From contig JAOASC010000028.1 of assembly GCA_025210295.1 (NCBI GenBank), positions 1-64,000 on the forward strand: a stretch of DNA of 64,000 nt, in the 5' to 3' direction. Origin of the DNA: Flavobacteriales bacterium (lineage in GTDB: Bacteria; Bacteroidota; Bacteroidia; Flavobacteriales_D; Parvicellaceae). The notes beneath the pieces are model-generated. The model was not told the DNA's origin, searched no databases, and saw only the letters and a program-made list of their open reading frames with translations. Position 1 is the first letter of the stretch, and every line of letters begins with the position of its first letter. Shown in pieces: positions 1 to 64,000 of this stretch. The position numbers and the translations under genes were made by a program.

Positions 1-510
1 AACGACAGCTGTACCCCAATTGTCAGCACCAGATGGCGCAGCTTGAGGAACCCAGTTGGTTCCATCCCAAGTTAAAACTTCTCCATTGTTAGCAGTAGCT
101 GGTAACTCAATTTCATTGTTGGGATCATTGTCGTTATCAGTTACCGTCAATGGATTTCCTACAGTACCATCACCAGAGATATTAGCTCCAGCAGTTTGTA
201 CGACTTGTGTCCCCCAGTTATCTCCCGTACCACTTCCCACTTGAACCCACTGTAAATTAGGCCCGTCCCAATAGAAAAAAGTCGTTAAGTCTTTATCATA
301 AACCAACATCCCATTCTCGGCATTGGTTAACGCAGTGCCTAAAGTATTACGAGCAGTAGTTGTTAACCTGGAAATTAAAACTCCTTTATCACTGGATTCA
401 ATTTCTAAAACTGCTTGTGGGTTGGGATTTAATGTTCCGATTCCTACATTGTTTTGAGCAAAGAAATTAAGAGATGTCAATAAACTTATTGAGATAAAAA
501 TATATTTCAT
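1..510 (-). CDS. Tail-fibre-like secreted protein, C-terminus cut off by window edge
   Basis: The reading frame is open from an ATG at 508-510 to the left edge, so only the first 170 residues are visible. Residues 1-19 form a signal peptide ending in FFAQ. A NVGIGTLNPNP motif follows at 21-31, then a KGVLISRLTT segment near 44-53. Both are typical of the tail-fibre-like surface proteins of Flavobacteria that often end in an S74 domain, but the end is not visible here. Asn/Asp-rich repeats (DNDNDPNNE) follow. It lies 26 bp downstream of the similarly built 794-codon gene and probably shares its transcript. Export is inferred from the signal peptide; the molecular role is unknown. Confidence 0.7.
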   Translation of the reverse strand, partial: MKYIFISISLLTSLNFFAQNNVGIGTLNPNPQAVLEIESSDKGVLISRLTTTARNTLGTALTNAENGMLVYDKDLTTFFYWDGPNLQWVQVGSGTGDNWGTQVVQTAGANISGDGTVGNPLTVTDNDNDPNNEIELPATANNGEVLTWDGTNWVPQAAPSGADNWGTAVV

Positions 511-536
511 AATCTTATGGATTTAATAACCTAGAA

Positions 537-2924
537 TTAGTGCTTTTTTAATGCTTCTAGTTGTTTAATTAACTCATGGTTACTTTCTTTGAGTGCATCA
601 ATTTGTTGTTGTTGCTCTTTTACAGAGTTGACAAGAATATATAGCATGTATGTTCCTCCATCGTAATTGAGGATTTCTTCCATTTCTTTTGATTGAGGTG
701 ATTTACTTGCTTCGTATGAACCAATCATATATGGAGCTACTTTTTGAACATCTTGAGCAATAATACCAACATAATCTTTACCATCATCATTGGTTTGGTA
801 TAAACCATTATACTTGAAAGTCACAGGGTTAATCTGTTGTAAGACATTTAATCCGTCTGTAAAATTAGTGATGTCTTTTTTGGTTCTTCTATCAGAAGTT
901 GCTGCCCATGTTCCTCCACCAGACTTATACGCTTGGCCATTATTACTGAAAATAAAATCTGTAGTAAATGAAGTCTGACCAGAAATAAATTTACCAATAT
1001 GAAGTGCATCATCTCCACTGGTATTGTCTCCAATATTAATTCTTAATTGAGAACGATCATATACTTCATTATAACGTGCCATCCATAAAACATCGGTAGC
1101 ATCACTATTTCCAGTTCCTCCAACAGGACCACCTGAAAAGTATAGACGATTACCATAGTTAGGGTAACTTCCTGTATTAGGAGGGTTGATCATTCCAACT
1201 CTTACATGTCCATTCACTTGGAGTTTATCAGTAGGAGATAAGGTTCCTATTCCTACATTTCCAGCGCCCTTAACAACAAATTGAGAATTGGAATTGTTAA
1301 CCACATTAAAAGTATTGGTATTAGGCCCGACAAAAGAAGCGTTATCTTTCTGTAAGACATATACACCTGTGGTGGTAAACCCAACATCTGTTCCTCCAAT
1401 AAATGCGGCATTAGTATTAGACAAACCAGTAAAGTCTTTTTGTACTGTTAGTGCATTTTGCGCAGTGTTTTCGACGATTTCTAATTTTGAAGTAGGAGTG
1501 GTCGTCCCAATTCCAACTCTTCCGTCTGCTCTCACTACCATGGATACATTATCGTAGGTATTGTTAGTATTAAAGTTTCCGCCTCCATTGATAAAGTATA
1601 CTCCGTCAGAAGCTTGATTATCTTGAACAGCGAGAACTAATTGACCATTTTGAGCCCCTTCAATATATCCTCCAAAATTACTCCCTCCTGCCCAAAGTGA
1701 AGTATTCTGTAAATTTTTATAAGGGGTTGTAGATTGAAATACACCGATAGAAGACACAAGGTTAGAAGCTCCAAAAGAACCAGAACCTATAACATGAAGT
1801 TCATCAGTTGGCGCTATAATTCCGATCCCTACATTACCTTGTGTAAAGATGTTGTCATTGATATTGTTAGGCTGATTAGTTCCTCCGACTTCATACCAAT
1901 CATGATCATCTAATGTACTTAAATTAACATTGTTTCCACCGCTAATACTTAAGGAGTTTCCACTTAGAGATAAATTTTGGATTTCGTTAGTTGTAGAACC
2001 ATCCACCTCCGTAAAAGAAGTTAGATAACCATTGTTGTTGACATACGCATCTACTTGCGCTTCGGTTAATTGTGTGTCATCATCAGTAAAGCTTCCTCCA
2101 CCTAAACTAAGAGTTACGGTACTTCCTGTTTTCGAAATGGTTTGAATTTCGTTAGTTGTAGAACCATCCACTTCTGTAAAAGAAGTTAGATAACCATTGT
2201 TGTTGACATACGCATCTACTTGCGCTTCGGTTAGTTGTGTGTCATCATCAGTAAAAGAACCGCCTCCATTACTTAGAGTAACAGTATTTCCTGATTTGGT
2301 AATCGTTTGAAGTTCGTTAGATGGGTCAGCATCATTATCGCTTAATGTGCTTAAATCAACTGAGGCATTGGAACCGTTTTCATATATAGTTAGTGTGGTA
2401 TTATTAAGCACCAAACTGTCTACATCTGTATCAATAGAATCTTGTAAACTAGAGATAAAGTTAGCGTTGTATAACAAAGTATCGGCATTATCATACAAAA
2501 TTGAAATCACTTGGTTTTCAAAATTATTATTGTTGATAATGTTAGAAGATATACTGTCAGATAAAGGGGATAGGTCAATAGAAGCAGCATTTCCATTTTC
2601 AATAAAAGTTGTTAAAGTATAGCCATTTAAGATTAAGCTATCAATGTTTTGATCATCAGTCCCTAGTCCAGCACCTCCACTAATAATAGAAACAAAATCG
2701 GAAGTGTTGATATACTTTACAACTCCAGTAGAATGATTAATCATCAATAAAGAAGTATCGCCAACAGAATAAGCTTGCAATCCATCTACTCTTAAGGGAT
2801 CATCTCCTGTTGTAAAAGGAGAGATATGTAAAGAATGCGTTGGGTTGTTTTGGTTAACACCTACATTTTGAGCAATGGTAAAAAACGATAAACCTATAAA
2901 TAGGGAAGATATTAGGAATTTCAT
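537..2924 (-). CDS. Secreted tail-fibre-like protein with C-terminal S74 chaperone domain
   Basis: A 795-residue protein with a signal peptide (1-19) and at least four NVGIG-type motifs (NVGVNQNNP near residue 20, then NVGIGIIAP, RVGIGTTTP and NVGIGTLSP). A perfect-phase 55-residue tandem duplication carries the sequence QLTEAQVDAYVNNNGYLTSF. Near residue 678 the motif TSDRRTKKDI begins an intramolecular chaperone domain (peptidase S74 family), which in phage fibres assists trimerisation and then cleaves itself off at the Ser of the SD pair. The last 30 residues are a predicted coiled coil, as expected for a trimerising tail. A TATTTTTG promoter box lies 17 nt before the ATG. The role is probably a fibrous cell-surface or adhesive protein; the ligand cannot be told. 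Confidence 0.8.
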   Translation of the reverse strand: MKFLISSLFIGLSFFTIAQNVGVNQNNPTHSLHISPFTTGDDPLRVDGLQAYSVGDTSLLMINHSTGVVKYINTSDFVSIISGGAGLGTDDQNIDSLILNGYTLTTFIENGNAASIDLSPLSDSISSNIINNNNFENQVISILYDNADTLLYNANFISSLQDSIDTDVDSLVLNNTTLTIYENGSNASVDLSTLSDNDADPSNELQTITKSGNTVTLSNGGGSFTDDDTQLTEAQVDAYVNNNGYLTSFTEVDGSTTNEIQTISKTGSTVTLSLGGGSFTDDDTQLTEAQVDAYVNNNGYLTSFTEVDGSTTNEIQNLSLSGNSLSISGGNNVNLSTLDDHDWYEVGGTNQPNNINDNIFTQGNVGIGIIAPTDELHVIGSGSFGASNLVSSIGVFQSTTPYKNLQNTSLWAGGSNFGGYIEGAQNGQLVLAVQDNQASDGVYFINGGGNFNTNNTYDNVSMVVRADGRVGIGTTTPTSKLEIVENTAQNALTVQKDFTGLSNTNAAFIGGTDVGFTTTGVYVLQKDNASFVGPNTNTFNVVNNSNSQFVVKGAGNVGIGTLSPTDKLQVNGHVRVGMINPPNTGSYPNYGNRLYFSGGPVGGTGNSDATDVLWMARYNEVYDRSQLRINIGDNTSGDDALHIGKFISGQTSFTTDFIFSNNGQAYKSGGGTWAATSDRRTKKDITNFTDGLNVLQQINPVTFKYNGLYQTNDDGKDYVGIIAQDVQKVAPYMIGSYEASKSPQSKEMEEILNYDGGTYMLYILVNSVKEQQQQIDALKESNHELIKQLEALKKH
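1981..2310 (-). repeat. Two tandem 165-bp units inside the S74-domain gene
   Basis: Unit boundaries fall at 1981, 2146 and 2311. Long runs are identical between units, for example the block encoding EAQVDAYVNNNGYLTSF, with scattered silent or conservative changes elsewhere. The 55-codon period keeps the frame, so copy number could change without breaking the protein. Confidence 0.85.
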
Positions 2925-2941
2925 AAAGTTGGTATTTAAAC

Positions 2942-2949
2942 CAAAAATA
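2942..2949 (-). promoter_or_regulatory. Candidate -7 box TATTTTTG for the S74-domain gene
   Basis: Exact match to the Bacteroidota TAnnTTTG consensus on the minus strand, 17 nt before the ATG at 2924. No convincing -33 TTG was assigned. Confidence 0.5.
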
Positions 2950-2970
2950 TGAAAGTTTTTGTTTTAAACT

Positions 2971-4116
2971 CTATTCTTGCTTAATTTTCTTACTACCAGC
3001 GTATAATGGTAGATGAACAAGCTTACTTTCTAATTGAGCGTTTAATAAAGATACTTTCTTTTTGGGTTTAAGCCCTAGTCTTTTTATGGCATTCAAGTTA
3101 GAAGAAATAATCCAAGCATCATATCCTGTCCATTTGTGTTTTAAATTATTTCCAATTAATTCATAGAACTGCTCAATGTTATTAGTCTTTAATCGCACTT
3201 CATAAGGAGGGTTGGTAACAATGATACCTTCTTCAGTTGGTTTTTCATTTTTAAAGAAGTCTTTCATCTCAAATTGAATGGCGTTATTAAGAGCTTCAAT
3301 ACTGTTGGCATTCATTTCTGCAGTTCTAATTGTTTGCCTAGACTTGTCGAAAGCATATATTGGGGCTTTTTGGTCTTTTATTTCAAACTGAGCTTCATAC
3401 TTTAAACCTTCCCAAATATCTTCTCTATAATCTAACCAGTTCATAAAACCAAACGCTTCTCTAATATATCCCGGAGCAATGTTTTTAGCTTTCATTGCGG
3501 CTTCGATAGCGAAAGTTCCTGAACCACACATGGGATCAATAAAAGGAGTTTGTGTATCCCATTCACTAATTCCAATTATTCCAGCAGCTAGAACTTCATT
3601 GATTGGAGCGACCCCGCCATAAGTTCTATAACCTCTCTTAAATAGAGGTTCACCAGAGCTGTTTAATAACAGAGAACATTTATTCTCAGATATTCTCAAC
3701 ATGATTTTTACATCAGGATTTTCTGTGTCTATGTTAGGTCTTCTTCCCTTTTTTTCTCTTAATTGATCGACAATAGCATCTTTAACTTTAAGAGAAGCGT
3801 AATGAGAATGAGTGAAAATAGAAGAGTGTACAATGGGATTTATGGAGAATGTTTTCTCAGAAGTAATGTAATTGCTCCAATTTATTTTTTGCACTTTTTC
3901 ATATAGCTCTTCTTCATTATTGGCTTGAAATTTAGAAAGTGGCAACAATACATCTATAGCCGTTCTTAACCAAAGGTTACTTTTGTAGAGTAGGCGAACA
4001 TCTCCTTTATATTCGACAGCTCGATTGAAAATTTCGATTTCCTTACCTCCAATTTGTTTAATTTCTTCAGCTAAAACTTCTTCTAATCCAGCTAATGTTC
4101 GTGCAACTATTTTCAT
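2971..4116 (-). CDS. THUMP-domain class I SAM-dependent rRNA (guanine-N2-)methyltransferase, RlmL-like
   Basis: The 381-residue protein has an N-terminal ferredoxin-like/THUMP RNA-binding region (about 1-155) followed by a Rossmann methyltransferase domain. The SAM-binding motif I DPMCGSGTFAIEAA is at 194-207 and the catalytic motif IV NPPY at 302-305; NPPY is the signature of N-methylation of a base. By family (COG0116) it corresponds to the RlmL half of the E. coli RlmKL enzyme, which makes m2G2445 in 23S rRNA; the RlmK half is absent, as is usual for short homologues. The gene follows a membrane-protein gene by 15 bp on the same strand and is probably cotranscribed. The exact target base in this organism is inferred only. 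Confidence 0.85.
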   Translation of the reverse strand: MKIVARTLAGLEEVLAEEIKQIGGKEIEIFNRAVEYKGDVRLLYKSNLWLRTAIDVLLPLSKFQANNEEELYEKVQKINWSNYITSEKTFSINPIVHSSIFTHSHYASLKVKDAIVDQLREKKGRRPNIDTENPDVKIMLRISENKCSLLLNSSGEPLFKRGYRTYGGVAPINEVLAAGIIGISEWDTQTPFIDPMCGSGTFAIEAAMKAKNIAPGYIREAFGFMNWLDYREDIWEGLKYEAQFEIKDQKAPIYAFDKSRQTIRTAEMNANSIEALNNAIQFEMKDFFKNEKPTEEGIIVTNPPYEVRLKTNNIEQFYELIGNNLKHKWTGYDAWIISSNLNAIKRLGLKPKKKVSLLNAQLESKLVHLPLYAGSKKIKQE

Positions 4117-4131
4117 TCTAAATTTTAATAA

Positions 4132-4920
4132 TTAATTATCCTCTTCTTCATCAACTTCTTCAAAATCGATGTATTCATCTTCGTCAATTTCGTCCTGCTT
4201 TTGCTGGTTGAATTGTTCAAAGATATTTTGATTAAAGTTAAAAGGGTTTTGTCCTTTGTTAAACCCTCCCATGTTATTGAAGTTTTGAAAAGGATTTCTA
4301 TTTTTTTGCTTCCTTTGAGAAAGTGGTTTTCCAGTAATGAGGTGTCCAATAAATTCAATTAACCTACCCGTAGCTGTAAAGCCTCTCGAAAACATCGAGA
4401 ATAAAAAGAAAAAGCCAACAATAGAGATGATAAAGTGAATAAAAAAAGTATCGTAAAAGTTTAAAATTCCTGCATGTAGTATTGCTACCACATTATTGTG
4501 CATAATTAAAGGGAAATTAAAAGATAAAAGATACAGTATGATTGAAATACCAACAATATGAGGTTCATATTTTAATGCTCCTCCTAGTTGAATCCTGCTC
4601 TTGTTGGTTTGTATTTGAACACTCATAATTGCTTTGTCAGTTTTACCGGCGAGGTATAGAAATATAATAATTCCTCCAAGAGCAATATAGAAAGGTGTTT
4701 GATGTGCTATTGTTGGATTTTTCTCTATGAAATCAACCGTTTGAACAGCAGTAAGTGCAGCTATGCAATAGTATTGAATACTTTTAAAAAGATAATTGCT
4801 TGTCGAGTTGTTTTGAAAAGCACCTGAAAGAAATTTAGGTAAACTAGTAATGAAAAACCATAAAATCGAAAAAACAATATAAATTATTCCCAACAGGTAT
4901 ATGTAGTTGAATATTTCCAT
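4132..4920 (-). CDS. Multipass membrane protein with acidic C-terminal tail, function unknown
   Basis: I take ATG 4920 as the start rather than an upstream TTG at 4929, because a TATCTTTG promoter box sits at 4927-4934. The 262-residue product has about five hydrophobic segments (starting near 7, 45, 75, 125 and 165), then a polar Asn/Gln/Phe-rich linker (about 200-240) and a strongly acidic end dominated by Glu and Asp. I recognise no family. It precedes the rRNA methyltransferase by 15 bp, which suggests cotranscription but not shared function. The acidic tail could bind a basic partner or cation; that is speculation. Confidence 0.65.
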   Translation of the reverse strand: MEIFNYIYLLGIIYIVFSILWFFITSLPKFLSGAFQNNSTSNYLFKSIQYYCIAALTAVQTVDFIEKNPTIAHQTPFYIALGGIIIFLYLAGKTDKAIMSVQIQTNKSRIQLGGALKYEPHIVGISIILYLLSFNFPLIMHNNVVAILHAGILNFYDTFFIHFIISIVGFFFLFSMFSRGFTATGRLIEFIGHLITGKPLSQRKQKNRNPFQNFNNMGGFNKGQNPFNFNQNIFEQFNQQKQDEIDEDEYIDFEEVDEEEDN

Positions 4921-4926
4921 TGATAA

Positions 4927-4934
4927 CAAAGATA
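4927..4934 (-). promoter_or_regulatory. Candidate -7 box TATCTTTG with almost no leader
   Basis: Perfect TAnnTTTG match on the minus strand, only 6 nt before ATG 4920. If used, the transcript would be leaderless or nearly so. Confidence 0.45.
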
Positions 4935-4976
4935 GTATGAATTGTGGGACTTGCTCAAGCTTTATATTAAAAGATG

Positions 4977-5195
4977 TTAATCTTTTTCCTTTAATCTATC
5001 TTTAAAGCTTTTAGAGGGAAGTTCTTTGGTCTTTCTTAAAATTTTTGAAACTATGAATATTCCTGAGAATATGATTAAAACAGTAAAGATATTAAATTCG
5101 TTACGAGTGTTTTTTACCCATAAATCTATAAAACCATAAATTAGAATTATAGTTCCAATGGAAAGGAATAGGTAATTAATTGTATTTTTGCTCAT
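4977..5195 (-). CDS. Small two-helix membrane protein, function unknown
   Basis: A 72-residue protein with two hydrophobic stretches (about 8-26 and 37-52) and a charged, Lys-rich C-terminus (about 53-72), so it probably forms a helical hairpin in the inner membrane. I recognise no family. The ATG at 5195 lies only 14 nt from the ATG of the divergent acyltransferase gene, and its candidate promoter TATATTTG (5214-5221) is inside that neighbour's coding sequence. The good promoter and the full open frame argue for a real gene. Confidence 0.55.
   Translation of the reverse strand: MSKNTINYLFLSIGTIILIYGFIDLWVKNTRNEFNIFTVLIIFSGIFIVSKILRKTKELPSKSFKDRLKEKD
5183..5190 (+). promoter_or_regulatory. 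Candidate -7 box TATTTTTG for the acyltransferase gene
   Basis: Perfect TAnnTTTG on the plus strand, 19 nt before ATG 5210. It lies inside the first codons of the minus-strand gene that starts at 5195. Confidence 0.5.
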
Positions 5196-5209
5196 TACTC
5201 AGGCAATTG

Positions 5210-6154
5210 ATGACAAATATAAAGACTATACATTTTAAAAGACGTAAAGAAATTGATATTCTTCGTTATGATCAATTAGTTGGAGCTGCTAACACAGTAA
5301 ATATATATTGTTTAAGTTGGTATTTGGATGCTGTTGCTGACCATTGGGGGTGCTTGGTAAAGGGCGATTATGAAGCGGTTTTACCGATACCCTATACGAT
5401 TAAGTTTGGACAGCAAATTATTTATCAGCCTTTCTTTACACGAGAATTAAATGTTTTTTCAAAACAAGAGCTCAATAGTCATTTAGTTCAAGAGATGTTT
5501 AGTGCAATTCCAAAGGAATATAGAAAAGTTGATTTTGCAACTTCAAGTTTAATCGATTTAGAGCAGTTTGATCGTCAAGAAGCTCAACATCAAGTGTTGG
5601 ATTTAGAAGGAGAGTATGCTGATATAAGAGCCAGCTACTCTAAAAATACTAAGCGCTTATTAAATAAAGCTGAGAAGTCAGGATTAACAATCGATGTTAT
5701 TCAAGAGGCTTCTGATTTTATTACCTTTTTTAAAACACACACTGGAAAACAAGTCAATTATACTCCCAATAATTATCAACAACTAGAAGCGTTAGTGCAG
5801 TATATTATTAATCACAAAAAAGGACAGGTTTTAGTGGTACTTGAAGAGGGAACGATTATTGCTCAGGGAGTTTTTCTTCATCAAGGAGATAAAGTAACCT
5901 ATCTAAAAGGTTCTGTTAATGAAAGGGGAAAAGTTTTAGGAGCAATGTTTTTATTAATGGATTATGTTGTTCGAAAGAGTATAGAGGAAGAGCGGATAAG
6001 GTTCGATTTTGGAGGGAGTAATATCGAAAATATAGCTGCTTTTTATAAAAAGTTTGGAGCAAAAGATAGGAAGTATTATCGCTATTCTAAAAATGAGTTG
6101 TCATGGATTTTAAAAAAGGGAAAAATACTAAGGGATTTTTTGAAGTTGTCATAA
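5210..6154 (+). CDS. GNAT/FemAB-like acyltransferase
   Basis: The start is placed at ATG 5210; a TTG 30 nt upstream would lie before the likely promoter. The 314-residue product resembles the BioF2/FemAB-type double GNAT fold. It has an early WYLDAV segment (binding of an acyl chain or aminoacyl group is typical there), a middle basic SKNTKRLLNKAEK helix in the position where family members carry Y-R-ARK, and a C-terminal RFDFGGSNIENIAAFYKKFGA block, the conserved end of this superfamily, which puts the peptide in the acyl-CoA or aminoacyl-tRNA site. The substrate cannot be deduced. Related enzymes modify peptidoglycan, exopolysaccharide or lipids. It is transcribed divergently from a small membrane protein. 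Confidence 0.7.
   Translation: MTNIKTIHFKRRKEIDILRYDQLVGAANTVNIYCLSWYLDAVADHWGCLVKGDYEAVLPIPYTIKFGQQIIYQPFFTRELNVFSKQELNSHLVQEMFSAIPKEYRKVDFATSSLIDLEQFDRQEAQHQVLDLEGEYADIRASYSKNTKRLLNKAEKSGLTIDVIQEASDFITFFKTHTGKQVNYTPNNYQQLEALVQYIINHKKGQVLVVLEEGTIIAQGVFLHQGDKVTYLKGSVNERGKVLGAMFLLMDYVVRKSIEEERIRFDFGGSNIENIAAFYKKFGAKDRKYYRYSKNELSWILKKGKILRDFLKLS
5214..5221 (-). promoter_or_regulatory. Candidate -7 box TATATTTG for the 72-residue membrane protein
   Basis: Perfect TAnnTTTG on the minus strand, 18 nt before ATG 5195. It overlaps the first codons of the plus-strand acyltransferase, so the two promoters face each other. Confidence 0.45.
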
Positions 6155-6330
6155 CTTCTTATCAAGTTAAGTTTTGATTCCTTTTTAATTTTATTCTGTA
6201 GTAGTGGCGATGTAATAAAAATAGAACTGTGACTCCATCTAAAAATGAATAAAAATTATTATTTTATGAGAACTTTGAACAACTTCTATTAAAAAATAAC
6301 TTATTTTGTAGTAAATAAAATCTTCTGTTT

Positions 6331-6990
6331 ATGATAACCGTTCACAACTTCAGTAAAAGTAATTCTATTTATAATAATTTCTTAGCTCAATTAAGAGATT
6401 TAAAAGTTCAAAAAGATCGTTTGCGTTTTAGACGTAATTTGGAGCGATTAGGAGAAATTACTGCTTATGAGGTGAGTAAGGAGTTGCAGTTCAAAGAGGC
6501 TGAAATATACTCCCCACTAGGTGTTGCTAAATCGAATATTATTGAAGAACAACCGGTCATTGCCACAATCTTAAGAGCAGGTCTGCCTTTACATCAAGGT
6601 TTTTTAAATTACTTTGATAGTGCAGATAACTGTTTTATCTCGGCATATCGAAAGCATACTAATAATGAGGATTTTGATGTTGAAATAGAGTATATGTCTA
6701 GTCCAAGTGTTGATGGGAAAGTTGTGATTCTTACTGATCCTATGATCGCTTCTGGTGCATCTATGGTGTTAGCATATAAAGCTTTGTTGAGTAAAGGAAA
6801 ACCCAAACATGTTCATGTTGTAGGTGTAATTAGTAGTTTAGAAGGGATTAACTATGTAAAACAACACATGCCTGAAAATACGACGATTTGGATTGGGGCA
6901 ATTGATGAAGAGATGACAGCTCAATCGTATATTGTACCTGGTTTAGGAGACGCAGGTGATTTAGCTTTTGGAGAAAAGATGGATTATTAA
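6331..6990 (+). CDS. upp: Uracil phosphoribosyltransferase
   Basis: Salvage enzyme that makes UMP from uracil and PRPP in the cytoplasm. The 219-residue length suits the family. The PRPP-binding loop reads LTDPMIASGAS (about 135-145; the family consensus is DPMLATG.S), the flexible ATILRAGL segment is near 78-85, and the uracil-binding C-terminus YIVPGLGDAGDLAFG is near 199-213. The gene stands alone: 176 bp upstream carry no recognisable gene and only an imperfect promoter-like TATTTTG at about 6302-6308, and a strong terminator follows at 7036-7063. Confidence 0.95.
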   Translation: MITVHNFSKSNSIYNNFLAQLRDLKVQKDRLRFRRNLERLGEITAYEVSKELQFKEAEIYSPLGVAKSNIIEEQPVIATILRAGLPLHQGFLNYFDSADNCFISAYRKHTNNEDFDVEIEYMSSPSVDGKVVILTDPMIASGASMVLAYKALLSKGKPKHVHVVGVISSLEGINYVKQHMPENTTIWIGAIDEEMTAQSYIVPGLGDAGDLAFGEKMDY

Positions 6991-7030
6991 TAGTAAATTA
7001 ATTAATGTTGAGCATAATGCTTAAAAATAA

Positions 7031-7064
7031 AAAAAACGGGCTGAATTTTCAGCCCGTTTTTTTG
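7031..7064. terminator. Bidirectional rho-independent terminator between upp and the ECF accessory gene
   Basis: A 9-bp perfect stem ACGGGCTGA / TCAGCCCGT (7036-7044 and 7049-7057) with a 4-nt loop is flanked by A6 on the left and T6 on the right, so it works on both strands for the two convergent genes. Confidence 0.9.
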
Positions 7065-7089
7065 TGGTCAATAATGCTATGAAAATTAA

Positions 7090-7542
7090 TTATTGTTTAC
7101 CACCTCGATTGGTTTGACGTTGTTCTTTTCTTTGTTTTTTGAATTCGCGTTCTACATGGTAAAGTTTAGCTACTTTTTTTGGTGGTAGAATAGCGAGGAA
7201 TTTGTCATTGTATTTCTTTTGAATATCTAATTCTGCTTGTTTAGCTTTAATCATGTTGTCTAGCAATGTTTTTACTTCAGCATCACTCATTTCTTCTAAC
7301 TTTTTTCGAGGGTTTTCCTTACGATCTCCTTTGATTGCTTTTAGAGCTGCTTTACGTTCTTCGTTACGCTGCTCATATATTGGCCAAAAAACTTTAGACT
7401 CTTCTGGTGTAAGCGCCAATCGTTCGGTAATAAATGCTACTTTTTGTGCTTTCTTTTCTTCTTTTTTTGCCCCTTTTTGTGCAAAGTTAGTTCCTAATAA
7501 ACCTATAATTAGTCCTAATGTGATTAAAATTCGAGTTTTCAT
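7090..7542 (-). CDS. Secreted Spy-like accessory protein of an ECF sigma operon
   Basis: The 150-residue protein has a signal peptide (about 1-21, ending in TNFAQ) and a highly charged helical body. The motif LTPEESKVFWPIYEQ near residues 43-57 is typical of small periplasmic proteins that Flavobacteria encode next to ECF sigma and anti-sigma genes, often labelled sensor of ECF-type sigma factor. It resembles the LTxxQ-type helical periplasmic sensors (CpxP/Spy) in layout. It is the third gene of a minus-strand operon after a sigma factor and a membrane anti-sigma candidate, which suggests it senses an envelope signal. The signal is unknown. Confidence 0.7.
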   Translation of the reverse strand: MKTRILITLGLIIGLLGTNFAQKGAKKEEKKAQKVAFITERLALTPEESKVFWPIYEQRNEERKAALKAIKGDRKENPRKKLEEMSDAEVKTLLDNMIKAKQAELDIQKKYNDKFLAILPPKKVAKLYHVEREFKKQRKEQRQTNRGGKQ

Positions 7543-7563
7543 AATTCAATGTTTTAATGGTGA

Positions 7564-8037
7564 TTAATAATATTCTTCAATTTCTGATTCAAAATAATCT
7601 TCAAAATCTTGTACTGTAATTTCAGTTTCTTGTAGAGGTTGATGCAATTCGCTAGCCCAAAATTGCAAATCTTCAGTATCATCAAAATCAATATTGTTAC
7701 TAAGAAATTCATCTTGTTCCAATAGGAGTAAATCTTCAAAACTTTCTGCAGTTAAATTATTGAAAGATTCATTGTAAGCTAAAAGCTCTGGGGACAGTTT
7801 TTTAGTAGGGTTAAAAAGAAAGAGACCAGCTATGATTAAAGCTGCAACAGCTGTAGCATAAATCCAAGAGTTCTTTAAAGAAATGATTGGTGTTTTCGTA
7901 TGGGTATCTTCAGCAATTTGTTGTAACTGTTGGGGGAGTTGATCAAAATACCCTTTAGGAACTTCCAAGTTGTGCTTTTTCTTCAAACTAAAAAGAGTTG
8001 GAGCTTCTGGTGTTGTATGTTTATTTGTTGCTTTCAT
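7564..8037 (-). CDS. Single-pass membrane anti-sigma factor candidate
   Basis: The 157-residue product has a soluble N-terminal part (1-48), one clear transmembrane segment (about 53-71) and an acidic extracytoplasmic tail ending in SEIEEYY. The N-terminus contains LEVPKGYFDQLPQQL, a motif common in membrane proteins encoded just after ECF sigma factors in Bacteroidota. Its position 32 bp after the sigma gene and 21 bp before the secreted accessory protein supports an anti-sigma role: the cytoplasmic part would hold the sigma factor and the tail would receive the envelope signal. The role is inferred from context. Confidence 0.65.
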   Translation of the reverse strand: MKATNKHTTPEAPTLFSLKKKHNLEVPKGYFDQLPQQLQQIAEDTHTKTPIISLKNSWIYATAVAALIIAGLFLFNPTKKLSPELLAYNESFNNLTAESFEDLLLLEQDEFLSNNIDFDDTEDLQFWASELHQPLQETEITVQDFEDYFESEIEEYY

Positions 8038-8069
8038 TTGTTCTTATGACTTATCGTTGATCAAAAGGT

Positions 8070-8612
8070 TTAATTGGAGGTTAAAAATTTTTCTATTTTT
8101 TTTACAGCCAAGTGGTAACTTGCTTTTAAAGCTCCAACTGAAGTTTGGGTAATCGCTGAAATATCTTCATATTTCATATCTTCAAAGTATTTGAGGTTAA
8201 AAACAATTCTTTGTTTTTCTGGTAATGTTAGCAATGCTAATTCTAGTCGTTTTTCAATTTCAGTTGCATCCATTTGAATAGCTGCTTGAGTGGTATATGG
8301 CTCTTGAGTTGTTCCATCATATAAAGGGGCCTTCTTTTGCTTATTCAAAAAAGTAATTGATTCATTGGTTGCTATTCGGTAGATCCATGTGTATATTTTT
8401 GCTTCACCTTTATAGTTGAGAAGTCCTTTCCAAATCTTAATAAATGTATTTTGCAAAACATCATTCGTATCATCGTGCGAAATAATTATACGACGTATAT
8501 GCCAATAGATTTTTTGGTTGTATTCTTGGATAATTAGGTCAAAAGCTGCTTGAGCATTTCCAGAGCTTAGTAAGCCTAAAATTTTGTGACTAATATGATC
8601 TAATTTCCCCAT
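8070..8612 (-). CDS. ECF-family RNA polymerase sigma factor (first of three in the window)
   Basis: The 180-residue protein has sigma region 2 (about 22-88, with DDTNDVLQNTFIKIWKGL and YTWIYRIATNESI) and region 4 (about 120-176, with LPEKQRIVFNLKYFEDMKYEDI and a helix-turn-helix). Regions 1 and 3 are missing, as in extracytoplasmic-function sigma factors. A TACTTTTG promoter box lies 16 nt before the start. It heads the operon with the membrane anti-sigma candidate and the secreted accessory protein, and is divergent from a second ECF system across a 147-bp intergenic region. Confidence 0.9.
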   Translation of the reverse strand: MGKLDHISHKILGLLSSGNAQAAFDLIIQEYNQKIYWHIRRIIISHDDTNDVLQNTFIKIWKGLLNYKGEAKIYTWIYRIATNESITFLNKQKKAPLYDGTTQEPYTTQAAIQMDATEIEKRLELALLTLPEKQRIVFNLKYFEDMKYEDISAITQTSVGALKASYHLAVKKIEKFLTSN

Positions 8613-8628
8613 ATAAAAGATTAAAGTT

Positions 8629-8636
8629 CAAAAGTA
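8629..8636 (-). promoter_or_regulatory. Candidate -7 box TACTTTTG for the ECF sigma operon
   Basis: Perfect TAnnTTTG match on the minus strand in the 147-bp divergent region between the two ECF sigma genes, 16 nt before ATG 8612. Confidence 0.5.
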
Positions 8637-8759
8637 AGACTAACAATTCAATGAATGGTTTAATGGCCGAAATAAAAAAAGATCATTTTTTTTTCATAAT
8701 CAAGAGTTTCTATTTTAATTATAAAAATATTGTTATCTTGGTCTAGTCAATTCATTTTT

Positions 8760-9332
8760 ATGAAAGAAGTAAAAAATAAAAATATTACGGTTTCAGACTT
8801 AGTGCATCAATATAGCGATGATTTATATCGATTTGCATTAGGGAAGACGAGGAGTAAAGAAGTTTCAGAGGATTTGGTTCAAGAAACTTTTATAGTAGCT
8901 GTAAATAAGTTAAATACTTTTCGAGGAGAGAGTTCTCATAAGACGTGGTTGGTTTCTATATTAAGAAATAAAATAGCCGATTATTACAGAAAGAAGGCTA
9001 AAGCTAATATTTCTGATAAAGATTTAGATGATCAATCGATGTCGTTTAATAGTAAAGGAATGTGGAATAAAGAGCATAAACCTTTTGTTTTTGAAGACTC
9101 AGAGCATCTACTCGATAACCCAAAATTTGTTACCGTTTTTTATGAGTGTATTGAAGCGTTACCTCAGCTTTGGAATTCAGTAATAAAAATGAAATATGTA
9201 ACTCCTAAAAAAAGCAAAGAAATTTGTCAGGAATTAGAGATTACAGATACCAATTTATGGCAGATTGTCCATCGGTCTAAATTAAAGTTGAAAGATTGTT
9301 TAGATGGAAACTGGATACAAAAGGGATATTAA
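8760..9332 (+). CDS. ECF-family RNA polymerase sigma factor paired with a zinc-binding anti-sigma
   Basis: I place the start at ATG 8760 (MKEVKNK), not an upstream TTG. The 190-residue protein has region 2 (DLYRFALGKTRSKEVSEDLV, then TWLVSILRNKIADYYRKK) and region 4 (KEICQELEITDTNLWQIVHRS). It ends LKDCLDGNW, a tail typical of ECF sigma factors that are encoded with HxxxCxxC anti-sigma factors. The next gene starts 3 bp downstream and encodes such a protein. Downstream lie large T9SS cargo genes, which makes surface-protein control a plausible role; no regulon can be shown from the sequence. Confidence 0.9.
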   Translation: MKEVKNKNITVSDLVHQYSDDLYRFALGKTRSKEVSEDLVQETFIVAVNKLNTFRGESSHKTWLVSILRNKIADYYRKKAKANISDKDLDDQSMSFNSKGMWNKEHKPFVFEDSEHLLDNPKFVTVFYECIEALPQLWNSVIKMKYVTPKKSKEICQELEITDTNLWQIVHRSKLKLKDCLDGNWIQKGY

Positions 9333-9335
9333 GTC

Positions 9336-9578
9336 ATGTCGTGTAATAAAGCTACGTTATTAATAGAGAAATCGAAAGTGATTTCATTGTCGTTCAAAGA
9401 GATTCTTAGCCTTAAAATGCATTTGGCAATGTGCTCAGCATGCTCTAATTACAATAAGTTAAGTAGGCAATTGGATGAATTGTTTGAAAAAATAGGAGAG
9501 GAAGACCTAAAAAGTATGGAGCTCTCTGATGCTAAGAAAAAAGAAATTTTATCAGTTATTAAAGATTTTGAAGCTTAA
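9336..9578 (+). CDS. Soluble zinc-finger (zf-HC2 type) anti-sigma factor
   Basis: The 80-residue cytoplasmic protein has Cys3 and the H-L-A-M-C-S-A-C motif (HxxxCxxC, about 29-36), the zinc site of ZAS anti-sigma factors such as RsrA and ChrR. There is no transmembrane segment, so any signal would be sensed inside the cell, possibly by thiol oxidation or metal release. The 3-bp gap from the sigma gene points to translational coupling and a fixed stoichiometry. A helical acidic C-terminus (about 45-80) follows the finger. The signal is not known. Confidence 0.8.
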   Translation: MSCNKATLLIEKSKVISLSFKEILSLKMHLAMCSACSNYNKLSRQLDELFEKIGEEDLKSMELSDAKKKEILSVIKDFEA

Positions 9579-9743
9579 TAATTGTTAAAGCAACGTTTTT
9601 TTAGATTAAACGTCTTAATCTTAGTTTAGTTCATCCAAAAAAACAATACAATTATATATTTAATTTACTGTAAATGTCTTATATTCGTTTGTGATTTTGA
9701 CTTTGGTTTTGTTTAGATTAAGCTTTTGTTAATTGAGATAAGT

Positions 9744-12700
9744 ATGAGAATTTTCCAGTTTTTTTCATTTTTTGGTTTATTGTTGTTGACGCATTTGTCA
9801 CTTGGGCAAGTGACAGTGGAATACGTAACTAATGCCGATGATATAGGGCCTGGTTCTTTAAGAGAAGCTATTGCTAGTGGAAATGATACCATCGTGATAG
9901 ATGTAAAAGGGGTTTTAGAGTTAGAATCTTCGATTCCGTTGAATCACAGTGTCGTTATTTTAGGTCCATCACCTAAACATTTTTCAATCGAAATGTCCAA
10001 TTTATTTGATGCAGAAGGCCTTTTTACATTTAATGGCTTTGATGTAGAGTTAAGTGGAGTTGGGCTAAAAGATGGGGTGAATGGAGTTTTTAATATTAAT
10101 GCAAGCAACAATGTCGGGAATTTGACTGTTAGTCGTTGTTTGTTTAAAGAAAACACATTGAATAACTCCAATGATAACGGAAGTACATTTAATATCAATA
10201 ATTCTGGGAGTAACGTTAAAATTAACGCCTGTTCTTTTTTTGGTAATGAGTCTAAAGTGCCCAATGGTGTAGGAGGTGCTATTTATTTGAATGAAGGAAC
10301 TTTAGAAGTCTATAATTCTACTTTCCATAATAATCAAGCCGATAAAGGAGGTGCCATTTGCGCATCCAATACAGCAGTTAATAGTCATCTGATTTCCATT
10401 ATCAATAACACATTTGATGGGAATATAGCCAATCAAGGAACTGACGTCTATTTTAATCATTCTAATGTTCATTTAAGAAATAATATTTTTAGAAGTTCAG
10501 ATGATCCTGTTTACCAATTCAATGCCGTTTTTTATAGCTCTTCTCTCAATAATTATACAAATTATCCAGGAAGTTCGTATGCTGGTTTAGAGTACCATGC
10601 CTCATTAGGTTTAAGGGGTAGTAGTACAGAAGATGGATTTGGTTTAATCTATTTTCTATTCAATGATCCAATGAGTCCGTGTATTGATGTTGATGCAAAT
10701 CCAGTAATAAATTTACAATTAGATGCCAGAAGATCTTGGAGAAGAATGTATGGTAAAGCAGCAATTAATTTAGGACAATATTTTGGAAGTGATGCAGTAG
10801 ATGCAGGAGCGGTTGAATATACTCCTTTTCGAGTAGTGAATGCCTCAAATTCAGGAGTGGGGAGCATTGTAGATGTTTTTGATGCTCTAAATAATCCTTT
10901 TGTCAATTCAAACCTCGGACAGACGAAAAGAACAGTCGTTTTTGAAATCTCAACGATTCTTAATGATCTAGATGTCGCTGATCTAGATTTGCTGACAACA
11001 ACGTTAAATGTAACGACTAATTGGTCTACAATATTTAATGACAGTTTGATAATTAATGGATATTCTCAACGTAATAGTGCAATAGCTGGCCCTGGAGTGA
11101 ATGCAAATATTGTAACACCAGCTAATATCCCTATACAACTAAACGGAGGTGGGGGAAATGGTTCTCGACTTATCATCAATGCCAATAATGTTTTTGTAAG
11201 CGGATTAAGTTTTGTTGATTCCAAATCAAGTGGAGGAGTTCGTGGTACTGGAATAGAAGTACTTAATTCTACCAATAATACATCAATTGAAGGTTGTCAT
11301 ATTGGAGTGGAAAGAAATGGAGTAAACATTAACGGGAACAGTTTTGGAGTATATGCAGATCAAACGGTAAATGTTGGGGTTAGGAAATACTTAAAAGGCT
11401 ATCCTCACGCTTCTAGAAATATAATAACAGGAAATGATTCTACTCAACTTGTCTTAAATATAGAGGGTACTGTACACAATAATTTTATAGGTCTTTTAGG
11501 GGATGGAACTTCACCTGGCGTTTCCTTCCATAAAGGAGTAGAGGTACTTGATGCTTATGGTTCTCTTTATATAGGAGGAAATGAGAATCAATCGAATTAT
11601 TTTGGTCAATTGGACACCGCTATACTGGTTCCTGAAGCTAACATTGCTAATAATTATTTTGGCTTTGAATATGATTTACAAACAACTTCAAATATTCAAA
11701 TGGCTATCCAAACATTTCTAGGATCAGGATCAACAGGGACTGGAGTAAAAATCACCAACAATTACTTTGGAAATATATTAGGAGATGCTATAGAGAACAT
11801 TTTGGGGGATTCGAAAATTCAAGGGAATACTTTTGGCTTGAGTCCAAAGGGGAGAGCTCTAGCAGCAATTGGAGGCGCAGGAGTACGAATAGTTGGAGGG
11901 GCTAACTCTGCTTTTTTCGGAACTGTAAATAGTCAAAATGTACTGATAGGAAAGGATGCAACAAATCCTAACTCTAGCCAAGGCAATCTTTTTGTGAATT
12001 GTAACAACGCAGGAATAGAAGTGGTGTTAGGAGAATTTAGAGATCCTTATGGGGGAGAAAGTCCTCCAATGACATCAGATATCCCTGCTGAAATTCAATG
12101 CGTAATTAAGGGGAATTATATCGGTATAGATACTGCGGCTGCTAATACTAATGCCACCTTTGGTAATGGGGTTGGTATTAAGGTGTTGGACAGTATTTAT
12201 AAAGTACATATCGACTCCAATGTCATCGCTAAAAATGTAGGAGCTGGAGTTGCTGTAGCTCCCAAAAGTAAATATATTCGATTGACTCAAAATATAATGT
12301 ATAAAAATGGTGGGTTGGGAATTGATCTTGATGCCAATTCAACAGCAAACTTAACAGAAGTAACCAAACCCCAAGCGAACGATAGTCTGATACCTCCTGA
12401 GTTTTTAAATGTGATTTATTGTGATACAGATGCTTCAACAAAAATAAAATTAAAAGTTTTTATCGAAGACTATTCGAATATGCATGGGATAGAGTTTTAT
12501 AAAGCAGACGTTGACGCACAAGAAGGGTTTGAGTTTAAAAAGTATGAAACAATTTATCCTACGCATAATGGTTGGAATACGATAACACTAGCTTATCCCT
12601 CTAATGTAACAAGCAACCAAAATATTGTGGCAACCTTGACAAGGTTTCAAGATTCTTCTCAAAGAGAAATCTCAACTTCTGAATTTAGTGCTCCCTTTAC

Positions 12701-14546
12701 AATTGGAGATTATGCCCCAACTTTTTCTTTCTTTGAAAGCCAGTATTGTATAGGAGATTCAGCAGTGTTTAAAATTACAGGTTTTGGTAATTATGTAAAT
12801 AATACTAACGGATTCTCTTCTACACCAATCAATGACAGTACACATTATTTTTATGGTACTACAGCTGGAACTTATGTCTTAGACGTAGAAATAGATAGTC
12901 TTGGATGTGTTAAACATATTGATTCTACGTATGAGGTAAATTTAGTTCCATCAGTTAATTTAGGAAATGATACAGTTGTATGTCAAGGCGTTTCATTTGA
13001 TTTAACGACAATAGCTGCTGGTGGGCAATGGGAAGATACAACACATACAGCACTTTTAAGTAGTACTGTTCAGATTAATCATGATACAGCTTTTGTTTAT
13101 ATGGTTGCTAATAGTGGGTGTGAAAATCGTGATACGATTTATTTTACAGCTAATAGTTGTGGGCCAATAGCAAACGATGATATTTCAACAATGGCATTGC
13201 TAGAAGATGCTAGCGTTGGTTTAACAATCAATATTCTTTCAAATGATAGTGTTAATGGACAAATGATAGCAGCTCCTACAAATACAGCAGGAATGCCAGA
13301 GATTGATTTAGATTTAACAGTTACTGGAGTGCAAACCACCTACACTGATGTTACTGGAAACTGGACCTATAACAGCAGTTTGGGGGAAGTAACTTATTTA
13401 CCCGCTCCTAATTTTAATGGTACAGCCACTTGTAATTATGAACTGATAGCAATTAATAATGATAAAGATACAGCATTGATTACATTGAATGTTAACCCCG
13501 TAAATGATGCTCCAGTTATTTTGAATGAGTATTTGACAACAACTGTCGATACACCGATAAATGATACCACTATTTTAGGAAACGGTGATAACGATGATCT
13601 AGATGGAGGAACGCTTTCTGTTGATACGAATCCAGTTAAGGCCCCTACAAATGGTACAATTGTAATCAATTCAGATGGGACATTTACATATACTCCAAAT
13701 GCTGGTTATTTAGGGCTAGACACAGTAGTTGTAGAAATTTGTGATAATGGGACGCCAACTCCTCAAATTTGTCTTAATGATACTGTTTTTATCACCGTAC
13801 AAACTTGTGATGTGAATGATGTGACTCAAGATTGTGATGGAGATGGAGTTTTGAATGGTACTGAAATAACAGATGGTACAGACTATAATGACGCATGCGA
13901 TTATATCAGCAGTAGTGTAACAGAAACACCTAGCAATACTTGGTTGAATGAAGATTGTGATGGGGATGGAATAAGCAATGGCGATGAGCTGACAGCTGCT
14001 TCAGATCCTTTAGACCCTTGTAGTCCTAACACACCATCTTATACAGCAGTTGTTGATACCACTTTGTGTGAAGGAGATACGATTAATTTACTCACGCTTA
14101 ATAATGAAGGAGATTGGTATGATGCCTCTGGTTCATTATTGAATAATACTACTTTTTCAGTGACTTCATCGGCTAGTTATATTATTAGAATAGCTCAGAA
14201 TAATTGTACGATACAAGATGTTGTAGCATTGTACCTAGCTATAAACTGCAATACAGGAAATCTTGTCACAACCAATGCCTTTAGTCCAAATGGAGGTATA
14301 GAAGAAAACAATACCTTTATTATTGATTTAGATTATATAGAACAAGGGTTGCCTAATGTTGTGACGATTTATAATAGATGGGGAGATGTAATCTTTAAAG
14401 TTAATAATTATGATAACCAACAAAATGTTTGGGATGGAAGTAATCAATCTGGAGAACGAATGCCTGAGGGAACCTATTTCTATGTGATAGAGGTCCCTGA
14501 AAAAAGTTTTTCTACTAGTGGTTGGGTTTATTTAAATTTGAAGTGA
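9744..14546 (+). CDS. Giant beta-helix surface protein with type B T9SS sorting domain
   Basis: Start is ATG 9744; the 1600-residue product has a signal peptide (1-22). The motif PGSLREAIASGNDTI near 35-50 opens a right-handed parallel beta-helix that runs to about residue 900, rich in Asn ladders. Two cadherin/tandem-95-like modules with NDD and NDAPV motifs lie at about 1138-1350, and Asp-rich DCDGDG calcium-type motifs near 1362 and 1405. The last 88 residues (NAFSPNGG to GWVYLNLK) are a gliding-motility-associated, type B T9SS C-terminal domain with YNRWGD and PEGTYFYVIE. The protein should be exported through T9SS to the cell surface as an adhesin or polysaccharide-active protein. It heads the cluster with a second type B protein and a SprF homologue. 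Confidence 0.85.
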   Translation: MRIFQFFSFFGLLLLTHLSLGQVTVEYVTNADDIGPGSLREAIASGNDTIVIDVKGVLELESSIPLNHSVVILGPSPKHFSIEMSNLFDAEGLFTFNGFDVELSGVGLKDGVNGVFNINASNNVGNLTVSRCLFKENTLNNSNDNGSTFNINNSGSNVKINACSFFGNESKVPNGVGGAIYLNEGTLEVYNSTFHNNQADKGGAICASNTAVNSHLISIINNTFDGNIANQGTDVYFNHSNVHLRNNIFRSSDDPVYQFNAVFYSSSLNNYTNYPGSSYAGLEYHASLGLRGSSTEDGFGLIYFLFNDPMSPCIDVDANPVINLQLDARRSWRRMYGKAAINLGQYFGSDAVDAGAVEYTPFRVVNASNSGVGSIVDVFDALNNPFVNSNLGQTKRTVVFEISTILNDLDVADLDLLTTTLNVTTNWSTIFNDSLIINGYSQRNSAIAGPGVNANIVTPANIPIQLNGGGGNGSRLIINANNVFVSGLSFVDSKSSGGVRGTGIEVLNSTNNTSIEGCHIGVERNGVNINGNSFGVYADQTVNVGVRKYLKGYPHASRNIITGNDSTQLVLNIEGTVHNNFIGLLGDGTSPGVSFHKGVEVLDAYGSLYIGGNENQSNYFGQLDTAILVPEANIANNYFGFEYDLQTTSNIQMAIQTFLGSGSTGTGVKITNNYFGNILGDAIENILGDSKIQGNTFGLSPKGRALAAIGGAGVRIVGGANSAFFGTVNSQNVLIGKDATNPNSSQGNLFVNCNNAGIEVVLGEFRDPYGGESPPMTSDIPAEIQCVIKGNYIGIDTAAANTNATFGNGVGIKVLDSIYKVHIDSNVIAKNVGAGVAVAPKSKYIRLTQNIMYKNGGLGIDLDANSTANLTEVTKPQANDSLIPPEFLNVIYCDTDASTKIKLKVFIEDYSNMHGIEFYKADVDAQEGFEFKKYETIYPTHNGWNTITLAYPSNVTSNQNIVATLTRFQDSSQREISTSEFSAPFTIGDYAPTFSFFESQYCIGDSAVFKITGFGNYVNNTNGFSSTPINDSTHYFYGTTAGTYVLDVEIDSLGCVKHIDSTYEVNLVPSVNLGNDTVVCQGVSFDLTTIAAGGQWEDTTHTALLSSTVQINHDTAFVYMVANSGCENRDTIYFTANSCGPIANDDISTMALLEDASVGLTINILSNDSVNGQMIAAPTNTAGMPEIDLDLTVTGVQTTYTDVTGNWTYNSSLGEVTYLPAPNFNGTATCNYELIAINNDKDTALITLNVNPVNDAPVILNEYLTTTVDTPINDTTILGNGDNDDLDGGTLSVDTNPVKAPTNGTIVINSDGTFTYTPNAGYLGLDTVVVEICDNGTPTPQICLNDTVFITVQTCDVNDVTQDCDGDGVLNGTEITDGTDYNDACDYISSSVTETPSNTWLNEDCDGDGISNGDELTAASDPLDPCSPNTPSYTAVVDTTLCEGDTINLLTLNNEGDWYDASGSLLNNTTFSVTSSASYIIRIAQNNCTIQDVVALYLAINCNTGNLVTTNAFSPNGGIEENNTFIIDLDYIEQGLPNVVTIYNRWGDVIFKVNNYDNQQNVWDGSNQSGERMPEGTYFYVIEVPEKSFSTSGWVYLNLK

Positions 14547-14550
14547 TTTT

Positions 14551-15981
14551 ATGAAAGGTATATTTTTACTCTTATTGTCATTGTTGTTTCAGCTTTATTC
14601 TTGGGCGCAAGAGGGCTGTATTCATTCGTTTACTGAAGGCGATGTTGTTTGTTCTGGTCAAGAATTTAGTTTTTCGGCAGTACCAAATGATGGAGCAAAT
14701 GGGGTAATCAGCGAATGGACATTAAATGGAACAGTGGTAAGTAATAGTGCGACTGATTATGGAAGTTATGTGAATAATGGGAGTACAGATGTAGTCTTAG
14801 AATATATTATGGTTGGAACAACCTTAAATGGATGTGTAGATACTGATACTGTTTTAATAACTGTTCTAACGATTCCAACAATAGATTTATCAAAAAAAGA
14901 TATTCTTTGCCCTAATCAATCGTGGATGACTGGTACAATATATTTGAATGGGGTCGATACTATTTTTTCTTTGCTATATACCAATGATGTTTCAACAACT
15001 TATTCCAATTCCAATTCTAATGATTCCATTACAGGGTTGGCGCCTGATAACTATTATGTTTATTATGTGGATACCAATAGTTGTGAAAGTGAGATAGGAG
15101 AGGTTACAATTATTGAGCCAGCTCCGATTTCTTATAGTGTTTACACCACAATAGATGATAATTGTGACCAAAACACTGGTAGAATACAGTTCTTTGGACT
15201 AAATGGAGGTACAGCTCCTTATTCCTTTGTTGATACAGCTTCTGGAGTAAGTTATAATTCAGGAGCTCAAAATAGTGCTGTTGTGGAATTGAGTGGAGGG
15301 AACTATTTTGTTGATATTATAGATGCAAATGGTTGTATTAAACGTTTGTTTTCTACTCCAGTAGAAATAACAACCTCCAATGAGACTCCTCCAATACAAC
15401 CAGAAGTTGAAAACGCTTATTCTTTGTGTAAAGGAGATTCGTTAATGATAGTAGATACAGAAATTACGAATGAAGAAATGTGGCATTATTATCTTTTTCC
15501 AGCAAATAGTGGAGTGAGTGGAGCGGTATCGTTGAATCATAAAATAGAACTAGATCCTATTCAAGCTAATCAAGATAGTATTTTCATTTTTGCAATACAG
15601 AATGATACAAGTGCAGTTAATTATGGATGTCATAGCTCTCCAGCCTTAGTGGATTTAGTTCAAACAGATTGTAGTTCTGATAGTCTTGTAGAGGACGCAA
15701 TCGTTAATGCTTTTAGTCCTAATGATGATAACGTTGAAAATAATACTTTTCAAATAGACCTCAATTATATAAATGATATCACTATTGATGATGTTAGGGT
15801 CAAAATTTATAACCGTTGGGGGGATGTCGTTAAGGAATTTGAAAATTATAACAATACATCAAGTGTTTGGCACGGAGATAATCATGGAGGAGATGCTTTG
15901 CCAGAGGGGACCTATTTTTACACAATAGAAGTTCCAAGTCAGTCTTTTTCAACAAGTGGTTGGGTTTATTTAGATCTATAA
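14551..15981 (+). CDS. SprB-repeat surface protein with type B T9SS sorting domain
   Basis: The 476-residue protein has a signal peptide (about 1-19), Ig/PKD-like modules with paired Cys residues (about 22-180), one SprB-type repeat (about 190-260, NTGRIQFFGLNGGTAPYSF) and a type B C-terminal sorting domain (about 385-476) very similar in its second half to that of the preceding protein (SFSTSGWVYL). It begins 4 bp after that gene, so both are cotranscribed and probably coexported. The shared sorting domain suggests both use the PorP/SprF-like protein encoded next. Function beyond surface display is unknown. Confidence 0.8.
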   Translation: MKGIFLLLLSLLFQLYSWAQEGCIHSFTEGDVVCSGQEFSFSAVPNDGANGVISEWTLNGTVVSNSATDYGSYVNNGSTDVVLEYIMVGTTLNGCVDTDTVLITVLTIPTIDLSKKDILCPNQSWMTGTIYLNGVDTIFSLLYTNDVSTTYSNSNSNDSITGLAPDNYYVYYVDTNSCESEIGEVTIIEPAPISYSVYTTIDDNCDQNTGRIQFFGLNGGTAPYSFVDTASGVSYNSGAQNSAVVELSGGNYFVDIIDANGCIKRLFSTPVEITTSNETPPIQPEVENAYSLCKGDSLMIVDTEITNEEMWHYYLFPANSGVSGAVSLNHKIELDPIQANQDSIFIFAIQNDTSAVNYGCHSSPALVDLVQTDCSSDSLVEDAIVNAFSPNDDNVENNTFQIDLNYINDITIDDVRVKIYNRWGDVVKEFENYNNTSSVWHGDNHGGDALPEGTYFYTIEVPSQSFSTSGWVYLDL

Positions 15982-15992
15982 AACGGTAAGTA

Positions 15993-16919
15993 ATGAAGAA
16001 TAAAATTATAGTTTTTGTATTTGGGGTAATAGCATTTTATAATGTTTTTTCTCAACAGGATGCATTGTATAGTCAATACATGTTTAATCCTTTGGTCATT
16101 AATCCTGCTTATGCTGGTACAAGAAATACTGTAAGTGGAGTAATGTTGTATCGTAATCAATGGGTGGGGATAAATGGAGCGCCCAAAACAGTAAGTATGG
16201 CTGTGCATAGTCCGATTAAAGGAAAAAACTTTGCTTTAGGGTTAAATTTATTGGCAGAGTCTATTGGTCCAACAAATAATTCTACTTTTTTAGGAACTTA
16301 TGCCTATCATTTAAACCTTGGAAAAGGAAAAATTTCATTTGCTCTTCGTGGTGGACTGTATTCATTTCAGTTAAGAAACAATGAGTTGAACTATACCAAC
16401 AACTTAGGTAAAGATCCTGTTGTCTATAATAGTTTAGTGCCTAACTTTGATTTTGGCACATATTATCATACCGATAAGTTTTATGCTGGTTTTAGCGCTA
16501 ATCACCTTACCAATGGAAAGGTAAGTTTTAGTAATAATATTGAAACGTACGATTTAAACTTACATTTGATGGGGTTTATTGGAAAAGCTTTTGTTTTAAG
16601 TCCCAACTTAGTTATAAAACCATCAGGAATGCTTAAGTTCTCAGAGTCAGCGCCGTTGAATTATGATATTAATACAAGTGTATTGATGCAAAAAGTGTTG
16701 TGGGTTGGAGCTTCTTATCGTTCGTCATTTTCGGAATTAAATGAAGCAAGCTTGGTATTTATAACAGAGTATAATATTAGTGATTCTTTTAGGTTAGGAT
16801 ACAGCTATGATTTTAATTTAGGGGATATTAAAAGGTATAATTCAGGTTCTCATGAGGTGTTTTTGGGAGTAGATTTATATTCCAAAAGAAAACAATCAGT
16901 TTCACCAAGGTATTTATAA
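15993..16919 (+). CDS. PorP/SprF-family type IX secretion outer-membrane protein
   Basis: The 308-residue protein has a signal peptide (about 1-21) followed at once by the family hallmark QDALYSQYMFNPLVINPAYAGTR region, then alternating beta-strand patterns of an outer-membrane barrel. In Flavobacterium johnsoniae SprF is needed to deliver the type B cargo SprB, and such genes commonly follow type B cargo genes. Here it follows two of them by 11 bp, so it is probably their dedicated partner. No catalytic residues are expected. Confidence 0.9.
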   Translation: MKNKIIVFVFGVIAFYNVFSQQDALYSQYMFNPLVINPAYAGTRNTVSGVMLYRNQWVGINGAPKTVSMAVHSPIKGKNFALGLNLLAESIGPTNNSTFLGTYAYHLNLGKGKISFALRGGLYSFQLRNNELNYTNNLGKDPVVYNSLVPNFDFGTYYHTDKFYAGFSANHLTNGKVSFSNNIETYDLNLHLMGFIGKAFVLSPNLVIKPSGMLKFSESAPLNYDINTSVLMQKVLWVGASYRSSFSELNEASLVFITEYNISDSFRLGYSYDFNLGDIKRYNSGSHEVFLGVDLYSKRKQSVSPRYL

Positions 16920-16940
16920 AAATAGAACAAGAAAGATAAG

Positions 16941-19250
16941 ATGAGAAGTAAGAAGATTTATAGTTTATTGTTCGTATTCTTTTGTGTCTCTGTGTTATAT
17001 TCACAATCGAAAAGATATAAAAAAATAACAGATTATGAAGTGGCTCCCGTATATGGAGTGAATACAACGTATAATGAATTTAGCCCCGTATTATACAAAG
17101 ATAAATTTGTGTTTGTTTCAGATCGAGAGTATGATTTTAAAACACTAGGAGAAGGGAATTGGAAGAAAACAATCCATGTTAATGTTTTTAAAGCTGATTT
17201 CGAAGATATTTTTGCTGATTCTATGGTGTTAGAAAAGGTTAAATTATTTGACAATTTATTACTAAAAGATGATCATGTAGGACCACTAGTTTTTAATTCA
17301 GATGGAACAGAAGCAATTGTGACTATAGTAACTCATAAAGCATCAAAAACCTTTGGTAAAGATATAGCTACACCTCAATTGTATATTGCAAAACAGGTAG
17401 AAGGAAAATGGAAAACTTTAGAACGTTTGCCTTTTAATGTGGATAGACAGTCTTTTGCTCAACCAGCTTGGTCTCCAGATGGTAAAAAACTTTATTTTTC
17501 ATGGAATAAAGTGCCAGGTGAAAAAGCGAGTAATATATATGAGGTAGAAAGAAATGGAGAGGTATGGGGAAAGCCACAAAAAGTAAAAGGAATCAATACA
17601 AAATACAATGAAATGTTTCCCTATTTAATCGGCAATAAGATTTATTTTGCTTCCAATCGGCCTGGAGGAAAAGGGGAGTTAGATTTATATGTAGCTGAGT
17701 ATAAGAATGGAAATTGGGAGTCCCCGGTAAATTTAGGAGAGACAATTAATACAGAAGCCGATGAGTTCGCTTTAATTTTTAATGTAAATAAAACAAGTGG
17801 ATATTTTTGTTCGAATAGAAATTATGGAAAAGGGAATGATGATATTTATCAATTTAAAAAGATAGAGAAAACAATAGAAGAAAATATAGGGGTTGAAGGG
17901 CAATTAGCTTATCGAAATTTAAAAGGTAAATCTCCAGATGGGTTAGAGATTGGATTGTATGACGAAGATGGAAATTTGATTGAAAAAGTTAGGGTAGGAG
18001 AAGATGGGAAGTTTTTATTTAAGAATGTATCAGACAATAAGAATTACAAACTTAAAATGCTGAATACAGAGGAGGAAGTTTTAATGGTCTTATTCAATGG
18101 AGAAAATAAGGTTAGCTTTATGTCAGATGAGCAAGGGAATTTTATTTATCGAAAGCTTTCGAATGGGAAAGTTGGAACATTGGCTCTGATAGATGAAGAA
18201 GATTTTGATTTACTCAAGAAAGAAGGTGAGTTGGCGGGGCAGTTTGTATTTAAGAATCTTCAAACTGAAAGTTTAGAAGGTTTAGAGGTTCTGTTAATAG
18301 ATGATGATGGAAATATCATTATGAAGTCCAGAACAGATAAACACGGGAATTTTGTGTTTAAAAATGTGCCTACAGATAAAAATTATACCTTAAAGGCAGC
18401 GGATGAAGAAGATTATGATATTTTAATTTTTAATAAGAAAGACCAATTAATTGCACATTTAAAGAGAGATGACCAAGGGAATTTTATCTATAGAAAGCTG
18501 AGTTCAAATGGAAAGTATTCTGTATTAGAAAACGAAGAAGAAGAGTTATTGTTTTTAGAGAAAAGGGTGGCATTAACAGGGCAGTTTGTCTATCAAAAGA
18601 TTCAAGGAGATGTAGGGAAATTGTTAGTAGAAGTCCATGATCAAAAAGAATTACTAAAAACAGCAAACTCAACTAAAGAAGGTGACTTTATGGCTGTTGG
18701 TTTAACGTTGAGTGATCAGTATAAGTTTAAAATAACAGATGAATCTAAGTTGAAAGAAGAGCCGATTCTAAATATTACGAATAGATTTCATCAAACTGTT
18801 GCAGTATTAAATCGAGATAATGTCGGTTTTTATGTTTTTGATAAATCAGAAGATTTTAACCTTGGTGATTCTGTAGTTAATATTGAAGTAATTCAAATTG
18901 AACAAACTAAAATTCAAGATACGGTGATTATTTATTACGAGAATAATGAATTTACTTTGTCTGATGATGATAAGGTCATTTTGGATCAAAGAATTGTTGA
19001 GTTGAATAATGATCAGGATTTATTGATCAGGATTGAGTCTTATGCTTCTTCAAAAGGGTCTGTAGAGCATAATCAGTTATTGACGTTAAAACGAAAAGCA
19101 AAAGTATTACAGTACTTTACTGAGCATGGTATTCATCAGTCACGTATTAAGGCATTCTCTTATGGTAAAGCTCGTACACAAGAAGAACAAGATGAAGAAC
19201 AGCAGCGTCTAAGTCGAAAAACGGAGTTAACAGTATTTAAATTAAAATAA
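16941..19250 (+). CDS. OmpA-family protein with PD40 propeller and internal repeats, PorE-like
   Basis: The 769-residue protein begins with a signal peptide (about 1-21, no lipobox Cys). A PD40/WD40-like propeller occupies about 30-305 (SPDGKKLYFSW and NKIYFASNRPGGKGELDLY repeats). Three beta-sandwich modules start at about 320, 433 and 547. An OmpA C-terminal peptidoglycan-binding domain fills 655-769 (IRIESYASSKG, RIKAFSYGKA). The T9SS protein PorE and OmpA-like proteins near sprF genes share this layout, though PorE also has TPR repeats, absent here. Likely role: a periplasmic anchor linking the SprF/cargo assembly to peptidoglycan. It follows the SprF gene by 21 bp. Confidence 0.8.
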   Translation: MRSKKIYSLLFVFFCVSVLYSQSKRYKKITDYEVAPVYGVNTTYNEFSPVLYKDKFVFVSDREYDFKTLGEGNWKKTIHVNVFKADFEDIFADSMVLEKVKLFDNLLLKDDHVGPLVFNSDGTEAIVTIVTHKASKTFGKDIATPQLYIAKQVEGKWKTLERLPFNVDRQSFAQPAWSPDGKKLYFSWNKVPGEKASNIYEVERNGEVWGKPQKVKGINTKYNEMFPYLIGNKIYFASNRPGGKGELDLYVAEYKNGNWESPVNLGETINTEADEFALIFNVNKTSGYFCSNRNYGKGNDDIYQFKKIEKTIEENIGVEGQLAYRNLKGKSPDGLEIGLYDEDGNLIEKVRVGEDGKFLFKNVSDNKNYKLKMLNTEEEVLMVLFNGENKVSFMSDEQGNFIYRKLSNGKVGTLALIDEEDFDLLKKEGELAGQFVFKNLQTESLEGLEVLLIDDDGNIIMKSRTDKHGNFVFKNVPTDKNYTLKAADEEDYDILIFNKKDQLIAHLKRDDQGNFIYRKLSSNGKYSVLENEEEELLFLEKRVALTGQFVYQKIQGDVGKLLVEVHDQKELLKTANSTKEGDFMAVGLTLSDQYKFKITDESKLKEEPILNITNRFHQTVAVLNRDNVGFYVFDKSEDFNLGDSVVNIEVIQIEQTKIQDTVIIYYENNEFTLSDDDKVILDQRIVELNNDQDLLIRIESYASSKGSVEHNQLLTLKRKAKVLQYFTEHGIHQSRIKAFSYGKARTQEEQDEEQQRLSRKTELTVFKLK
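17895..18880 (+). repeat. Three 113-114-residue modules inside the OmpA-family gene
   Basis: Gly-Gln codons that open each module lie at 17898, 18237 and 18579. Modules 1 and 2 share LLIDDDG/LYDEDG, GNFVFKNV-type and QGNFIYRKLS motifs; module 3 is diverged. They look like duplicated carboxypeptidase-regulatory-like beta-sandwiches. Confidence 0.7.
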
Positions 19251-19257
19251 GAGCAAA

Positions 19258-20178
19258 GTGGCAAAAGAGGTTAATGATTCTGGGTTTAGTCATATTCCTA
19301 GAGCTCAAGGAGCAAGGTTAATTAATAAAGATGGCTCTTCTAATGTCAATAAGGAAGGGTTGAGCTTTATTCAGCGATTCAGTATGTTTCACTTCCTAAT
19401 CTCTATGGGATGGATATCATTTGTATTGACATTATTTGCAGGATTTATATTGTTGAATGTTGTTTTTGCAGGTGTTTATTTACTGGTTGGAATAGAAGGG
19501 ATTGGCGGCGTAGAAAACTTAGCAGTTGTTTCTGATTTTATGAAAGCGTTTTATTTTAGTACGCAGGCATTGACTACAGTGGGCTTTGGGCAGTTACATC
19601 CTATTACAGATGCTATTAGTATTATTGCTGCTGTTGAGTCATTTATTGGGTTGTTGGCTTTCGCTATGGCAACAGGATTGCTGTATGGGAGATTTTCAAA
19701 ACCTAAAGCAAAATTAATTTTTAGTGATCATCTGTTGTACGCTCCTTTTAAAGAAGGAAATGCCTTAATGCTAAGGTTGGCAAATTCTAAAGAAAGTCAG
19801 ATTATTGATGTGACTGCCGATGTATTTTTTACTTATATTGATACCATAGGGGAAGAGCCTCAAAGAAAATATTTTAACCTTCCATTAGAAATCTCTAAAA
19901 TAAATATTTTGGCTACAAGTTGGACGTTGGTTCATCCGTTAGATGCAGATAGTCCAATTGCTCATTTTACTCAGGAAGACTATCAAAAATCCGATGCTGA
20001 AGTTTTAATTCAAATTCAAGGTTTTGATGTGACTTATAACCAGATGGTCAATACAAGAACTTCTTATAAAGCTAGTGAAATGGTATGGGGAGCAAAGTTT
20101 AAAAGAATTTTTGGAAGCGCAATCAATGGAGAGCCTACCATAAATCTTGGAGAGCTTTCAACCTATGAAAAGCTATAA
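19258..20178 (+). CDS. KirBac-type inward-rectifier potassium channel
   Basis: The 306-residue protein has two transmembrane helices (about 42-70 and 115-142) around a pore loop with the filter TTVGFGQ near 99-105; most potassium channels have TVGYG, and GFG is a known conservative variant. A cytoplasmic Kir beta-sandwich domain fills about 155-300 (SDHLLYAPFKEGNALMLRL, MVWGAKF). Start is GTG 19258, supported by the N-terminal GARLINKDGSSNVNKEG segment, which matches the family's slide-helix approach. It begins 7 bp after the OmpA-family gene, so it is probably cotranscribed with the surface cluster, and is followed by a terminator. Confidence 0.9.
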   Translation: MAKEVNDSGFSHIPRAQGARLINKDGSSNVNKEGLSFIQRFSMFHFLISMGWISFVLTLFAGFILLNVVFAGVYLLVGIEGIGGVENLAVVSDFMKAFYFSTQALTTVGFGQLHPITDAISIIAAVESFIGLLAFAMATGLLYGRFSKPKAKLIFSDHLLYAPFKEGNALMLRLANSKESQIIDVTADVFFTYIDTIGEEPQRKYFNLPLEISKINILATSWTLVHPLDADSPIAHFTQEDYQKSDAEVLIQIQGFDVTYNQMVNTRTSYKASEMVWGAKFKRIFGSAINGEPTINLGELSTYEKL

Positions 20179-20208
20179 AAAAAGCCCATCAAAATGATGA
20201 GCTTTTAT
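20177..20208. terminator. Terminator between the channel gene and the convergent VOC gene
   Basis: An imperfect stem AAAAGC-CATCA / TGATG-GCTTTT around an AAA loop with A-rich and T-rich flanks serves both converging genes. Confidence 0.7.
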
Positions 20209-20217
20209 TCGTTTTAT

Positions 20218-21279
20218 TTAATCTTTGACTCTCGAAAATTTTAAGGCTTTTAACATCCAATTGGGTAGGGGCTGACTAGCTGGTCGCTTCTCTACATTTA
20301 AGAATAAACCTAATTTCTCTATAATAGGAATTTTATATACTTCGATCAACTCTATCCAAGTCCCGTCAGGATCTTCAATATAAGTACAGTGAACTTTAGT
20401 GTTTTCCCCCATACTTAATACATCTTTAGTGTCACAAGTGAAACCAAAGCCAGCACTCTCTAGTTTTTTTCCTAAATCGAGCATTCCTCTGACATCAAAC
20501 CCTAAGTGAACGAAGCCAATATCACCCCAAATTCTATCAGCATATATTTTTACAGGGGTACGATCACTGATTTCCTGAACTAATTCGATATAGGTATCTC
20601 CGCTTAATTTGGTAAAACCACCTCCAGAAGGCTTAGATTGCGTTAACAAAACTCTTCTGTAGCTACCATTGGCTCCGTTGAGGTTTTTCCAATCAGAAAA
20701 CGTATCTGTTTGGTCGTAAACAATCTTGTCATAGCCTAAAATATCAGCGTATAAAGTCATGGATTTTTCAATGTTAGAGACTCCTATAGAGCATCCAGCA
20801 ATACCACCAGTAACATGTTTACCTGTTGTAAACCATTTATCTCCTGGAACAACCTGAAACAAGATGTCCTGAGGGTCTTTTACATAAAATGTTTTCCACC
20901 CGTTAGGCATCGTTTCTATTTCAGAGATCACATTAGCGCCATTCTTTTTGTAAAAGTCATAAGCTTTGGTAACATCATCAGCTTTCACCATTCCAATGTA
21001 AATCCCTAAATCTCCCAATTGGTGCTCAACTTTTGCATGAGCAGCTTTAAAAGAAGTAGGACAAACCACTTCCATAGCACAGCCACCTTGAATATTGGTA
21101 ACCATAGCTGCTCGTTTAGTAATTGTTTGATTATTGGTATAAATATCCATAAGAGGAGCAGCAGCTTCATCGTTGAAAAAAGGAATGTCTAATCCAATAA
21201 ATTTTCTATACCATTTCCAAGCGGAAGCATGTTCTGGTACCCCAGCTCCTAAATGTTGTATTCCATGTATCGTATACAT
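20218..21279 (-). CDS. Two-domain VOC (vicinal oxygen chelate) family protein
   Basis: The 353-residue protein contains two glyoxalase/dioxygenase-type halves. The first (about 5-135) starts IQHLGAGV with a candidate metal His9 and has AMEVV; the second (about 145-320) has YIELVQ, FVHLGFDV and a final WIELIEV, giving the usual His/Glu metal ligands. The second half lacks His in its first strand (CSIGV), so only part of the metal sites is complete. VOC members include glyoxalases, extradiol dioxygenases and epimerases; the reaction here cannot be assigned. A terminator separates it from the upstream efp gene. Confidence 0.75.
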   Translation of the reverse strand: MYTIHGIQHLGAGVPEHASAWKWYRKFIGLDIPFFNDEAAAPLMDIYTNNQTITKRAAMVTNIQGGCAMEVVCPTSFKAAHAKVEHQLGDLGIYIGMVKADDVTKAYDFYKKNGANVISEIETMPNGWKTFYVKDPQDILFQVVPGDKWFTTGKHVTGGIAGCSIGVSNIEKSMTLYADILGYDKIVYDQTDTFSDWKNLNGANGSYRRVLLTQSKPSGGGFTKLSGDTYIELVQEISDRTPVKIYADRIWGDIGFVHLGFDVRGMLDLGKKLESAGFGFTCDTKDVLSMGENTKVHCTYIEDPDGTWIELIEVYKIPIIEKLGLFLNVEKRPASQPLPNWMLKALKFSRVKD

Positions 21280-21303
21280 AATGTATGCAGTTTAATGTTT
21301 ATC

Positions 21304-21335
21304 GAAAAACGCCTAGCGTAAGACTAAGCGTTTAT
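21304..21335 (-). terminator. Probable terminator of efp
   Basis: An imperfect hairpin AAACGC-C-TAG / CTA-A-GCGTTT, with one mismatch, lies just downstream of the efp stop codon on the minus strand and is followed by T residues. Confidence 0.55.
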
Positions 21336-21357
21336 AATTTTAGAGGTCTATAACCAA

Positions 21358-21921
21358 TTATTTTACTCTTTCAGAATACTGTCCTTTAGAAGTATCTACT
21401 TTAATTTTATCACCTGTATCAATAAATAAAGGAACTCTAATTTCAGCACCTGTGTCGATCGTTGCAGGTTTCATAGTATTGGTTGCTGTGTCTCCTTTTA
21501 TACCAGGTTCTGTATAAGTAACCGTAGCTTCAATAAATAAAGGAATATTTACCACCAAAGGAGTTTCTTCTTCAGCATGAAAAATAATTGTACAAATATC
21601 TTCTTCTTTTAAGAATTCTGGTTGTTCAATTAAATGTTTGTCAATAAAAATTTGCTCGTAAGTTTGTGTATGCATAAAGTGAAAACCATCACCCTCTTTG
21701 TAAAGGTATTGATAAGGTCTGTTTTCAATTCTTACAACGTCAATTTTATGTCCTGATGGGAAAGTGTGATCAACGACCCTTCCAGTTTCGATATTCTTTA
21801 ATTTTGTTCTAACAAAAGCAGGTCCTTTCCCTGGCTTAACATGTTGGAATTCGATTATTTGAACTAATTTTCCTTTATGGTTAATGCATAACCCGTTTTT
21901 AATATCTGCAGTAGATGCCAT
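21358..21921 (-). CDS. efp: Translation elongation factor P
   Basis: The factor binds stalled ribosomes and promotes Pro-Pro bond formation. The 187-residue protein has the usual three domains: an N-terminal KOW-like domain with the KPGKGPAF loop, whose Lys32 corresponds to the modified Lys34 of E. coli, and two OB-fold domains (about 65-128 and 130-187) ending GDKIKVDTSKGQYSERVK, the C-terminal signature. No modification-enzyme gene (epmA, ymfI or earP) is in the window, so the modification state is unknown. A TATATTTG box lies 24 nt before the ATG. Confidence 0.95.
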   Translation of the reverse strand: MASTADIKNGLCINHKGKLVQIIEFQHVKPGKGPAFVRTKLKNIETGRVVDHTFPSGHKIDVVRIENRPYQYLYKEGDGFHFMHTQTYEQIFIDKHLIEQPEFLKEEDICTIIFHAEEETPLVVNIPLFIEATVTYTEPGIKGDTATNTMKPATIDTGAEIRVPLFIDTGDKIKVDTSKGQYSERVK

Positions 21922-21945
21922 TTATATATTTTTTTTAATGTTTTA

Positions 21946-21953
21946 CAAATATA
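21946..21953 (-). promoter_or_regulatory. Candidate -7 box TATATTTG for efp
   Basis: Perfect TAnnTTTG match on the minus strand, 24 nt upstream of the efp start. Confidence 0.5.
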
Positions 21954-21997
21954 GAATTTAAGACTGTTTATTCAAAGTTGAATACCATCCTCAACTA

Positions 21998-22666
21998 TTA
22001 TTGGTTGATTAAGCTTTCAATATCAAGAATCAATTCATCTATTTCTTCAGCGTCCGTCCCATCATAATACTTTCGTATTCTTTTTTCTGTATCAACCAAT
22101 ACAATGTTTTCTGTATGAACAAAGTCGTTTTCACTACCATGTGTAAAGTTAGTGTCTGTTAGACTAGGTGCAACTAAGTAACTTTTTCTAGCAAGATCGT
22201 AGAGATGAACTTTATCACCTGTTAAAAATTGCCATTTTGAAGAGTCAGCATCATATTGTAGAGAATAGTCTTTTAAGACAGGAACAGAATCCACTTCAGG
22301 CCAAACCGTATGTGATAAAATAATAAGTTGGTCATGATCAATAAAGTGGTCATGAACCCTTTTTAGTTGATTCGACATCTTAGGACAAATCGAAGGACAA
22401 GTGGTGAAAAAGAAATCAGCAACAACAATTTTGTTTTCAATAATAGATTCATTCACTTCAAGGTTGTCTTGATTAGTTAGTTGAAAGCCACTAATTCGAT
22501 GTCCAATACCTTTTTGGTGTAAAGAAGAATCAACAAGTATAGGGTTAATTTCATTAGGGTTTAAAACAGGTAACGTACGTTTGTTTTCTTCTTCGTAAGT
22601 AATGATCATTGCCACCGAAATTCCTAAAATGAAAATAGCCGCGAATGCTATTATTCTTGTTTTCAT
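21998..22666 (-). CDS. SCO1/SenC-family copper chaperone or thiol oxidoreductase
   Basis: The 222-residue protein has an N-terminal membrane anchor (about 4-22) and a thioredoxin fold facing the periplasm. The copper-binding CPSIC motif (CxxxC, about 93-97) and the downstream His (FVHTENIVLVD, about 183) are both present. SCO proteins load the CuA site of cytochrome oxidase or act as redox sensors. Here it is the last gene of an operon with a histidine kinase and a response regulator, with gaps of 8 and 6 bp, rather than with oxidase genes. The placement suggests a link between respiration or redox state and the two-component system. Confidence 0.9.
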   Translation of the reverse strand: MKTRIIAFAAIFILGISVAMIITYEEENKRTLPVLNPNEINPILVDSSLHQKGIGHRISGFQLTNQDNLEVNESIIENKIVVADFFFTTCPSICPKMSNQLKRVHDHFIDHDQLIILSHTVWPEVDSVPVLKDYSLQYDADSSKWQFLTGDKVHLYDLARKSYLVAPSLTDTNFTHGSENDFVHTENIVLVDTEKRIRKYYDGTDAEEIDELILDIESLINQ

Positions 22667-22672
22667 AGCGTT

Positions 22673-23728
22673 TTAATATTGAATATTTCTAAGGCTATTA
22701 AGATCTAGAATTCTAATTTTTCGTCCTTCGGTTTCTATGATTTTATCTTCTTTAAACTCACTTAAAACCCTAATAACAGATTCAGGTGCTGTTCCCACCA
22801 TGTTTGCCAAATCTTCTCGAGATAAAGCAAATAAATCTTGAGATTCGTTGATGTATTTCTCACCAATTTTTAGTAAAGAATCGGCAACCCTTTTTCTAAC
22901 CGTGTTGTAGGCGTATTTTAATAATTCACTTTCTTTATCCATAATGTTGCCAGAAAGCATCTTTATAAACTTCATAGAAACATCACGATTGGTATGAACC
23001 AGCTGGTTAAAATCCGCTTTAGAGATAACGTTTAAAGTCGATTTTTCCATTGCCATTGCAGAGTCCTGATATTCACAATCTTTTAAAAGTGGTAAATAAC
23101 CAATAAAATCTCCTTTACTATACACACCAGTAATCAATTCTTTACCATCTTCATTCGTTTTGTAGGTTTTCACTTTACCCTCAACAATGTAAAACAAGGC
23201 ATGTGGATAGTTATCTTCTAAATAAACCATCTCTTTTTTGTTGTATTGTTTGGTTTTTCTACTTTCTGAGAGCTCCTCTAATGCAGCCGTACCTTTAGCT
23301 TCATTAAAAAAAGTATTGATGTTTTCAGGTGAATTGTCTTCTATGCTTTTGAACGATTCGTTTCTTTTAATTCGAGTCTCAATAGCGTTCAATAAATCTG
23401 TCTCTTCAAAAGGCTTAGTCAGGTAATCATCCGCTCCAAGATTCATCCCTTTTCTTAAATCATTCATTTCAGCTTTTGCTGTAAGAAAAATAAATGGGAT
23501 ACCGCTCGTAACAGGATTCTTACTTAAGAGATACAAAACACCATAACCATCTAATTCTGGCATCATAATATCACAAATGATAACGTCTGGAATCTTTTCT
23601 TGAGCAACAGCTACCCCCTCCTTACCATTTTCAGCGGTGATAACATCATAATTAGCTAATTCAAGAATCTCAGCGATGTTTTCACGCATGTGTAAGTTGT
23701 CGTCAATAACTAAAATAGTTTTCTGCAT
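22673..23728 (-). CDS. Response regulator fused to a Crp/Fnr-type DNA-binding output
   Basis: The 351-residue protein has a receiver domain (1-120; acidic pair D9/D10, phospho-acceptor D53 in ICDIMMPELDG, K103-type KPF switch), a cyclic-nucleotide-binding fold (about 160-270, SKGDFIGYLPLL) and a Crp-type helix-turn-helix (about 290-345, SREDLANMVGTAPESVIRVLSEF). Phosphorylation would control a Crp-like dimer. The cNMP domain lacks an obvious RxS phosphate-binding cassette, so it probably does not bind cAMP. It sits between the PAS kinase and the SCO gene with almost no spacing. Confidence 0.9.
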   Translation of the reverse strand: MQKTILVIDDNLHMRENIAEILELANYDVITAENGKEGVAVAQEKIPDVIICDIMMPELDGYGVLYLLSKNPVTSGIPFIFLTAKAEMNDLRKGMNLGADDYLTKPFEETDLLNAIETRIKRNESFKSIEDNSPENINTFFNEAKGTAALEELSESRKTKQYNKKEMVYLEDNYPHALFYIVEGKVKTYKTNEDGKELITGVYSKGDFIGYLPLLKDCEYQDSAMAMEKSTLNVISKADFNQLVHTNRDVSMKFIKMLSGNIMDKESELLKYAYNTVRKRVADSLLKIGEKYINESQDLFALSREDLANMVGTAPESVIRVLSEFKEDKIIETEGRKIRILDLNSLRNIQY

Positions 23729-23736
23729 TGATTTTA

Positions 23737-25251
23737 TTATTTTATTGGTAGTTTAACCGTAAAAATAGTTTCTTTTTCTGGAATACTTGTAAAGGTAATT
23801 GTTCCATTTAAAAGTTCGACATATTTTTTAACAATATTTAAGCCTAACCCTGTCCCCTCGATATTGGCAACATTTTCTGCTCTGAAAAAACGATTAAAGA
23901 GTTTGTTCTGCTCTTGACGAGGGATGCCTATACCATTGTCGACCACTTCTATCGTTAGCAGTTTGTCTTTAGCCAATGTATTGATGTGTACTTCTCCTTT
24001 GTCATAGGAATATTTAATGGCATTGGATAAAAGGTTGAGTGTGATTTTTTTCATTAAGTTAGGGTCACAAACAATGTTGGTGTCTCCAGTGTGACTATAA
24101 ATGATTTTTTGACCTCTTCTAGCAATTGATTGGACCTCTTCACTGACTTCTCCACAAAAAACAGGGACAATTACAGCTTTGTATTCTACTTTTGTAATCC
24201 CCTCTTCAGCCTTAGATAAGGAAAGAACATCGTTGAGAATCTGGGTTAAACTGTTGACCGTTGTTTTAATTCTAACGATATGTTTGTCTCTTTTTTCTTG
24301 TTGTGCTGTTTGTGTGTATTTAGCTAGAATGGTTGCAGAAGAGTAAATGGCACTTAAGGGAGTTCTAAATTCATGAGAAGCCATAGAAACAAAACGTGAT
24401 TTTAGCTCATTTAGCTCTTTTTCTTTCTCTAATGCTTTTTTAATTTTTTCCTCAGCTAATTTTTCTTCAGTAATGTTTTTTTCAACAACAAGTATTCGGT
24501 TGATTTCATTATTTTCTTCAGGAAGAGGAACGGCATTTATTTGATAGTAACTGTTGTTTGTCTCAATTTCGAATGTTTTGGACTCTCCCTCAAATACCTC
24601 TTTTAAAATGGGTTCTATTTTTTCTGAAATACTCTTTTTTAATCGAGTTAGATAGTTACTTCCTACTAATTGGTGACTATGAATACCTAATTTATAAAGC
24701 TCTTGTCCCTCAACAAAAATATAATTTAGATTTTTATCAAAAACATTGATGGTCCCTTTAGGGAAGTTTCTAGCGATTTGACTAAATAATTGATAACTGT
24801 TTTTCAATTCCTTGGTTCGATCTTCAACTTTCTCTTCTAGTCGAGCATTGAGTTCAATAATTTCATCTTCTTGTTTTTTTCGTTCTGTAATGTCAATCAC
24901 AAAAGCTAAAACCATCAATTCATCGTTGTTATTGTTGAAATAACTAAGAGAAACTTCAGCAGGAAATACCGAGTCGTCTTTACGTTGTCCATAAAGTAAT
25001 TTCCCTTTTCCTAGTTTTCGCACCTCTGGTTTTTTGACATAGTTTTGGGTGTATTCTTTATGTTTGGATTTATGTTTTCTCGGGATTACGACTTCAATAG
25101 GTTGGTTAATTAACTCACTGCTTTCAGAGTAACCAAACATATTAATAAAGCTTTCGTTGACTAGTTTTATAACACCTTTACTATCAGTGAGTAACATTCC
25201 TTCTCGAGCTTTTTCGAAAAGGTTTTTATAAATCTCAGATGAAAAATCCAT
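23737..25251 (-). CDS. Soluble sensor histidine kinase with two PAS domains
   Basis: I choose ATG 25251 because a TATTTTTG promoter box at 25283-25290 lies inside the longer frame that starts at 25293. The product of about 504 residues has no transmembrane segment. A first PAS domain (about 3-125, MLLTDSKGVIKLVNESF) is followed by a coiled coil, a second PAS-like domain (about 155-265), the HisKA box SMASHEFRTPLSAI and the HATPase boxes NLLSNAIKYS, DNGIGI and GTGLGLNIVK. It should phosphorylate the REC-Crp protein encoded 8 bp downstream. No haem or FAD ligand can be named from the sequence. Confidence 0.9.
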   Translation of the reverse strand: MDFSSEIYKNLFEKAREGMLLTDSKGVIKLVNESFINMFGYSESSELINQPIEVVIPRKHKSKHKEYTQNYVKKPEVRKLGKGKLLYGQRKDDSVFPAEVSLSYFNNNNDELMVLAFVIDITERKKQEDEIIELNARLEEKVEDRTKELKNSYQLFSQIARNFPKGTINVFDKNLNYIFVEGQELYKLGIHSHQLVGSNYLTRLKKSISEKIEPILKEVFEGESKTFEIETNNSYYQINAVPLPEENNEINRILVVEKNITEEKLAEEKIKKALEKEKELNELKSRFVSMASHEFRTPLSAIYSSATILAKYTQTAQQEKRDKHIVRIKTTVNSLTQILNDVLSLSKAEEGITKVEYKAVIVPVFCGEVSEEVQSIARRGQKIIYSHTGDTNIVCDPNLMKKITLNLLSNAIKYSYDKGEVHINTLAKDKLLTIEVVDNGIGIPRQEQNKLFNRFFRAENVANIEGTGLGLNIVKKYVELLNGTITFTSIPEKETIFTVKLPIK

Positions 25252-25282
25252 ACACTTTGAGTTTGAAAACATATTTGTTGGG

Positions 25283-25290
25283 CAAAAATA
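25283..25290 (-). promoter_or_regulatory. Candidate -7 box TATTTTTG for the kinase-regulator-SCO operon
   Basis: Perfect TAnnTTTG on the minus strand, 31 nt before ATG 25251. It lies 23 nt from an oppositely oriented TACTTTTG box that serves the other histidine kinase. Confidence 0.5.
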
Positions 25291-25313
25291 CATATTTATA
25301 GGGTATTTTACTA

Positions 25314-25321
25314 TACTTTTG
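25314..25321 (+). promoter_or_regulatory. Candidate -7 box TACTTTTG for the orphan histidine kinase
   Basis: Perfect TAnnTTTG on the plus strand, 48 nt before ATG 25370, which supports that ATG over an upstream TTG. Confidence 0.5.
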
Positions 25322-25369
25322 TGTTGGTACTTTCTGTTTTTGTTTGTTACTTTACATCGTTTTTTTAAA

Positions 25370-26692
25370 ATGAAGTCAAAGAATATCAGAATAATAGTTG
25401 TATTGGCACTAGCTACACTCGTTTTGCTAGTGGTTAATCAATTTTATTGGGTAAAGAAAGATTTTGATTTTCAGGAAAACTTGATCCAAATTCAAAAAGA
25501 AAATAAAGTTAGAAACGATGAATTATTTGATTCGAAAGTAACTTTAGCAATGGTGAATGTAAGGGATAAACTACTTTCCCTAAGTGTTGAAAATTCTGGA
25601 TTATATTTAGATCCAGTGAAAAAAGTAACCGATAATTATTTTGTCGCTAGCTTTTATGATACCATTAATCGAGATTTATTAAAAAACCTCTTAGTAGAAG
25701 CGTTTAAATCTTATCATATAGAAGAGGTTTTTGAATATGGAATTTATGATTGTTTTACAGATTCAATTATTTTTGATCAATATGTAGACTTAAGTATTGG
25801 TGAGAAAAAGCTAGTGAGAAATGAAGTGCCTATTCAAAAGTGGGAACATGATGGCCATTATTTTGGCGTTTACTTTCCTGTAGAAGAGCTAACGATAAGT
25901 GAAGTGAAGCCATTCCCAAGAACACTATTATTGTCTTCATTTGCTATTCTCGTTGTTATCGTCATTGTTGGTTATGCCATTTTGGTGATCTTAAAGCAAA
26001 AACGTTTGTCAGAAATTAAAACGGATTTTATTAATAACATGACACATGAGTTAAAAACGCCAATAGCAACCATTAAATTATCCAGTGATGTGCTCTTGAA
26101 ACCTCATGTTTTGGAAGATGTTGACCGAGTGTATAGGTATGCCAATATTATTAAAGCAGAAAATAATCGTTTGGAGAGTCAGGTAGAAAGAGTACTGCAA
26201 GTAGCCAAATTGGAACAAGATAATATTCAATTGAATTTTGGAGAAGTAGACATTCATGAGGTGATTAGACATTCTGTGGAGGTGTATAAACTAACTGTTG
26301 ATCAGAGAGAGGGATATATTTCGTGTGATTTAGATGCAGAAGAGTTTAAGGTACAAGCCGATAAAGTACATATTACTAATATTATTCACAATGTTATCGA
26401 TAATGGGATAAAATACTCCAAAGAAAATCCGTTAATATCAATTCATACAGAAAATAAAAAGAAAGGAATTGCAATCTCAATTAACGACAACGGAATTGGA
26501 ATGACCAAGGAGCATACGTTGCATATCTTTGAGAAGTTTTACCGAGTGCCCAAAGGAAGTGTTCACGATGTAAAAGGTTTTGGAATAGGGTTGTTTTATG
26601 TTAAGTTTGTAGTGGAAGAGCATGGAGGAAAAGTTACCGTAGAAAGTGAAGTAGGAAAAGGAAGTACATTCACAATTTGGTTACCTTTATAA
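25370..26692 (+). CDS. Membrane-bound sensor histidine kinase without adjacent regulator
   Basis: The 440-residue protein has a first membrane helix (about 7-25), a periplasmic sensor region (about 28-175), a second helix (about 182-205), then HisKA (INNMTHELKTPIAT) and HATPase motifs (NVIDNGIKYS, DNGIGM, GFGIGLFYVK). There is no HAMP domain. No response-regulator gene follows, so it is an orphan in this window. It is divergent from the PAS-kinase operon, and its stop codon directly abuts, with zero bases between, the stop codon of the convergent symporter gene. Confidence 0.9.
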   Translation: MKSKNIRIIVVLALATLVLLVVNQFYWVKKDFDFQENLIQIQKENKVRNDELFDSKVTLAMVNVRDKLLSLSVENSGLYLDPVKKVTDNYFVASFYDTINRDLLKNLLVEAFKSYHIEEVFEYGIYDCFTDSIIFDQYVDLSIGEKKLVRNEVPIQKWEHDGHYFGVYFPVEELTISEVKPFPRTLLLSSFAILVVIVIVGYAILVILKQKRLSEIKTDFINNMTHELKTPIATIKLSSDVLLKPHVLEDVDRVYRYANIIKAENNRLESQVERVLQVAKLEQDNIQLNFGEVDIHEVIRHSVEVYKLTVDQREGYISCDLDAEEFKVQADKVHITNIIHNVIDNGIKYSKENPLISIHTENKKKGIAISINDNGIGMTKEHTLHIFEKFYRVPKGSVHDVKGFGIGLFYVKFVVEEHGGKVTVESEVGKGSTFTIWLPL

Positions 26693-28438
26693 TTAAAAAA
26701 TCTTTCGTCTCATTAAAAATAAAGAGATTAAAGCTATTCCAAAAACTCCCCAGCATATAAGGGCTAAGTCGTAACTCTTATAAATGATATAGCCTATTCC
26801 AAATAAGGCGCTATAAATACCTATAGTAGCGATAAAAAATCCTAGGATTTTAAACTTAAAGTTCTCAAATTTATTGACAACACCCTCAGTGTTTGAAAAG
26901 ACCAATTGCTCAAATTGATTAATTGTTTTATGAGCTGTGCTAGGGGTTAGCAAGGTCACAATAATCCACCCCAAAGTTGTTAGTCCAACACTCAAGACAA
27001 GTTGTTCGCTGCCGCTTAAGTTATGAAAGTTAAGTTCAAATTTATTGTTGATGAAAAACACTACAGCAATTCCAAATGAAATTACCATGGCTGCAATTTC
27101 ACTGTAAGGGTTGATCCGTTTCCAAAACCATCTCAATATAAATAGCAATCCAGTTCCAGCACCAATAAGAAGCATTAAATCAAATACATCTTTGGCTGTT
27201 TCAAAAACTAAAGAAAGTCCACCTGCTAATAACATTAAAATACCAGTAGAGATTCGTCCTACCATAACATCTTCTTTATTGGTTGATGCAGGATTAATAA
27301 AACGTTTGTATAGGTCATTTACAAGGTAAGAAGACCCCCAGTTTAATTGTGTAGAAAGTGTTGACATAAAAGCTGCAATCAAAGAAGTAGCCACTAATCC
27401 TAATAAACCAGCAGGGAGGTATTTTAACATAGCTGAATATGCTAAATCATGTTTGATATAACTGCTTTCTAATCCTGGAAAAGCAACTTGTAAAGCTTCT
27501 AAATTAGGGTAGATGATGATAGAAGCTAATCCTACAATAATCCATGGCCATGGACGAAGAGCATAATGCGCAAAGTTAAAAAATAGTACAGCCCATGTGG
27601 CATGTTTCTCATCTTTGGCAGCAAGCATTCGTTGAGCGATGTATCCACCACCGCCTGGTTCAGCACCTGGGTACCAGGTACTCCACCATTGTACCGCTAA
27701 CGGGATAATTAACATGGTAGTTAAAAGTTCTTTGTTGGTAAAATCAGGAAATAACGCTATCTTATCTTGTACATTAGGGTGTGTAATTAATTGATCAATT
27801 CCTCCAATTTCAGGGAGGTTAACGATGTAAATTGTTGCCCAAATAGAACCAATCATGGCAATGATAAATTGAAAAAAGTCGGTTAGTAATACACTTTTTA
27901 AACCACCTAAAGACGAATAGATTACGGTAACAATACCCGCTATTAAAAGCGTTTGATAGGGAGCTAACCCAAATAAAACGTACCCAATTTTATTACCAGC
28001 TAAACAAACGCCTGCCATAGTGATGACATTAAAAATTACTCCTAAATAAACCGCTCTAAAACCTCTTAAATAAGAAGCTGCCTTACCCGAATAACGTAAT
28101 TCATAAAACTCTAAATCTGTTGTTACACCAGATTTTCTCCAGAGCTTAGCATAGAAAAAAACAGTGAGCATTCCTGTTAAAAGCATCGACCACCATACCC
28201 AATTTCCATAAACCCCTCCATTTTCTTTACGAATAATATCAGTAACTAGACCTGGAGTGTCGGCAGCAAAAGTAGTCGCAACCATTGAAACACCCAATAG
28301 CCACCAAGGCATTTTTCTGCCAGATAAGAAGAAGTCCTCAGAACTAGAAGAGGCTTTTTTACTTGTAATGACTCCAATTAAGATGGAAGTAATAAAGAAA
28401 ATAGTTACAATGATCCAATCTAGTGTGCTTAATTGCAT
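26693..28438 (-). CDS. Sodium:solute symporter family transporter
   Basis: Start is ATG 28438; a TTG 21 nt upstream overlaps the likely promoter. The 581-residue inner-membrane protein has about 13-14 transmembrane helices and SSS-family features: DFFLSGRKMPWWLLGVSM after the first helix, YSSLGGLKSVLLTDFFQF in the middle, and LIAAFMSTLSTQLNWGSSYLVNDLYKRF, where the sodium site and the family signature lie. Related proteins carry sugars, amino acids or carboxylates; the substrate cannot be told. It is monocistronic, with TACATTTG 19 nt upstream. Confidence 0.9.
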   Translation of the reverse strand: MQLSTLDWIIVTIFFITSILIGVITSKKASSSSEDFFLSGRKMPWWLLGVSMVATTFAADTPGLVTDIIRKENGGVYGNWVWWSMLLTGMLTVFFYAKLWRKSGVTTDLEFYELRYSGKAASYLRGFRAVYLGVIFNVITMAGVCLAGNKIGYVLFGLAPYQTLLIAGIVTVIYSSLGGLKSVLLTDFFQFIIAMIGSIWATIYIVNLPEIGGIDQLITHPNVQDKIALFPDFTNKELLTTMLIIPLAVQWWSTWYPGAEPGGGGYIAQRMLAAKDEKHATWAVLFFNFAHYALRPWPWIIVGLASIIIYPNLEALQVAFPGLESSYIKHDLAYSAMLKYLPAGLLGLVATSLIAAFMSTLSTQLNWGSSYLVNDLYKRFINPASTNKEDVMVGRISTGILMLLAGGLSLVFETAKDVFDLMLLIGAGTGLLFILRWFWKRINPYSEIAAMVISFGIAVVFFINNKFELNFHNLSGSEQLVLSVGLTTLGWIIVTLLTPSTAHKTINQFEQLVFSNTEGVVNKFENFKFKILGFFIATIGIYSALFGIGYIIYKSYDLALICWGVFGIALISLFLMRRKIF

Positions 28439-28456
28439 AATACTTATTTTAAAGGT

Positions 28457-28464
28457 CAAATGTA
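28457..28464 (-). promoter_or_regulatory. Candidate -7 box TACATTTG for the symporter gene
   Basis: Perfect TAnnTTTG match on the minus strand, 18 nt before ATG 28438. Confidence 0.5.
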
Positions 28465-28615
28465 AGGGATATTAACTTTTTTTAGTAAAGCAATAAATTA
28501 GCTTGTTAACATTCTGTTTTTAGTTTGTTCTGTTGGTGTTCGAATAACTTCTAGAATTAATCTGGAGAAATTGTCAAAAAAAATAACTATCTTCGAGCAA
28601 ATCAACAATGACGTT

Positions 28616-28960
28616 ATGAATTTTGAGGTAAAAAAACATGATAATTTTGTAATCGTAGAGGCTAACGTTGAAAAGTTAGATTCTCAGGTAGCGCCTGAAC
28701 TAAAAGCTAGTTTGGTTACGCTTGGTCAGTCCGATAAAAACGTTATTGTAAATCTAATGAAAACAAAGTATTGTGACTCATCTGGATTGAGTGCTTTATT
28801 AGTTGGTAATCGTATTTTAAAAGCTGCCAATAGAACGTTTATCATTTGTGACTTACAGCCTTCAGTAAAAAAAATGATAGAAATTTCTCAGTTACATACC
28901 GTACTAAATATTACCAAAGATGAGCCAGCAGCTGTAGAATTTGTATTGGACTTAGATTAA
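28616..28960 (+). CDS. STAS-domain anti-sigma-factor-antagonist-like protein
   Basis: I choose ATG 28616 (MNFEVKKHDNF) over a TTG 45 nt upstream, because STAS proteins begin near this beta-strand. The 114-residue product is a single STAS domain (SpoIIAA-like) with the phospho-acceptor region MKTKYCDSSGLSALL, in which a Ser of the DSSG motif would be phosphorylated. No partner kinase or anti-sigma factor lies nearby, so the target is unknown. It precedes the DUF2079 gene by 3 bp and is probably cotranscribed with it and the amidohydrolase. Confidence 0.85.
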   Translation: MNFEVKKHDNFVIVEANVEKLDSQVAPELKASLVTLGQSDKNVIVNLMKTKYCDSSGLSALLVGNRILKAANRTFIICDLQPSVKKMIEISQLHTVLNITKDEPAAVEFVLDLD

Positions 28961-28963
28961 TCC

Positions 28964-30400
28964 ATGTCGCTAAGAAATACGTGGTTTTATATCCCATTTC
29001 TTATTATATTTTGCTTAATAAGTTTTGTTAATCATTATAATTTTAAAACAGCTAATTTAGATTTAGGAGTCTATACCAACGCTCTCTATGATTACTCCAG
29101 GTTTCGCTTTAATTACAGTGAAGCTTTTAAAACTCAAGAAGAGAATATACTGGCAAGTCATTTCGACCTTTATTTACCTATTTTTTCTCTGTGCTCATAT
29201 TTGTTCAAATCATATACATTATTAATTGTTCAAATTGTGTTCGTTCTTTTGGGTGGTGTTGGAGTTTCAAAAGTTGTCTGGTTAAAGACTCAAAACATTA
29301 ACCTGAGCCGCTGGGCTAGTGTTAACTTTTTTTTGTTTTTTGGAATTTATACAGCTTTGGCTTATGATTATCATAGCAATGTGGTTGCTGCAATGTTGTT
29401 TCCTTGGTTACTTTATTATTTATATCAAAAAAAATATACACTTTTCTATCTAGTATGGTTCTTCATGATTATTGGGCAAGAAAATAGCTCGTTATGGCTG
29501 GTGTTTATAGGTATAGGGTTAATGTTTCAATTTAGAAAAGAGCTCAAGGTTATCAAACGTTTGATGGTGTTGGTTGTGGTTAGTGCAGTATATTTTTATG
29601 TTATTACACAATATGTAATGCCATATTTTAGGAATGATGGAGGTGTTGGCTATCGTTTTGAGTATGCTATTTTAGGAGACAGTGTAGGAGAAGCACTAGT
29701 CCAGATGATTTCACAACCATTTACAATGCTGAAGTATATGGTTTATGAAAACGATTGGTCAAAAGTTAGTTTAGTTAAGATAGAGTTAATCGTTTCGGTG
29801 TTGTTGTCTGGAGGATTGTTTTTGTATAAAAAACCGTCTTTCTTAATCATGCTAATCCCAATATTCTTTCAAAAATTATTGCATAATAACCCCGCCATTT
29901 GGGGAGTAGGATTTCATTATTCAATAGCTTTTTCCGTTGTTCTTTCTGTTGGTGCGTTTTTAGTGATTGGATCGTTGGAAAATCATAAAGTTCGATCCGT
30001 TTTAACGTCAGTTCTGGTTATTTCTTCTTTAGTTGTTACTATCCGTATAATGGATAACCCAATAGGATATGTCAATAAAGGGAATATCAGGTTTTATCAA
30101 CAGGCACACTACGAAAGAAATTATGAGCTCAACTTATTAAAAGAAGAATTAGACATTGTTCCACATGATGCAATAGTGAGTACTCAAAGCAGTATAATTC
30201 CTAATTTATCGTATCGGGATAAAATCTATTTATTTCCTAATGTTAAAGATGCTGAATATATTGTCTACTCAAAATATGAAGATACATATCCTTTGGGGAA
30301 AGAACAGGTTTTAAAAGAACTTTTTTCTTATATTCAAGCTCCTGAATGGGAAAGAATAGTTGATAAAGAATATTGTACCATTCTAAAAAGAAGACCATGA
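28964..30400 (+). CDS. DUF2079-family multipass membrane protein
   Basis: The 478-residue protein has about ten hydrophobic segments and the DUF2079 signature after the first helix: a DLGVYTNALYDYSR-type motif, then LASHFDLYLPIF. The family resembles GT-C-type membrane glycosyltransferases in layout; Asp and His residues in the first loop (ASHFD) are conserved in that position, but no activity has been shown. Its stop overlaps the next start as ATGA (30397-30400), which indicates translational coupling to the amidohydrolase. It follows the STAS gene by 3 bp. Confidence 0.8.
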   Translation: MSLRNTWFYIPFLIIFCLISFVNHYNFKTANLDLGVYTNALYDYSRFRFNYSEAFKTQEENILASHFDLYLPIFSLCSYLFKSYTLLIVQIVFVLLGGVGVSKVVWLKTQNINLSRWASVNFFLFFGIYTALAYDYHSNVVAAMLFPWLLYYLYQKKYTLFYLVWFFMIIGQENSSLWLVFIGIGLMFQFRKELKVIKRLMVLVVVSAVYFYVITQYVMPYFRNDGGVGYRFEYAILGDSVGEALVQMISQPFTMLKYMVYENDWSKVSLVKIELIVSVLLSGGLFLYKKPSFLIMLIPIFFQKLLHNNPAIWGVGFHYSIAFSVVLSVGAFLVIGSLENHKVRSVLTSVLVISSLVVTIRIMDNPIGYVNKGNIRFYQQAHYERNYELNLLKEELDIVPHDAIVSTQSSIIPNLSYRDKIYLFPNVKDAEYIVYSKYEDTYPLGKEQVLKELFSYIQAPEWERIVDKEYCTILKRRP

Positions 30401-31104
30401 AAAAAAATACACCATTTACTATAATTGAGCCAACAACTACTAAGATACCATTTATCTTAAGCATTCCACATTGTGGGATTGCATTTCCAGATGAAATAAA
30501 GGATAACTATACCTCAGATTTGATCAAACAACCAGACGATACCGATTGGTTTTTAGAGCGGTTGTATGCTTTTGCTTCAGACTTAGGAATTACAATTATT
30601 CATGCTAATTATAGTCGTTGGGTTATTGATTTAAACAGAGATCCAGAAAGTCAACCATTATACGATGATGGAAGAATTATTACAGCGTTAACTCCTGTAA
30701 CAGATTTCTTGGGGAATTCCATATATGCTCATCAGGAGTTGGCACCTAACCAAGAAGAAATAGAGAGAAGATTAGCAACCTATTATTGGCCCTATTATCA
30801 TCAAATAACGACTTTAATCAATGAGTTGCAAAAGGAACATGAACATGTGCTTTTTTGGGATGCACATTCCATTAGAAGTATGGTTCCTACAATTAGAAAA
30901 GACAAATTTCCAGCACTAATTTTGGGGAATAATGATGAAACTACAGCTGCTTCCCAATTGATAAAAGCAGCACTACAGTCTTTGCAACAATCAAACCATG
31001 AGGTAACCCATAATACACCATTTAAAGGAGGGCATTTAACCAGATATTTTGGAAAACCTGATCAAAATGTTCATGCTTTACAGCTAGAAATGATTAAGTC
31101 GTAG
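30397..31104 (+). pseudogene. N-formylglutamate amidohydrolase (HutG-like), cut by an in-frame TAG near the C-terminus
   Basis: The visible 235-residue product has the family blocks IPHCGIAFP (zinc His), VIDLNRDP, WDAHSIRS and FKGGHLTRYFG, and ends HALQLEMIKS at TAG 31102-31104. The same frame then stays open for 38 codons to TAA 31219-31221 and encodes YMTED followed by a helical tail. In HutG homologues the QLE-M block runs straight into an xYM(D/E)E motif and a C-terminal helix, so the amber codon sits inside the conserved domain. The full length of about 274 residues would match the family. The enzyme makes glutamate and formate from N-formylglutamate in histidine degradation. Cause: nonsense mutation, sequencing error or readthrough; the sequence does not decide. 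Confidence 0.8.
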
Positions 31105-31221
31105 TATATGACTGAAGACGAATTGTACTATAGTGAGGAAAAAGCGAATGAAATTCAAAAGATACTCCAATTAACGTTTAGAGCTTTAATTCAAGAATTA
31201 AATAACTTGAATCATAAATAA
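31105..31221 (+). other. In-frame C-terminal remainder of the amidohydrolase after the TAG
   Basis: The open frame continues directly after the TAG. An ATG at 31108, 3 nt after the stop, could reinitiate and give a 37-residue peptide MTEDELYYSEEK... that corresponds to the family's final helix. I treat it as the detached tail, not an independent gene. Confidence 0.7.
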
Positions 31222-31324
31222 AGTAAATTGCAACATCGTGGGGGTAACCTTACCGTCTTAAAACCAATTGATAAAAGTTTCAAAGAATAATTTATTTTTC
31301 TAGTTTAAATTGACTGAAAAATAT

Positions 31325-31332
31325 TACTTTTG
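31325..31332 (+). promoter_or_regulatory. Candidate -7 box TACTTTTG for the amino-acid dehydrogenase
   Basis: Perfect TAnnTTTG, 40 nt before ATG 31373. It lies downstream of an alternative TTG start at 31310, which argues against that start. Confidence 0.5.
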
Positions 31333-31372
31333 CTCGCTATTAATACCTCGTGTTTATTTTAAAAATAAGACA

Positions 31373-32602
31373 ATGAAAGAATTATTAGAAAAGTTTGAAA
31401 ACAAACAGCCTGAAATTGTTTTTGAATGGAAAGATGCTGAAACTGAAGCCGTAGGATGGGTTGTGATTAACTCTTTAAGAGGAGGCGCAGCTGGAGGAGG
31501 AACCAGAATGAGAAAAGGTTTAGATAAAAGAGAAGTAGAGTCTTTAGCAAAAACCATGGAAGTTAAATTTACAGTTTCTGGCCCTGGAATAGGAGGTGCT
31601 AAATCTGGAATAAACTTCGACCCTAATGATCCAAGAAAAGAGGGGGTACTAAGAAGATGGTATAGGGCGGTAACTCCTTTATTGAAATTTTATTATGGTA
31701 CAGGAGGAGATTTGAATGTAGATGAAATACATGAGGTAATTCCAATTACAGAAGACTGTGGAGTTTGGCATCCACAAGAAGGCGTTTTTAATGGCCATTT
31801 TCAACCTACTGAAGCTCAAAAGATTAATAGGATTGGTCAATTACGTCAAGGGGTACTCAAAGTCATTGAAGATGAGAATTATAGCCCGAGTGTAGCGAGA
31901 AAATATGTTGTAGCAGATATGATAACTGGTTACGGAGTAGCAGAATCTGTAAAGCATTATTACAACATATATGGAGGAAACTTAAAAGGAAAAAGAGTCC
32001 TTGTACAAGGGTGGGGAAATGTAGGTTCCGCAGGAGCATACTACCTAGCTCAGGAAGGTGCTCAAATTGTCGGTATTATTGATCGAGTTGGAGGCTTAAT
32101 TAAAGAAGATGGATTTTCTTTTGAAGAGATCAGAGATTTATTTTTAAATAAAGATGGAAATAAATTGGTAGCCGATAACATGTTGTCTTTCGAAGATGTT
32201 AATGAAAAAATTTGGGACATCAACGCTGAAATTTTTCTACCATGTGCAGCATCAAGGTTAATTACAAGAGATCAAGTAGATCGAATGATTGCTTCAGGAA
32301 TGGAGGTGATTGCAGCAGGAGCTAATGTTCCTTTTGCAGATCCAGAAATTTTCTTTGGTGCTATCGCCGATTATACTGATAATCAAATTAGTGTTATCCC
32401 AGATTTTATCTCCAACTGTGGAATGGCAAGAGTATTTGCTTACCTAATGGGAAATGATTTAAAAACATTAACAGACGAAGGAATTTTTGTTGACACCTCA
32501 TTAACAATTAAAAATGCATTAGAACATGCATTTGAAAAGAAAAACAGTAAAACAGGAATCGCAAAAACAGCGTTTGAAATCGCTTTAAACGAATTAATCT
32601 AA
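31373..32602 (+). CDS. Glu/Leu/Phe/Val dehydrogenase family amino-acid dehydrogenase
   Basis: The 409-residue enzyme oxidatively deaminates an amino acid with NAD(P). The dimerisation/substrate domain (about 10-175) has RGGAAGGGTRM, the catalytic Lys in GGAKSGI and GTGGDLNVDE. The Rossmann domain (about 195-400) has GWGNVGSAGAYYL and AAGANVPF. Length fits glutamate dehydrogenases better than the shorter leucine dehydrogenases, but the residues that select glutamate are not resolved here. Coupling of amidohydrolase (yielding glutamate) and this gene on the same strand suggests glutamate handling. It precedes nhaD by 7 bp. Confidence 0.85.
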   Translation: MKELLEKFENKQPEIVFEWKDAETEAVGWVVINSLRGGAAGGGTRMRKGLDKREVESLAKTMEVKFTVSGPGIGGAKSGINFDPNDPRKEGVLRRWYRAVTPLLKFYYGTGGDLNVDEIHEVIPITEDCGVWHPQEGVFNGHFQPTEAQKINRIGQLRQGVLKVIEDENYSPSVARKYVVADMITGYGVAESVKHYYNIYGGNLKGKRVLVQGWGNVGSAGAYYLAQEGAQIVGIIDRVGGLIKEDGFSFEEIRDLFLNKDGNKLVADNMLSFEDVNEKIWDINAEIFLPCAASRLITRDQVDRMIASGMEVIAAGANVPFADPEIFFGAIADYTDNQISVIPDFISNCGMARVFAYLMGNDLKTLTDEGIFVDTSLTIKNALEHAFEKKNSKTGIAKTAFEIALNELI

Positions 32603-32609
32603 AATAAAA

Positions 32610-33992
32610 ATGGAAAGTATAATAGTTGTAGTATTTATCTTAGGATACTTAGGAATTACCCTAGAACACTCTTTAAAAATTGATAAGTTAATTCCAGCCT
32701 TACTAATGATGGCTTTAGCTTGGGCATTAGTCGCAATGGGCTTAGATGGATTTACCAGTTGGTTTGATTCAGCAAACAGTACTTTGGTAGAAGGTTTTGC
32801 TAATTTACCAGTTCATGCAGAAGGTGGAGGACATGGAGGTCATGGGGAAATGACCAAAAGCTTATGGTTAGAACATACCTTATTGCATCACTTCGGAAAA
32901 ACCTGTGAAATTTTAATTTTCTTGATTGGAGCAATGACTATTGTCGAGATTATTGATCACTTCAATGGTTTTTCAACCATCAAGAGTTTTATTAAAACTA
33001 AAAATAAAAAAACACTGCTTTGGATTGTAGCAATATTAGGGTTTATCTTGTCTGCAATTATCGATAACCTTACAGCAACAATTGTATTAATTACAATTTT
33101 AAGAAAATTAATTACTGATAGCCAATTGAGAGTGTGGTATGCAGGTATGATTATCATCGCAGCTAATGCAGGTGGAGCATGGTCTCCAATTGGAGATGTT
33201 ACCACAACAATGCTTTGGATGAATGGTAAAGTAAGTGCTGCTAAATTGGTAGAGTACCTAATCATACCATCTTTATTGTGTATGGCTATACCAACATTGA
33301 TCGGTACATTTATGCCAGCTTTCAAAGGTGAATTGCCTGAAGTTCCAGAAGAGGGAGAGTTGAATGCAAAAGGTCCATTTATGCTATATTTAGGATTGTT
33401 TTTAATTGTATTAGTTCCAGTTTTTAAAACTGTTACACACTTACCTCCTTATGTAGGAATGATGCTGTCTTTAGGGGTTTTCTCAATGGTTGCTGAAATT
33501 ATTAGTAACAGACAATTCAGTTTAACGAACCACACAGCGGTAGATAGCGAGGGGCACCATGGAAGCAGCCCAACTTTTAGAGCACTTTCTAAAATTGAGA
33601 TGCCGTCTATTTTATTCTTCTTAGGAATCTTGATGACAGTGGCAGCTTTAGAATCTTTAGGGTTAATCTTTAACTTTGGACAAGAAGTTCAACAATCTAT
33701 GGATACTAACTTATTTGTTACCTTATTAGGAGCTGGTTCTGCAGTTGTAGATAATGTACCTTTAGTTGCTGCAAGTATGGGAATGTTCAACTTAGAGCCT
33801 GATGCTCAAGTATGGCACTATATTGCTTATGCTGCTGGAACAGGAGGAAGTATGTTAATCATTGGTTCAGCTGCCGGTGTAGTCGCAATGGGAATGGAAA
33901 AAATATCTTTCTTTTGGTATTTAAAAAACATTGCGTGGCTAGCTTTAATTGGATATGTGGCTGGAGCAGCATATTTCTTGTTGGTAATGTAA
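32610..33992 (+). CDS. nhaD: Sodium/proton antiporter NhaD
   Basis: The 460-residue inner-membrane protein belongs to the ion-transporter superfamily and has about 12 helices. Typical NhaD features are IIDNLTATIV (helix-break Asp-Asn-Thr), ANAGGAWSPIGDVTTTMLW and VVDNVPLVAASMGM. A Gly/His-rich loop (residues about 73-80, GGGHGGHGE) lies in the first periplasmic region. NhaD exports sodium at alkaline pH, in line with a marine or saline habitat. It starts 7 bp after the amino-acid dehydrogenase and is probably cotranscribed with it. Confidence 0.92.
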   Translation: MESIIVVVFILGYLGITLEHSLKIDKLIPALLMMALAWALVAMGLDGFTSWFDSANSTLVEGFANLPVHAEGGGHGGHGEMTKSLWLEHTLLHHFGKTCEILIFLIGAMTIVEIIDHFNGFSTIKSFIKTKNKKTLLWIVAILGFILSAIIDNLTATIVLITILRKLITDSQLRVWYAGMIIIAANAGGAWSPIGDVTTTMLWMNGKVSAAKLVEYLIIPSLLCMAIPTLIGTFMPAFKGELPEVPEEGELNAKGPFMLYLGLFLIVLVPVFKTVTHLPPYVGMMLSLGVFSMVAEIISNRQFSLTNHTAVDSEGHHGSSPTFRALSKIEMPSILFFLGILMTVAALESLGLIFNFGQEVQQSMDTNLFVTLLGAGSAVVDNVPLVAASMGMFNLEPDAQVWHYIAYAAGTGGSMLIIGSAAGVVAMGMEKISFFWYLKNIAWLALIGYVAGAAYFLLVM

Positions 33993-34104
33993 CAAAAATT
34001 AAAAACAAACGTTTAGCTTTAAAATCTTATGGCGTAAAAGCATAATGGATTAAATAATTAGTTAACGTTTTTAACTTAGTTAATAAAAAATAAAAAAAAT
34101 ACAG

Positions 34105-34851
34105 ATGAATCTTTTTTCATTATTAAAAATACAAATAGACGAAACTGGTGCAGCTGAAGCATTGGCAGATACAGTGAATCAATTAGCTGAGGAAGAGGCA
34201 ACCCAAACGCTATGGCAGCTAATTTGGGGGTATAATCATGAGACAGATAGCTACAGTATCACAAGTATTGTGGTTATGGCAACATTGTTTGTTCTTTCTA
34301 TTACGTCTATTTACATTTTTATCGAACGTTTTTTGTCGATAAGAAGAAGTTTACAAGAGGAAAGAGATTTTATGGCTAAGATTAAGGATTATGTAAAAGA
34401 TGGAAAGTTAGATGCTGCACAACAGCTGTGTATCTCTACTGATAATCCAATTGCTAGAATGGTTGAAAAAGGCTTAATGCGTATAGGAAAACCATTAAAA
34501 GATATTAGTGCATCTATAGAAAATGTTGCTAAAATGGAAATTTACAGATTAGAAGCTCGTTTATCGATTCTTGCAACGATCTCTGCAGTAGCTCCTATGG
34601 TAGGTTTTTTAGGAACAGTATTAGGGATGATGAGTACATTTAGAGTAATCTCTCAAAGTCCAGATTTTGATATAGCAAGTATTTCTGGAGGAATTATGGA
34701 AGCTATGGTGACTACAGTAGGAGGATTAGTTGTGGGAATTATCGCTTATGTTGCCTATAATTATTTGATTAGTAAAGTAGAAAAGGTCATCCAAAAAATG
34801 GAAGGAGGATCAATGGAGTTTATGGATATTCTAGAGGCACCAGGACATTAA
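34105..34851 (+). CDS. exbB: MotA/TolQ/ExbB proton-channel protein
   Basis: The 248-residue protein has three membrane helices (about 50-73, 145-170, 190-213) and the family motifs GFLGTVLGMMSTF and MVTTVGGLVVGI. It forms the pentameric scaffold around ExbD and converts proton flow into force on TonB. An N-terminal extension of about 45 residues precedes the first helix and contains a Glu/Ala-rich stretch. It is the first gene of an exbB-exbD-tonB-folC run. Confidence 0.9.
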   Translation: MNLFSLLKIQIDETGAAEALADTVNQLAEEEATQTLWQLIWGYNHETDSYSITSIVVMATLFVLSITSIYIFIERFLSIRRSLQEERDFMAKIKDYVKDGKLDAAQQLCISTDNPIARMVEKGLMRIGKPLKDISASIENVAKMEIYRLEARLSILATISAVAPMVGFLGTVLGMMSTFRVISQSPDFDIASISGGIMEAMVTTVGGLVVGIIAYVAYNYLISKVEKVIQKMEGGSMEFMDILEAPGH

Positions 34852-34918
34852 TTGTTCCTCAGAATGAGAAAGAAAAAGTCCAGCGTCTTATACGCTTAAA
34901 TTTTTAAGTCTAAATAAA

Positions 34919-35314
34919 ATGAATCTTAGGTCAACAAATAAAGTAAAGGTAGAAGGTGGGATGTCATCAATGACAGACCTTGTATTTCTACTCCTTATAT
35001 TTTTTATTGTGCTTTCTACTAAAGTGACATCAGGTCATGATATCGATTTGCCTTCAAGTAAAAGTTCTAACACGAAAGAAAAGTCGAATATAAAAGTATA
35101 CGTGACCAATGAAAATGAATATTTTATTGGTGCCAAGTCTAAACAAGCTGTTCCACAAGAAGAACTAGAAACAGCGATTATGGCTGAATTAAAAAACGAT
35201 AGTGTTATAGAATTAATGGGGGATAAGCTTTCTAGTTGGGAACACTCTGTAAAAGTAATTGATATAGCCAAGCGAAATAGATTAGCAGTAGTGATCAAAA
35301 CAAAAGCCAATTAA
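34919..35314 (+). CDS. exbD: ExbD/TolR-family biopolymer transport protein
   Basis: The 131-residue protein has one helix (about 19-37) with the proton-carrying Asp20 in SSMTDLVFLLLIFF, then a periplasmic domain that ends in VVIKTKAN. ExbD carries the proton through the ExbB pore. Many Bacteroidota have two ExbD-like genes per cluster; only one is here. It lies 67 bp after exbB; a small 5-bp hairpin in the gap (34882-34896) could reduce readthrough. Confidence 0.9.
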   Translation: MNLRSTNKVKVEGGMSSMTDLVFLLLIFFIVLSTKVTSGHDIDLPSSKSSNTKEKSNIKVYVTNENEYFIGAKSKQAVPQEELETAIMAELKNDSVIELMGDKLSSWEHSVKVIDIAKRNRLAVVIKTKAN

Positions 35315-35373
35315 TTTTGAACCTTTTTACTGTAAACCTGTATAAGGTATAGAAATTGATAAAGATTTATTAA

Positions 35374-36126
35374 ATGCAACCAATCAGTAAAGAAAATAAA
35401 AGAAGAGGAATCATTATCGCTTTGATAGTGCATCTTTTTGTGTTTTTATTTTTATTCTTTACAAGCTTTGATCACCCTAAAGAGGAGGAAGAAGAGCGAA
35501 TTGTAGCAGTAATGGATTTTAGTGGAGGCGGTGGTTCAGCTGGAGGAGCAGAAGCAACAGAACAAGAAGATGAACCTACTGAGGAAACGGAAGAAACCGA
35601 AAGTTCTGATAGTAGTGAGGAAGTCGCAACACAAGAAACAGAATCGCCAGCCGAAAGTTCTAGTAGTCCTGCATCTAAGAATGATAACAATAGTAGTGCA
35701 CAAGAAGAATCACCTAAAAAACCCAAGCATGGAAATTTAGGAAGCCTTTTTGGTAAAGGGAATGGTTCTGGAGATGATCAAGGAAATGGTGATGGTGGAA
35801 CTGGCGGTGGCCGAGGTGGTGGAAATGGGCCTAGTGTTGGTTCTGGAGAAGGGATAGGAGATGGAAAAGATCGTGTATTGAAATACAAACCAGATTTCGT
35901 AAATCCAACTCAAGAGACTGGAAAGGTAGCGGTTCAAATTACAATTAATAGGGATGGAAAGGTCATAAAAGCTGTAGCTTTAGCAAGTTCAAGATTAACT
36001 ACAACAGCAAACATAACATTACATCGCTCTGCCGAAAAGCATGCTAAACAATTAAAGTTTAATGCAATGCCTAATGGACCTAAGTATGATAAAATGGTAA
36101 CAACGATTAATTTTAAATTAAATTAA
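35374..36126 (+). CDS. TonB-like energy transducer with long acidic/Gly-rich linker
   Basis: The 250-residue protein has one N-terminal helix (about 14-32), a Glu/Ser/Thr-rich segment (about 55-120), a Gly/Asn/Asp-rich segment (about 128-160) and a TonB-type C-terminal domain (about 180-250, GKVAVQITINRDGKVIKA). The helix anchors it to ExbBD and the C-terminal domain contacts the TonB box of outer-membrane receptors. The usual Pro-rich spacer is replaced by the acidic/Gly linker, as often in this phylum. Its TAA overlaps the folC start as TAATG (36124-36128). Confidence 0.85.
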   Translation: MQPISKENKRRGIIIALIVHLFVFLFLFFTSFDHPKEEEEERIVAVMDFSGGGGSAGGAEATEQEDEPTEETEETESSDSSEEVATQETESPAESSSSPASKNDNNSSAQEESPKKPKHGNLGSLFGKGNGSGDDQGNGDGGTGGGRGGGNGPSVGSGEGIGDGKDRVLKYKPDFVNPTQETGKVAVQITINRDGKVIKAVALASSRLTTTANITLHRSAEKHAKQLKFNAMPNGPKYDKMVTTINFKLN

Positions 36127-37358
36127 TGCCCTCCTCTTATCAAGAAACACTCGATTTTCTTTATACGCAATTGCCACAATACCAAAATGTTGGGGGAAAA
36201 GCATATAAGCCATCCCTAGATAATATTAGCCAACTCTGTGAACGAATTAACAACCCCCAAAAAAAATTGAAAGCCGTTCACTTGGCTGGAACGAATGGGA
36301 AAGGTTCAACAAGCAGTTTATTGGCGTCAATCTTAACAGAAAGTGGTTATAAGGTAGGTTTGTTTACCTCTCCACATTTAATCGATTTTCGTGAACGAAT
36401 TGCTATTGATGGTAAAGCCATTCCTGAAAGTGATGTGATTGATTTTGTTGAGCAATACAGATCAGTTGTAAAAGATATTGAACCTTCATTTTTTGAATGG
36501 ACAACAGCATTAGCCTTTTATTATTTCGCCAACAAAGAGGTCGATATTGCAATTATAGAAACAGGGTTAGGAGGGCGGTTAGACTCATCTAATATCATTC
36601 AGCCATTGGTTAGTGTGATTACAACGATTGGGATGGATCACACCCAATATCTAGGAAATACGTTAAGAGCTATTGCTTTTGAAAAAGGAGGGATTATTAA
36701 AGATAAAACTCCTTGTGTTGTTGGATATGGTATAAAAGGTGAAGCTTTAGATGAAATTCAAAGGATAGCTCAAGAGAAAAAGGCTCCATTAGTTATACCT
36801 GAGTTGCCAAAAGTTATTTATAACAGTGGGCTGTTGGGAGAAGTTCAGCAATATAATATTGCAACAGTAATAGAAGTGATAAAGTTGTTGCAACCTATTT
36901 TTCAAGAGCTCACGAGTAAAACGGTTGTTCAGGGGCTCGAAAATGTAACTAAAAATACTTTGCTGAGAGGGCGATGGGAAGTGTTATCTATAAAACCAAA
37001 GATTGTTGCTGATATTGCACATAATGTACAAGCTGTAAAAGCCATAACCAATCAGTTAGAAAAAGAAAAATACAGCAATTTACATATTGTTTGGGGAATG
37101 GTAGAAGATAAAGATATTGAAAAGGTTGTCGAATTATTGCCCAATGATGCTATTTATTACCTGTGTGAACCCAATATCAGAAGGGCAAAGGAACTATACG
37201 ATTTGGCTACTTTTTTTAAGGGAAAGAATGTGGTTTTATGTGGAAGCTGTGAAGGAGCATATCAACAAGCAAGAAAAATGGCGCAAGTAGATGATCTATT
37301 ATTAGTTAGTGGTAGTAATTTTGTCGTGTCTGAAGTTATTGCGTTTTTAGAGCAATGA
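36126..37358 (+). CDS. folC: Bifunctional dihydrofolate synthase / folylpolyglutamate synthase
   Basis: The 410-residue ligase joins dihydropteroate to glutamate and then extends the polyglutamate tail of folates, using ATP. It shows the P-loop HLAGTNGKGSTSS (about 53-65), the GLFTSPHLIDFRERI segment, IIETGLGGRLD and ADIAHNVQA, all typical of the Mur-ligase fold. The start overlaps the TonB stop by one base, so translation is probably coupled although the functions are unrelated. The gene ends 5 bp before the convergent serine-hydrolase gene. Confidence 0.95.
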   Translation: MPSSYQETLDFLYTQLPQYQNVGGKAYKPSLDNISQLCERINNPQKKLKAVHLAGTNGKGSTSSLLASILTESGYKVGLFTSPHLIDFRERIAIDGKAIPESDVIDFVEQYRSVVKDIEPSFFEWTTALAFYYFANKEVDIAIIETGLGGRLDSSNIIQPLVSVITTIGMDHTQYLGNTLRAIAFEKGGIIKDKTPCVVGYGIKGEALDEIQRIAQEKKAPLVIPELPKVIYNSGLLGEVQQYNIATVIEVIKLLQPIFQELTSKTVVQGLENVTKNTLLRGRWEVLSIKPKIVADIAHNVQAVKAITNQLEKEKYSNLHIVWGMVEDKDIEKVVELLPNDAIYYLCEPNIRRAKELYDLATFFKGKNVVLCGSCEGAYQQARKMAQVDDLLLVSGSNFVVSEVIAFLEQ

Positions 37359-37363
37359 TCGGC

Positions 37364-38419
37364 TTAAATTATTTTTTGTTTCACAAGAGTTTGTGTAAGC
37401 TTTATCATTGTCTTAAATGAAAGGTCTGGGTGAGCAATTTGATTAACAGTTCCAGTAATATAGACTTGTTTTTGAGGACTGTAAAAAGCTAAAGCGCCGG
37501 ATAATCCTGAGTGTCCAATAAAGTATGGCAATGTTCCAAATGGATTAAAAATCCAAGGTAATTTGAAAAGATGTATTCCAATACCAGATCGCATAGGAAA
37601 AAATATTCTATTCCATTTTTGTAATTCATTAATGTAGGTTTGAGGGAAAAGTTTTCCCTCAAAAAAAGCTTCAATAAAAATAAGCATGTCTGATGATGTT
37701 GAAACAATTCCACCATCAGGCCCAAAAGAAGTCATTGCTTTTGAAATAGCTAACGCTTTATTTTTGTAATAAAGGGTCTTTGGCTTTTGATCCTCATAAT
37801 CTAGGTATAAGTAGGTATGAGCTAAGGCTAATGGTGCAATAATATATTCATTACAACACTCACGATACGTTTTTTGTGTAATGTTTTCTATGATATGCCC
37901 TAACAGTTGAAAATTAGTGTCAGAATAATGTGCTTTTTTAGGTGTACTAGGAGCAAATAAAGGAGTCATTGCTTTTGACTTCTCTATAGCTTGCTCAAAA
38001 CTCCAATACTGGTCACTTCCATTTGTTAGCTCTTTTTCCAAGCTTTGTCCATTTTGATCTTTGTTTTGAAAATAATCGGGTAGCCCAGAGGTGTGAGCAA
38101 GAAGTTCCTGTATTGTGATGTTTTTAGAATAATCAGCTCCTTTAAAAGTATGTAACCCATTTAAAATATCACCTTTAACATAGTTTTGAATTTTATCATT
38201 CAAATCAAGTTTCCCCTGCGATTTTAAATTTAAAATGATAGCAGTAGTAAATAGTTTGGTTGTACTAGCAATAAAATATTGTTGGTTTGCACTAAAGTTT
38301 CCCGCATGTCCTTCCCAAGAGTATTGGGGAGTCTTTATCGCAAAAGAAGATCCAAATACTTTCTTATTGTCAGTGAGTTTGTCTAATATACTTTGTAAAT
38401 GCTTTTCGGTTAAATTCAT
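37364..38419 (-). CDS. Serine hydrolase of the beta-lactamase/class C (PBP4*-like) family
   Basis: The 351-residue protein has the catalytic SxxK tetrad STTK (52-55), a YSDTN triad in place of YxN (Tyr at about 164) and a C-terminal HSGLSG motif in place of the KTG box. These are normal for the class C-like serine hydrolases, which include esterases and D-alanyl peptidases. No signal peptide is evident, so a cytoplasmic esterase or peptidase is possible. Substrate unknown; a true antibiotic-inactivating lactamase is unlikely. It is monocistronic with TAACTTTG 27 nt upstream. Confidence 0.85.
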   Translation of the reverse strand: MNLTEKHLQSILDKLTDNKKVFGSSFAIKTPQYSWEGHAGNFSANQQYFIASTTKLFTTAIILNLKSQGKLDLNDKIQNYVKGDILNGLHTFKGADYSKNITIQELLAHTSGLPDYFQNKDQNGQSLEKELTNGSDQYWSFEQAIEKSKAMTPLFAPSTPKKAHYSDTNFQLLGHIIENITQKTYRECCNEYIIAPLALAHTYLYLDYEDQKPKTLYYKNKALAISKAMTSFGPDGGIVSTSSDMLIFIEAFFEGKLFPQTYINELQKWNRIFFPMRSGIGIHLFKLPWIFNPFGTLPYFIGHSGLSGALAFYSPQKQVYITGTVNQIAHPDLSFKTMIKLTQTLVKQKII

Positions 38420-38446
38420 GATTAATCAAAGGGTATAGTAAAGTAC

Positions 38447-38454
38447 CAAAGTTA
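38447..38454 (-). promoter_or_regulatory. Candidate -7 box TAACTTTG for the serine hydrolase
   Basis: Perfect TAnnTTTG match on the minus strand, 27 nt before ATG 38419. Confidence 0.45.
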
Positions 38455-38482
38455 CTAAATTCTTTAATCAAGAATCCATAAA

Positions 38483-41400
38483 TTAGAATTTAATCAAAGG
38501 GAGAATTTTAGCATATTGATGATGTGTTATTCTTAAAGTATAGGAACCTTTAGGTAAATTTGATAAGTTAATTTGTTGTCTATGAGCAATGTCTGGGGTG
38601 GTGTAATTTACTTTTTTGATTAGTGCTCCAAGGTTATTAATAACTTCAAGTTCAATAGGACCTAGTATACCTTCTGTTTCTACTGTAAATAATCCATCAT
38701 TAGGATTAGGGTATAATTTAGCAATCACTTCTTCACCTAGCTCTTCAGTATTTACTGTGTAACCAGAAGTGAAGTAGTAAATGATTTCCGAACCAAAATT
38801 AGGGTTGAATGTTTTATGCGTTCCTCCTCCCATTTTTCTAATACGTAAGCTTCCTGAGCCTTGGTTAGGGTTTGCAAAAAAGGAAAGACCATCATTTCCA
38901 CTATCGTTCATCACTAACTTATAACAACCAGGAGATAATTCAACGGTATCTTTGTACCAGGTTGTTGGGCTAGCATTGGTGTTCTCATAAATAACATTTC
39001 CTTGATCATCGTATAGAAATAAAGCGTTTTCGTTAGGAGAATTGTTTGAACGGTACCAAAGAATAATATCACCAGGGATAGAGGGGGGACTTTTAAAAGT
39101 TGATTGTTGGTGGTTATTGTCAGGGTAGTCATCAGGAGAGCCGTTAACTTCAAAAATCTCAGCATGAAATAGATTACAGTAATTGGTATGTTCCCAAAAT
39201 GATTGGTCAGGAATAGGCAGTTCTACAGTTGTGGTGTCCATAAACGCTAAATTTCCATTCCAAGTATAAAATTCAATAGGGCCACCACATACCCAGTAAC
39301 CTATTTTTACTGATGTTATATTATTGGAACCAGTATTTCTAATTTTTATTTTAGGGCTACTACATATAGGGTTAAAATGTTGATAGTATTCCCAATCATT
39401 AGGAGCTAAAATAGCTTCAACTCTAGCATCTGTTTCAAAATTGGGAGGGCCATATTGAAGTAATTGAACAGAAACAATATAGTTCCCCTCCATACCACCA
39501 GAAGTAGTTTGCATTCCATAGTCAATAGAAGCAGTAGAATTAGGAGAGACATAATCAGTTATATCGTGATCGTAAGTATCAGCAAAATCACCAGGACACC
39601 ATCCTGCACGATCATATACCCAAGTTCCCCCTTGAGGTTGGACAGGGTTTTTAGAGCATTCTTTCCAGTTCAACCAAGAATGAGTTTGAGTACCATTAAC
39701 TTTTATATGGTGGGTTTTGGGACAGAATTCTGCACAATTCTCAAAACCGCCAAACCAATGTCCTGTCGTTCTCGTCCGAACAACAACTTGATTAGCATCT
39801 GGGAGTATGGTTCGGTCAACGGCTTTTAAAACGCTGTCGTTAGCAATGTCTGAATGTTGGAAGCGTCCATCCCATATGGTTTCAAATTGTTTGACATCTC
39901 TTGGTGGTGTGCCTTTTATATAAAGGAACTTAAGGTCGATTAATTCTTGTTGGTTTCCAGCTAAAATTTCAACGGTATCATGTAAGATTGGTTCGTAATC
40001 AGTAATGTCGTAAACCCATCGAAAGCCGTTGGGACCTAAATCTAGGCCAATTCCATAAGGTGTAACATAGTTTTGAAGTTGATGTGTGATTTTTTTTACA
40101 GTATTGGTATAAAAACCTGCGATTGAATTGGGAGTGGTGTTGATGATATTTCCATTGAAATCAAAAGTATAGGAATCAATAAATGGAAAATGAGTCGCAG
40201 TATCAATTCTGTGATAGGAAAGTCCTGGAGTCGAAAGATCTCGACTGCTGATGTCTTTAACAACTGATATTTGACTATTGACTAAAGTGTCGTACACAAG
40301 AGAACTGTCAAGATGTGAGGTATATATACCTTGGTATAAATCCAAAGCGGGTAGACTCATTAATTGAGTGAAGTTAAAGTAGTGATTAGAAGGGGAAACT
40401 ATTCTTCTGGCAGGATAGCCCATCATTTTCCCAGTCCAATTATTTCCAGAGTAATCCTCTACTAAAGTTCCAGAAGTTTCATCAAAAGCATAAGCTAAAA
40501 TTAAATGAGATAGTTGTGGGTGTGAGTTGTTAATGCTTTTATACATATAATTTTGAATTTCAGTTTGAGTTAAGGCTTTGTTCCATACTCTAAATTCATC
40601 AATTTTCCCCTCATAATTTCCTTCTAGTTCATTAGAGGCTTTTCCTCCAATTTTAAATCGAGATAGTTTTCCTAAGGTTTTTGTTTTTCCAGTAGCAGAA
40701 GCTAGCGTATCGCCGTTTAAATAGATTGTCATTTCACCAGTATTGGCGTTTTTGGTAAAAGCCCAGTGATTCCATTGTCCAGCATATTGAGAGGAGTCAA
40801 TAGCAATAGAGAGTCTATCATAAGAATTAGTGCCTGAGTTTCCGCAGTCCCAGTATACTTTTTCATCACCCCATGGCAAATGAAGATTGAGAACCCTTTG
40901 GTTACTAGAGTCTCTTCCCTCAAAAGTATAGGCATTCATAGGAAGTTGGTTGGAATTTCCGTAGTTCCAAAAAGAGATAGTGATTTCATCATCAAGTGAG
41001 TCAAATGCAGCTGAGGGAGCTTCTACGTAATCATCTCCGGAAAACTCAAGACAGTAGTTCAAGCCGCTCTTTATTCCTGCATTATAATTAACAGGTGTGC
41101 TACTTTCAGTTGTCGTCATTGGGTGGGGAGAATAGTGCGTATATTCAAGTACAATATTGGAGACTCCATCCCAAGTAAAAGGGGCTGTGAAATTGAAAAT
41201 GTGGTCACCAGCGTTTAATACTAAAGAATTATTATAAACAGTGGTAAAGTCTTCTTTTTCAAAGCTCTCTGGAGTAAGCTCATTTAATGTTGTATTTTTC
41301 ATTTTTATGGTGAAATGCTTCACTTGAGCGGTATGATTGAGGGTTATTTTCATCCGTTGAATAGCTCCAGATGATAATCCTGCTGCTGTTAAGTCTGAGG

Positions 41401-41887
41401 CCAGTAAAAGATATTGAGCTGTATTTGTTTTTTCTGTCCCAATGATGTTATTGGAGGTATTGGTACCTGTAATAATAGGCACTTGATTCTCAGAAGCTAT
41501 CGCATCTATAATTTGTGAATATTCTTTACTTTGGTAAACATTGTATGATGGAGAATTGCTATAAAAAATAGTGTCAGGAGTTTGGGCTCCCAATTGATAA
41601 ATGGTATCTCCAATATTTTGATATTGATATAGATTGGTAAAAGTCGTATAGTCCCATTCACCACAATTATAGCCATCTTGAGTTGTTTGTGGATCACATT
41701 TTAACGTATAATACATTAAAATCTTTTCGTATTGAGCGGTGTCTTGGGGTAACACAAACCAAGCTTTTCTCTTCGTAATATCTGAAAAACTGAAGAGTTG
41801 AACTATTGTCGTATCACTAGCTTGTCCCCACATAAGAAGTGGTGCAAACAAAATAAAAAAACAAATGCTGCGGATATAATGTTTCAT
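38483..41887 (-). CDS. PNGase F-like secreted protein with LamG insertion and type A T9SS sorting domain
   Basis: The 1134-residue protein has a signal peptide (1-21). Segments match peptide-N-glycosidase F: CGEWDY at 75-80 (its Asp79 aligns with catalytic Asp60 of PNGase F), YVTPYGIG near 606, NCAEFC with Glu720 in the place of catalytic Glu206, and the strongly conserved DRAGWCPG near 760. A LamG/concanavalin-like domain (about 276-495) sits between the first and second blocks, where PNGase F has only about 20 residues. The end (about 1060-1134, YPNPNDGLF) is a type A sorting domain. It probably removes N-glycans from proteins outside the cell, with LamG binding sugar or protein. The Glu118 equivalent is not clear. 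Confidence 0.8.
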   Translation of the reverse strand: MKHYIRSICFFILFAPLLMWGQASDTTIVQLFSFSDITKRKAWFVLPQDTAQYEKILMYYTLKCDPQTTQDGYNCGEWDYTTFTNLYQYQNIGDTIYQLGAQTPDTIFYSNSPSYNVYQSKEYSQIIDAIASENQVPIITGTNTSNNIIGTEKTNTAQYLLLASDLTAAGLSSGAIQRMKITLNHTAQVKHFTIKMKNTTLNELTPESFEKEDFTTVYNNSLVLNAGDHIFNFTAPFTWDGVSNIVLEYTHYSPHPMTTTESSTPVNYNAGIKSGLNYCLEFSGDDYVEAPSAAFDSLDDEITISFWNYGNSNQLPMNAYTFEGRDSSNQRVLNLHLPWGDEKVYWDCGNSGTNSYDRLSIAIDSSQYAGQWNHWAFTKNANTGEMTIYLNGDTLASATGKTKTLGKLSRFKIGGKASNELEGNYEGKIDEFRVWNKALTQTEIQNYMYKSINNSHPQLSHLILAYAFDETSGTLVEDYSGNNWTGKMMGYPARRIVSPSNHYFNFTQLMSLPALDLYQGIYTSHLDSSLVYDTLVNSQISVVKDISSRDLSTPGLSYHRIDTATHFPFIDSYTFDFNGNIINTTPNSIAGFYTNTVKKITHQLQNYVTPYGIGLDLGPNGFRWVYDITDYEPILHDTVEILAGNQQELIDLKFLYIKGTPPRDVKQFETIWDGRFQHSDIANDSVLKAVDRTILPDANQVVVRTRTTGHWFGGFENCAEFCPKTHHIKVNGTQTHSWLNWKECSKNPVQPQGGTWVYDRAGWCPGDFADTYDHDITDYVSPNSTASIDYGMQTTSGGMEGNYIVSVQLLQYGPPNFETDARVEAILAPNDWEYYQHFNPICSSPKIKIRNTGSNNITSVKIGYWVCGGPIEFYTWNGNLAFMDTTTVELPIPDQSFWEHTNYCNLFHAEIFEVNGSPDDYPDNNHQQSTFKSPPSIPGDIILWYRSNNSPNENALFLYDDQGNVIYENTNASPTTWYKDTVELSPGCYKLVMNDSGNDGLSFFANPNQGSGSLRIRKMGGGTHKTFNPNFGSEIIYYFTSGYTVNTEELGEEVIAKLYPNPNDGLFTVETEGILGPIELEVINNLGALIKKVNYTTPDIAHRQQINLSNLPKGSYTLRITHHQYAKILPLIKF

Positions 41888-42107
41888 GATGAAGTTACTT
41901 TAAACTAAAAGTAAAAATTGTAGCGTCATCTATAAAACTAAAAAAGGGTGATTATGGGAAAGCTATGGTGAGATGTTGAGTGGTTCTCAAACCGTTTTCA
42001 TTTGTTTTGAAGATTACTTATCAACAATGTTTTAAATCCTTAGTTCTATTCATTATTTTTACATTTAGAAGTGGTCAGAACCATATACAAAAGAATTTAT
42101 AAACCTT

Positions 42108-42125
42108 GTACAACATACGTTGTAC
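42108..42125. promoter_or_regulatory. 18-bp palindrome upstream of dnaE
   Basis: GTACAAC-ATAC-GTTGTAC has perfect 7-bp arms and ends 18 nt before the dnaE ATG. A diverged copy with the same spacing is at 50368-50385. It could be an operator or a hairpin in the dnaE leader. Confidence 0.55.
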
Positions 42126-42143
42126 CTAATACATCAGGAATAA

Positions 42144-45100
42144 ATGTATTTAATATTTGATACGGAAACAACCGGTTTACCTAGAGATTTTAATGCACCA
42201 ATAACGGACACTGACAACTGGCCAAGGTGTATTCAAATTGCTTGGCAATTACATGATGACATGGGGCAGTTGGTTGAAGCTAAAGATTATTTAGTAAAAC
42301 CAGATGGTTTTGATATCCCGTATCAATCGGAGAAAATTCATGGTATTTCAACTGACTTGGCTTTAGAACAAGGAGAATCGTTAGCTTTTGTTTTAGCAGA
42401 GTTTAACAAGGTTTTAAAACAAGCGAAATTTGTAGTAGGTCAAAACGTAAAGTTTGATACCAATGTTATGGGATGTGAGTTTCACCGTTTTGAAGTGGAA
42501 AATAACTTACAGGAGTTACCCATATTAGATACGTGTACAGAAACTACAGCCAATCTTTGCCAAATTCCAGGAGGTAGAGGAGGTAAGTTTAAATTACCAA
42601 CACTTACTGAACTCCATGAACATTTATTTGATGAACCTTTTGGAGAAGCCCATAATGCCACGGCCGATGTTGAAGCAACAACTCGTTGTTTCTTAGAATT
42701 AATTCGACTTAAAGTTTACACGCAAGATGAGTTAGCCGTAGAACCAAGCTATTTTGGCGATTATTTGGAACGAAACCCGTTACAAATAGTTCCTATAGGG
42801 TTAAAACACCTTAACTTAAAAGCTGAGAGTGATAAAATCCGTAAACGAAAAGCACAAGAAGAGGGAGGAGATGAAGTTGTTGAGATTGATGAAAATGAAA
42901 GTAGGGAGCGTTTAAAAAAGGTAAGATTTGCTCACTTGCATAATCACACACAGTTTTCGGTCTTACAATCTACAACTGCTGTCGCAGATTTGATTCAGGC
43001 CGCTGTAAAAAATAACATGCCAGCAGTTGCCCTTACAGATATAGGGAATATGATGGCAGCTTTTCACTTTGTACTAGCAGGACAAAAACATAATGGTGGA
43101 GTTGATGCTAAAATTAAAGAGCTAGAAGAACTACTGTCTTCTGGAATGAAAGAAGAAAAAGTAGTTGAAAACGACGAAGAAGTCACCAAGTCTAGACCAC
43201 TAGAACCCGAAGAAATTCTAGATTTAGAAGATGAATTAGAAAAGGTAAAACAAACGAAAGTTTTACCAATTGTTGGTTCTGAATTTTTTGTTTGTAAGGA
43301 TCGAAAAAATAAGTCCGTAAAGGACAATGGGTTTAGAGTTCCATTAATTGCTAAAAATAAAGAGGGATATAGAAATTTAGCAAAGCTCTCTTCTGCTGGA
43401 CATGTCGAAGGATATTATTATGTGCCAAGGGTAGATAAAGAAAAAATTGTAGAGCTTAAAGAAAATGTAATAGCCATTACAGGAGGTTTACAGGGAGAAA
43501 TTCCGCAATTGATTTTAAATGTCGGGGAAAAGCAAGCTGAAGAAGCTTTTATATGGTGGAAAGAGCAGTTTGGTGAAGATTTTTATGTCGAGTTAAACCG
43601 ACATGGTTTAGAAGAGGAAGAACTGGTTAATAGAACATTATTAAAATTTGCAAGGAAGTATAAGGTCAAATATTTTGCATCAAACGATACTTATTATATT
43701 GATAAAGATGATGCTGAGGCACATGATATCCTATTGTGTATTCGAGACGGAGAACGTAAGTCAACGCCTATAGGTAGAGGTAGAGGTTTTCGTTTTGGAT
43801 TTGAAAATGATGATTTCTATTTCAAGTCGCAAGATGAAATGAAAGAGACGTTTTTAGATTTACCAGAAGCGATTGAAACAGTTCAAGAAATTATTGATAA
43901 ATGTGAACCTTATGGCTTAGCAAGTGATGTATTATTGCCTGCATTTGATATTCCAGAGGAGTTACAAGATGAACGAGATAAAGAAGATCCTAGTTTAAAA
44001 ATTGGTGAAAATAACTATTTGCGTCACATTACCTATGAAGGAGCAAAAGAACGTTATGGAGAAATTACACCAGAAATTGCTGAACGATTAGATTTTGAGT
44101 TAGAGGTTATTCGGAAAACAGGTTATCCTGGTTACTTTTTGATTGTAGAGGATTTTATCCGAGCCGCCAGAGAAATGGGCGTTTCCGTAGGTCCGGGAAG
44201 GGGATCTGCTGCGGGATCTGCTGTGGCCTATTGTACTAAAATAACCAACATTGATCCCATTAAGTACGATTTGCTTTTTGAGCGTTTCCTAAATCCAGAA
44301 AGGGTATCGATGCCCGATATTGATATCGATTTTGATGATGAGGGAAGAGGGCGTGTTATTCAGTATGTAATTGATAAATATGGAGCTAGTCAGGTTGCTC
44401 AGATTATTACTTATGGTACCATGGCAGCAAAATCATCTATTCGTGATGCAGGGCGTGTACTTGATTTACCATTACCTGATACCAACCGAATCGCTCAACT
44501 TGTTCCAGACATGAAGTTGAATAAGATGTTTGGAATGGATGAAGAGAAATTAGCCGAAAAACTTTCTCCTGAGCAGATGACCATGGCTGAAGAGTTAAAG
44601 TCTTTATTGAGTCGTAAAAACCTAGAGGGAGAGGTTGTTCGACAAGCTAAAACAATAGAAGGATCTATGCGTACAACAGGTATTCATGCCTGTGGAGTAA
44701 TCATTACTCCAAGTGATATTCGTGAGCATGTTCCTGTAGCTTTAGCAAAAGATTCTGAGATGTGGAGTACACAATTTGATAACTCAGTTGTGGAAAGCGC
44801 GGGCTTGCTAAAGATGGATTTCTTAGGGTTAAAAACATTAACCTTGATTAAGGATACACTTAAAATTGTAAAGGCAAGACATAATGTAGATATTGATATT
44901 GAGTTAATTCCTATTGATGATGAAGAAACTTATGCATTGTTCCAAAGGGGAGAAACAGTTGGGGTTTTCCAATATGAATCTCCTGGTATGCAGAAGTACT
45001 TAAAAGAATTAAAGCCAACCCAGTTCTCAGATTTAATTGCGATGAACGCCTTGTATCGACCAGGGCCATTAGAGTATATCCCATCATTTATTCGTCGTAA

Positions 45101-46730
45101 ACATGGAGAAGAAGAAATCGTTTATGATATTCCAATCATGGAAGGTTACTTAAAGGAAACCTACGGAATTACCGTTTATCAAGAGCAGGTAATGTTACTG
45201 TCTCAATTATTAGCAGATTTTACCAAAGGTGAGGCCGATGTCTTGCGTAAGGCGATGGGTAAAAAGCAAATCGCCGTCTTGGCGAAGATGAAGCCTAAGT
45301 TCATTAACCAAGCAGTGAAGAATGGACATCCTGAAGACGCTTTAAATAAGATTTGGACCGACTGGGAAGCATTTGCATCGTATGCCTTTAATAAATCCCA
45401 TTCTACATGTTATGCTTGGATTGCCTACCAAACGGCTTATCTAAAAGCGCATTATCCAGCAGAATATATGGCTGCTGTTCTAAGTAATAACATGAACGAT
45501 ATTAAAACAGTGTCTTTCTTTATGGAAGAATGTCAACGAATGGGACTGAGTGTATTGGGACCAGATGTCAACGAAAGTTATTACAAATTTGCTGTTAATG
45601 CCAAAGGTGAGGTTCGTTTCGGAATGGGAGGAATGAAAGGTGTTGGAGAAGGCCCCGTAAAATCAATGGTTGAAGAGCGTAAGAAAGAAGGTCCTTTTAC
45701 TTCTATTTTCGATATGGTTCGAAGAGTAAGCTTAAAAGACTGTAATAAACGTGTCTTGGAAAGTTTAGCCATGGGTGGTGGTCTAGATGGATTTGGAGGT
45801 ATTCATAGGGCTCAGTATTTTGAAAAAGATGAAAAAGATCGAACATTAATAGAAAAAGCATTGAAATATGGTGCTGCCTATCAAAATGGACAAAATTCTG
45901 CCCAAGTAAGTATGTTTGACATGATGGAAGGCGGGGATGTAGATATTCCTGAACCCAAAATATTGGATTGTAAAGAATGGACAGCTTTTGAAAAATTGAG
46001 TAAAGAAAAAGAAGTTGTAGGAATTTATATTACTGGACATCCATTAGATGATTATAAACTAGAAATAGATAATTTTTGTGATGTTAATCTTAATATCTTA
46101 AGCGAACATATTAATGAGTTACCCAACAAAGAGTTTAGTTTTGGAGGAATGGCAGTTGATGCAATGAATCTAGAAAGTAGAAAAGGGAACAAATATGGAG
46201 TGTTAAATATGCAGGATAAAGATGGGAGTTTAGATGTCCGTTTATTTGGAGAACTCTATCTAAAGAACATGCACTTCTTAGTTCCTGGTAACTTCTTATA
46301 CATTCGAGGGGCCGTTCAATTAAAAAGAAAAGCTTGGAACCCCGACGGTAAGCAAAAAGAGTTCAATGTTCAATATATTGAGTTGTTAGAAAATGTTCGT
46401 GATAAACAATTGAAGAAAGTTTACTTGCGTTTTGATGCCAACTCCATTACAAGTAATACCATTCTAGAGTTAGAGGAGCTGTTTACTAAATATCAAGGGA
46501 ATAAAACTGTTTATATTGAATTAATCGATTTTGATGAGCTTTCAGGAGTTTCATTATTAGCCAGACAAAGTAAAGTCAATGTGACGAATGACTTTTTAGA
46601 AGAATTGAAAGCTGTTGATGGTTTTGAAGCCTTTAGTATCAATAGGTCGATGATGAACGAACAACTCAACAAATTAAAGCAAGATAAAATGAAAGATGCT
46701 ATCGCTTGTGAAACACCAAGCGTAGCATAA
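42144..46730 (+). CDS. dnaE: DNA polymerase III alpha subunit with fused N-terminal proofreading exonuclease
   Basis: The 1528-residue replicative polymerase begins with a DEDDh 3'-5' exonuclease (about 1-190): D6 and E8 in FDTETTG, NVKFDTNVM, and HNATADVEAT with the catalytic His and last Asp. The PHP domain follows (HLHNHTQFSVLQ, about 270), then the C-family palm/fingers with PGRGSAAGSAV and the catalytic PDIDIDFDD, a helix-hairpin-helix region and a C-terminal OB domain (about 1350-1420, NKEFSFGGMAVDA). Fusion of the epsilon-like exonuclease is a feature of Bacteroidota DnaE, in contrast to the separate dnaQ of Proteobacteria. The ATG lies 18 nt after a perfect 18-bp palindrome; a bidirectional terminator follows. 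Confidence 0.95.
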   Translation: MYLIFDTETTGLPRDFNAPITDTDNWPRCIQIAWQLHDDMGQLVEAKDYLVKPDGFDIPYQSEKIHGISTDLALEQGESLAFVLAEFNKVLKQAKFVVGQNVKFDTNVMGCEFHRFEVENNLQELPILDTCTETTANLCQIPGGRGGKFKLPTLTELHEHLFDEPFGEAHNATADVEATTRCFLELIRLKVYTQDELAVEPSYFGDYLERNPLQIVPIGLKHLNLKAESDKIRKRKAQEEGGDEVVEIDENESRERLKKVRFAHLHNHTQFSVLQSTTAVADLIQAAVKNNMPAVALTDIGNMMAAFHFVLAGQKHNGGVDAKIKELEELLSSGMKEEKVVENDEEVTKSRPLEPEEILDLEDELEKVKQTKVLPIVGSEFFVCKDRKNKSVKDNGFRVPLIAKNKEGYRNLAKLSSAGHVEGYYYVPRVDKEKIVELKENVIAITGGLQGEIPQLILNVGEKQAEEAFIWWKEQFGEDFYVELNRHGLEEEELVNRTLLKFARKYKVKYFASNDTYYIDKDDAEAHDILLCIRDGERKSTPIGRGRGFRFGFENDDFYFKSQDEMKETFLDLPEAIETVQEIIDKCEPYGLASDVLLPAFDIPEELQDERDKEDPSLKIGENNYLRHITYEGAKERYGEITPEIAERLDFELEVIRKTGYPGYFLIVEDFIRAAREMGVSVGPGRGSAAGSAVAYCTKITNIDPIKYDLLFERFLNPERVSMPDIDIDFDDEGRGRVIQYVIDKYGASQVAQIITYGTMAAKSSIRDAGRVLDLPLPDTNRIAQLVPDMKLNKMFGMDEEKLAEKLSPEQMTMAEELKSLLSRKNLEGEVVRQAKTIEGSMRTTGIHACGVIITPSDIREHVPVALAKDSEMWSTQFDNSVVESAGLLKMDFLGLKTLTLIKDTLKIVKARHNVDIDIELIPIDDEETYALFQRGETVGVFQYESPGMQKYLKELKPTQFSDLIAMNALYRPGPLEYIPSFIRRKHGEEEIVYDIPIMEGYLKETYGITVYQEQVMLLSQLLADFTKGEADVLRKAMGKKQIAVLAKMKPKFINQAVKNGHPEDALNKIWTDWEAFASYAFNKSHSTCYAWIAYQTAYLKAHYPAEYMAAVLSNNMNDIKTVSFFMEECQRMGLSVLGPDVNESYYKFAVNAKGEVRFGMGGMKGVGEGPVKSMVEERKKEGPFTSIFDMVRRVSLKDCNKRVLESLAMGGGLDGFGGIHRAQYFEKDEKDRTLIEKALKYGAAYQNGQNSAQVSMFDMMEGGDVDIPEPKILDCKEWTAFEKLSKEKEVVGIYITGHPLDDYKLEIDNFCDVNLNILSEHINELPNKEFSFGGMAVDAMNLESRKGNKYGVLNMQDKDGSLDVRLFGELYLKNMHFLVPGNFLYIRGAVQLKRKAWNPDGKQKEFNVQYIELLENVRDKQLKKVYLRFDANSITSNTILELEELFTKYQGNKTVYIELIDFDELSGVSLLARQSKVNVTNDFLEELKAVDGFEAFSINRSMMNEQLNKLKQDKMKDAIACETPSVA

Positions 46731-46762
46731 AGAGAAGATTAGCTTAGAGCTGAAGAGCGTAA

Positions 46763-46804
46763 AAGCACTAAAAAGTCAGATTTAGCGATGACTTTTTAGT
46801 GCTT
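46763..46804. terminator. Bidirectional terminator that overlaps the end of the convergent LamG gene
   Basis: A 15-bp perfect stem AGCACTAAAAAGTCA / TGACTTTTTAGTGCT (46764-46778 and 46789-46803) with a 10-nt loop. The right arm contains the stop codon (46796-46798) and last codons of the minus-strand gene. Confidence 0.75.
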
Positions 46805-49555
46805 AAATATTTTCATTGTTGAGGTCTGTTCATTGCTAACTATATGTATAAAATAAACCCCTTTAGGGTAATTGGTTAAATCAATGGTTACGTTCGATTG
46901 TTGAGTTTCACGATACTTTTGTAGGGTTCTTCCATCATTAGCAATTACTTTTATCGTGTAGTTTGGTACTGTATTATTGAGAGCAATAAAAACTTTTCCA
47001 TTAGTCGGATTAGGGTAATAATGAACCCAATCTATAGCATGGTGAAGCACTGAAGTATTGACAACAGTTAAACACTCAGAAGTATCACTACATACATTAT
47101 TAGATAAAATCACGGCATAGCTGCCCTCGCTAGTGGCTGTATAAGTTTGTTGAGTACTATTAGGAATTAAAGTGTTAGCGTTACAATCTATCCATTGATA
47201 ATTAACATTTGATTCATTTGCTGTAAGTACTAACCCCGTAGTGTCAACAGCAATTGAATAGTCTAAAGTATCATGAACTATGGTAAGGTCTAAAGTGATG
47301 ATACTATCACATCCAGCTGTATTAGGAATTGTATAAGTAGTTGTATTACTAGTTGTTGTGTAAGTGTTTCCGTCTATCCATGTATAAGAACCACAAGCCG
47401 TTTGTGTGTCAGTACTTGTAGTAGGAGTTAGTATTGTTAAATAAAGATGACGTAAGGTGTCACAATTAGCATCTTGAATATATTGAGTGTTGATACTTGA
47501 GGTGTAGGTCACTCCATTTAAGGCTGTATAGGAATTACAAGTCCTGATGGTATCATGTGAAATGTTATAGTCAATATTCCAGTTGTCTGAAATAGTAATG
47601 TTATTTCTATTCAAAATAAGTTCGTAGTATCCTGTATCATAATTTGAGAGCGTTAATGTATCTAAATTGGATATAGTAGTATTGTTTGCTTTCCATTGTT
47701 TTTGAAAGTGTTGAGCACTATTGAAGTTTGGTAATTGAGTTAAGTTAGATACAGACAATACAGTTGTGTTAGAAGCTTCTCCTACAATATTGTTGGGTGA
47801 GAAATCTTGTAGAATACTTAAGTTATCCCCACAAATAGTATTCATTGGATAATAAGCAACTAAACTTGTATATTTTGGATGATTGTGGTCAATGGCTCTG
47901 GTCTTAATTAAACTAATGTCGGATTGTGATAATATGGTATTCCATATAGAGACTTCTGTCATGTCTCCGTTGTATAAATTACTGATGGTATTTCCAGAAT
48001 CAAATTCTTGACCTAATGAAATGAGTGAAGTTGTCGAAATTGTTTGACTGTTGTTAAAATTGACTTCTTGTTGCCCATCAACATAAATGAGCGTTTGATT
48101 GGTTGATTCATTATAACTATACCCCACATGGTGCCATTGACCATCAGCGATATTTGTTGTTCCAGAATGAGAGGAACTGCCATCATAAATCTGAAGTGTT
48201 CCATTATTACCTATTTGTAAGTTAGAAATATTTCCATAGGTAGATGTGTTTGCTCCAAAGAGCACTTCTGTAGATGAGATAGAAGGGATCCTTACCCACA
48301 TAAAAACCGAACGATTAGTGTTGGAGATATAAGGAGCAGTTGAATTAATATTTATCCACTCGTTTTCTGAAGAATGAAACGAAGCATAAGATACATAGTT
48401 TGTAGATGCAGCATAAGAAATTGTATCTATCGTACATTTAAAAATATCCTGGATAAGATCTTGTGGTAACTCTGTAGAATCTTGACAAATATTTGTTGGA
48501 AGTATTGATTGAATAGGTATAGCAAAAACATCTCTATTGTTATTGGAACCTTCATTTGTCCCAAATTCTGTCAGTGTCCAAAGCGTGTCAGATTGAGGTG
48601 TAATATGTATATCTTCTAGGCCAGGCGGGTAGGTGATCTGTTGATAATTTTGCCCTAGGCTAACAGGTTGTGCTTGACTATTATTTTGACCAGGGTCAAA
48701 GTTACTGATATATAGATTGCTGTTGTTGCTTCTTCCATAGCTTGTAGAAACCCAAATTATTTTATTAGCATTATTAGGGTGATTAATAGAACCTACTCCT
48801 TGCATTTTTCCAAAGAAGCCAGAATAATATGGTGATGCATTACTAAAGTTGCCAATACTTTGCCATGCAAGTGTATTTGATGTATTTGGAGAACAATATG
48901 GTGTTCCACAGTTGTTAAAACTACCCGTTACTAATTCTTGACTATCCCAGTCATAAGATAAAAAAGATGGTTTTATTGGAACTGTATCTGTGCTTACCAA
49001 TTGCAAAATATAACCATAGTTATAGAAATTACCCAAATCTGCTGCTGGAACTTGTTTTATTTGGTTAATATCAAATCGTAAAATAAATTTATTCCCACTT
49101 CTACTATCAGGAACATAAAGTGTATCGTTGATATAAGCTAAACCACCTGCGTGTAAGTCTGGAAAAGTATTGTAGTTTTCATCAACTAATAAGACATGTC
49201 TATAGCTGAGGTTGTTTTGATCTGAAATATCCACAAATGAGATACGAGCACCTCTATCCTCATAACCATAATCAGAGCGGCCGTACCAGGATACAACAAT
49301 AAAGTTTAACGTTGATGATTTTATACCTGTAATCCCTTGTGGACGCCAATTTAACGTACTATTATCTCCACTGTTCCATCTAAAACCCCAATCTGAATGC
49401 GGGTAGCTGTTGTTTTGAGCTGCTGTTAGTTTAGTCGCTGTACGGTTCAGGTTCAAATTTGATAATGAAACTACATTGTAATTATCGGCAGGATGTTGAG
49501 CAGTAATATGGCAAGATATTATTAATCCTGAAAGAAAAAATAAAAGTTTATTCAT
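46796..49555 (-). CDS. Secreted LamG-domain protein with type A T9SS sorting domain
   Basis: Start is ATG 49555 rather than a GTG 21 nt upstream. The 919-residue protein has a signal peptide (about 1-19), an N-terminal region of about 340 residues with propeller-like repeats (SFVDISDQ, DLHAGGLAYINDTLYVPDS), a LamG domain (about 385-585), two short repeats that each hold CNSYT/CGSYTW and C-D motifs (about 660-755), an Ig-like module and a type A sorting domain (about 840-919, YYPNPTNGKVFIALNN). It should be exported through T9SS and then anchored or released. Ligand and function are unknown. Its 3' end is shared with a bidirectional terminator. Confidence 0.75.
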   Translation of the reverse strand: MNKLLFFLSGLIISCHITAQHPADNYNVVSLSNLNLNRTATKLTAAQNNSYPHSDWGFRWNSGDNSTLNWRPQGITGIKSSTLNFIVVSWYGRSDYGYEDRGARISFVDISDQNNLSYRHVLLVDENYNTFPDLHAGGLAYINDTLYVPDSRSGNKFILRFDINQIKQVPAADLGNFYNYGYILQLVSTDTVPIKPSFLSYDWDSQELVTGSFNNCGTPYCSPNTSNTLAWQSIGNFSNASPYYSGFFGKMQGVGSINHPNNANKIIWVSTSYGRSNNSNLYISNFDPGQNNSQAQPVSLGQNYQQITYPPGLEDIHITPQSDTLWTLTEFGTNEGSNNNRDVFAIPIQSILPTNICQDSTELPQDLIQDIFKCTIDTISYAASTNYVSYASFHSSENEWININSTAPYISNTNRSVFMWVRIPSISSTEVLFGANTSTYGNISNLQIGNNGTLQIYDGSSSHSGTTNIADGQWHHVGYSYNESTNQTLIYVDGQQEVNFNNSQTISTTSLISLGQEFDSGNTISNLYNGDMTEVSIWNTILSQSDISLIKTRAIDHNHPKYTSLVAYYPMNTICGDNLSILQDFSPNNIVGEASNTTVLSVSNLTQLPNFNSAQHFQKQWKANNTTISNLDTLTLSNYDTGYYELILNRNNITISDNWNIDYNISHDTIRTCNSYTALNGVTYTSSINTQYIQDANCDTLRHLYLTILTPTTSTDTQTACGSYTWIDGNTYTTTSNTTTYTIPNTAGCDSIITLDLTIVHDTLDYSIAVDTTGLVLTANESNVNYQWIDCNANTLIPNSTQQTYTATSEGSYAVILSNNVCSDTSECLTVVNTSVLHHAIDWVHYYPNPTNGKVFIALNNTVPNYTIKVIANDGRTLQKYRETQQSNVTIDLTNYPKGVYFIHIVSNEQTSTMKIFKH

Positions 49556-49586
49556 TGTTTGAAATTCATTTTTCACTTAAATATAC

Positions 49587-49622
49587 AAAAACCACTTTAG
49601 ATTTAATCTAAAGTGGTTTTTG
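49587..49622 (-). terminator. Rho-independent terminator of the outer-membrane protein gene
   Basis: A 13-bp perfect stem ACCACTTTAGATT / AATCTAAAGTGGT with a 1-nt centre (a long palindrome) flanked by A and T runs lies downstream of the stop codon at 49648. Confidence 0.8.
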
Positions 49623-49647
49623 TTGTAGTTTTTTAGCTATTAATCGT

Positions 49648-50307
49648 TTAAAAACGCCATCCAAAATTGATTCCGAAATTGAGGTAAGCCCTTGATTCTT
49701 TATATAGTTTAGGCATCTTTTTTACATATTTTTCAAGTTCCAAGTTTTCGTGTTTATAGGTCTCAACAAGATCAAGTCTAGGTCCTAAAAAGAACTCAAG
49801 GATAAAGCCTGAATATGTAGTGAATTTGTAACCATAATTTAGTCCTAATCCAAACCTATTGTTTTTAATGGTATAAGGGGTATAATCCAGTACTTTAACA
49901 GTATATGGATAGTTGGATAGATTTCCGTTAGCATCTACAGGAACCTCTTCAGCGTAGATATCAAAAGACTTCATCCATTCAAAAGCAGCGAAAAATTCAA
50001 AAAAGTTTCCATTAGTAGGATCATTATTAGGAAGGTATGGATAATACCTGAAACTAGGCATTAATCTAAATCCTTTGCTTCTAAAGTGGTTAAAGGTACC
50101 AGATTGATTAATTATTCGCTCGTTGAGGCTTTCTCCAATGAAAATTCCTAATTGGCTCGAAATTGATTCCGAAAGAGAGTATTCTCCATAGATTCCATAA
50201 TCACCAAAAGCATAGGTAATAGGGTTGGTCTTTACATCAATTTGAGAAAAGAGTGGGGTGTTCGCCCATAGAATAAAAGAGAGAAGTAATGGTAGTGTTT
50301 TGTTCAT
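49648..50307 (-). CDS. Outer-membrane beta-barrel-like protein, function unknown
   Basis: The 219-residue protein has a signal peptide (about 1-21) and alternating aromatic/hydrophobic residues in strand-like stretches (FRLMPSFRYYPYL, FGLGLNYGYKF, LNFGINFGWRF) with a C-terminal aromatic Phe, as in outer-membrane barrels of about eight strands. I recognise no named family. It lies between its own terminator and the lpdA terminator and so seems to form its own unit, but no TAnnTTTG box was found in the short upstream gap. Confidence 0.65.
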   Translation of the reverse strand: MNKTLPLLLSFILWANTPLFSQIDVKTNPITYAFGDYGIYGEYSLSESISSQLGIFIGESLNERIINQSGTFNHFRSKGFRLMPSFRYYPYLPNNDPTNGNFFEFFAAFEWMKSFDIYAEEVPVDANGNLSNYPYTVKVLDYTPYTIKNNRFGLGLNYGYKFTTYSGFILEFFLGPRLDLVETYKHENLELEKYVKKMPKLYKESRAYLNFGINFGWRF

Positions 50308-50320
50308 AATTTTAGATTTT

Positions 50321-50357
50321 AAAAAACCGCTTAAGCTAAATACTTAAGCGGTTTTTA
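50321..50357 (-). terminator. Rho-independent terminator of lpdA
   Basis: A 14-bp perfect stem AAAAACCGCTTAAG / CTTAAGCGGTTTTT (50322-50335 and 50343-50356) with a 7-nt loop lies downstream of lpdA on the minus strand. Confidence 0.85.
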
Positions 50358-50367
50358 TAAATACGTT

Positions 50368-50385
50368 GTACAATTTACATTGTAC
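50368..50385. promoter_or_regulatory. 18-bp palindrome between lpdA and its terminator
   Basis: GTACAAT-TTAC-ATTGTAC has perfect 7-bp arms and the same spacing as the element before dnaE. The outer C/G pair of the dnaE copy is a T/A pair here, which preserves symmetry. Confidence 0.55.
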
Positions 50386-50399
50386 ATAATATAAGTATG

Positions 50400-51788
50400 T
50401 TACATATGTATCACTTCACCGTAAGCAGCAGCAGCAGCTTCCATTACCGCTTCACTCATTGTTGGGTGAGGGTGAACAGTTTTGATTAATTCGTGTCCAG
50501 TTGTTTCTAACTTTCTAATTGCTACAATTTCAGCAATCATTTCAGTAACGTTAGCTCCAATCATGTGACCACCTAATAATTCTCCATACTTAGCATCGAA
50601 AATTAACTTTACAAAACCTTCGTTATGTCCAGCAGCGCTTGCTTTACCAGATGCTGAGAATGGAAATTTACCTATTTTTAATTCATATCCAGCTTCCTTA
50701 GCTTGTGCTTCAGTCATACCAACTGATGAAATTTCAGGTGTAGCGTAGGTACATCCTGGGATGTTCCCGTAATCAATAGTTTCAGGGTTTAGCCCAGCGA
50801 TTTTTTCAACACAAGTAATTCCTTCAGCAGAAGCTACGTGAGCAAGTGCTGGTCCAGGAATAACATCACCAATAGCATAGTATCCTGGGATGTTGGTCTC
50901 GTAATAATCGTTGACTAGAATTCTTCCTCTATCTGTAGCTATCCCAACGCTTTCTAATCCAATGTTTTCGATGTTAGCTTCAATTCCAACAGCTGATAAT
51001 ACAACGTCACAATCTAAAACTTCTTCTCCTTTTTTCGTTTTTACAGTAACTTTACAACCGTTTCCAGCTGTGTCAACAGCTTCAACAGCAGAATTGGTCA
51101 TGACTTTAATCCCTTGTTTCTTAAATGATTTTTCCATTGCTTTAGAAACATCAGTATCTTCAACAGGAACAATGTTTGGCATGTATTCAACGATCGTTAC
51201 TTCAACTCCCATAGCATTATAGAAGTAGGCAAACTCAACTCCAATAGCTCCAGAACCAACCACTACCATTTTCTTTGGTAATTCAGGTAAAGTTAAAGCT
51301 TCTCTATAACCAATAATTTTCTTCCCATCTTGAGGTAAGTTTGGTAATTGACGAGATCTAGCTCCTGTTGCTATTACGATATGATTAGCACTATATTCAG
51401 TTGTTTCGCCTTTGTCGTTGGTAACATCCACCTTTTTTCCTGGCTTTACAGTTCCCATCCCCATGATAACGTCAATTTTATTTTTTTTCATTAAAAATTG
51501 AACACCTCCACTCATCTTTTCAGCAACTCCACGACTTCTTTTTACAATTCCTGGGAAATCAGCATTCGCATCTTTAACAGTTATTCCATAATCAGCGGCA
51601 TGATTAATATAATCAAAAACGTTAGCACTTTTCAATAATGCTTTTGTAGGGATACATCCCCAATTTAAACAAATCCCACCTAACGATTCTTTCTCAATAA
51701 CAGCGGTTTTTAACCCTAATTGAGAAGCTCTAATTGCAGTAACATATCCTCCTGGACCACTACCTAATACTATAACGTCGTAATTCAT
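50400..51788 (-). CDS. lpdA: Dihydrolipoyl dehydrogenase (E3)
   Basis: The 462-residue FAD enzyme reoxidises lipoyl groups of 2-oxo-acid dehydrogenase complexes with NAD. It shows the FAD-binding GSGPGGYVTAIRA (9-21), the redox pair C40/C45 in GGICLNWGCIPTK, the NAD-binding VVGSGAIGVEFAYF, and the C-terminal HPHPTMSEAVMEA with the catalytic His-Glu pair. The E1 and E2 genes are not adjacent, so it may serve several complexes. Its transcript ends at the hairpin at 50322-50356, after the palindrome at 50368-50385. Confidence 0.95.
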   Translation of the reverse strand: MNYDVIVLGSGPGGYVTAIRASQLGLKTAVIEKESLGGICLNWGCIPTKALLKSANVFDYINHAADYGITVKDANADFPGIVKRSRGVAEKMSGGVQFLMKKNKIDVIMGMGTVKPGKKVDVTNDKGETTEYSANHIVIATGARSRQLPNLPQDGKKIIGYREALTLPELPKKMVVVGSGAIGVEFAYFYNAMGVEVTIVEYMPNIVPVEDTDVSKAMEKSFKKQGIKVMTNSAVEAVDTAGNGCKVTVKTKKGEEVLDCDVVLSAVGIEANIENIGLESVGIATDRGRILVNDYYETNIPGYYAIGDVIPGPALAHVASAEGITCVEKIAGLNPETIDYGNIPGCTYATPEISSVGMTEAQAKEAGYELKIGKFPFSASGKASAAGHNEGFVKLIFDAKYGELLGGHMIGANVTEMIAEIVAIRKLETTGHELIKTVHPHPTMSEAVMEAAAAAYGEVIHM

Positions 51789-51941
51789 ATTTTATCTTTT
51801 TAACTGATTGCGAATTTAAGAAAAAACTTCATTATAAATGGTATAAATTTGTAATATTCGAGTCCTAGAGAAGTTAACAAAAAAAAAGTGTTTTTAATAG
51901 CTCGAAAGCTGTTATATTTACCCTAAAATAATCTATTGTAT

Positions 51942-52514
51942 ATGAATGGTTTCTTAGAGAGTTTAATCAAAAATGAAGAATTAACAGAAGACCAAAAGTC
52001 GCTCATCAAAAAAGCAGTGAAGACAGTACAGGTGAAAAAAGGAACACTCTTACAACGTAAAGGTGATAAAGTTAAATATGATTATTATGTTGTAAAAGGA
52101 TTATTGAGAAGCTATACCATTGATGAAAAAGGGAAAGAGCATATATATATGTTTGCTTCTGAAGATTGGATTATGTCGGATATTGAATCTCAAGTTTTTA
52201 ATAAATCGGCTGAATTGTATATTGATGCGCTTGAAGATACCCAAATAGAAATGATTGATCGCGGGACTATCAAAGAAATAGATACATTCAAATATTTTGA
52301 TGGAGAAGAAGTTGAAAAGTTATTAAAAAGAGTGGCTGTTCTTCAACGACGTGTTTTACTCTTGATGAGTGCCCCAGCTTTGGAACGTTATGAACATTTT
52401 CTCGAAACATATCCTGATATCGTACAACGCGTTCCTCAAAAGATGATCGCTTCATATTTAGGAATTACCCCTGAAGCTTTAAGTAAAATAAGAGGGCAAA
52501 GAGTGAGAAAGTAA
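51942..52514 (+). CDS. Crp/Fnr-family transcriptional regulator
   Basis: The 190-residue protein starts at ATG 51942 (MNGFLES). It has a cNMP-binding fold (about 15-115, RKGDKVKYDYYVVKGLLRSY) and a shortened helix-turn-helix (about 150-188, QKMIASYLGITPEALSKIRGQR). It has no Fnr-type Cys cluster and no clear cAMP-binding cassette, so the effector is unknown. Many Bacteroidota Crp-like regulators have this short form. A TAAATTTG match at 51844-51851 could be the promoter, with a leader of about 85 nt. Short tandem repeats follow the stop codon. Confidence 0.85.
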   Translation: MNGFLESLIKNEELTEDQKSLIKKAVKTVQVKKGTLLQRKGDKVKYDYYVVKGLLRSYTIDEKGKEHIYMFASEDWIMSDIESQVFNKSAELYIDALEDTQIEMIDRGTIKEIDTFKYFDGEEVEKLLKRVAVLQRRVLLLMSAPALERYEHFLETYPDIVQRVPQKMIASYLGITPEALSKIRGQRVRK

Positions 52515-52530
52515 TTAGATAATTAGCTGA

Positions 52531-52562
52531 TGAGATAATGAGATAATGAGATAATGAGATAA
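52531..52562. repeat. Four perfect copies of TGAGATAA
   Basis: The 8-bp unit is repeated exactly four times directly after the Crp-family gene, with degenerate TTAGATAAT copies on both sides (52515-52530 and 52570-52580). Such arrays can change length by polymerase slippage. Confidence 0.85.
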
Positions 52563-52679
52563 TTGGTTGATTAGATAATAGAAAGGATGTAGTGAAGTTT
52601 AAAGCAACAGTTTTTATTTTCAATTTGGAGTAGACTTATTCTGTAACTTTTTTTTCTATTGTTAGTTTTATACTATTAA

Positions 52680-53477
52680 ATGAAGTATTTAGCACTTTTA
52701 CTAATTATCCCTTTCTTAGGGAAAAGATATCAATCAGTTCGAGACTTATTGGCTGTTGATACAGCGATGCTCTATGGTGATTCTTTGTATGTTGGAAAAA
52801 CAGAAGTGACGAATAAGGAATATTTAGAATTTACTAAATATGTTCAGAAAAATTATCCAGCTTTATATTCAGATGTTTTGCCAAATTCTTCTAGGTGGGA
52901 GAATGTCCCCAATAAACCCAAAGCGTATGAAGACTATTATTTTAAACATCCAGCTTATAAGAATTATCCTGTTGTAAACATCACCAATGTTCAAGCTGTT
53001 CAGTTTTGTGATTGGAAAGCAGCAATACTGAATGAACAACTAAAAAAAATCCCTTTAGCCAAACGAGACAGTATAAAGTTAATTCGTGTGCGACTGCCTA
53101 ATCGCAAAGAATGGCGAGCAGCAGCTTTGGGTACTTTGCCAACGTATTCAAAATATACTTGGGAAGGGACAAGAATGCGTGGCGAAAATGGATTGTTCAA
53201 ATGTCGTTTTCGCTATACAAAAGGTGAAATAAATGTAGGGAAGAAAGTCATCAAGGCAGCTGATGATTTATTGTCACCAGTAAATGCTTTTGAACCAAAT
53301 TCTATAGGATTATATAACATTTGTGGAAATGTCGCTGAGCTATTGCATCAAGATTCGATTGCAGTTGGTGGCCATTGGAAAGCTTTTGAAGATGAAGTCA
53401 CTGTGAATTCATTTATACCAGCAACAAAAGAATCCCCAATGATAGGTTTTAGATATGTCGTTGAGCTGGTCAAGTAA
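52680..53477 (+). CDS. FGE/SUMF1-fold protein without the catalytic cysteines (GldJ/GldK-like fold)
   Basis: The 265-residue protein has a short hydrophobic N-terminus (about 1-15) and then a formylglycine-generating-enzyme fold: VGKTEVTNKEYLEFTKY (about 38-54), VNITNVQAVQFCDWKAA, VRLPNRKEWRAAAL, GLYNICGNVAELL and VGGHWKAF...GFRYV. The Cys residues that bind copper in true FGE are expected after the GG(S/H)W block, and none is there, so it is probably not an FGE. The same fold without catalysis occurs in the gliding/T9SS lipoproteins GldJ and GldK; this one is shorter and lacks a lipobox Cys. Confidence 0.7.
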   Translation: MKYLALLLIIPFLGKRYQSVRDLLAVDTAMLYGDSLYVGKTEVTNKEYLEFTKYVQKNYPALYSDVLPNSSRWENVPNKPKAYEDYYFKHPAYKNYPVVNITNVQAVQFCDWKAAILNEQLKKIPLAKRDSIKLIRVRLPNRKEWRAAALGTLPTYSKYTWEGTRMRGENGLFKCRFRYTKGEINVGKKVIKAADDLLSPVNAFEPNSIGLYNICGNVAELLHQDSIAVGGHWKAFEDEVTVNSFIPATKESPMIGFRYVVELVK

Positions 53478-53489
53478 TGGGATAAATTT

Positions 53490-53497
53490 TATCTTTG
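53490..53497 (+). promoter_or_regulatory. Candidate -7 box TATCTTTG for the lipoprotein gene
   Basis: Perfect TAnnTTTG on the plus strand, 20 nt before ATG 53518, which favours that start over an upstream in-frame ATG at 53455. Confidence 0.5.
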
Positions 53498-53517
53498 TAG
53501 GCTATAAATCAAAATTT

Positions 53518-54213
53518 ATGAAACTATTATTTATTATGATGCTGTCTTTTATTACTTTAAGTTGTAAAAGTTCAGACGGAAAGCCCAATTCTTGGAAAAT
53601 GTACAACTTAAAAGGAGAAGTGAAAAAACTTACAGAAGTAATGACGTCTCCCTCTTATGGGCCAATACTTAAAAAGGAATTTTATTACAACAAAAAAGGA
53701 TATATCACAAAAATAGAAGTGTATAAGAATTACAATAAAGAAACAGAGACTTATACGTTGAGTGAAACAATATTTATTGGAGATTTGAAAGACGGGAAAC
53801 AGCTAATGTATAGTTTAGGTCAAGAGAATAAAGATACGATACGTACAGGGGAGTATGTCTATGTCAATGATTCAATAATTGAAGCCCAGTTGAATGAACC
53901 ATCTCCTAAAAACACAGTGATTAATATTCGTTTTTTATTGGATTCAGAACACCGAAATAAGAAGATAGAAACGAAAGTAATGACTAATGATACAGAAAAG
54001 AATGTTGAAACCTCTACAGAATATGCTTATGAAAATAAGGTTTTAAGTTATATTACACAAAGTAATAATTTTGAAGGTGTTTCAAGGAAAGCTGAAGTTT
54101 CAAAAGCGATTAATGAGGATCTAGACAAGTATGGTAATCCTAAAATGATTAAATTTATAGATCAATCAGGTGATATCGAATATAGTCTTGAAAAAGAATA
54201 CAAATATTATTAA
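53518..54213 (+). CDS. Putative lipoprotein with YD-like repeats, function unknown
   Basis: The 231-residue product begins with a lipoprotein signal (MKLLFIMMLSFITLSC, lipobox Cys16). The mature part contains GEVKKLTE, KKEFYYNKKGYITKIEVY and a final DKYGNPKMIKFIDQSGDIEYSLEKEY, an arrangement of short beta-hairpins like those seen in RHS/YD-related lipoproteins of Bacteroidota. I do not recognise a specific family. The start is chosen from the lipobox and the promoter box. Probably anchored to a membrane, facing the periplasm. Confidence 0.65.
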   Translation: MKLLFIMMLSFITLSCKSSDGKPNSWKMYNLKGEVKKLTEVMTSPSYGPILKKEFYYNKKGYITKIEVYKNYNKETETYTLSETIFIGDLKDGKQLMYSLGQENKDTIRTGEYVYVNDSIIEAQLNEPSPKNTVINIRFLLDSEHRNKKIETKVMTNDTEKNVETSTEYAYENKVLSYITQSNNFEGVSRKAEVSKAINEDLDKYGNPKMIKFIDQSGDIEYSLEKEYKYY

Positions 54214-54284
54214 TTCGCTTTAAAAAGAGTTGCTCGTATATTATATTCAGTGCTTTAGAAAGACAACCTATAGATAAGGAAAAG

Positions 54285-55934
54285 ATGCTAAAAAAAATAT
54301 CCATAAAAAATTACGCGTTAATAGAGGCGCTAGAGTTAGATTTTCAAAAAGGGTTTACTGTGTTGACAGGAGAAACGGGATCTGGTAAATCAATTCTATT
54401 AGGAGCCTTAGGACTAATATTGGGAGAACGAGCAGATTTAAAGTCACTAAGAGATAAAGGGGCTAAATGTATCATAGAAGGAACTTTTGAAATGGATCAA
54501 GCAAAATTTTCAACTTTCTTTCAGGCGAATGATATTGATTTTGATAAAGAGACGCTTCTAAGAAGAGAAATCACTCCATCAGGAAAATCAAGAGCTTTTG
54601 TCAATGATACTCCTGTAAATTTAGCTGTGCTAAAAAGCTTAGGAGAACGTTTGATAGATATTCACAGTCAAAATCAAACGCAACAACTCAATACCTCTAA
54701 TTTCCAATATCAAGTTTTGGATGTCGCTAGTAATGCCCAACAAGAGTTTCAAGCTTATCAAGGTGTTTTGAAAGTCTATGAAAAAACAGTAAAAGAGCTA
54801 GAGGATTTAAAGGATTTACAACAAAAAGCTAATGCAGAACAGGATTATATTCGTTTCCAGTTAGAGGAATTATCAAACCTTGATTTGTCGATCAATAAAG
54901 AGGAGCTTGAACAAGAATATAATTTATTAGCCAATGCTGAGGACGTCATTAGAGTTTCAGAAGAAGCTGCAAATGTGATTAATAACGATCAAAACGGTGT
55001 TGTTAATGCACTACAAGAGTTAAAGGCAATATTGGGAAAGTTAGAACGTGTAGATCATTGGTATGGGGATTTATTAGCGCGAATAAATAGTGTTGCCATA
55101 GAGTTACAAGATATTGATTTTGAATTGGCCAATAAAGTAGGAGCGTTAGAAATGGATGAGGAGCGTTTAGTTTATCTTGATGAACTACTGGGAGAAATCA
55201 ATAGACTAGAAAAAAAGTATAACGTTATTGGTATTCAAGGGTTAGTTGATTTAAAGGAAGAGTTGGAACAAAAAGAAAATACTTTTAGTTCTTTAGAACA
55301 AGATATTATAAAATTAACCGAAGCAACCGAGTTTCAATTCCAAGAAGTATTAAGTAAGGGGAAAAAGTTATCGGAAGCTAGATTGAAAGGTGTTCCTAAT
55401 TTAGAACATAAAATAAAGGCGATCTTAACTGAGTTGGCCATGCCAAATGCAGTATTGAAAGTTCAATTATCTCCATTGGAAGAGCCTACAAGCAATGGTT
55501 TAGAAGAGATCGATTTTCAGGTTGTTACTAATAAAGGCATGGCGTTTAATTCGCTTAAAAAAGTTGCGTCTGGCGGAGAACTATCTCGAATTATGTTAGC
55601 CATAAAGACAATATTAGCCGAAAAGGGAATGTTGCCAACATTAATTTTTGATGAAATTGATACAGGTGTGAGTGGTGAAGTAGCAAATAAAATTGGAGAA
55701 ATTATGAAGCAAATGGGGAGAAAAATGCAACTAATGAGCATCACCCATTTACCACAAGTTGCAAGTAAAGGAAGTTATCATATCAAAGTCTATAAAGAAG
55801 ATAGGGGAGAAGTAACCAACACTTTTATTAAGACTTTAAACCATGAAGAACGCTTGGTCGAGATAGCTAAAATGTTAAGTGGAAATAACCCAACTAACGC
55901 AGCTTTGGATAATGCAAAGGAACTATTAAATTAG
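54285..55934 (+). CDS. recN: DNA repair protein RecN
   Basis: The 549-residue SMC-like ATPase acts on double-strand breaks. Walker A is GETGSGKS (29-36), the ABC signature VASGGELSRIMLAIK lies near 425-440 and Walker B LIFDEIDTGVSGEVA near 450-465, with a long coiled coil (about 150-370) between. The shortened arm and the overall length fit RecN. The gene ends in TAG (55932-55934), which shows that TAG is an ordinary stop in this genome. It stops 2 bp before a convergent gene. Confidence 0.95.
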   Translation: MLKKISIKNYALIEALELDFQKGFTVLTGETGSGKSILLGALGLILGERADLKSLRDKGAKCIIEGTFEMDQAKFSTFFQANDIDFDKETLLRREITPSGKSRAFVNDTPVNLAVLKSLGERLIDIHSQNQTQQLNTSNFQYQVLDVASNAQQEFQAYQGVLKVYEKTVKELEDLKDLQQKANAEQDYIRFQLEELSNLDLSINKEELEQEYNLLANAEDVIRVSEEAANVINNDQNGVVNALQELKAILGKLERVDHWYGDLLARINSVAIELQDIDFELANKVGALEMDEERLVYLDELLGEINRLEKKYNVIGIQGLVDLKEELEQKENTFSSLEQDIIKLTEATEFQFQEVLSKGKKLSEARLKGVPNLEHKIKAILTELAMPNAVLKVQLSPLEEPTSNGLEEIDFQVVTNKGMAFNSLKKVASGGELSRIMLAIKTILAEKGMLPTLIFDEIDTGVSGEVANKIGEIMKQMGRKMQLMSITHLPQVASKGSYHIKVYKEDRGEVTNTFIKTLNHEERLVEIAKMLSGNNPTNAALDNAKELLN

Positions 55935-55936
55935 AA

Positions 55937-56332
55937 CTACTGTTTATTCTTAATAAGATAGAAGTCTGCTAGCTCTGTTAGAAAATAAACAAAAGCCAAT
56001 AAAGTTCCATATAAGAAATAAGAAGAACTAATAGACGAAAGTACTTCAACTTCAAAAGTATAGATCGCTACTCCAGATATTAATAGTGCAATACTAGTTA
56101 ATCCTATTGTTTTTAATCGAGTTTTGGCTTCTTCTTTCTGTTCCTCTTGATAATAAGCTTCTTCTATGATCTTTTCTGAAAAGAGATAAGGTACTTCAAT
56201 ATTTTCTGCCTTATTAAGCTCTTCAAAAATAGCAGTATAAACAGCTTCATCTTTATTAAGATTCTGAAGTTGATCTTGCTCATCTTTATTGAGATTTTGC
56301 TCAATTAGTTGTTGTATTTCTTCATCTGTCAT
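55937..56332 (-). CDS. Membrane protein, probable partner of an ECF sigma factor
   Basis: The 131-residue protein has a Gln/Asn/Glu-rich cytoplasmic N-terminus (about 1-70, with repeated NLNKDEQDQLQNLNKDEAV) and two transmembrane segments (about 78-96 and 103-123). It starts 5 bp after the sigma factor gene. The layout fits a membrane anti-sigma factor, but no zinc-finger or known anti-sigma motif is present, so the role is inferred from position. Confidence 0.55.
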   Translation of the reverse strand: MTDEEIQQLIEQNLNKDEQDQLQNLNKDEAVYTAIFEELNKAENIEVPYLFSEKIIEEAYYQEEQKEEAKTRLKTIGLTSIALLISGVAIYTFEVEVLSSISSSYFLYGTLLAFVYFLTELADFYLIKNKQ

Positions 56333-56337
56333 AATAG

Positions 56338-56868
56338 TTATTTTAAATACATGGTTAGTTTTTCTTTTAGCATTTTTCGAGCTCGAAAAATATTAGTTTT
56401 TACACTAGATTCAGAAGTTTTAGTAATAAAGCTAATTTCCTTATAGCTCATATTGTTTTTATGATAAAGTAATAATACCGTACGATATTTTTGAGGTAAA
56501 CGTTTTATTTGTGCTTGAATAAAATCGCTTTTTTCTTGAGCAATAATTGTTTCTTCTGGAGAAGCTGTTGTTAGTTGATGTTCTACAATAGTGTCATTGT
56601 ATTCGGTTTTATGTTTTTTTACGTGATTAATAGCTAAATTATAGGCTATTCTCCCAATCCAAGTTGCCAATGATGATTCGTTTCTAAAAGTATGTATTTT
56701 GTTAAAAACAGATAGAAAAACCTCTTGAGCTATATCTTTTGCATCATCTTTATTATTGGTAACTTTTAAAATAATACTAAAAACCAAATTTTCGTATTTG
56801 CGAATCAACTGATTAAAAGCATCAAAATCTTTATGCTTAATCTTTGTTATGATTGTTAAGTCTTCCAT
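56338..56868 (-). CDS. ECF-family RNA polymerase sigma factor (third in the window)
   Basis: The 176-residue protein has region 2 (about 10-78, DDAKDIAQEVFLSVFNKIHTFRNESS, then ATWIGRIAYNLAINHVKK) and region 4 (about 118-172, LPQKYRTVLLLYHKNNMSYKEISFITKTSESSVKTNIFRARKML). It is the head of a two-gene unit with the small membrane protein that starts 5 bp downstream. No matching promoter box was found just upstream, which would be consistent with transcription from an alternative sigma factor. Confidence 0.9.
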   Translation of the reverse strand: MEDLTIITKIKHKDFDAFNQLIRKYENLVFSIILKVTNNKDDAKDIAQEVFLSVFNKIHTFRNESSLATWIGRIAYNLAINHVKKHKTEYNDTIVEHQLTTASPEETIIAQEKSDFIQAQIKRLPQKYRTVLLLYHKNNMSYKEISFITKTSESSVKTNIFRARKMLKEKLTMYLK

Positions 56869-56902
56869 TAATCAATGATTCTTAGCCTAAATAACTTTGT
56901 GA

Positions 56903-57244
56903 TTAGTTTTTAAATTTATTTTGAAGAAAAAAGTAAGTTAAAAAACCGAGCGATGCCGCAATTATTTCAATCGCAAAAAATAGAGCGGGAGCATCCTGAT
57001 CTGATAATAAATGAATAATGAGGAGGCCTACTCCAGAAAAAGTTCCAATAATTCCCCATTTTAAAGTATTTGTTGAAGAGCTATTTTTATTCATCAAAGA
57101 CTTAACAAGATCTGGGTTAATATCAAGGTTGCCGACTTCAATAATTTTTCGTTTAATTCTACTCGAGAAGATAATGTGAAGGATTAGAGCCCATCCTCCA
57201 AAAACACTGCTAATAATAAAAACTGGTGTTAAGTTCAATTCCAT
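56903..57244 (-). CDS. Small membrane protein, function unknown
   Basis: The 113-residue protein has three hydrophobic segments (about 5-27, 62-80 and 88-106) around a Ser/Asn-rich, charged loop (about 45-60). I recognise no family. It lies 34 bp upstream of the ECF sigma gene on the same strand, so it may be part of that transcript. Confidence 0.5.
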   Translation of the reverse strand: MELNLTPVFIISSVFGGWALILHIIFSSRIKRKIIEVGNLDINPDLVKSLMNKNSSSTNTLKWGIIGTFSGVGLLIIHLLSDQDAPALFFAIEIIAASLGFLTYFFLQNKFKN

Positions 57245-57318
57245 AATAATATTGAGTTTTTAATTTATAATTTACCCAATAGACAATGAAGCAAGGAAAA
57301 AGTTTCAAAAAAAATGAA

Positions 57319-58677
57319 TTATTTTTTAGAAGCTAAGATTTTAATCCCTTGATATAGGAAAATAAAACAAAGTATAGCAGATAGAATATCAGCGATAGGA
57401 AAAGCATACCAAATTCCTTTTAACCCAAAGAATGGAGGAACAATATAAAGTAATGGAATTAAAAAGAAAAGTTGTTTGGATAAGGTTAAAACTAAGGCCA
57501 TTTTACCATTTCCTAAGGCCTGAAAATAGGAAGCTCCAATTAGTTGGAAAATAACGACAGGGGTAGCTAAAAATATCCAAAATATAGCACTTGGTGTATG
57601 TTGTATGATTTCAGGATCATCATTAAATAATGACGGAATATAGTCAGAGCCAATAATCAAAACACCACATAAGAGTACAGAGATAAAAAATCCGTATAAT
57701 AGAGCAATTCTGATCGTTTCTTTAACTCGATCATATTGTTGAGCCCCATAATTATAACCAACGATAGGTACAAAACCTTGGGCTATACCAATCAAAGGAA
57801 AAAAGGCAAACATTGCTATTCGGTTAACAATAGTGTAAACTGTGATGGCATCTTCACCATTAATTCCTGCTTGCATACCATAATAAAATAATTTTTTATT
57901 GATGATAATTGTTAATAGACTAATAGCTCCTTGTCTCACAACACTAACAGAACCAATAGAAAAAATCTCTGAAAGGATTTTTAAATCAGGCTTAAATAAA
58001 CTAAGATTTATTTTTAGCTCTCCTTTACCCGCAATATAATAATAGGCAACTCCAACAAAAGAAGAGATATACGAAATTGATGTAGCCCAAGCTGCACCTT
58101 CCATTCCGTAATCTAAAAGAAGAATAAAAATATAATCTAATAGCATATTAAAAATAGAAGGAACTAATAAAACAAGCATAGCCATTTGAGGCTTTCCTTC
58201 AGCTCTTAGATTATTATTGGCCATCATGGCTAAGGATAAAAAAGGAATCCCTATTAGCAAACGCGAATAATAAGTGACCGAATCAGTTTTAAGGTCTCCT
58301 AACGCTCCAAAGGCAGTTAGAATATCATCCATAAAGAGGTACCCGATAAGAGAAAACAAGACAGAGACTACAATACTTAAACTCACTTGGTTGTTGAATG
58401 CCAATTGAACTTTTTCATGTTCTTTTGCTCCCAAAGCTCTAGAAACAATCGAACTTCCTCCGACACCAATAGCCATTCCAACTGATGACATTAAAAAAGC
58501 AATGGGAGTAACAATACCCACAGCTCCTATCGCTAATTTTCCAATATACTGTCCAACAAAAAAAGTGTCAACAATCATATTGAAAGACATAAGCATAAAG
58601 CCTATAGCTGCTGGAATAGCTTGACTAGCGAGTAGTTTTCCTATTTTTTCAGTACCAAGTTTTTGAGATTTCTGCAT
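57319..58677 (-). CDS. MATE-family multidrug/sodium efflux transporter
   Basis: The 452-residue inner-membrane protein has about 12 helices in two similar halves. The N-terminus LGTEKIGKLLASQAIPAAIGF and the segments GGSSIVSRALGAKE and FPLIGIAQGFVPIVGYNYGA are typical of DinF/NorM-type MATE exporters, which use a sodium or proton gradient to expel organic cations. The drug range cannot be predicted. It stands between a metallophosphoesterase gene and a small membrane protein, all on the same strand. A TACCTTTG box is 7 nt before the ATG. Confidence 0.9.
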   Translation of the reverse strand: MQKSQKLGTEKIGKLLASQAIPAAIGFMLMSFNMIVDTFFVGQYIGKLAIGAVGIVTPIAFLMSSVGMAIGVGGSSIVSRALGAKEHEKVQLAFNNQVSLSIVVSVLFSLIGYLFMDDILTAFGALGDLKTDSVTYYSRLLIGIPFLSLAMMANNNLRAEGKPQMAMLVLLVPSIFNMLLDYIFILLLDYGMEGAAWATSISYISSFVGVAYYYIAGKGELKINLSLFKPDLKILSEIFSIGSVSVVRQGAISLLTIIINKKLFYYGMQAGINGEDAITVYTIVNRIAMFAFFPLIGIAQGFVPIVGYNYGAQQYDRVKETIRIALLYGFFISVLLCGVLIIGSDYIPSLFNDDPEIIQHTPSAIFWIFLATPVVIFQLIGASYFQALGNGKMALVLTLSKQLFFLIPLLYIVPPFFGLKGIWYAFPIADILSAILCFIFLYQGIKILASKK

Positions 58678-58684
58678 TCGTAGC

Positions 58685-58692
58685 CAAAGGTA
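58685..58692 (-). promoter_or_regulatory. Candidate -7 box TACCTTTG for the MATE gene
   Basis: Perfect TAnnTTTG match on the minus strand, 7 nt before ATG 58677; use would give a leaderless transcript. Confidence 0.35.
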
Positions 58693-58741
58693 GTTTTAAT
58701 TTAGTTGCTGAAACTTAATTTAGAATAATATCTATCAATGT

Positions 58742-59956
58742 TTATTGCTTTTTTAATTCAAAAACAGTAATCTCTGGCCACATTCCAACTCTTCCAGGGA
58801 ACCCTAAAAATCCAAACCCCTTATTGACATATAAGTATTGTTGATTGTTTTCATAAAGACCAGCCCATTTGGGATATTTATATTTAACTGGACTCCACTT
58901 AATAATTTTTTTGATATCGAATCCAACTTGCATACCATGGGTGTGACCACTTAGGGTAAGGTTGAAGTTAACAGCATGCTCTACAACTTGAGCATCCCAA
59001 TGACTGGGGTCATGTGATAATAGTAGTTTAAAAGAATTAACTGCAAGGTTTTCTATTGCTTTATTGAGGTCTCCAAATTGAGGAAAAGGTGGTAGTCCCC
59101 AATTCTCAATTCCTACTACAGCAATTTCACTAGTACCACGTTGAATTTTAACATGCTCATTCATCAAGATTTTAAAATCCATTTTTCCATGGTTGGTAAC
59201 CAATTGCTGAAAGTTTTTTTGTTTGTCTTCAATTGAATGCCATCTTACATAGTCGGCATAATCGTGATTACCTGTAATAGAAAACTTTCCATCTTTAGCT
59301 TGAATTTCCTTAAATAATGGAATGAATGGTTCTATTTCATCAGCAAAGTTATTGACTAAATCTCCTGTAAATAAAACAAGGTCAGCATCTTGTTGATTGA
59401 TTAAGTCAATTCCTTTCTTAACTTGTTTTTTACTGTCAAAGCTTCCAGAGTGAATATCAGAGATTTGTACCACCTTATATCCATCAAATTCTTTGGGTAA
59501 ATCAGAAAAGTATAAAGGAACTTTAATAACCTTATAATTGTATTTACCTTTTGTGATACCATAGAGAAAAGAAATAAAAGGAAAGGCTGCGATTACTAGT
59601 CCTAAGATTTTAATCCATGTTCTTCTTTGTATAACATCACCAATGTCTAATAAGTAGAGAAGACCACTTACTGCCTCACCTAATAATGCTACAAGAACAA
59701 AAGTAAGTTTAGTAACAAAAATGGTAAAGGCTAAACCAAATAGAAAGTTTTTGGTATAACTTTTTATGCCCTCTCTATTTTTTTGATCATCTGTGAAAGC
59801 ACTAAATAAAGTCACCACAAACAAACTTAACGTTCCAAAATAAAGAATTTTGTACAATATTGAGCTGTTAATTTCATTGGCTAAATAAACATAAAAGAAA
59901 ACTTCAGAGCCAATAAAGGAAATTAGTATTACGACTAAGGCAATTATTCTATGCAT
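58742..59956 (-). CDS. Membrane-anchored metallophosphoesterase (YkuE-like)
   Basis: The 404-residue protein has several N-terminal membrane helices (about the first 140 residues) and then a calcineurin-like phosphoesterase domain with all metal motifs: VQISDIHSGSF, LFTGDLVNN, ITGNHDYA, LLSHDP and LSGHTHGMQ. Relatives act on phospholipid or UDP-linked phosphoesters at the membrane; the substrate is unknown. The gene has a TAATTTTG box 44 nt upstream and lies 64 bp before the MATE gene. Confidence 0.88.
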   Translation of the reverse strand: MHRIIALVVILISFIGSEVFFYVYLANEINSSILYKILYFGTLSLFVVTLFSAFTDDQKNREGIKSYTKNFLFGLAFTIFVTKLTFVLVALLGEAVSGLLYLLDIGDVIQRRTWIKILGLVIAAFPFISFLYGITKGKYNYKVIKVPLYFSDLPKEFDGYKVVQISDIHSGSFDSKKQVKKGIDLINQQDADLVLFTGDLVNNFADEIEPFIPLFKEIQAKDGKFSITGNHDYADYVRWHSIEDKQKNFQQLVTNHGKMDFKILMNEHVKIQRGTSEIAVVGIENWGLPPFPQFGDLNKAIENLAVNSFKLLLSHDPSHWDAQVVEHAVNFNLTLSGHTHGMQVGFDIKKIIKWSPVKYKYPKWAGLYENNQQYLYVNKGFGFLGFPGRVGMWPEITVFELKKQ

Positions 59957-60000
59957 AGCATTGTTGGTATTTTGTGGGCTCCTTAGATAGAGCGCAATAA

Positions 60001-60008
60001 CAAAATTA
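60001..60008 (-). promoter_or_regulatory. Candidate -7 box TAATTTTG for the metallophosphoesterase
   Basis: Perfect TAnnTTTG match on the minus strand, 44 nt before ATG 59956. Confidence 0.45.
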
Positions 60009-60050
60009 CAGATTCTAAAGCAAGACTAGCGTTAAAAAAATATAAATAAA

Positions 60051-60079
60051 AAAGCCATGTATAAAAATACATGGCTTTA
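60051..60079 (-). terminator. Rho-independent terminator of the large type B cargo gene
   Basis: A 12-bp perfect stem AAAGCCATGTAT / ATACATGGCTTT (60051-60062 and 60067-60078) with a 4-nt loop lies just after the stop codon at 60099-60101 and is followed by T residues on the minus strand. Confidence 0.85.
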
Positions 60080-60098
60080 TCTATTGTGTTTAGAAAAT

Positions 60099-63000
60099 TT
60101 ATCTTTCTAGGATAAATGAACCTTGATAGTTGGTAGAAATACCTTCAGCATCTTTGGCGTCAAAGATATAGAAGTATGTCCCCTCAGAAGCTTCAGAACC
60201 TGATTTTGTTCTTCCATCCCAACTATTATTGATTCCGTTCCATTCATAAATTGTAGCACCCCATCTATTTACGATAGTACCTTTCAGTTCAGTAAAGTTT
60301 CCACGTACAATGAATAAATCATTTTGACCATCGCCATTTGGAGTAAAGATATTAGGGATAATTACCTCAATCTCTCTCCAGTCTAATTCACTTGATTCAG
60401 TGTCATCTAAATTTGGAAAGCTGTTTGGTGTGCTGCCTCCATTTGTAGGCCCTCCATTATCAACTGTAGAAGTTCCATCAACATCAAAAGCATCATCTAA
60501 CCCGTCGTTATCAGAGTCGTTTCCAGTTGGCTCTGTATTTGGAGTTCCATCATTGTCAGTATCCCATCCTTCAATAATATCAACATCAAAGTCGTTATCA
60601 GAATCGAAGTCAATGTAATCTGGTAAATTATCAAGATCTGTATCAGCAGGAGCTACTGGAGTCCCTCCATTATCAATATCATAAGTATCGTCAATACCAT
60701 CATTATCAGAATCGTTTCCAGAAGGAGCTAGGTAATCATTTGTTGTTTGTCCTTCAATATTATCAACAATACCATCGTTATCAGAATCGTAATCTATTGC
60801 ATCAACTAATCCGTCTCCATCTGTGTCAGGGTTAGGAAGTGGACTTCCACCTTCAGATGGGTCAACAAGATCAGATAAGCCGTCTCCGTCTGCATCAACA
60901 AATGGCCCATCTCCAATGATTCCGTCACCATCAGGATCTTCACCTCCACCTTCGATAACATCAACAATACCATCGTTATCAGAGTCTAAGTCAAAGTAAT
61001 CAGGTATACCATCACCATCAGTATCATCATTCATTGGGTTTCCATCTCCATTAATGTCTTCGTCTACATCTAAAATACCATCGTTATCATCATCAGGGTC
61101 TTCATTATCGTTAATACCGTCTCCGTCATGATCTTGTGGTTCTCTCCAGTCTAATTCAGGAGTAGAAGTTTCATCTAAATTAGGGAAACTATTAGGTGTT
61201 GTTCCTCCATTATTTGCACCTCCATTGTTGGTTGTAGAAGTGGCATCTGCATCAAAAGCATCATCAATCCCATCTTCGTCTGAATCATTTCCAGTAGGTG
61301 TAGTATCAGCAATTCCATCGTTGTCAGTATCCCAACCTTCTAAAATATCTAAATCACCGTCATTATCTGAATCTGTATCTATATAGTCAGGTGAATCAGT
61401 AAAGTCTGAATTTACAGGGGCTATAGGAGTCCCATTATTGTCAGCGTCATAAGCATTGTCTATACCATCGTTATCTGAGTCTAGTCCTGTTGGCGGAACG
61501 TATCCTGTAGTACTTTGTCCTTCAACATTGTCTACAATACCATCGTTGTCGGCATCAAGGTCTAAGAAGTCGTGAATACCATCACCATCTGTATCAGGAT
61601 TAGGTAACGGTGTTCCACCTTGTGATTGGTCAACACTATCGTCGAGTCCGTCCATATCCACATCTGTAATAGGTCCTGTTCCTATAACTCCATCACCATC
61701 AGGATCGGATCCTCCAGCTTCGATTACATCAACAATACCGTCATTATCAGAGTCTAAATCAAAGTAGTCAGGAACTCCATCACCATCTGTATCAGTAGGG
61801 TTGGTAAGTGGATTATTATCTCCATCTAAATTAGCATCTTCATCAACGTCTAAAATTCCATCATTATCATCGTCTGGATCATCAGCATCTAAAACTCCAT
61901 CGTTGTCATTGTCGCATGCTCCAGCTGAGATTGTAATTTGTTCAGTGTCAGTACCACCACAGCTTCCAGCTAAGTAATTTTGGATCGTATAAGTTCCATC
62001 AGCCAATCCACTTGGGTCAAACTCTCCAGTAGCAGGATTAACAATTCCCGGTCCACTCCATACCCCTTCGTCTACAGCTGAAAGATCTACAATTCCCCCT
62101 GTTGGACAATAAGGACCAGTAGAAGTAATGGTTGGGTCCAATGAACCTGAAACAGTGATGGTTGAGCTAGAAGAATTGCTACATCCATTAGCGGTAACAT
62201 TGTAATTAATTGTATAGGTTCCATCTCCAACAACTCCAGGAGAAAATACGCCGTTAGAAACTCCTGGCCCTGTCCAAATACCTCCAGAAGTTGCTGCTGT
62301 TAAGGTATGTGGAGCATCACTAGTACAAAATGAGGAAGGACTAGTAATGGTTGCGTCTGGAGTTGGGTTAACAGTTACCGTTTGAGAAGAACTGGCTGGA
62401 CAAGAATTACTTGTGCCACTAATATTGTATGTGATAACAGTATTTCCAGATCCAGCAATTGACGGATCAAATGTATTTCCATTAATTGGGTTTGGTGTAT
62501 TAGGAGAAGCTGAAAAAGTTCCTCCAGCAGTACTTGGTACTAACGTTACAGGTGTATCGTCAGAACATAGGTTGTTGGCTGCAACAGTATAGTTGGCATT
62601 TGGTGCTTGTAAAACAGAAATAGTTGTACTAGCCGTACCTATACATCCCCATAAATCAGTCACTTGGTAGTTTAAGGTGTAGTTACCAGGATTTGGGGCT
62701 GTAAATGTAGGAGAAGAAGAGGAGGTGCTGCTTAAATATTGAGCTCCACTTCCAGTCCAAACATGATTAATATATATACCTGATCCTCCAGATGGATTCC
62801 CACTAACAGAGATAGGGCTATTTACACATGCAGGAGATGGTGTTGAGGTAATATTTGCTGTTGGATTAGGGTCGACAGTAACATAGGCAGTTGCAGTTGT
62901 TGTAATACCCCCACAGTTGGATTGTCCAGAAACGCTAACTTGGTATAGTGTATTGGTAGAAGGTGTTACATTAATTGTTTGTGTATTAGGATAAGTTCCT

Positions 63001-64000
63001 GGAGGTGTAGATGACCAAGTGTAGGTTAATCCACTTGTACTTCCTGATACGTTTGCCGTAATACTTGTTGAATTCCCTGCACAGATATAATAGTCTTGAG
63101 GAATAGCTTCAACAACTTGCACACCACTTGTTGCAGAAATTGTATATGAACAAATGTCACCTGCAAATCCATCTACCATGATGTAGTATGTTTGACCTGG
63201 AGTTAATCCAGTAGCTGTAATTGTTTGTGAGTTTCCAGTTTCCAACATGTTAGAAACAGCAACAAAGTTATTACAGTTAGTTCCTTGGAAAATCTGCATT
63301 TGCATTCCGTTGTTATTTTGGCAAGAATGTACTTGAACAAAGAGTTGTGCAGATGTTGAACTCGCAGTAAATGCTAACCAACTGTTGTTATCAATTTGAA
63401 CAGGTGAAGTAGGGCTGCTTCCAGTATAATTTTGTCCAAATGGAGCAGAAGGATTTGAATTAGGAATTCCATTTTGACCAGTCCCAGTCATGTTTCCAGG
63501 CTGATCAATAGTATAAGCAGAACTAGTGATTCCTCCATAACCATTTAAGTCACAAATCCATTGGGCATTTTGACAAGCATCATTATCAGGAGAAGAGACA
63601 CATAAACCAAATTGACCATTATTATTGTTTCCATATTCCCAAACTCTAATATACATCGTAGCTCCAGGAGTCAAGCCTGTTCTGTAGATATATGGCATGT
63701 TTCCTATTCCAGCATCATCATCACATTCTACTAAAGTAGGGGCAAAACAAGATCCAGAATATAAAGCCATAGCTCCATCACTGAAACCAATTGATTGTGT
63801 ATGAATATCTAATTCTCCACTTGGAGGTACTACAACAGAAAACCATACATCACCTCCTGAATACCCTCCTTGATGAGGAAAAGAACCTCCACATCCGTTT
63901 GGAGCGGCAATGTTTGAACCAGCTGACCCTAAATTGGTGTAAGTTTGAAAATTACATGAAGGCGAAACACTTGGTAAAGCAAAGGCATTACAAGGTGTAT
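60099..64000 (-). CDS. Very long type B T9SS cargo protein with TSP3-like calcium repeats, N-terminus beyond the window
   Basis: The frame is open to the right edge, so ATG 63770 is only internal; about 1299 residues are visible. The visible start has Cys-rich GGYSGGDVWFSVVVPPSG and PGATMYIRVWEY modules (two jelly-roll or PPC-like domains), then several PKD/Ig-like modules with SGG-GTYTI motifs, then two 256-residue blocks rich in DxDNDGI/DSDNDGI (thrombospondin type 3-like calcium sites), and finally a type B sorting domain (IFTPNGDGQNDLF, VNRWG, EGTYFYIFDA). Calcium probably stiffens the rod that holds the N-terminal domains off the cell. No SprF homologue is adjacent in the visible sequence. 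Confidence 0.85.
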   Translation of the reverse strand, partial: TPCNAFALPSVSPSCNFQTYTNLGSAGSNIAAPNGCGGSFPHQGGYSGGDVWFSVVVPPSGELDIHTQSIGFSDGAMALYSGSCFAPTLVECDDDAGIGNMPYIYRTGLTPGATMYIRVWEYGNNNNGQFGLCVSSPDNDACQNAQWICDLNGYGGITSSAYTIDQPGNMTGTGQNGIPNSNPSAPFGQNYTGSSPTSPVQIDNNSWLAFTASSTSAQLFVQVHSCQNNNGMQMQIFQGTNCNNFVAVSNMLETGNSQTITATGLTPGQTYYIMVDGFAGDICSYTISATSGVQVVEAIPQDYYICAGNSTSITANVSGSTSGLTYTWSSTPPGTYPNTQTINVTPSTNTLYQVSVSGQSNCGGITTTATAYVTVDPNPTANITSTPSPACVNSPISVSGNPSGGSGIYINHVWTGSGAQYLSSTSSSSPTFTAPNPGNYTLNYQVTDLWGCIGTASTTISVLQAPNANYTVAANNLCSDDTPVTLVPSTAGGTFSASPNTPNPINGNTFDPSIAGSGNTVITYNISGTSNSCPASSSQTVTVNPTPDATITSPSSFCTSDAPHTLTAATSGGIWTGPGVSNGVFSPGVVGDGTYTINYNVTANGCSNSSSSTITVSGSLDPTITSTGPYCPTGGIVDLSAVDEGVWSGPGIVNPATGEFDPSGLADGTYTIQNYLAGSCGGTDTEQITISAGACDNDNDGVLDADDPDDDNDGILDVDEDANLDGDNNPLTNPTDTDGDGVPDYFDLDSDNDGIVDVIEAGGSDPDGDGVIGTGPITDVDMDGLDDSVDQSQGGTPLPNPDTDGDGIHDFLDLDADNDGIVDNVEGQSTTGYVPPTGLDSDNDGIDNAYDADNNGTPIAPVNSDFTDSPDYIDTDSDNDGDLDILEGWDTDNDGIADTTPTGNDSDEDGIDDAFDADATSTTNNGGANNGGTTPNSFPNLDETSTPELDWREPQDHDGDGINDNEDPDDDNDGILDVDEDINGDGNPMNDDTDGDGIPDYFDLDSDNDGIVDVIEGGGEDPDGDGIIGDGPFVDADGDGLSDLVDPSEGGSPLPNPDTDGDGLVDAIDYDSDNDGIVDNIEGQTTNDYLAPSGNDSDNDGIDDTYDIDNGGTPVAPADTDLDNLPDYIDFDSDNDFDVDIIEGWDTDNDGTPNTEPTGNDSDNDGLDDAFDVDGTSTVDNGGPTNGGSTPNSFPNLDDTESSELDWREIEVIIPNIFTPNGDGQNDLFIVRGNFTELKGTIVNRWGATIYEWNGINNSWDGRTKSGSEASEGTYFYIFDAKDAEGISTNYQGSFILER
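60373..61908 (-). repeat. Two tandem 768-bp units encoding calcium-type repeats
   Basis: The same sequence TCTCTCCAGTCTAATTCA begins at 60373 and again at 61141, a period of 768 bp or 256 codons. Both units run through matching series (DPDDDNDGILDVDE, DYFDLDSDNDGIVDVIE, PNPDTDGDG, EGWDTDND, NSFPNLD), with clear divergence between them. Confidence 0.85.

Follow-up and report, generated by a model that had tools for sequence, protein, structure and literature searches.

An in-frame TAG, probably a recent and private nonsense mutation, interrupts an N-formylglutamate amidohydrolase family gene in a Flavobacteriales bacterium

The window analysed here, a 64,000-nucleotide stretch of a Flavobacteriales genome, contains an interrupted member of the N-formylglutamate amidohydrolase (FGase) family, PF05013. 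The gene is recognised as such because its frame meets a TAG at residue 236, a column that holds a sense codon in all 41 relatives scored. The best explanation, with a probability of roughly 0.67, is a private, recent, single-base nonsense allele that truncates the enzyme. One base change, most simply from the leucine codon TTG to TAG and private to the strain or species, would have cut short, after residue 235, an N-formylglutamate amidohydrolase that is normal in other respects, and ordinary termination would be expected at the new stop. The event would be recent, because the sequence beyond the stop is undecayed. The features of the locus are as follows.

30397..31104, forward strand: FGase-family open reading frame, 235 amino acids from the ATG at 30397, closed by the premature TAG
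31102..31104, forward strand: in-frame TAG at residue 236, where the aligned relatives have Leu (35 of 41), Met (3) or Asn (3)
31105..31221, forward strand: what is left of the C-terminal part, 38 codons and a TAA, with the invariant Tyr-Met and the final helix (residues 247–272 of the model)
31108..31110, forward strand: ATG just 3′ of the TAG, coding for the Met of Tyr-Met; the conservation is of the protein sequence and not of an initiation site

The 235-residue chain ends in HALQLEMIKS, immediately before the TAG. Beyond it the same frame continues without a shift as YMTEDELYYSEEKANEIQKILQLTFRALIQELNNLNHK, and closes with a TAA at 31219–31221, so that the TAG sits 39 codons ahead of the normal end of the gene. 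A search of the whole genome with PF05013 flagged one internal TAG at this locus. Both the frame and the search thus agree with the first-pass annotation, which had described an unshifted frame broken by the TAG; the ATG that it had placed 3 nt past the stop is also present. The 235-residue part alone scores 196 bits against PF05013, while the joined protein scores 199.9 bits (curated cut-off 28.9) and spans positions 2–219 of the 219 in the model. Against NCBIfam TIGR02017 (N-formylglutamate deformylase), the joined protein reaches 234.3 bits, under the cut-off of 278.75. Membership of the FGase family is therefore secure, and the name HutG is only inferred. The gene resembles other members of PF05013 in its full-length domain match and in sharing the fold of the solved members 2q7s and 2odf, but differs from them in that its frame is cut at residue 236, where no aligned relative is cut.

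Comparison with relatives places the stop at a position that is otherwise always coding. Loci were collected from 43 relatives in the genus, elsewhere in the family and among named public genomes; L010, a duplicate whose contig is that of L004, and the frame-shifted L046 were left out, giving 41 scored relatives, among which further duplicates between two collections are possible. The codon at the TAG column encodes Leu in 35 of these, Met in three and Asn in three, six congeners being included in the count, and in none is it a stop. It is followed directly by YM in every relative scored (L042 is masked by N at this point), and then by a helix-like segment wherever the contig extends that far. 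An alignment with the solved structure 2q7s likewise places the stop on a Leu that is followed by YM. Tyr237 and Met238 are invariant across 38 of 38 aligned sequences, and several positions of the helix are at least 90% conserved. The first-pass annotation had stated that homologues read through this point with a YM motif, which is borne out by the sense codon, YM and helix of the 41 relatives. The contrary case, in which close relatives naturally end at KS, was looked for and is excluded, as none of the 41 ends at this position or has a gene split there.

The TAG itself is equally confined. It is shared with none of the 41 relatives, and a search of 299 genomes of the order for the local motif with TAG, as a degenerate pattern allowing up to two mismatches, found the TAG form in a single genome, that of the window. 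Seven other matches to the local motif have TTG, TTA or CTG instead. All six congeners use CTN leucine codons at this column, and the comparison therefore leaves the exact ancestral codon undecided; a T to A change from TTG to TAG would be the simplest path. One relative shows a break of a different kind. L046 (G017:C14:153732-154434, minus strand) comes from a different genus within the family, and its copy of the FGase gene is broken in two by a frame shift at about residues 152–155, either an independent break or an assembly error.

The tail beyond the stop retains the character of a protein-coding sequence. A profile built from the tails of relatives scores 53.2 bits against the tail in the window, whereas the best of 20,000 shuffles scores 16.3. 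The tail is no chance open frame, and is unmistakably homologous to the C-terminal helix of the family. The ratio of tail to body identity is 0.76 for the window protein, in the middle of the range among relatives. Synonymous sites are near saturation (pS about 0.7–0.9), and pN was therefore compared rather than dN/dS proper; the tail gives 0.29–0.40 against congeners and near relatives, and congeners give 0.33–0.39 among themselves. Since both measures are like those of relatives, the tail is considered undecayed. Such a tail would be expected from a mutation of recent date, from an error and from ongoing translation alike, and does not by itself choose among them.

Structural models indicate what the truncation removes. 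With the TAG read as Leu, the AlphaFold model of the complete chain has a mean pLDDT of 94.0 and includes helix 247–272 at high confidence. This model matches 2q7s (2q7s_B) with a Z of 31.5 and an rmsd of 2.3 over 258 aligned residues, then 2odf (Z 25.3), with M14-type carboxypeptidases next (Z about 11). The stop falls just past strand 225–233, which bears the invariant E231, so that the conserved H25, D48–D50, H157 and E231 columns are kept in the 235-residue chain, and the invariant Tyr237-Met238 and helix 247–272 are lost. By analogy with carboxypeptidase A, an enzyme of the M14 fold, E231 is probably the general base. Because the fold is M14-like, it is probable that the shortened product keeps the likely zinc ligands and the catalytic Glu. 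Loss of Tyr237-Met238 and of the C-terminal helix would nevertheless probably leave it unstable or inactive. For the truncated chain, the model shows the same elements at a mean pLDDT of 91.9, little below that of the full chain, and inactivation is thus not proven; AlphaFold is a poor judge of truncations, and this value is no evidence of stability.

Several observations suggest that TAG is read in the usual manner in this organism, as the first-pass annotation had supposed. Release factor 1 (prfA) is intact, with an open frame that lacks stops and a score of 497.6 bits against a cut-off of 423.25. A tRNA-model search gave 41 matches, 40 of them named by ARAGORN and the remaining one tRNA-like and lacking a normal anticodon arm. 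No CUA anticodon occurs among the 41 (150 of 358 first-look candidates scored, in a genome that is 95% complete). A genome-wide test of stop codons covered about 1.22 of 4.2 Mb, where TAG terminates 119 of 837 genes (about 14%). Coding-like extensions follow TAG in 8 of 119 cases and TAA in 50 of 621, which is no excess; raw counts of open extensions after TAG, TAA or TGA are a weak measure, as most of the long ones are simply a following gene that shares the frame. When short extensions clear of other open reading frames are considered, a clearly coding-like tail follows TAG at just one gene in the 1.22 Mb, that for the FGase. Reassignment of TAG, or a suppressor tRNA, is rejected on the basis of the intact RF1, the lack of a CUA tRNA in the search and the lack of an extension excess. 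Decoding by pyrrolysine or suppressor tRNAs would likewise insert an amino acid at an in-frame TAG; the difference is that no CUA-anticodon tRNA was found in this genome, and TAG acts as a normal stop.

Two other loci came to light in these surveys. A 117-nt tRNA-model match that has no ARAGORN call (L080:10587-10703, minus strand; G000:C48, about 210586–210702; 47.3 bits) has an enlarged arm in place of the anticodon arm. On one side lies a TROVE/Ro60-like open reading frame (L080:8164-10398), and on the other are PrfH-like (L080:11376-12077) and RtcB-like (L080:12074-13474) frames, all named by eye. A motif like GGTCAA...ACTTACTTC is repeated several times within L080:10400-10860. The element resembles a tRNA-mimic Y RNA of the YrlA type. 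The second locus is a TAA-terminated open reading frame (L083:14047-14502, plus strand; G000:C26), about 330 bases past a tRNA-Leu gene. In the 122 codons that follow in frame, the translation resembles a tyrosine recombinase, and the locus is probably the broken integrase of an integrated element.

The first-pass annotation had offered a nonsense mutation, an assembly error, readthrough and a two-chain enzyme as explanations, and it is the private nonsense mutation that the evidence favours. An assembly or sequencing error, with a sense codon (probably for Leu) really occupying the site and the enzyme whole, is unlikely, although it comes next in probability. It would account for a stop confined to one genome and a tail without decay. 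In addition, loss of the only stand-alone FGase from a genome in which the upstream pathway is apparently complete, with HutH, HutU and HutF, would be costly, which argues for error or residual function. On the other hand, the change is a substitution rather than a homopolymer indel, and it lies on a long contig of 310,679 bases. This TAG is also the only one with a clearly coding-like short tail in about 1.22 Mb, where just one or two further candidate in-frame breaks occur, so substitution errors are not rampant in the assembly. Readthrough of the TAG at a low or regulated level, yielding some full-length enzyme, is distinctly improbable. The preserved tail agrees with it, but is explained equally well by a young mutation. 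The TAG is conserved in no relative (0 of 41, and among 299 genomes in that of the window alone), RF1 is present, no CUA tRNA was found, and no effect of TAG is seen across the 1.22 Mb surveyed. Nor does the RNA at the stop and beyond it have unusual structure, with a z-score of +0.80 for 31090–31190 in a test of local structure other than pseudoknots. The exact stop context had no match in viral contigs. More improbable still is the proposal that this species maintains the TAG as a switch, with low-level readthrough setting the amount of FGase and limiting the last step of histidine breakdown.

The remaining explanations take the 235-residue chain as a working product. That it is a functional shortened enzyme with a dispensable tail is highly unlikely. 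The intact elements of its model and the conserved columns that it keeps speak for this, but the invariance of Tyr237 and Met238, the conservation of the helix and the lack of any relative ending there among the 41 scored speak against it. The least probable proposal, and one that is scarcely credible, is that reinitiation at the ATG at 31108 yields a 37-residue helix peptide that joins the shorter chain. The nearness of this ATG to the stop invites the idea, but its Met belongs to the conserved Tyr-Met of relatives, and an ATG is therefore expected here without any role in initiation; moreover, in none of the relatives is the gene divided at this point. Neither readthrough nor a two-chain enzyme gains positive support, given the lack of a CUA tRNA among the matches, the intact RF1, the unshared TAG and the lack of unusual RNA structure. 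The TAG looks like an ordinary mutation (or, less likely, an error), with no new kind of decoding.

In-frame stops in conserved prokaryotic genes are a documented phenomenon, surveyed by Belinky et al. 2021 (PMC7918605). Such stops mostly persist for no longer than polymorphisms do within populations; the interrupted genes are under purifying selection, and many of the stops are argued to be read through (PMC7918605). The survey thus speaks in general for readthrough. As a guard against artefacts, the survey retained only stops common to at least two species (PMC7918605). The FGase TAG is a single-genome example of such stops in conserved bacterial genes. It resembles the surveyed cases in that the sequence beyond the stop is still protein-like, but being present in one genome, it would fail the two-species filter. 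If the nonsense allele is real, it offers a clean case in which a change of one base has freshly abolished or weakened a metabolic enzyme, with the remainder intact. If it is an error, it is another wrongly truncated gene in a draft genome. The general view is the same whether the TAG is a real allele or an error.

The metabolic consequences of a real allele can be considered from the remainder of the pathway. Genes for hutH (607.6 bits, cut-off 539.15), hutU (429.7, cut-off 375) and hutF (457.2, cut-off 413.05) are found on other contigs. The product of HutF is N-formylglutamate, the substrate of FGase. Given these three enzymes and the lack of another stand-alone FGase in the PF05013 search, the interrupted gene is the strongest candidate for the final step of histidine breakdown, despite its score under the TIGR02017 cut-off, and that step of the N-formylglutamate route is probably impaired. 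The organism would then be predicted to be unable to finish histidine breakdown efficiently through N-formylglutamate. A bypass by formimidoylglutamase seems unlikely. The genome encodes three arginase-family proteins, and all of them stay under the formimidoylglutamase cut-off. By score two are an agmatinase and an arginase, and the third comes nearest to the formimidoylglutamase model, with 79.6 bits against 229.15. The next gene downstream resembles glutamate dehydrogenase, at scores under the curated cut-offs, and agrees loosely with a glutamate-yielding role of FGase.

A second gene copy as a replacement was also considered and rejected, as the only other PF05013 match, at 54.8 bits on C26, covers the N-terminal portion of a 668-residue QEGLA-motif protein and is no stand-alone FGase. 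In this protein (L002:169-2175, minus strand; G000:C26), the PF05013-like part is fused to a QEGLA-motif (TIGR02421) domain. Beside it lies an open reading frame that resembles a glutathione synthetase/ATP-grasp protein, named by eye.
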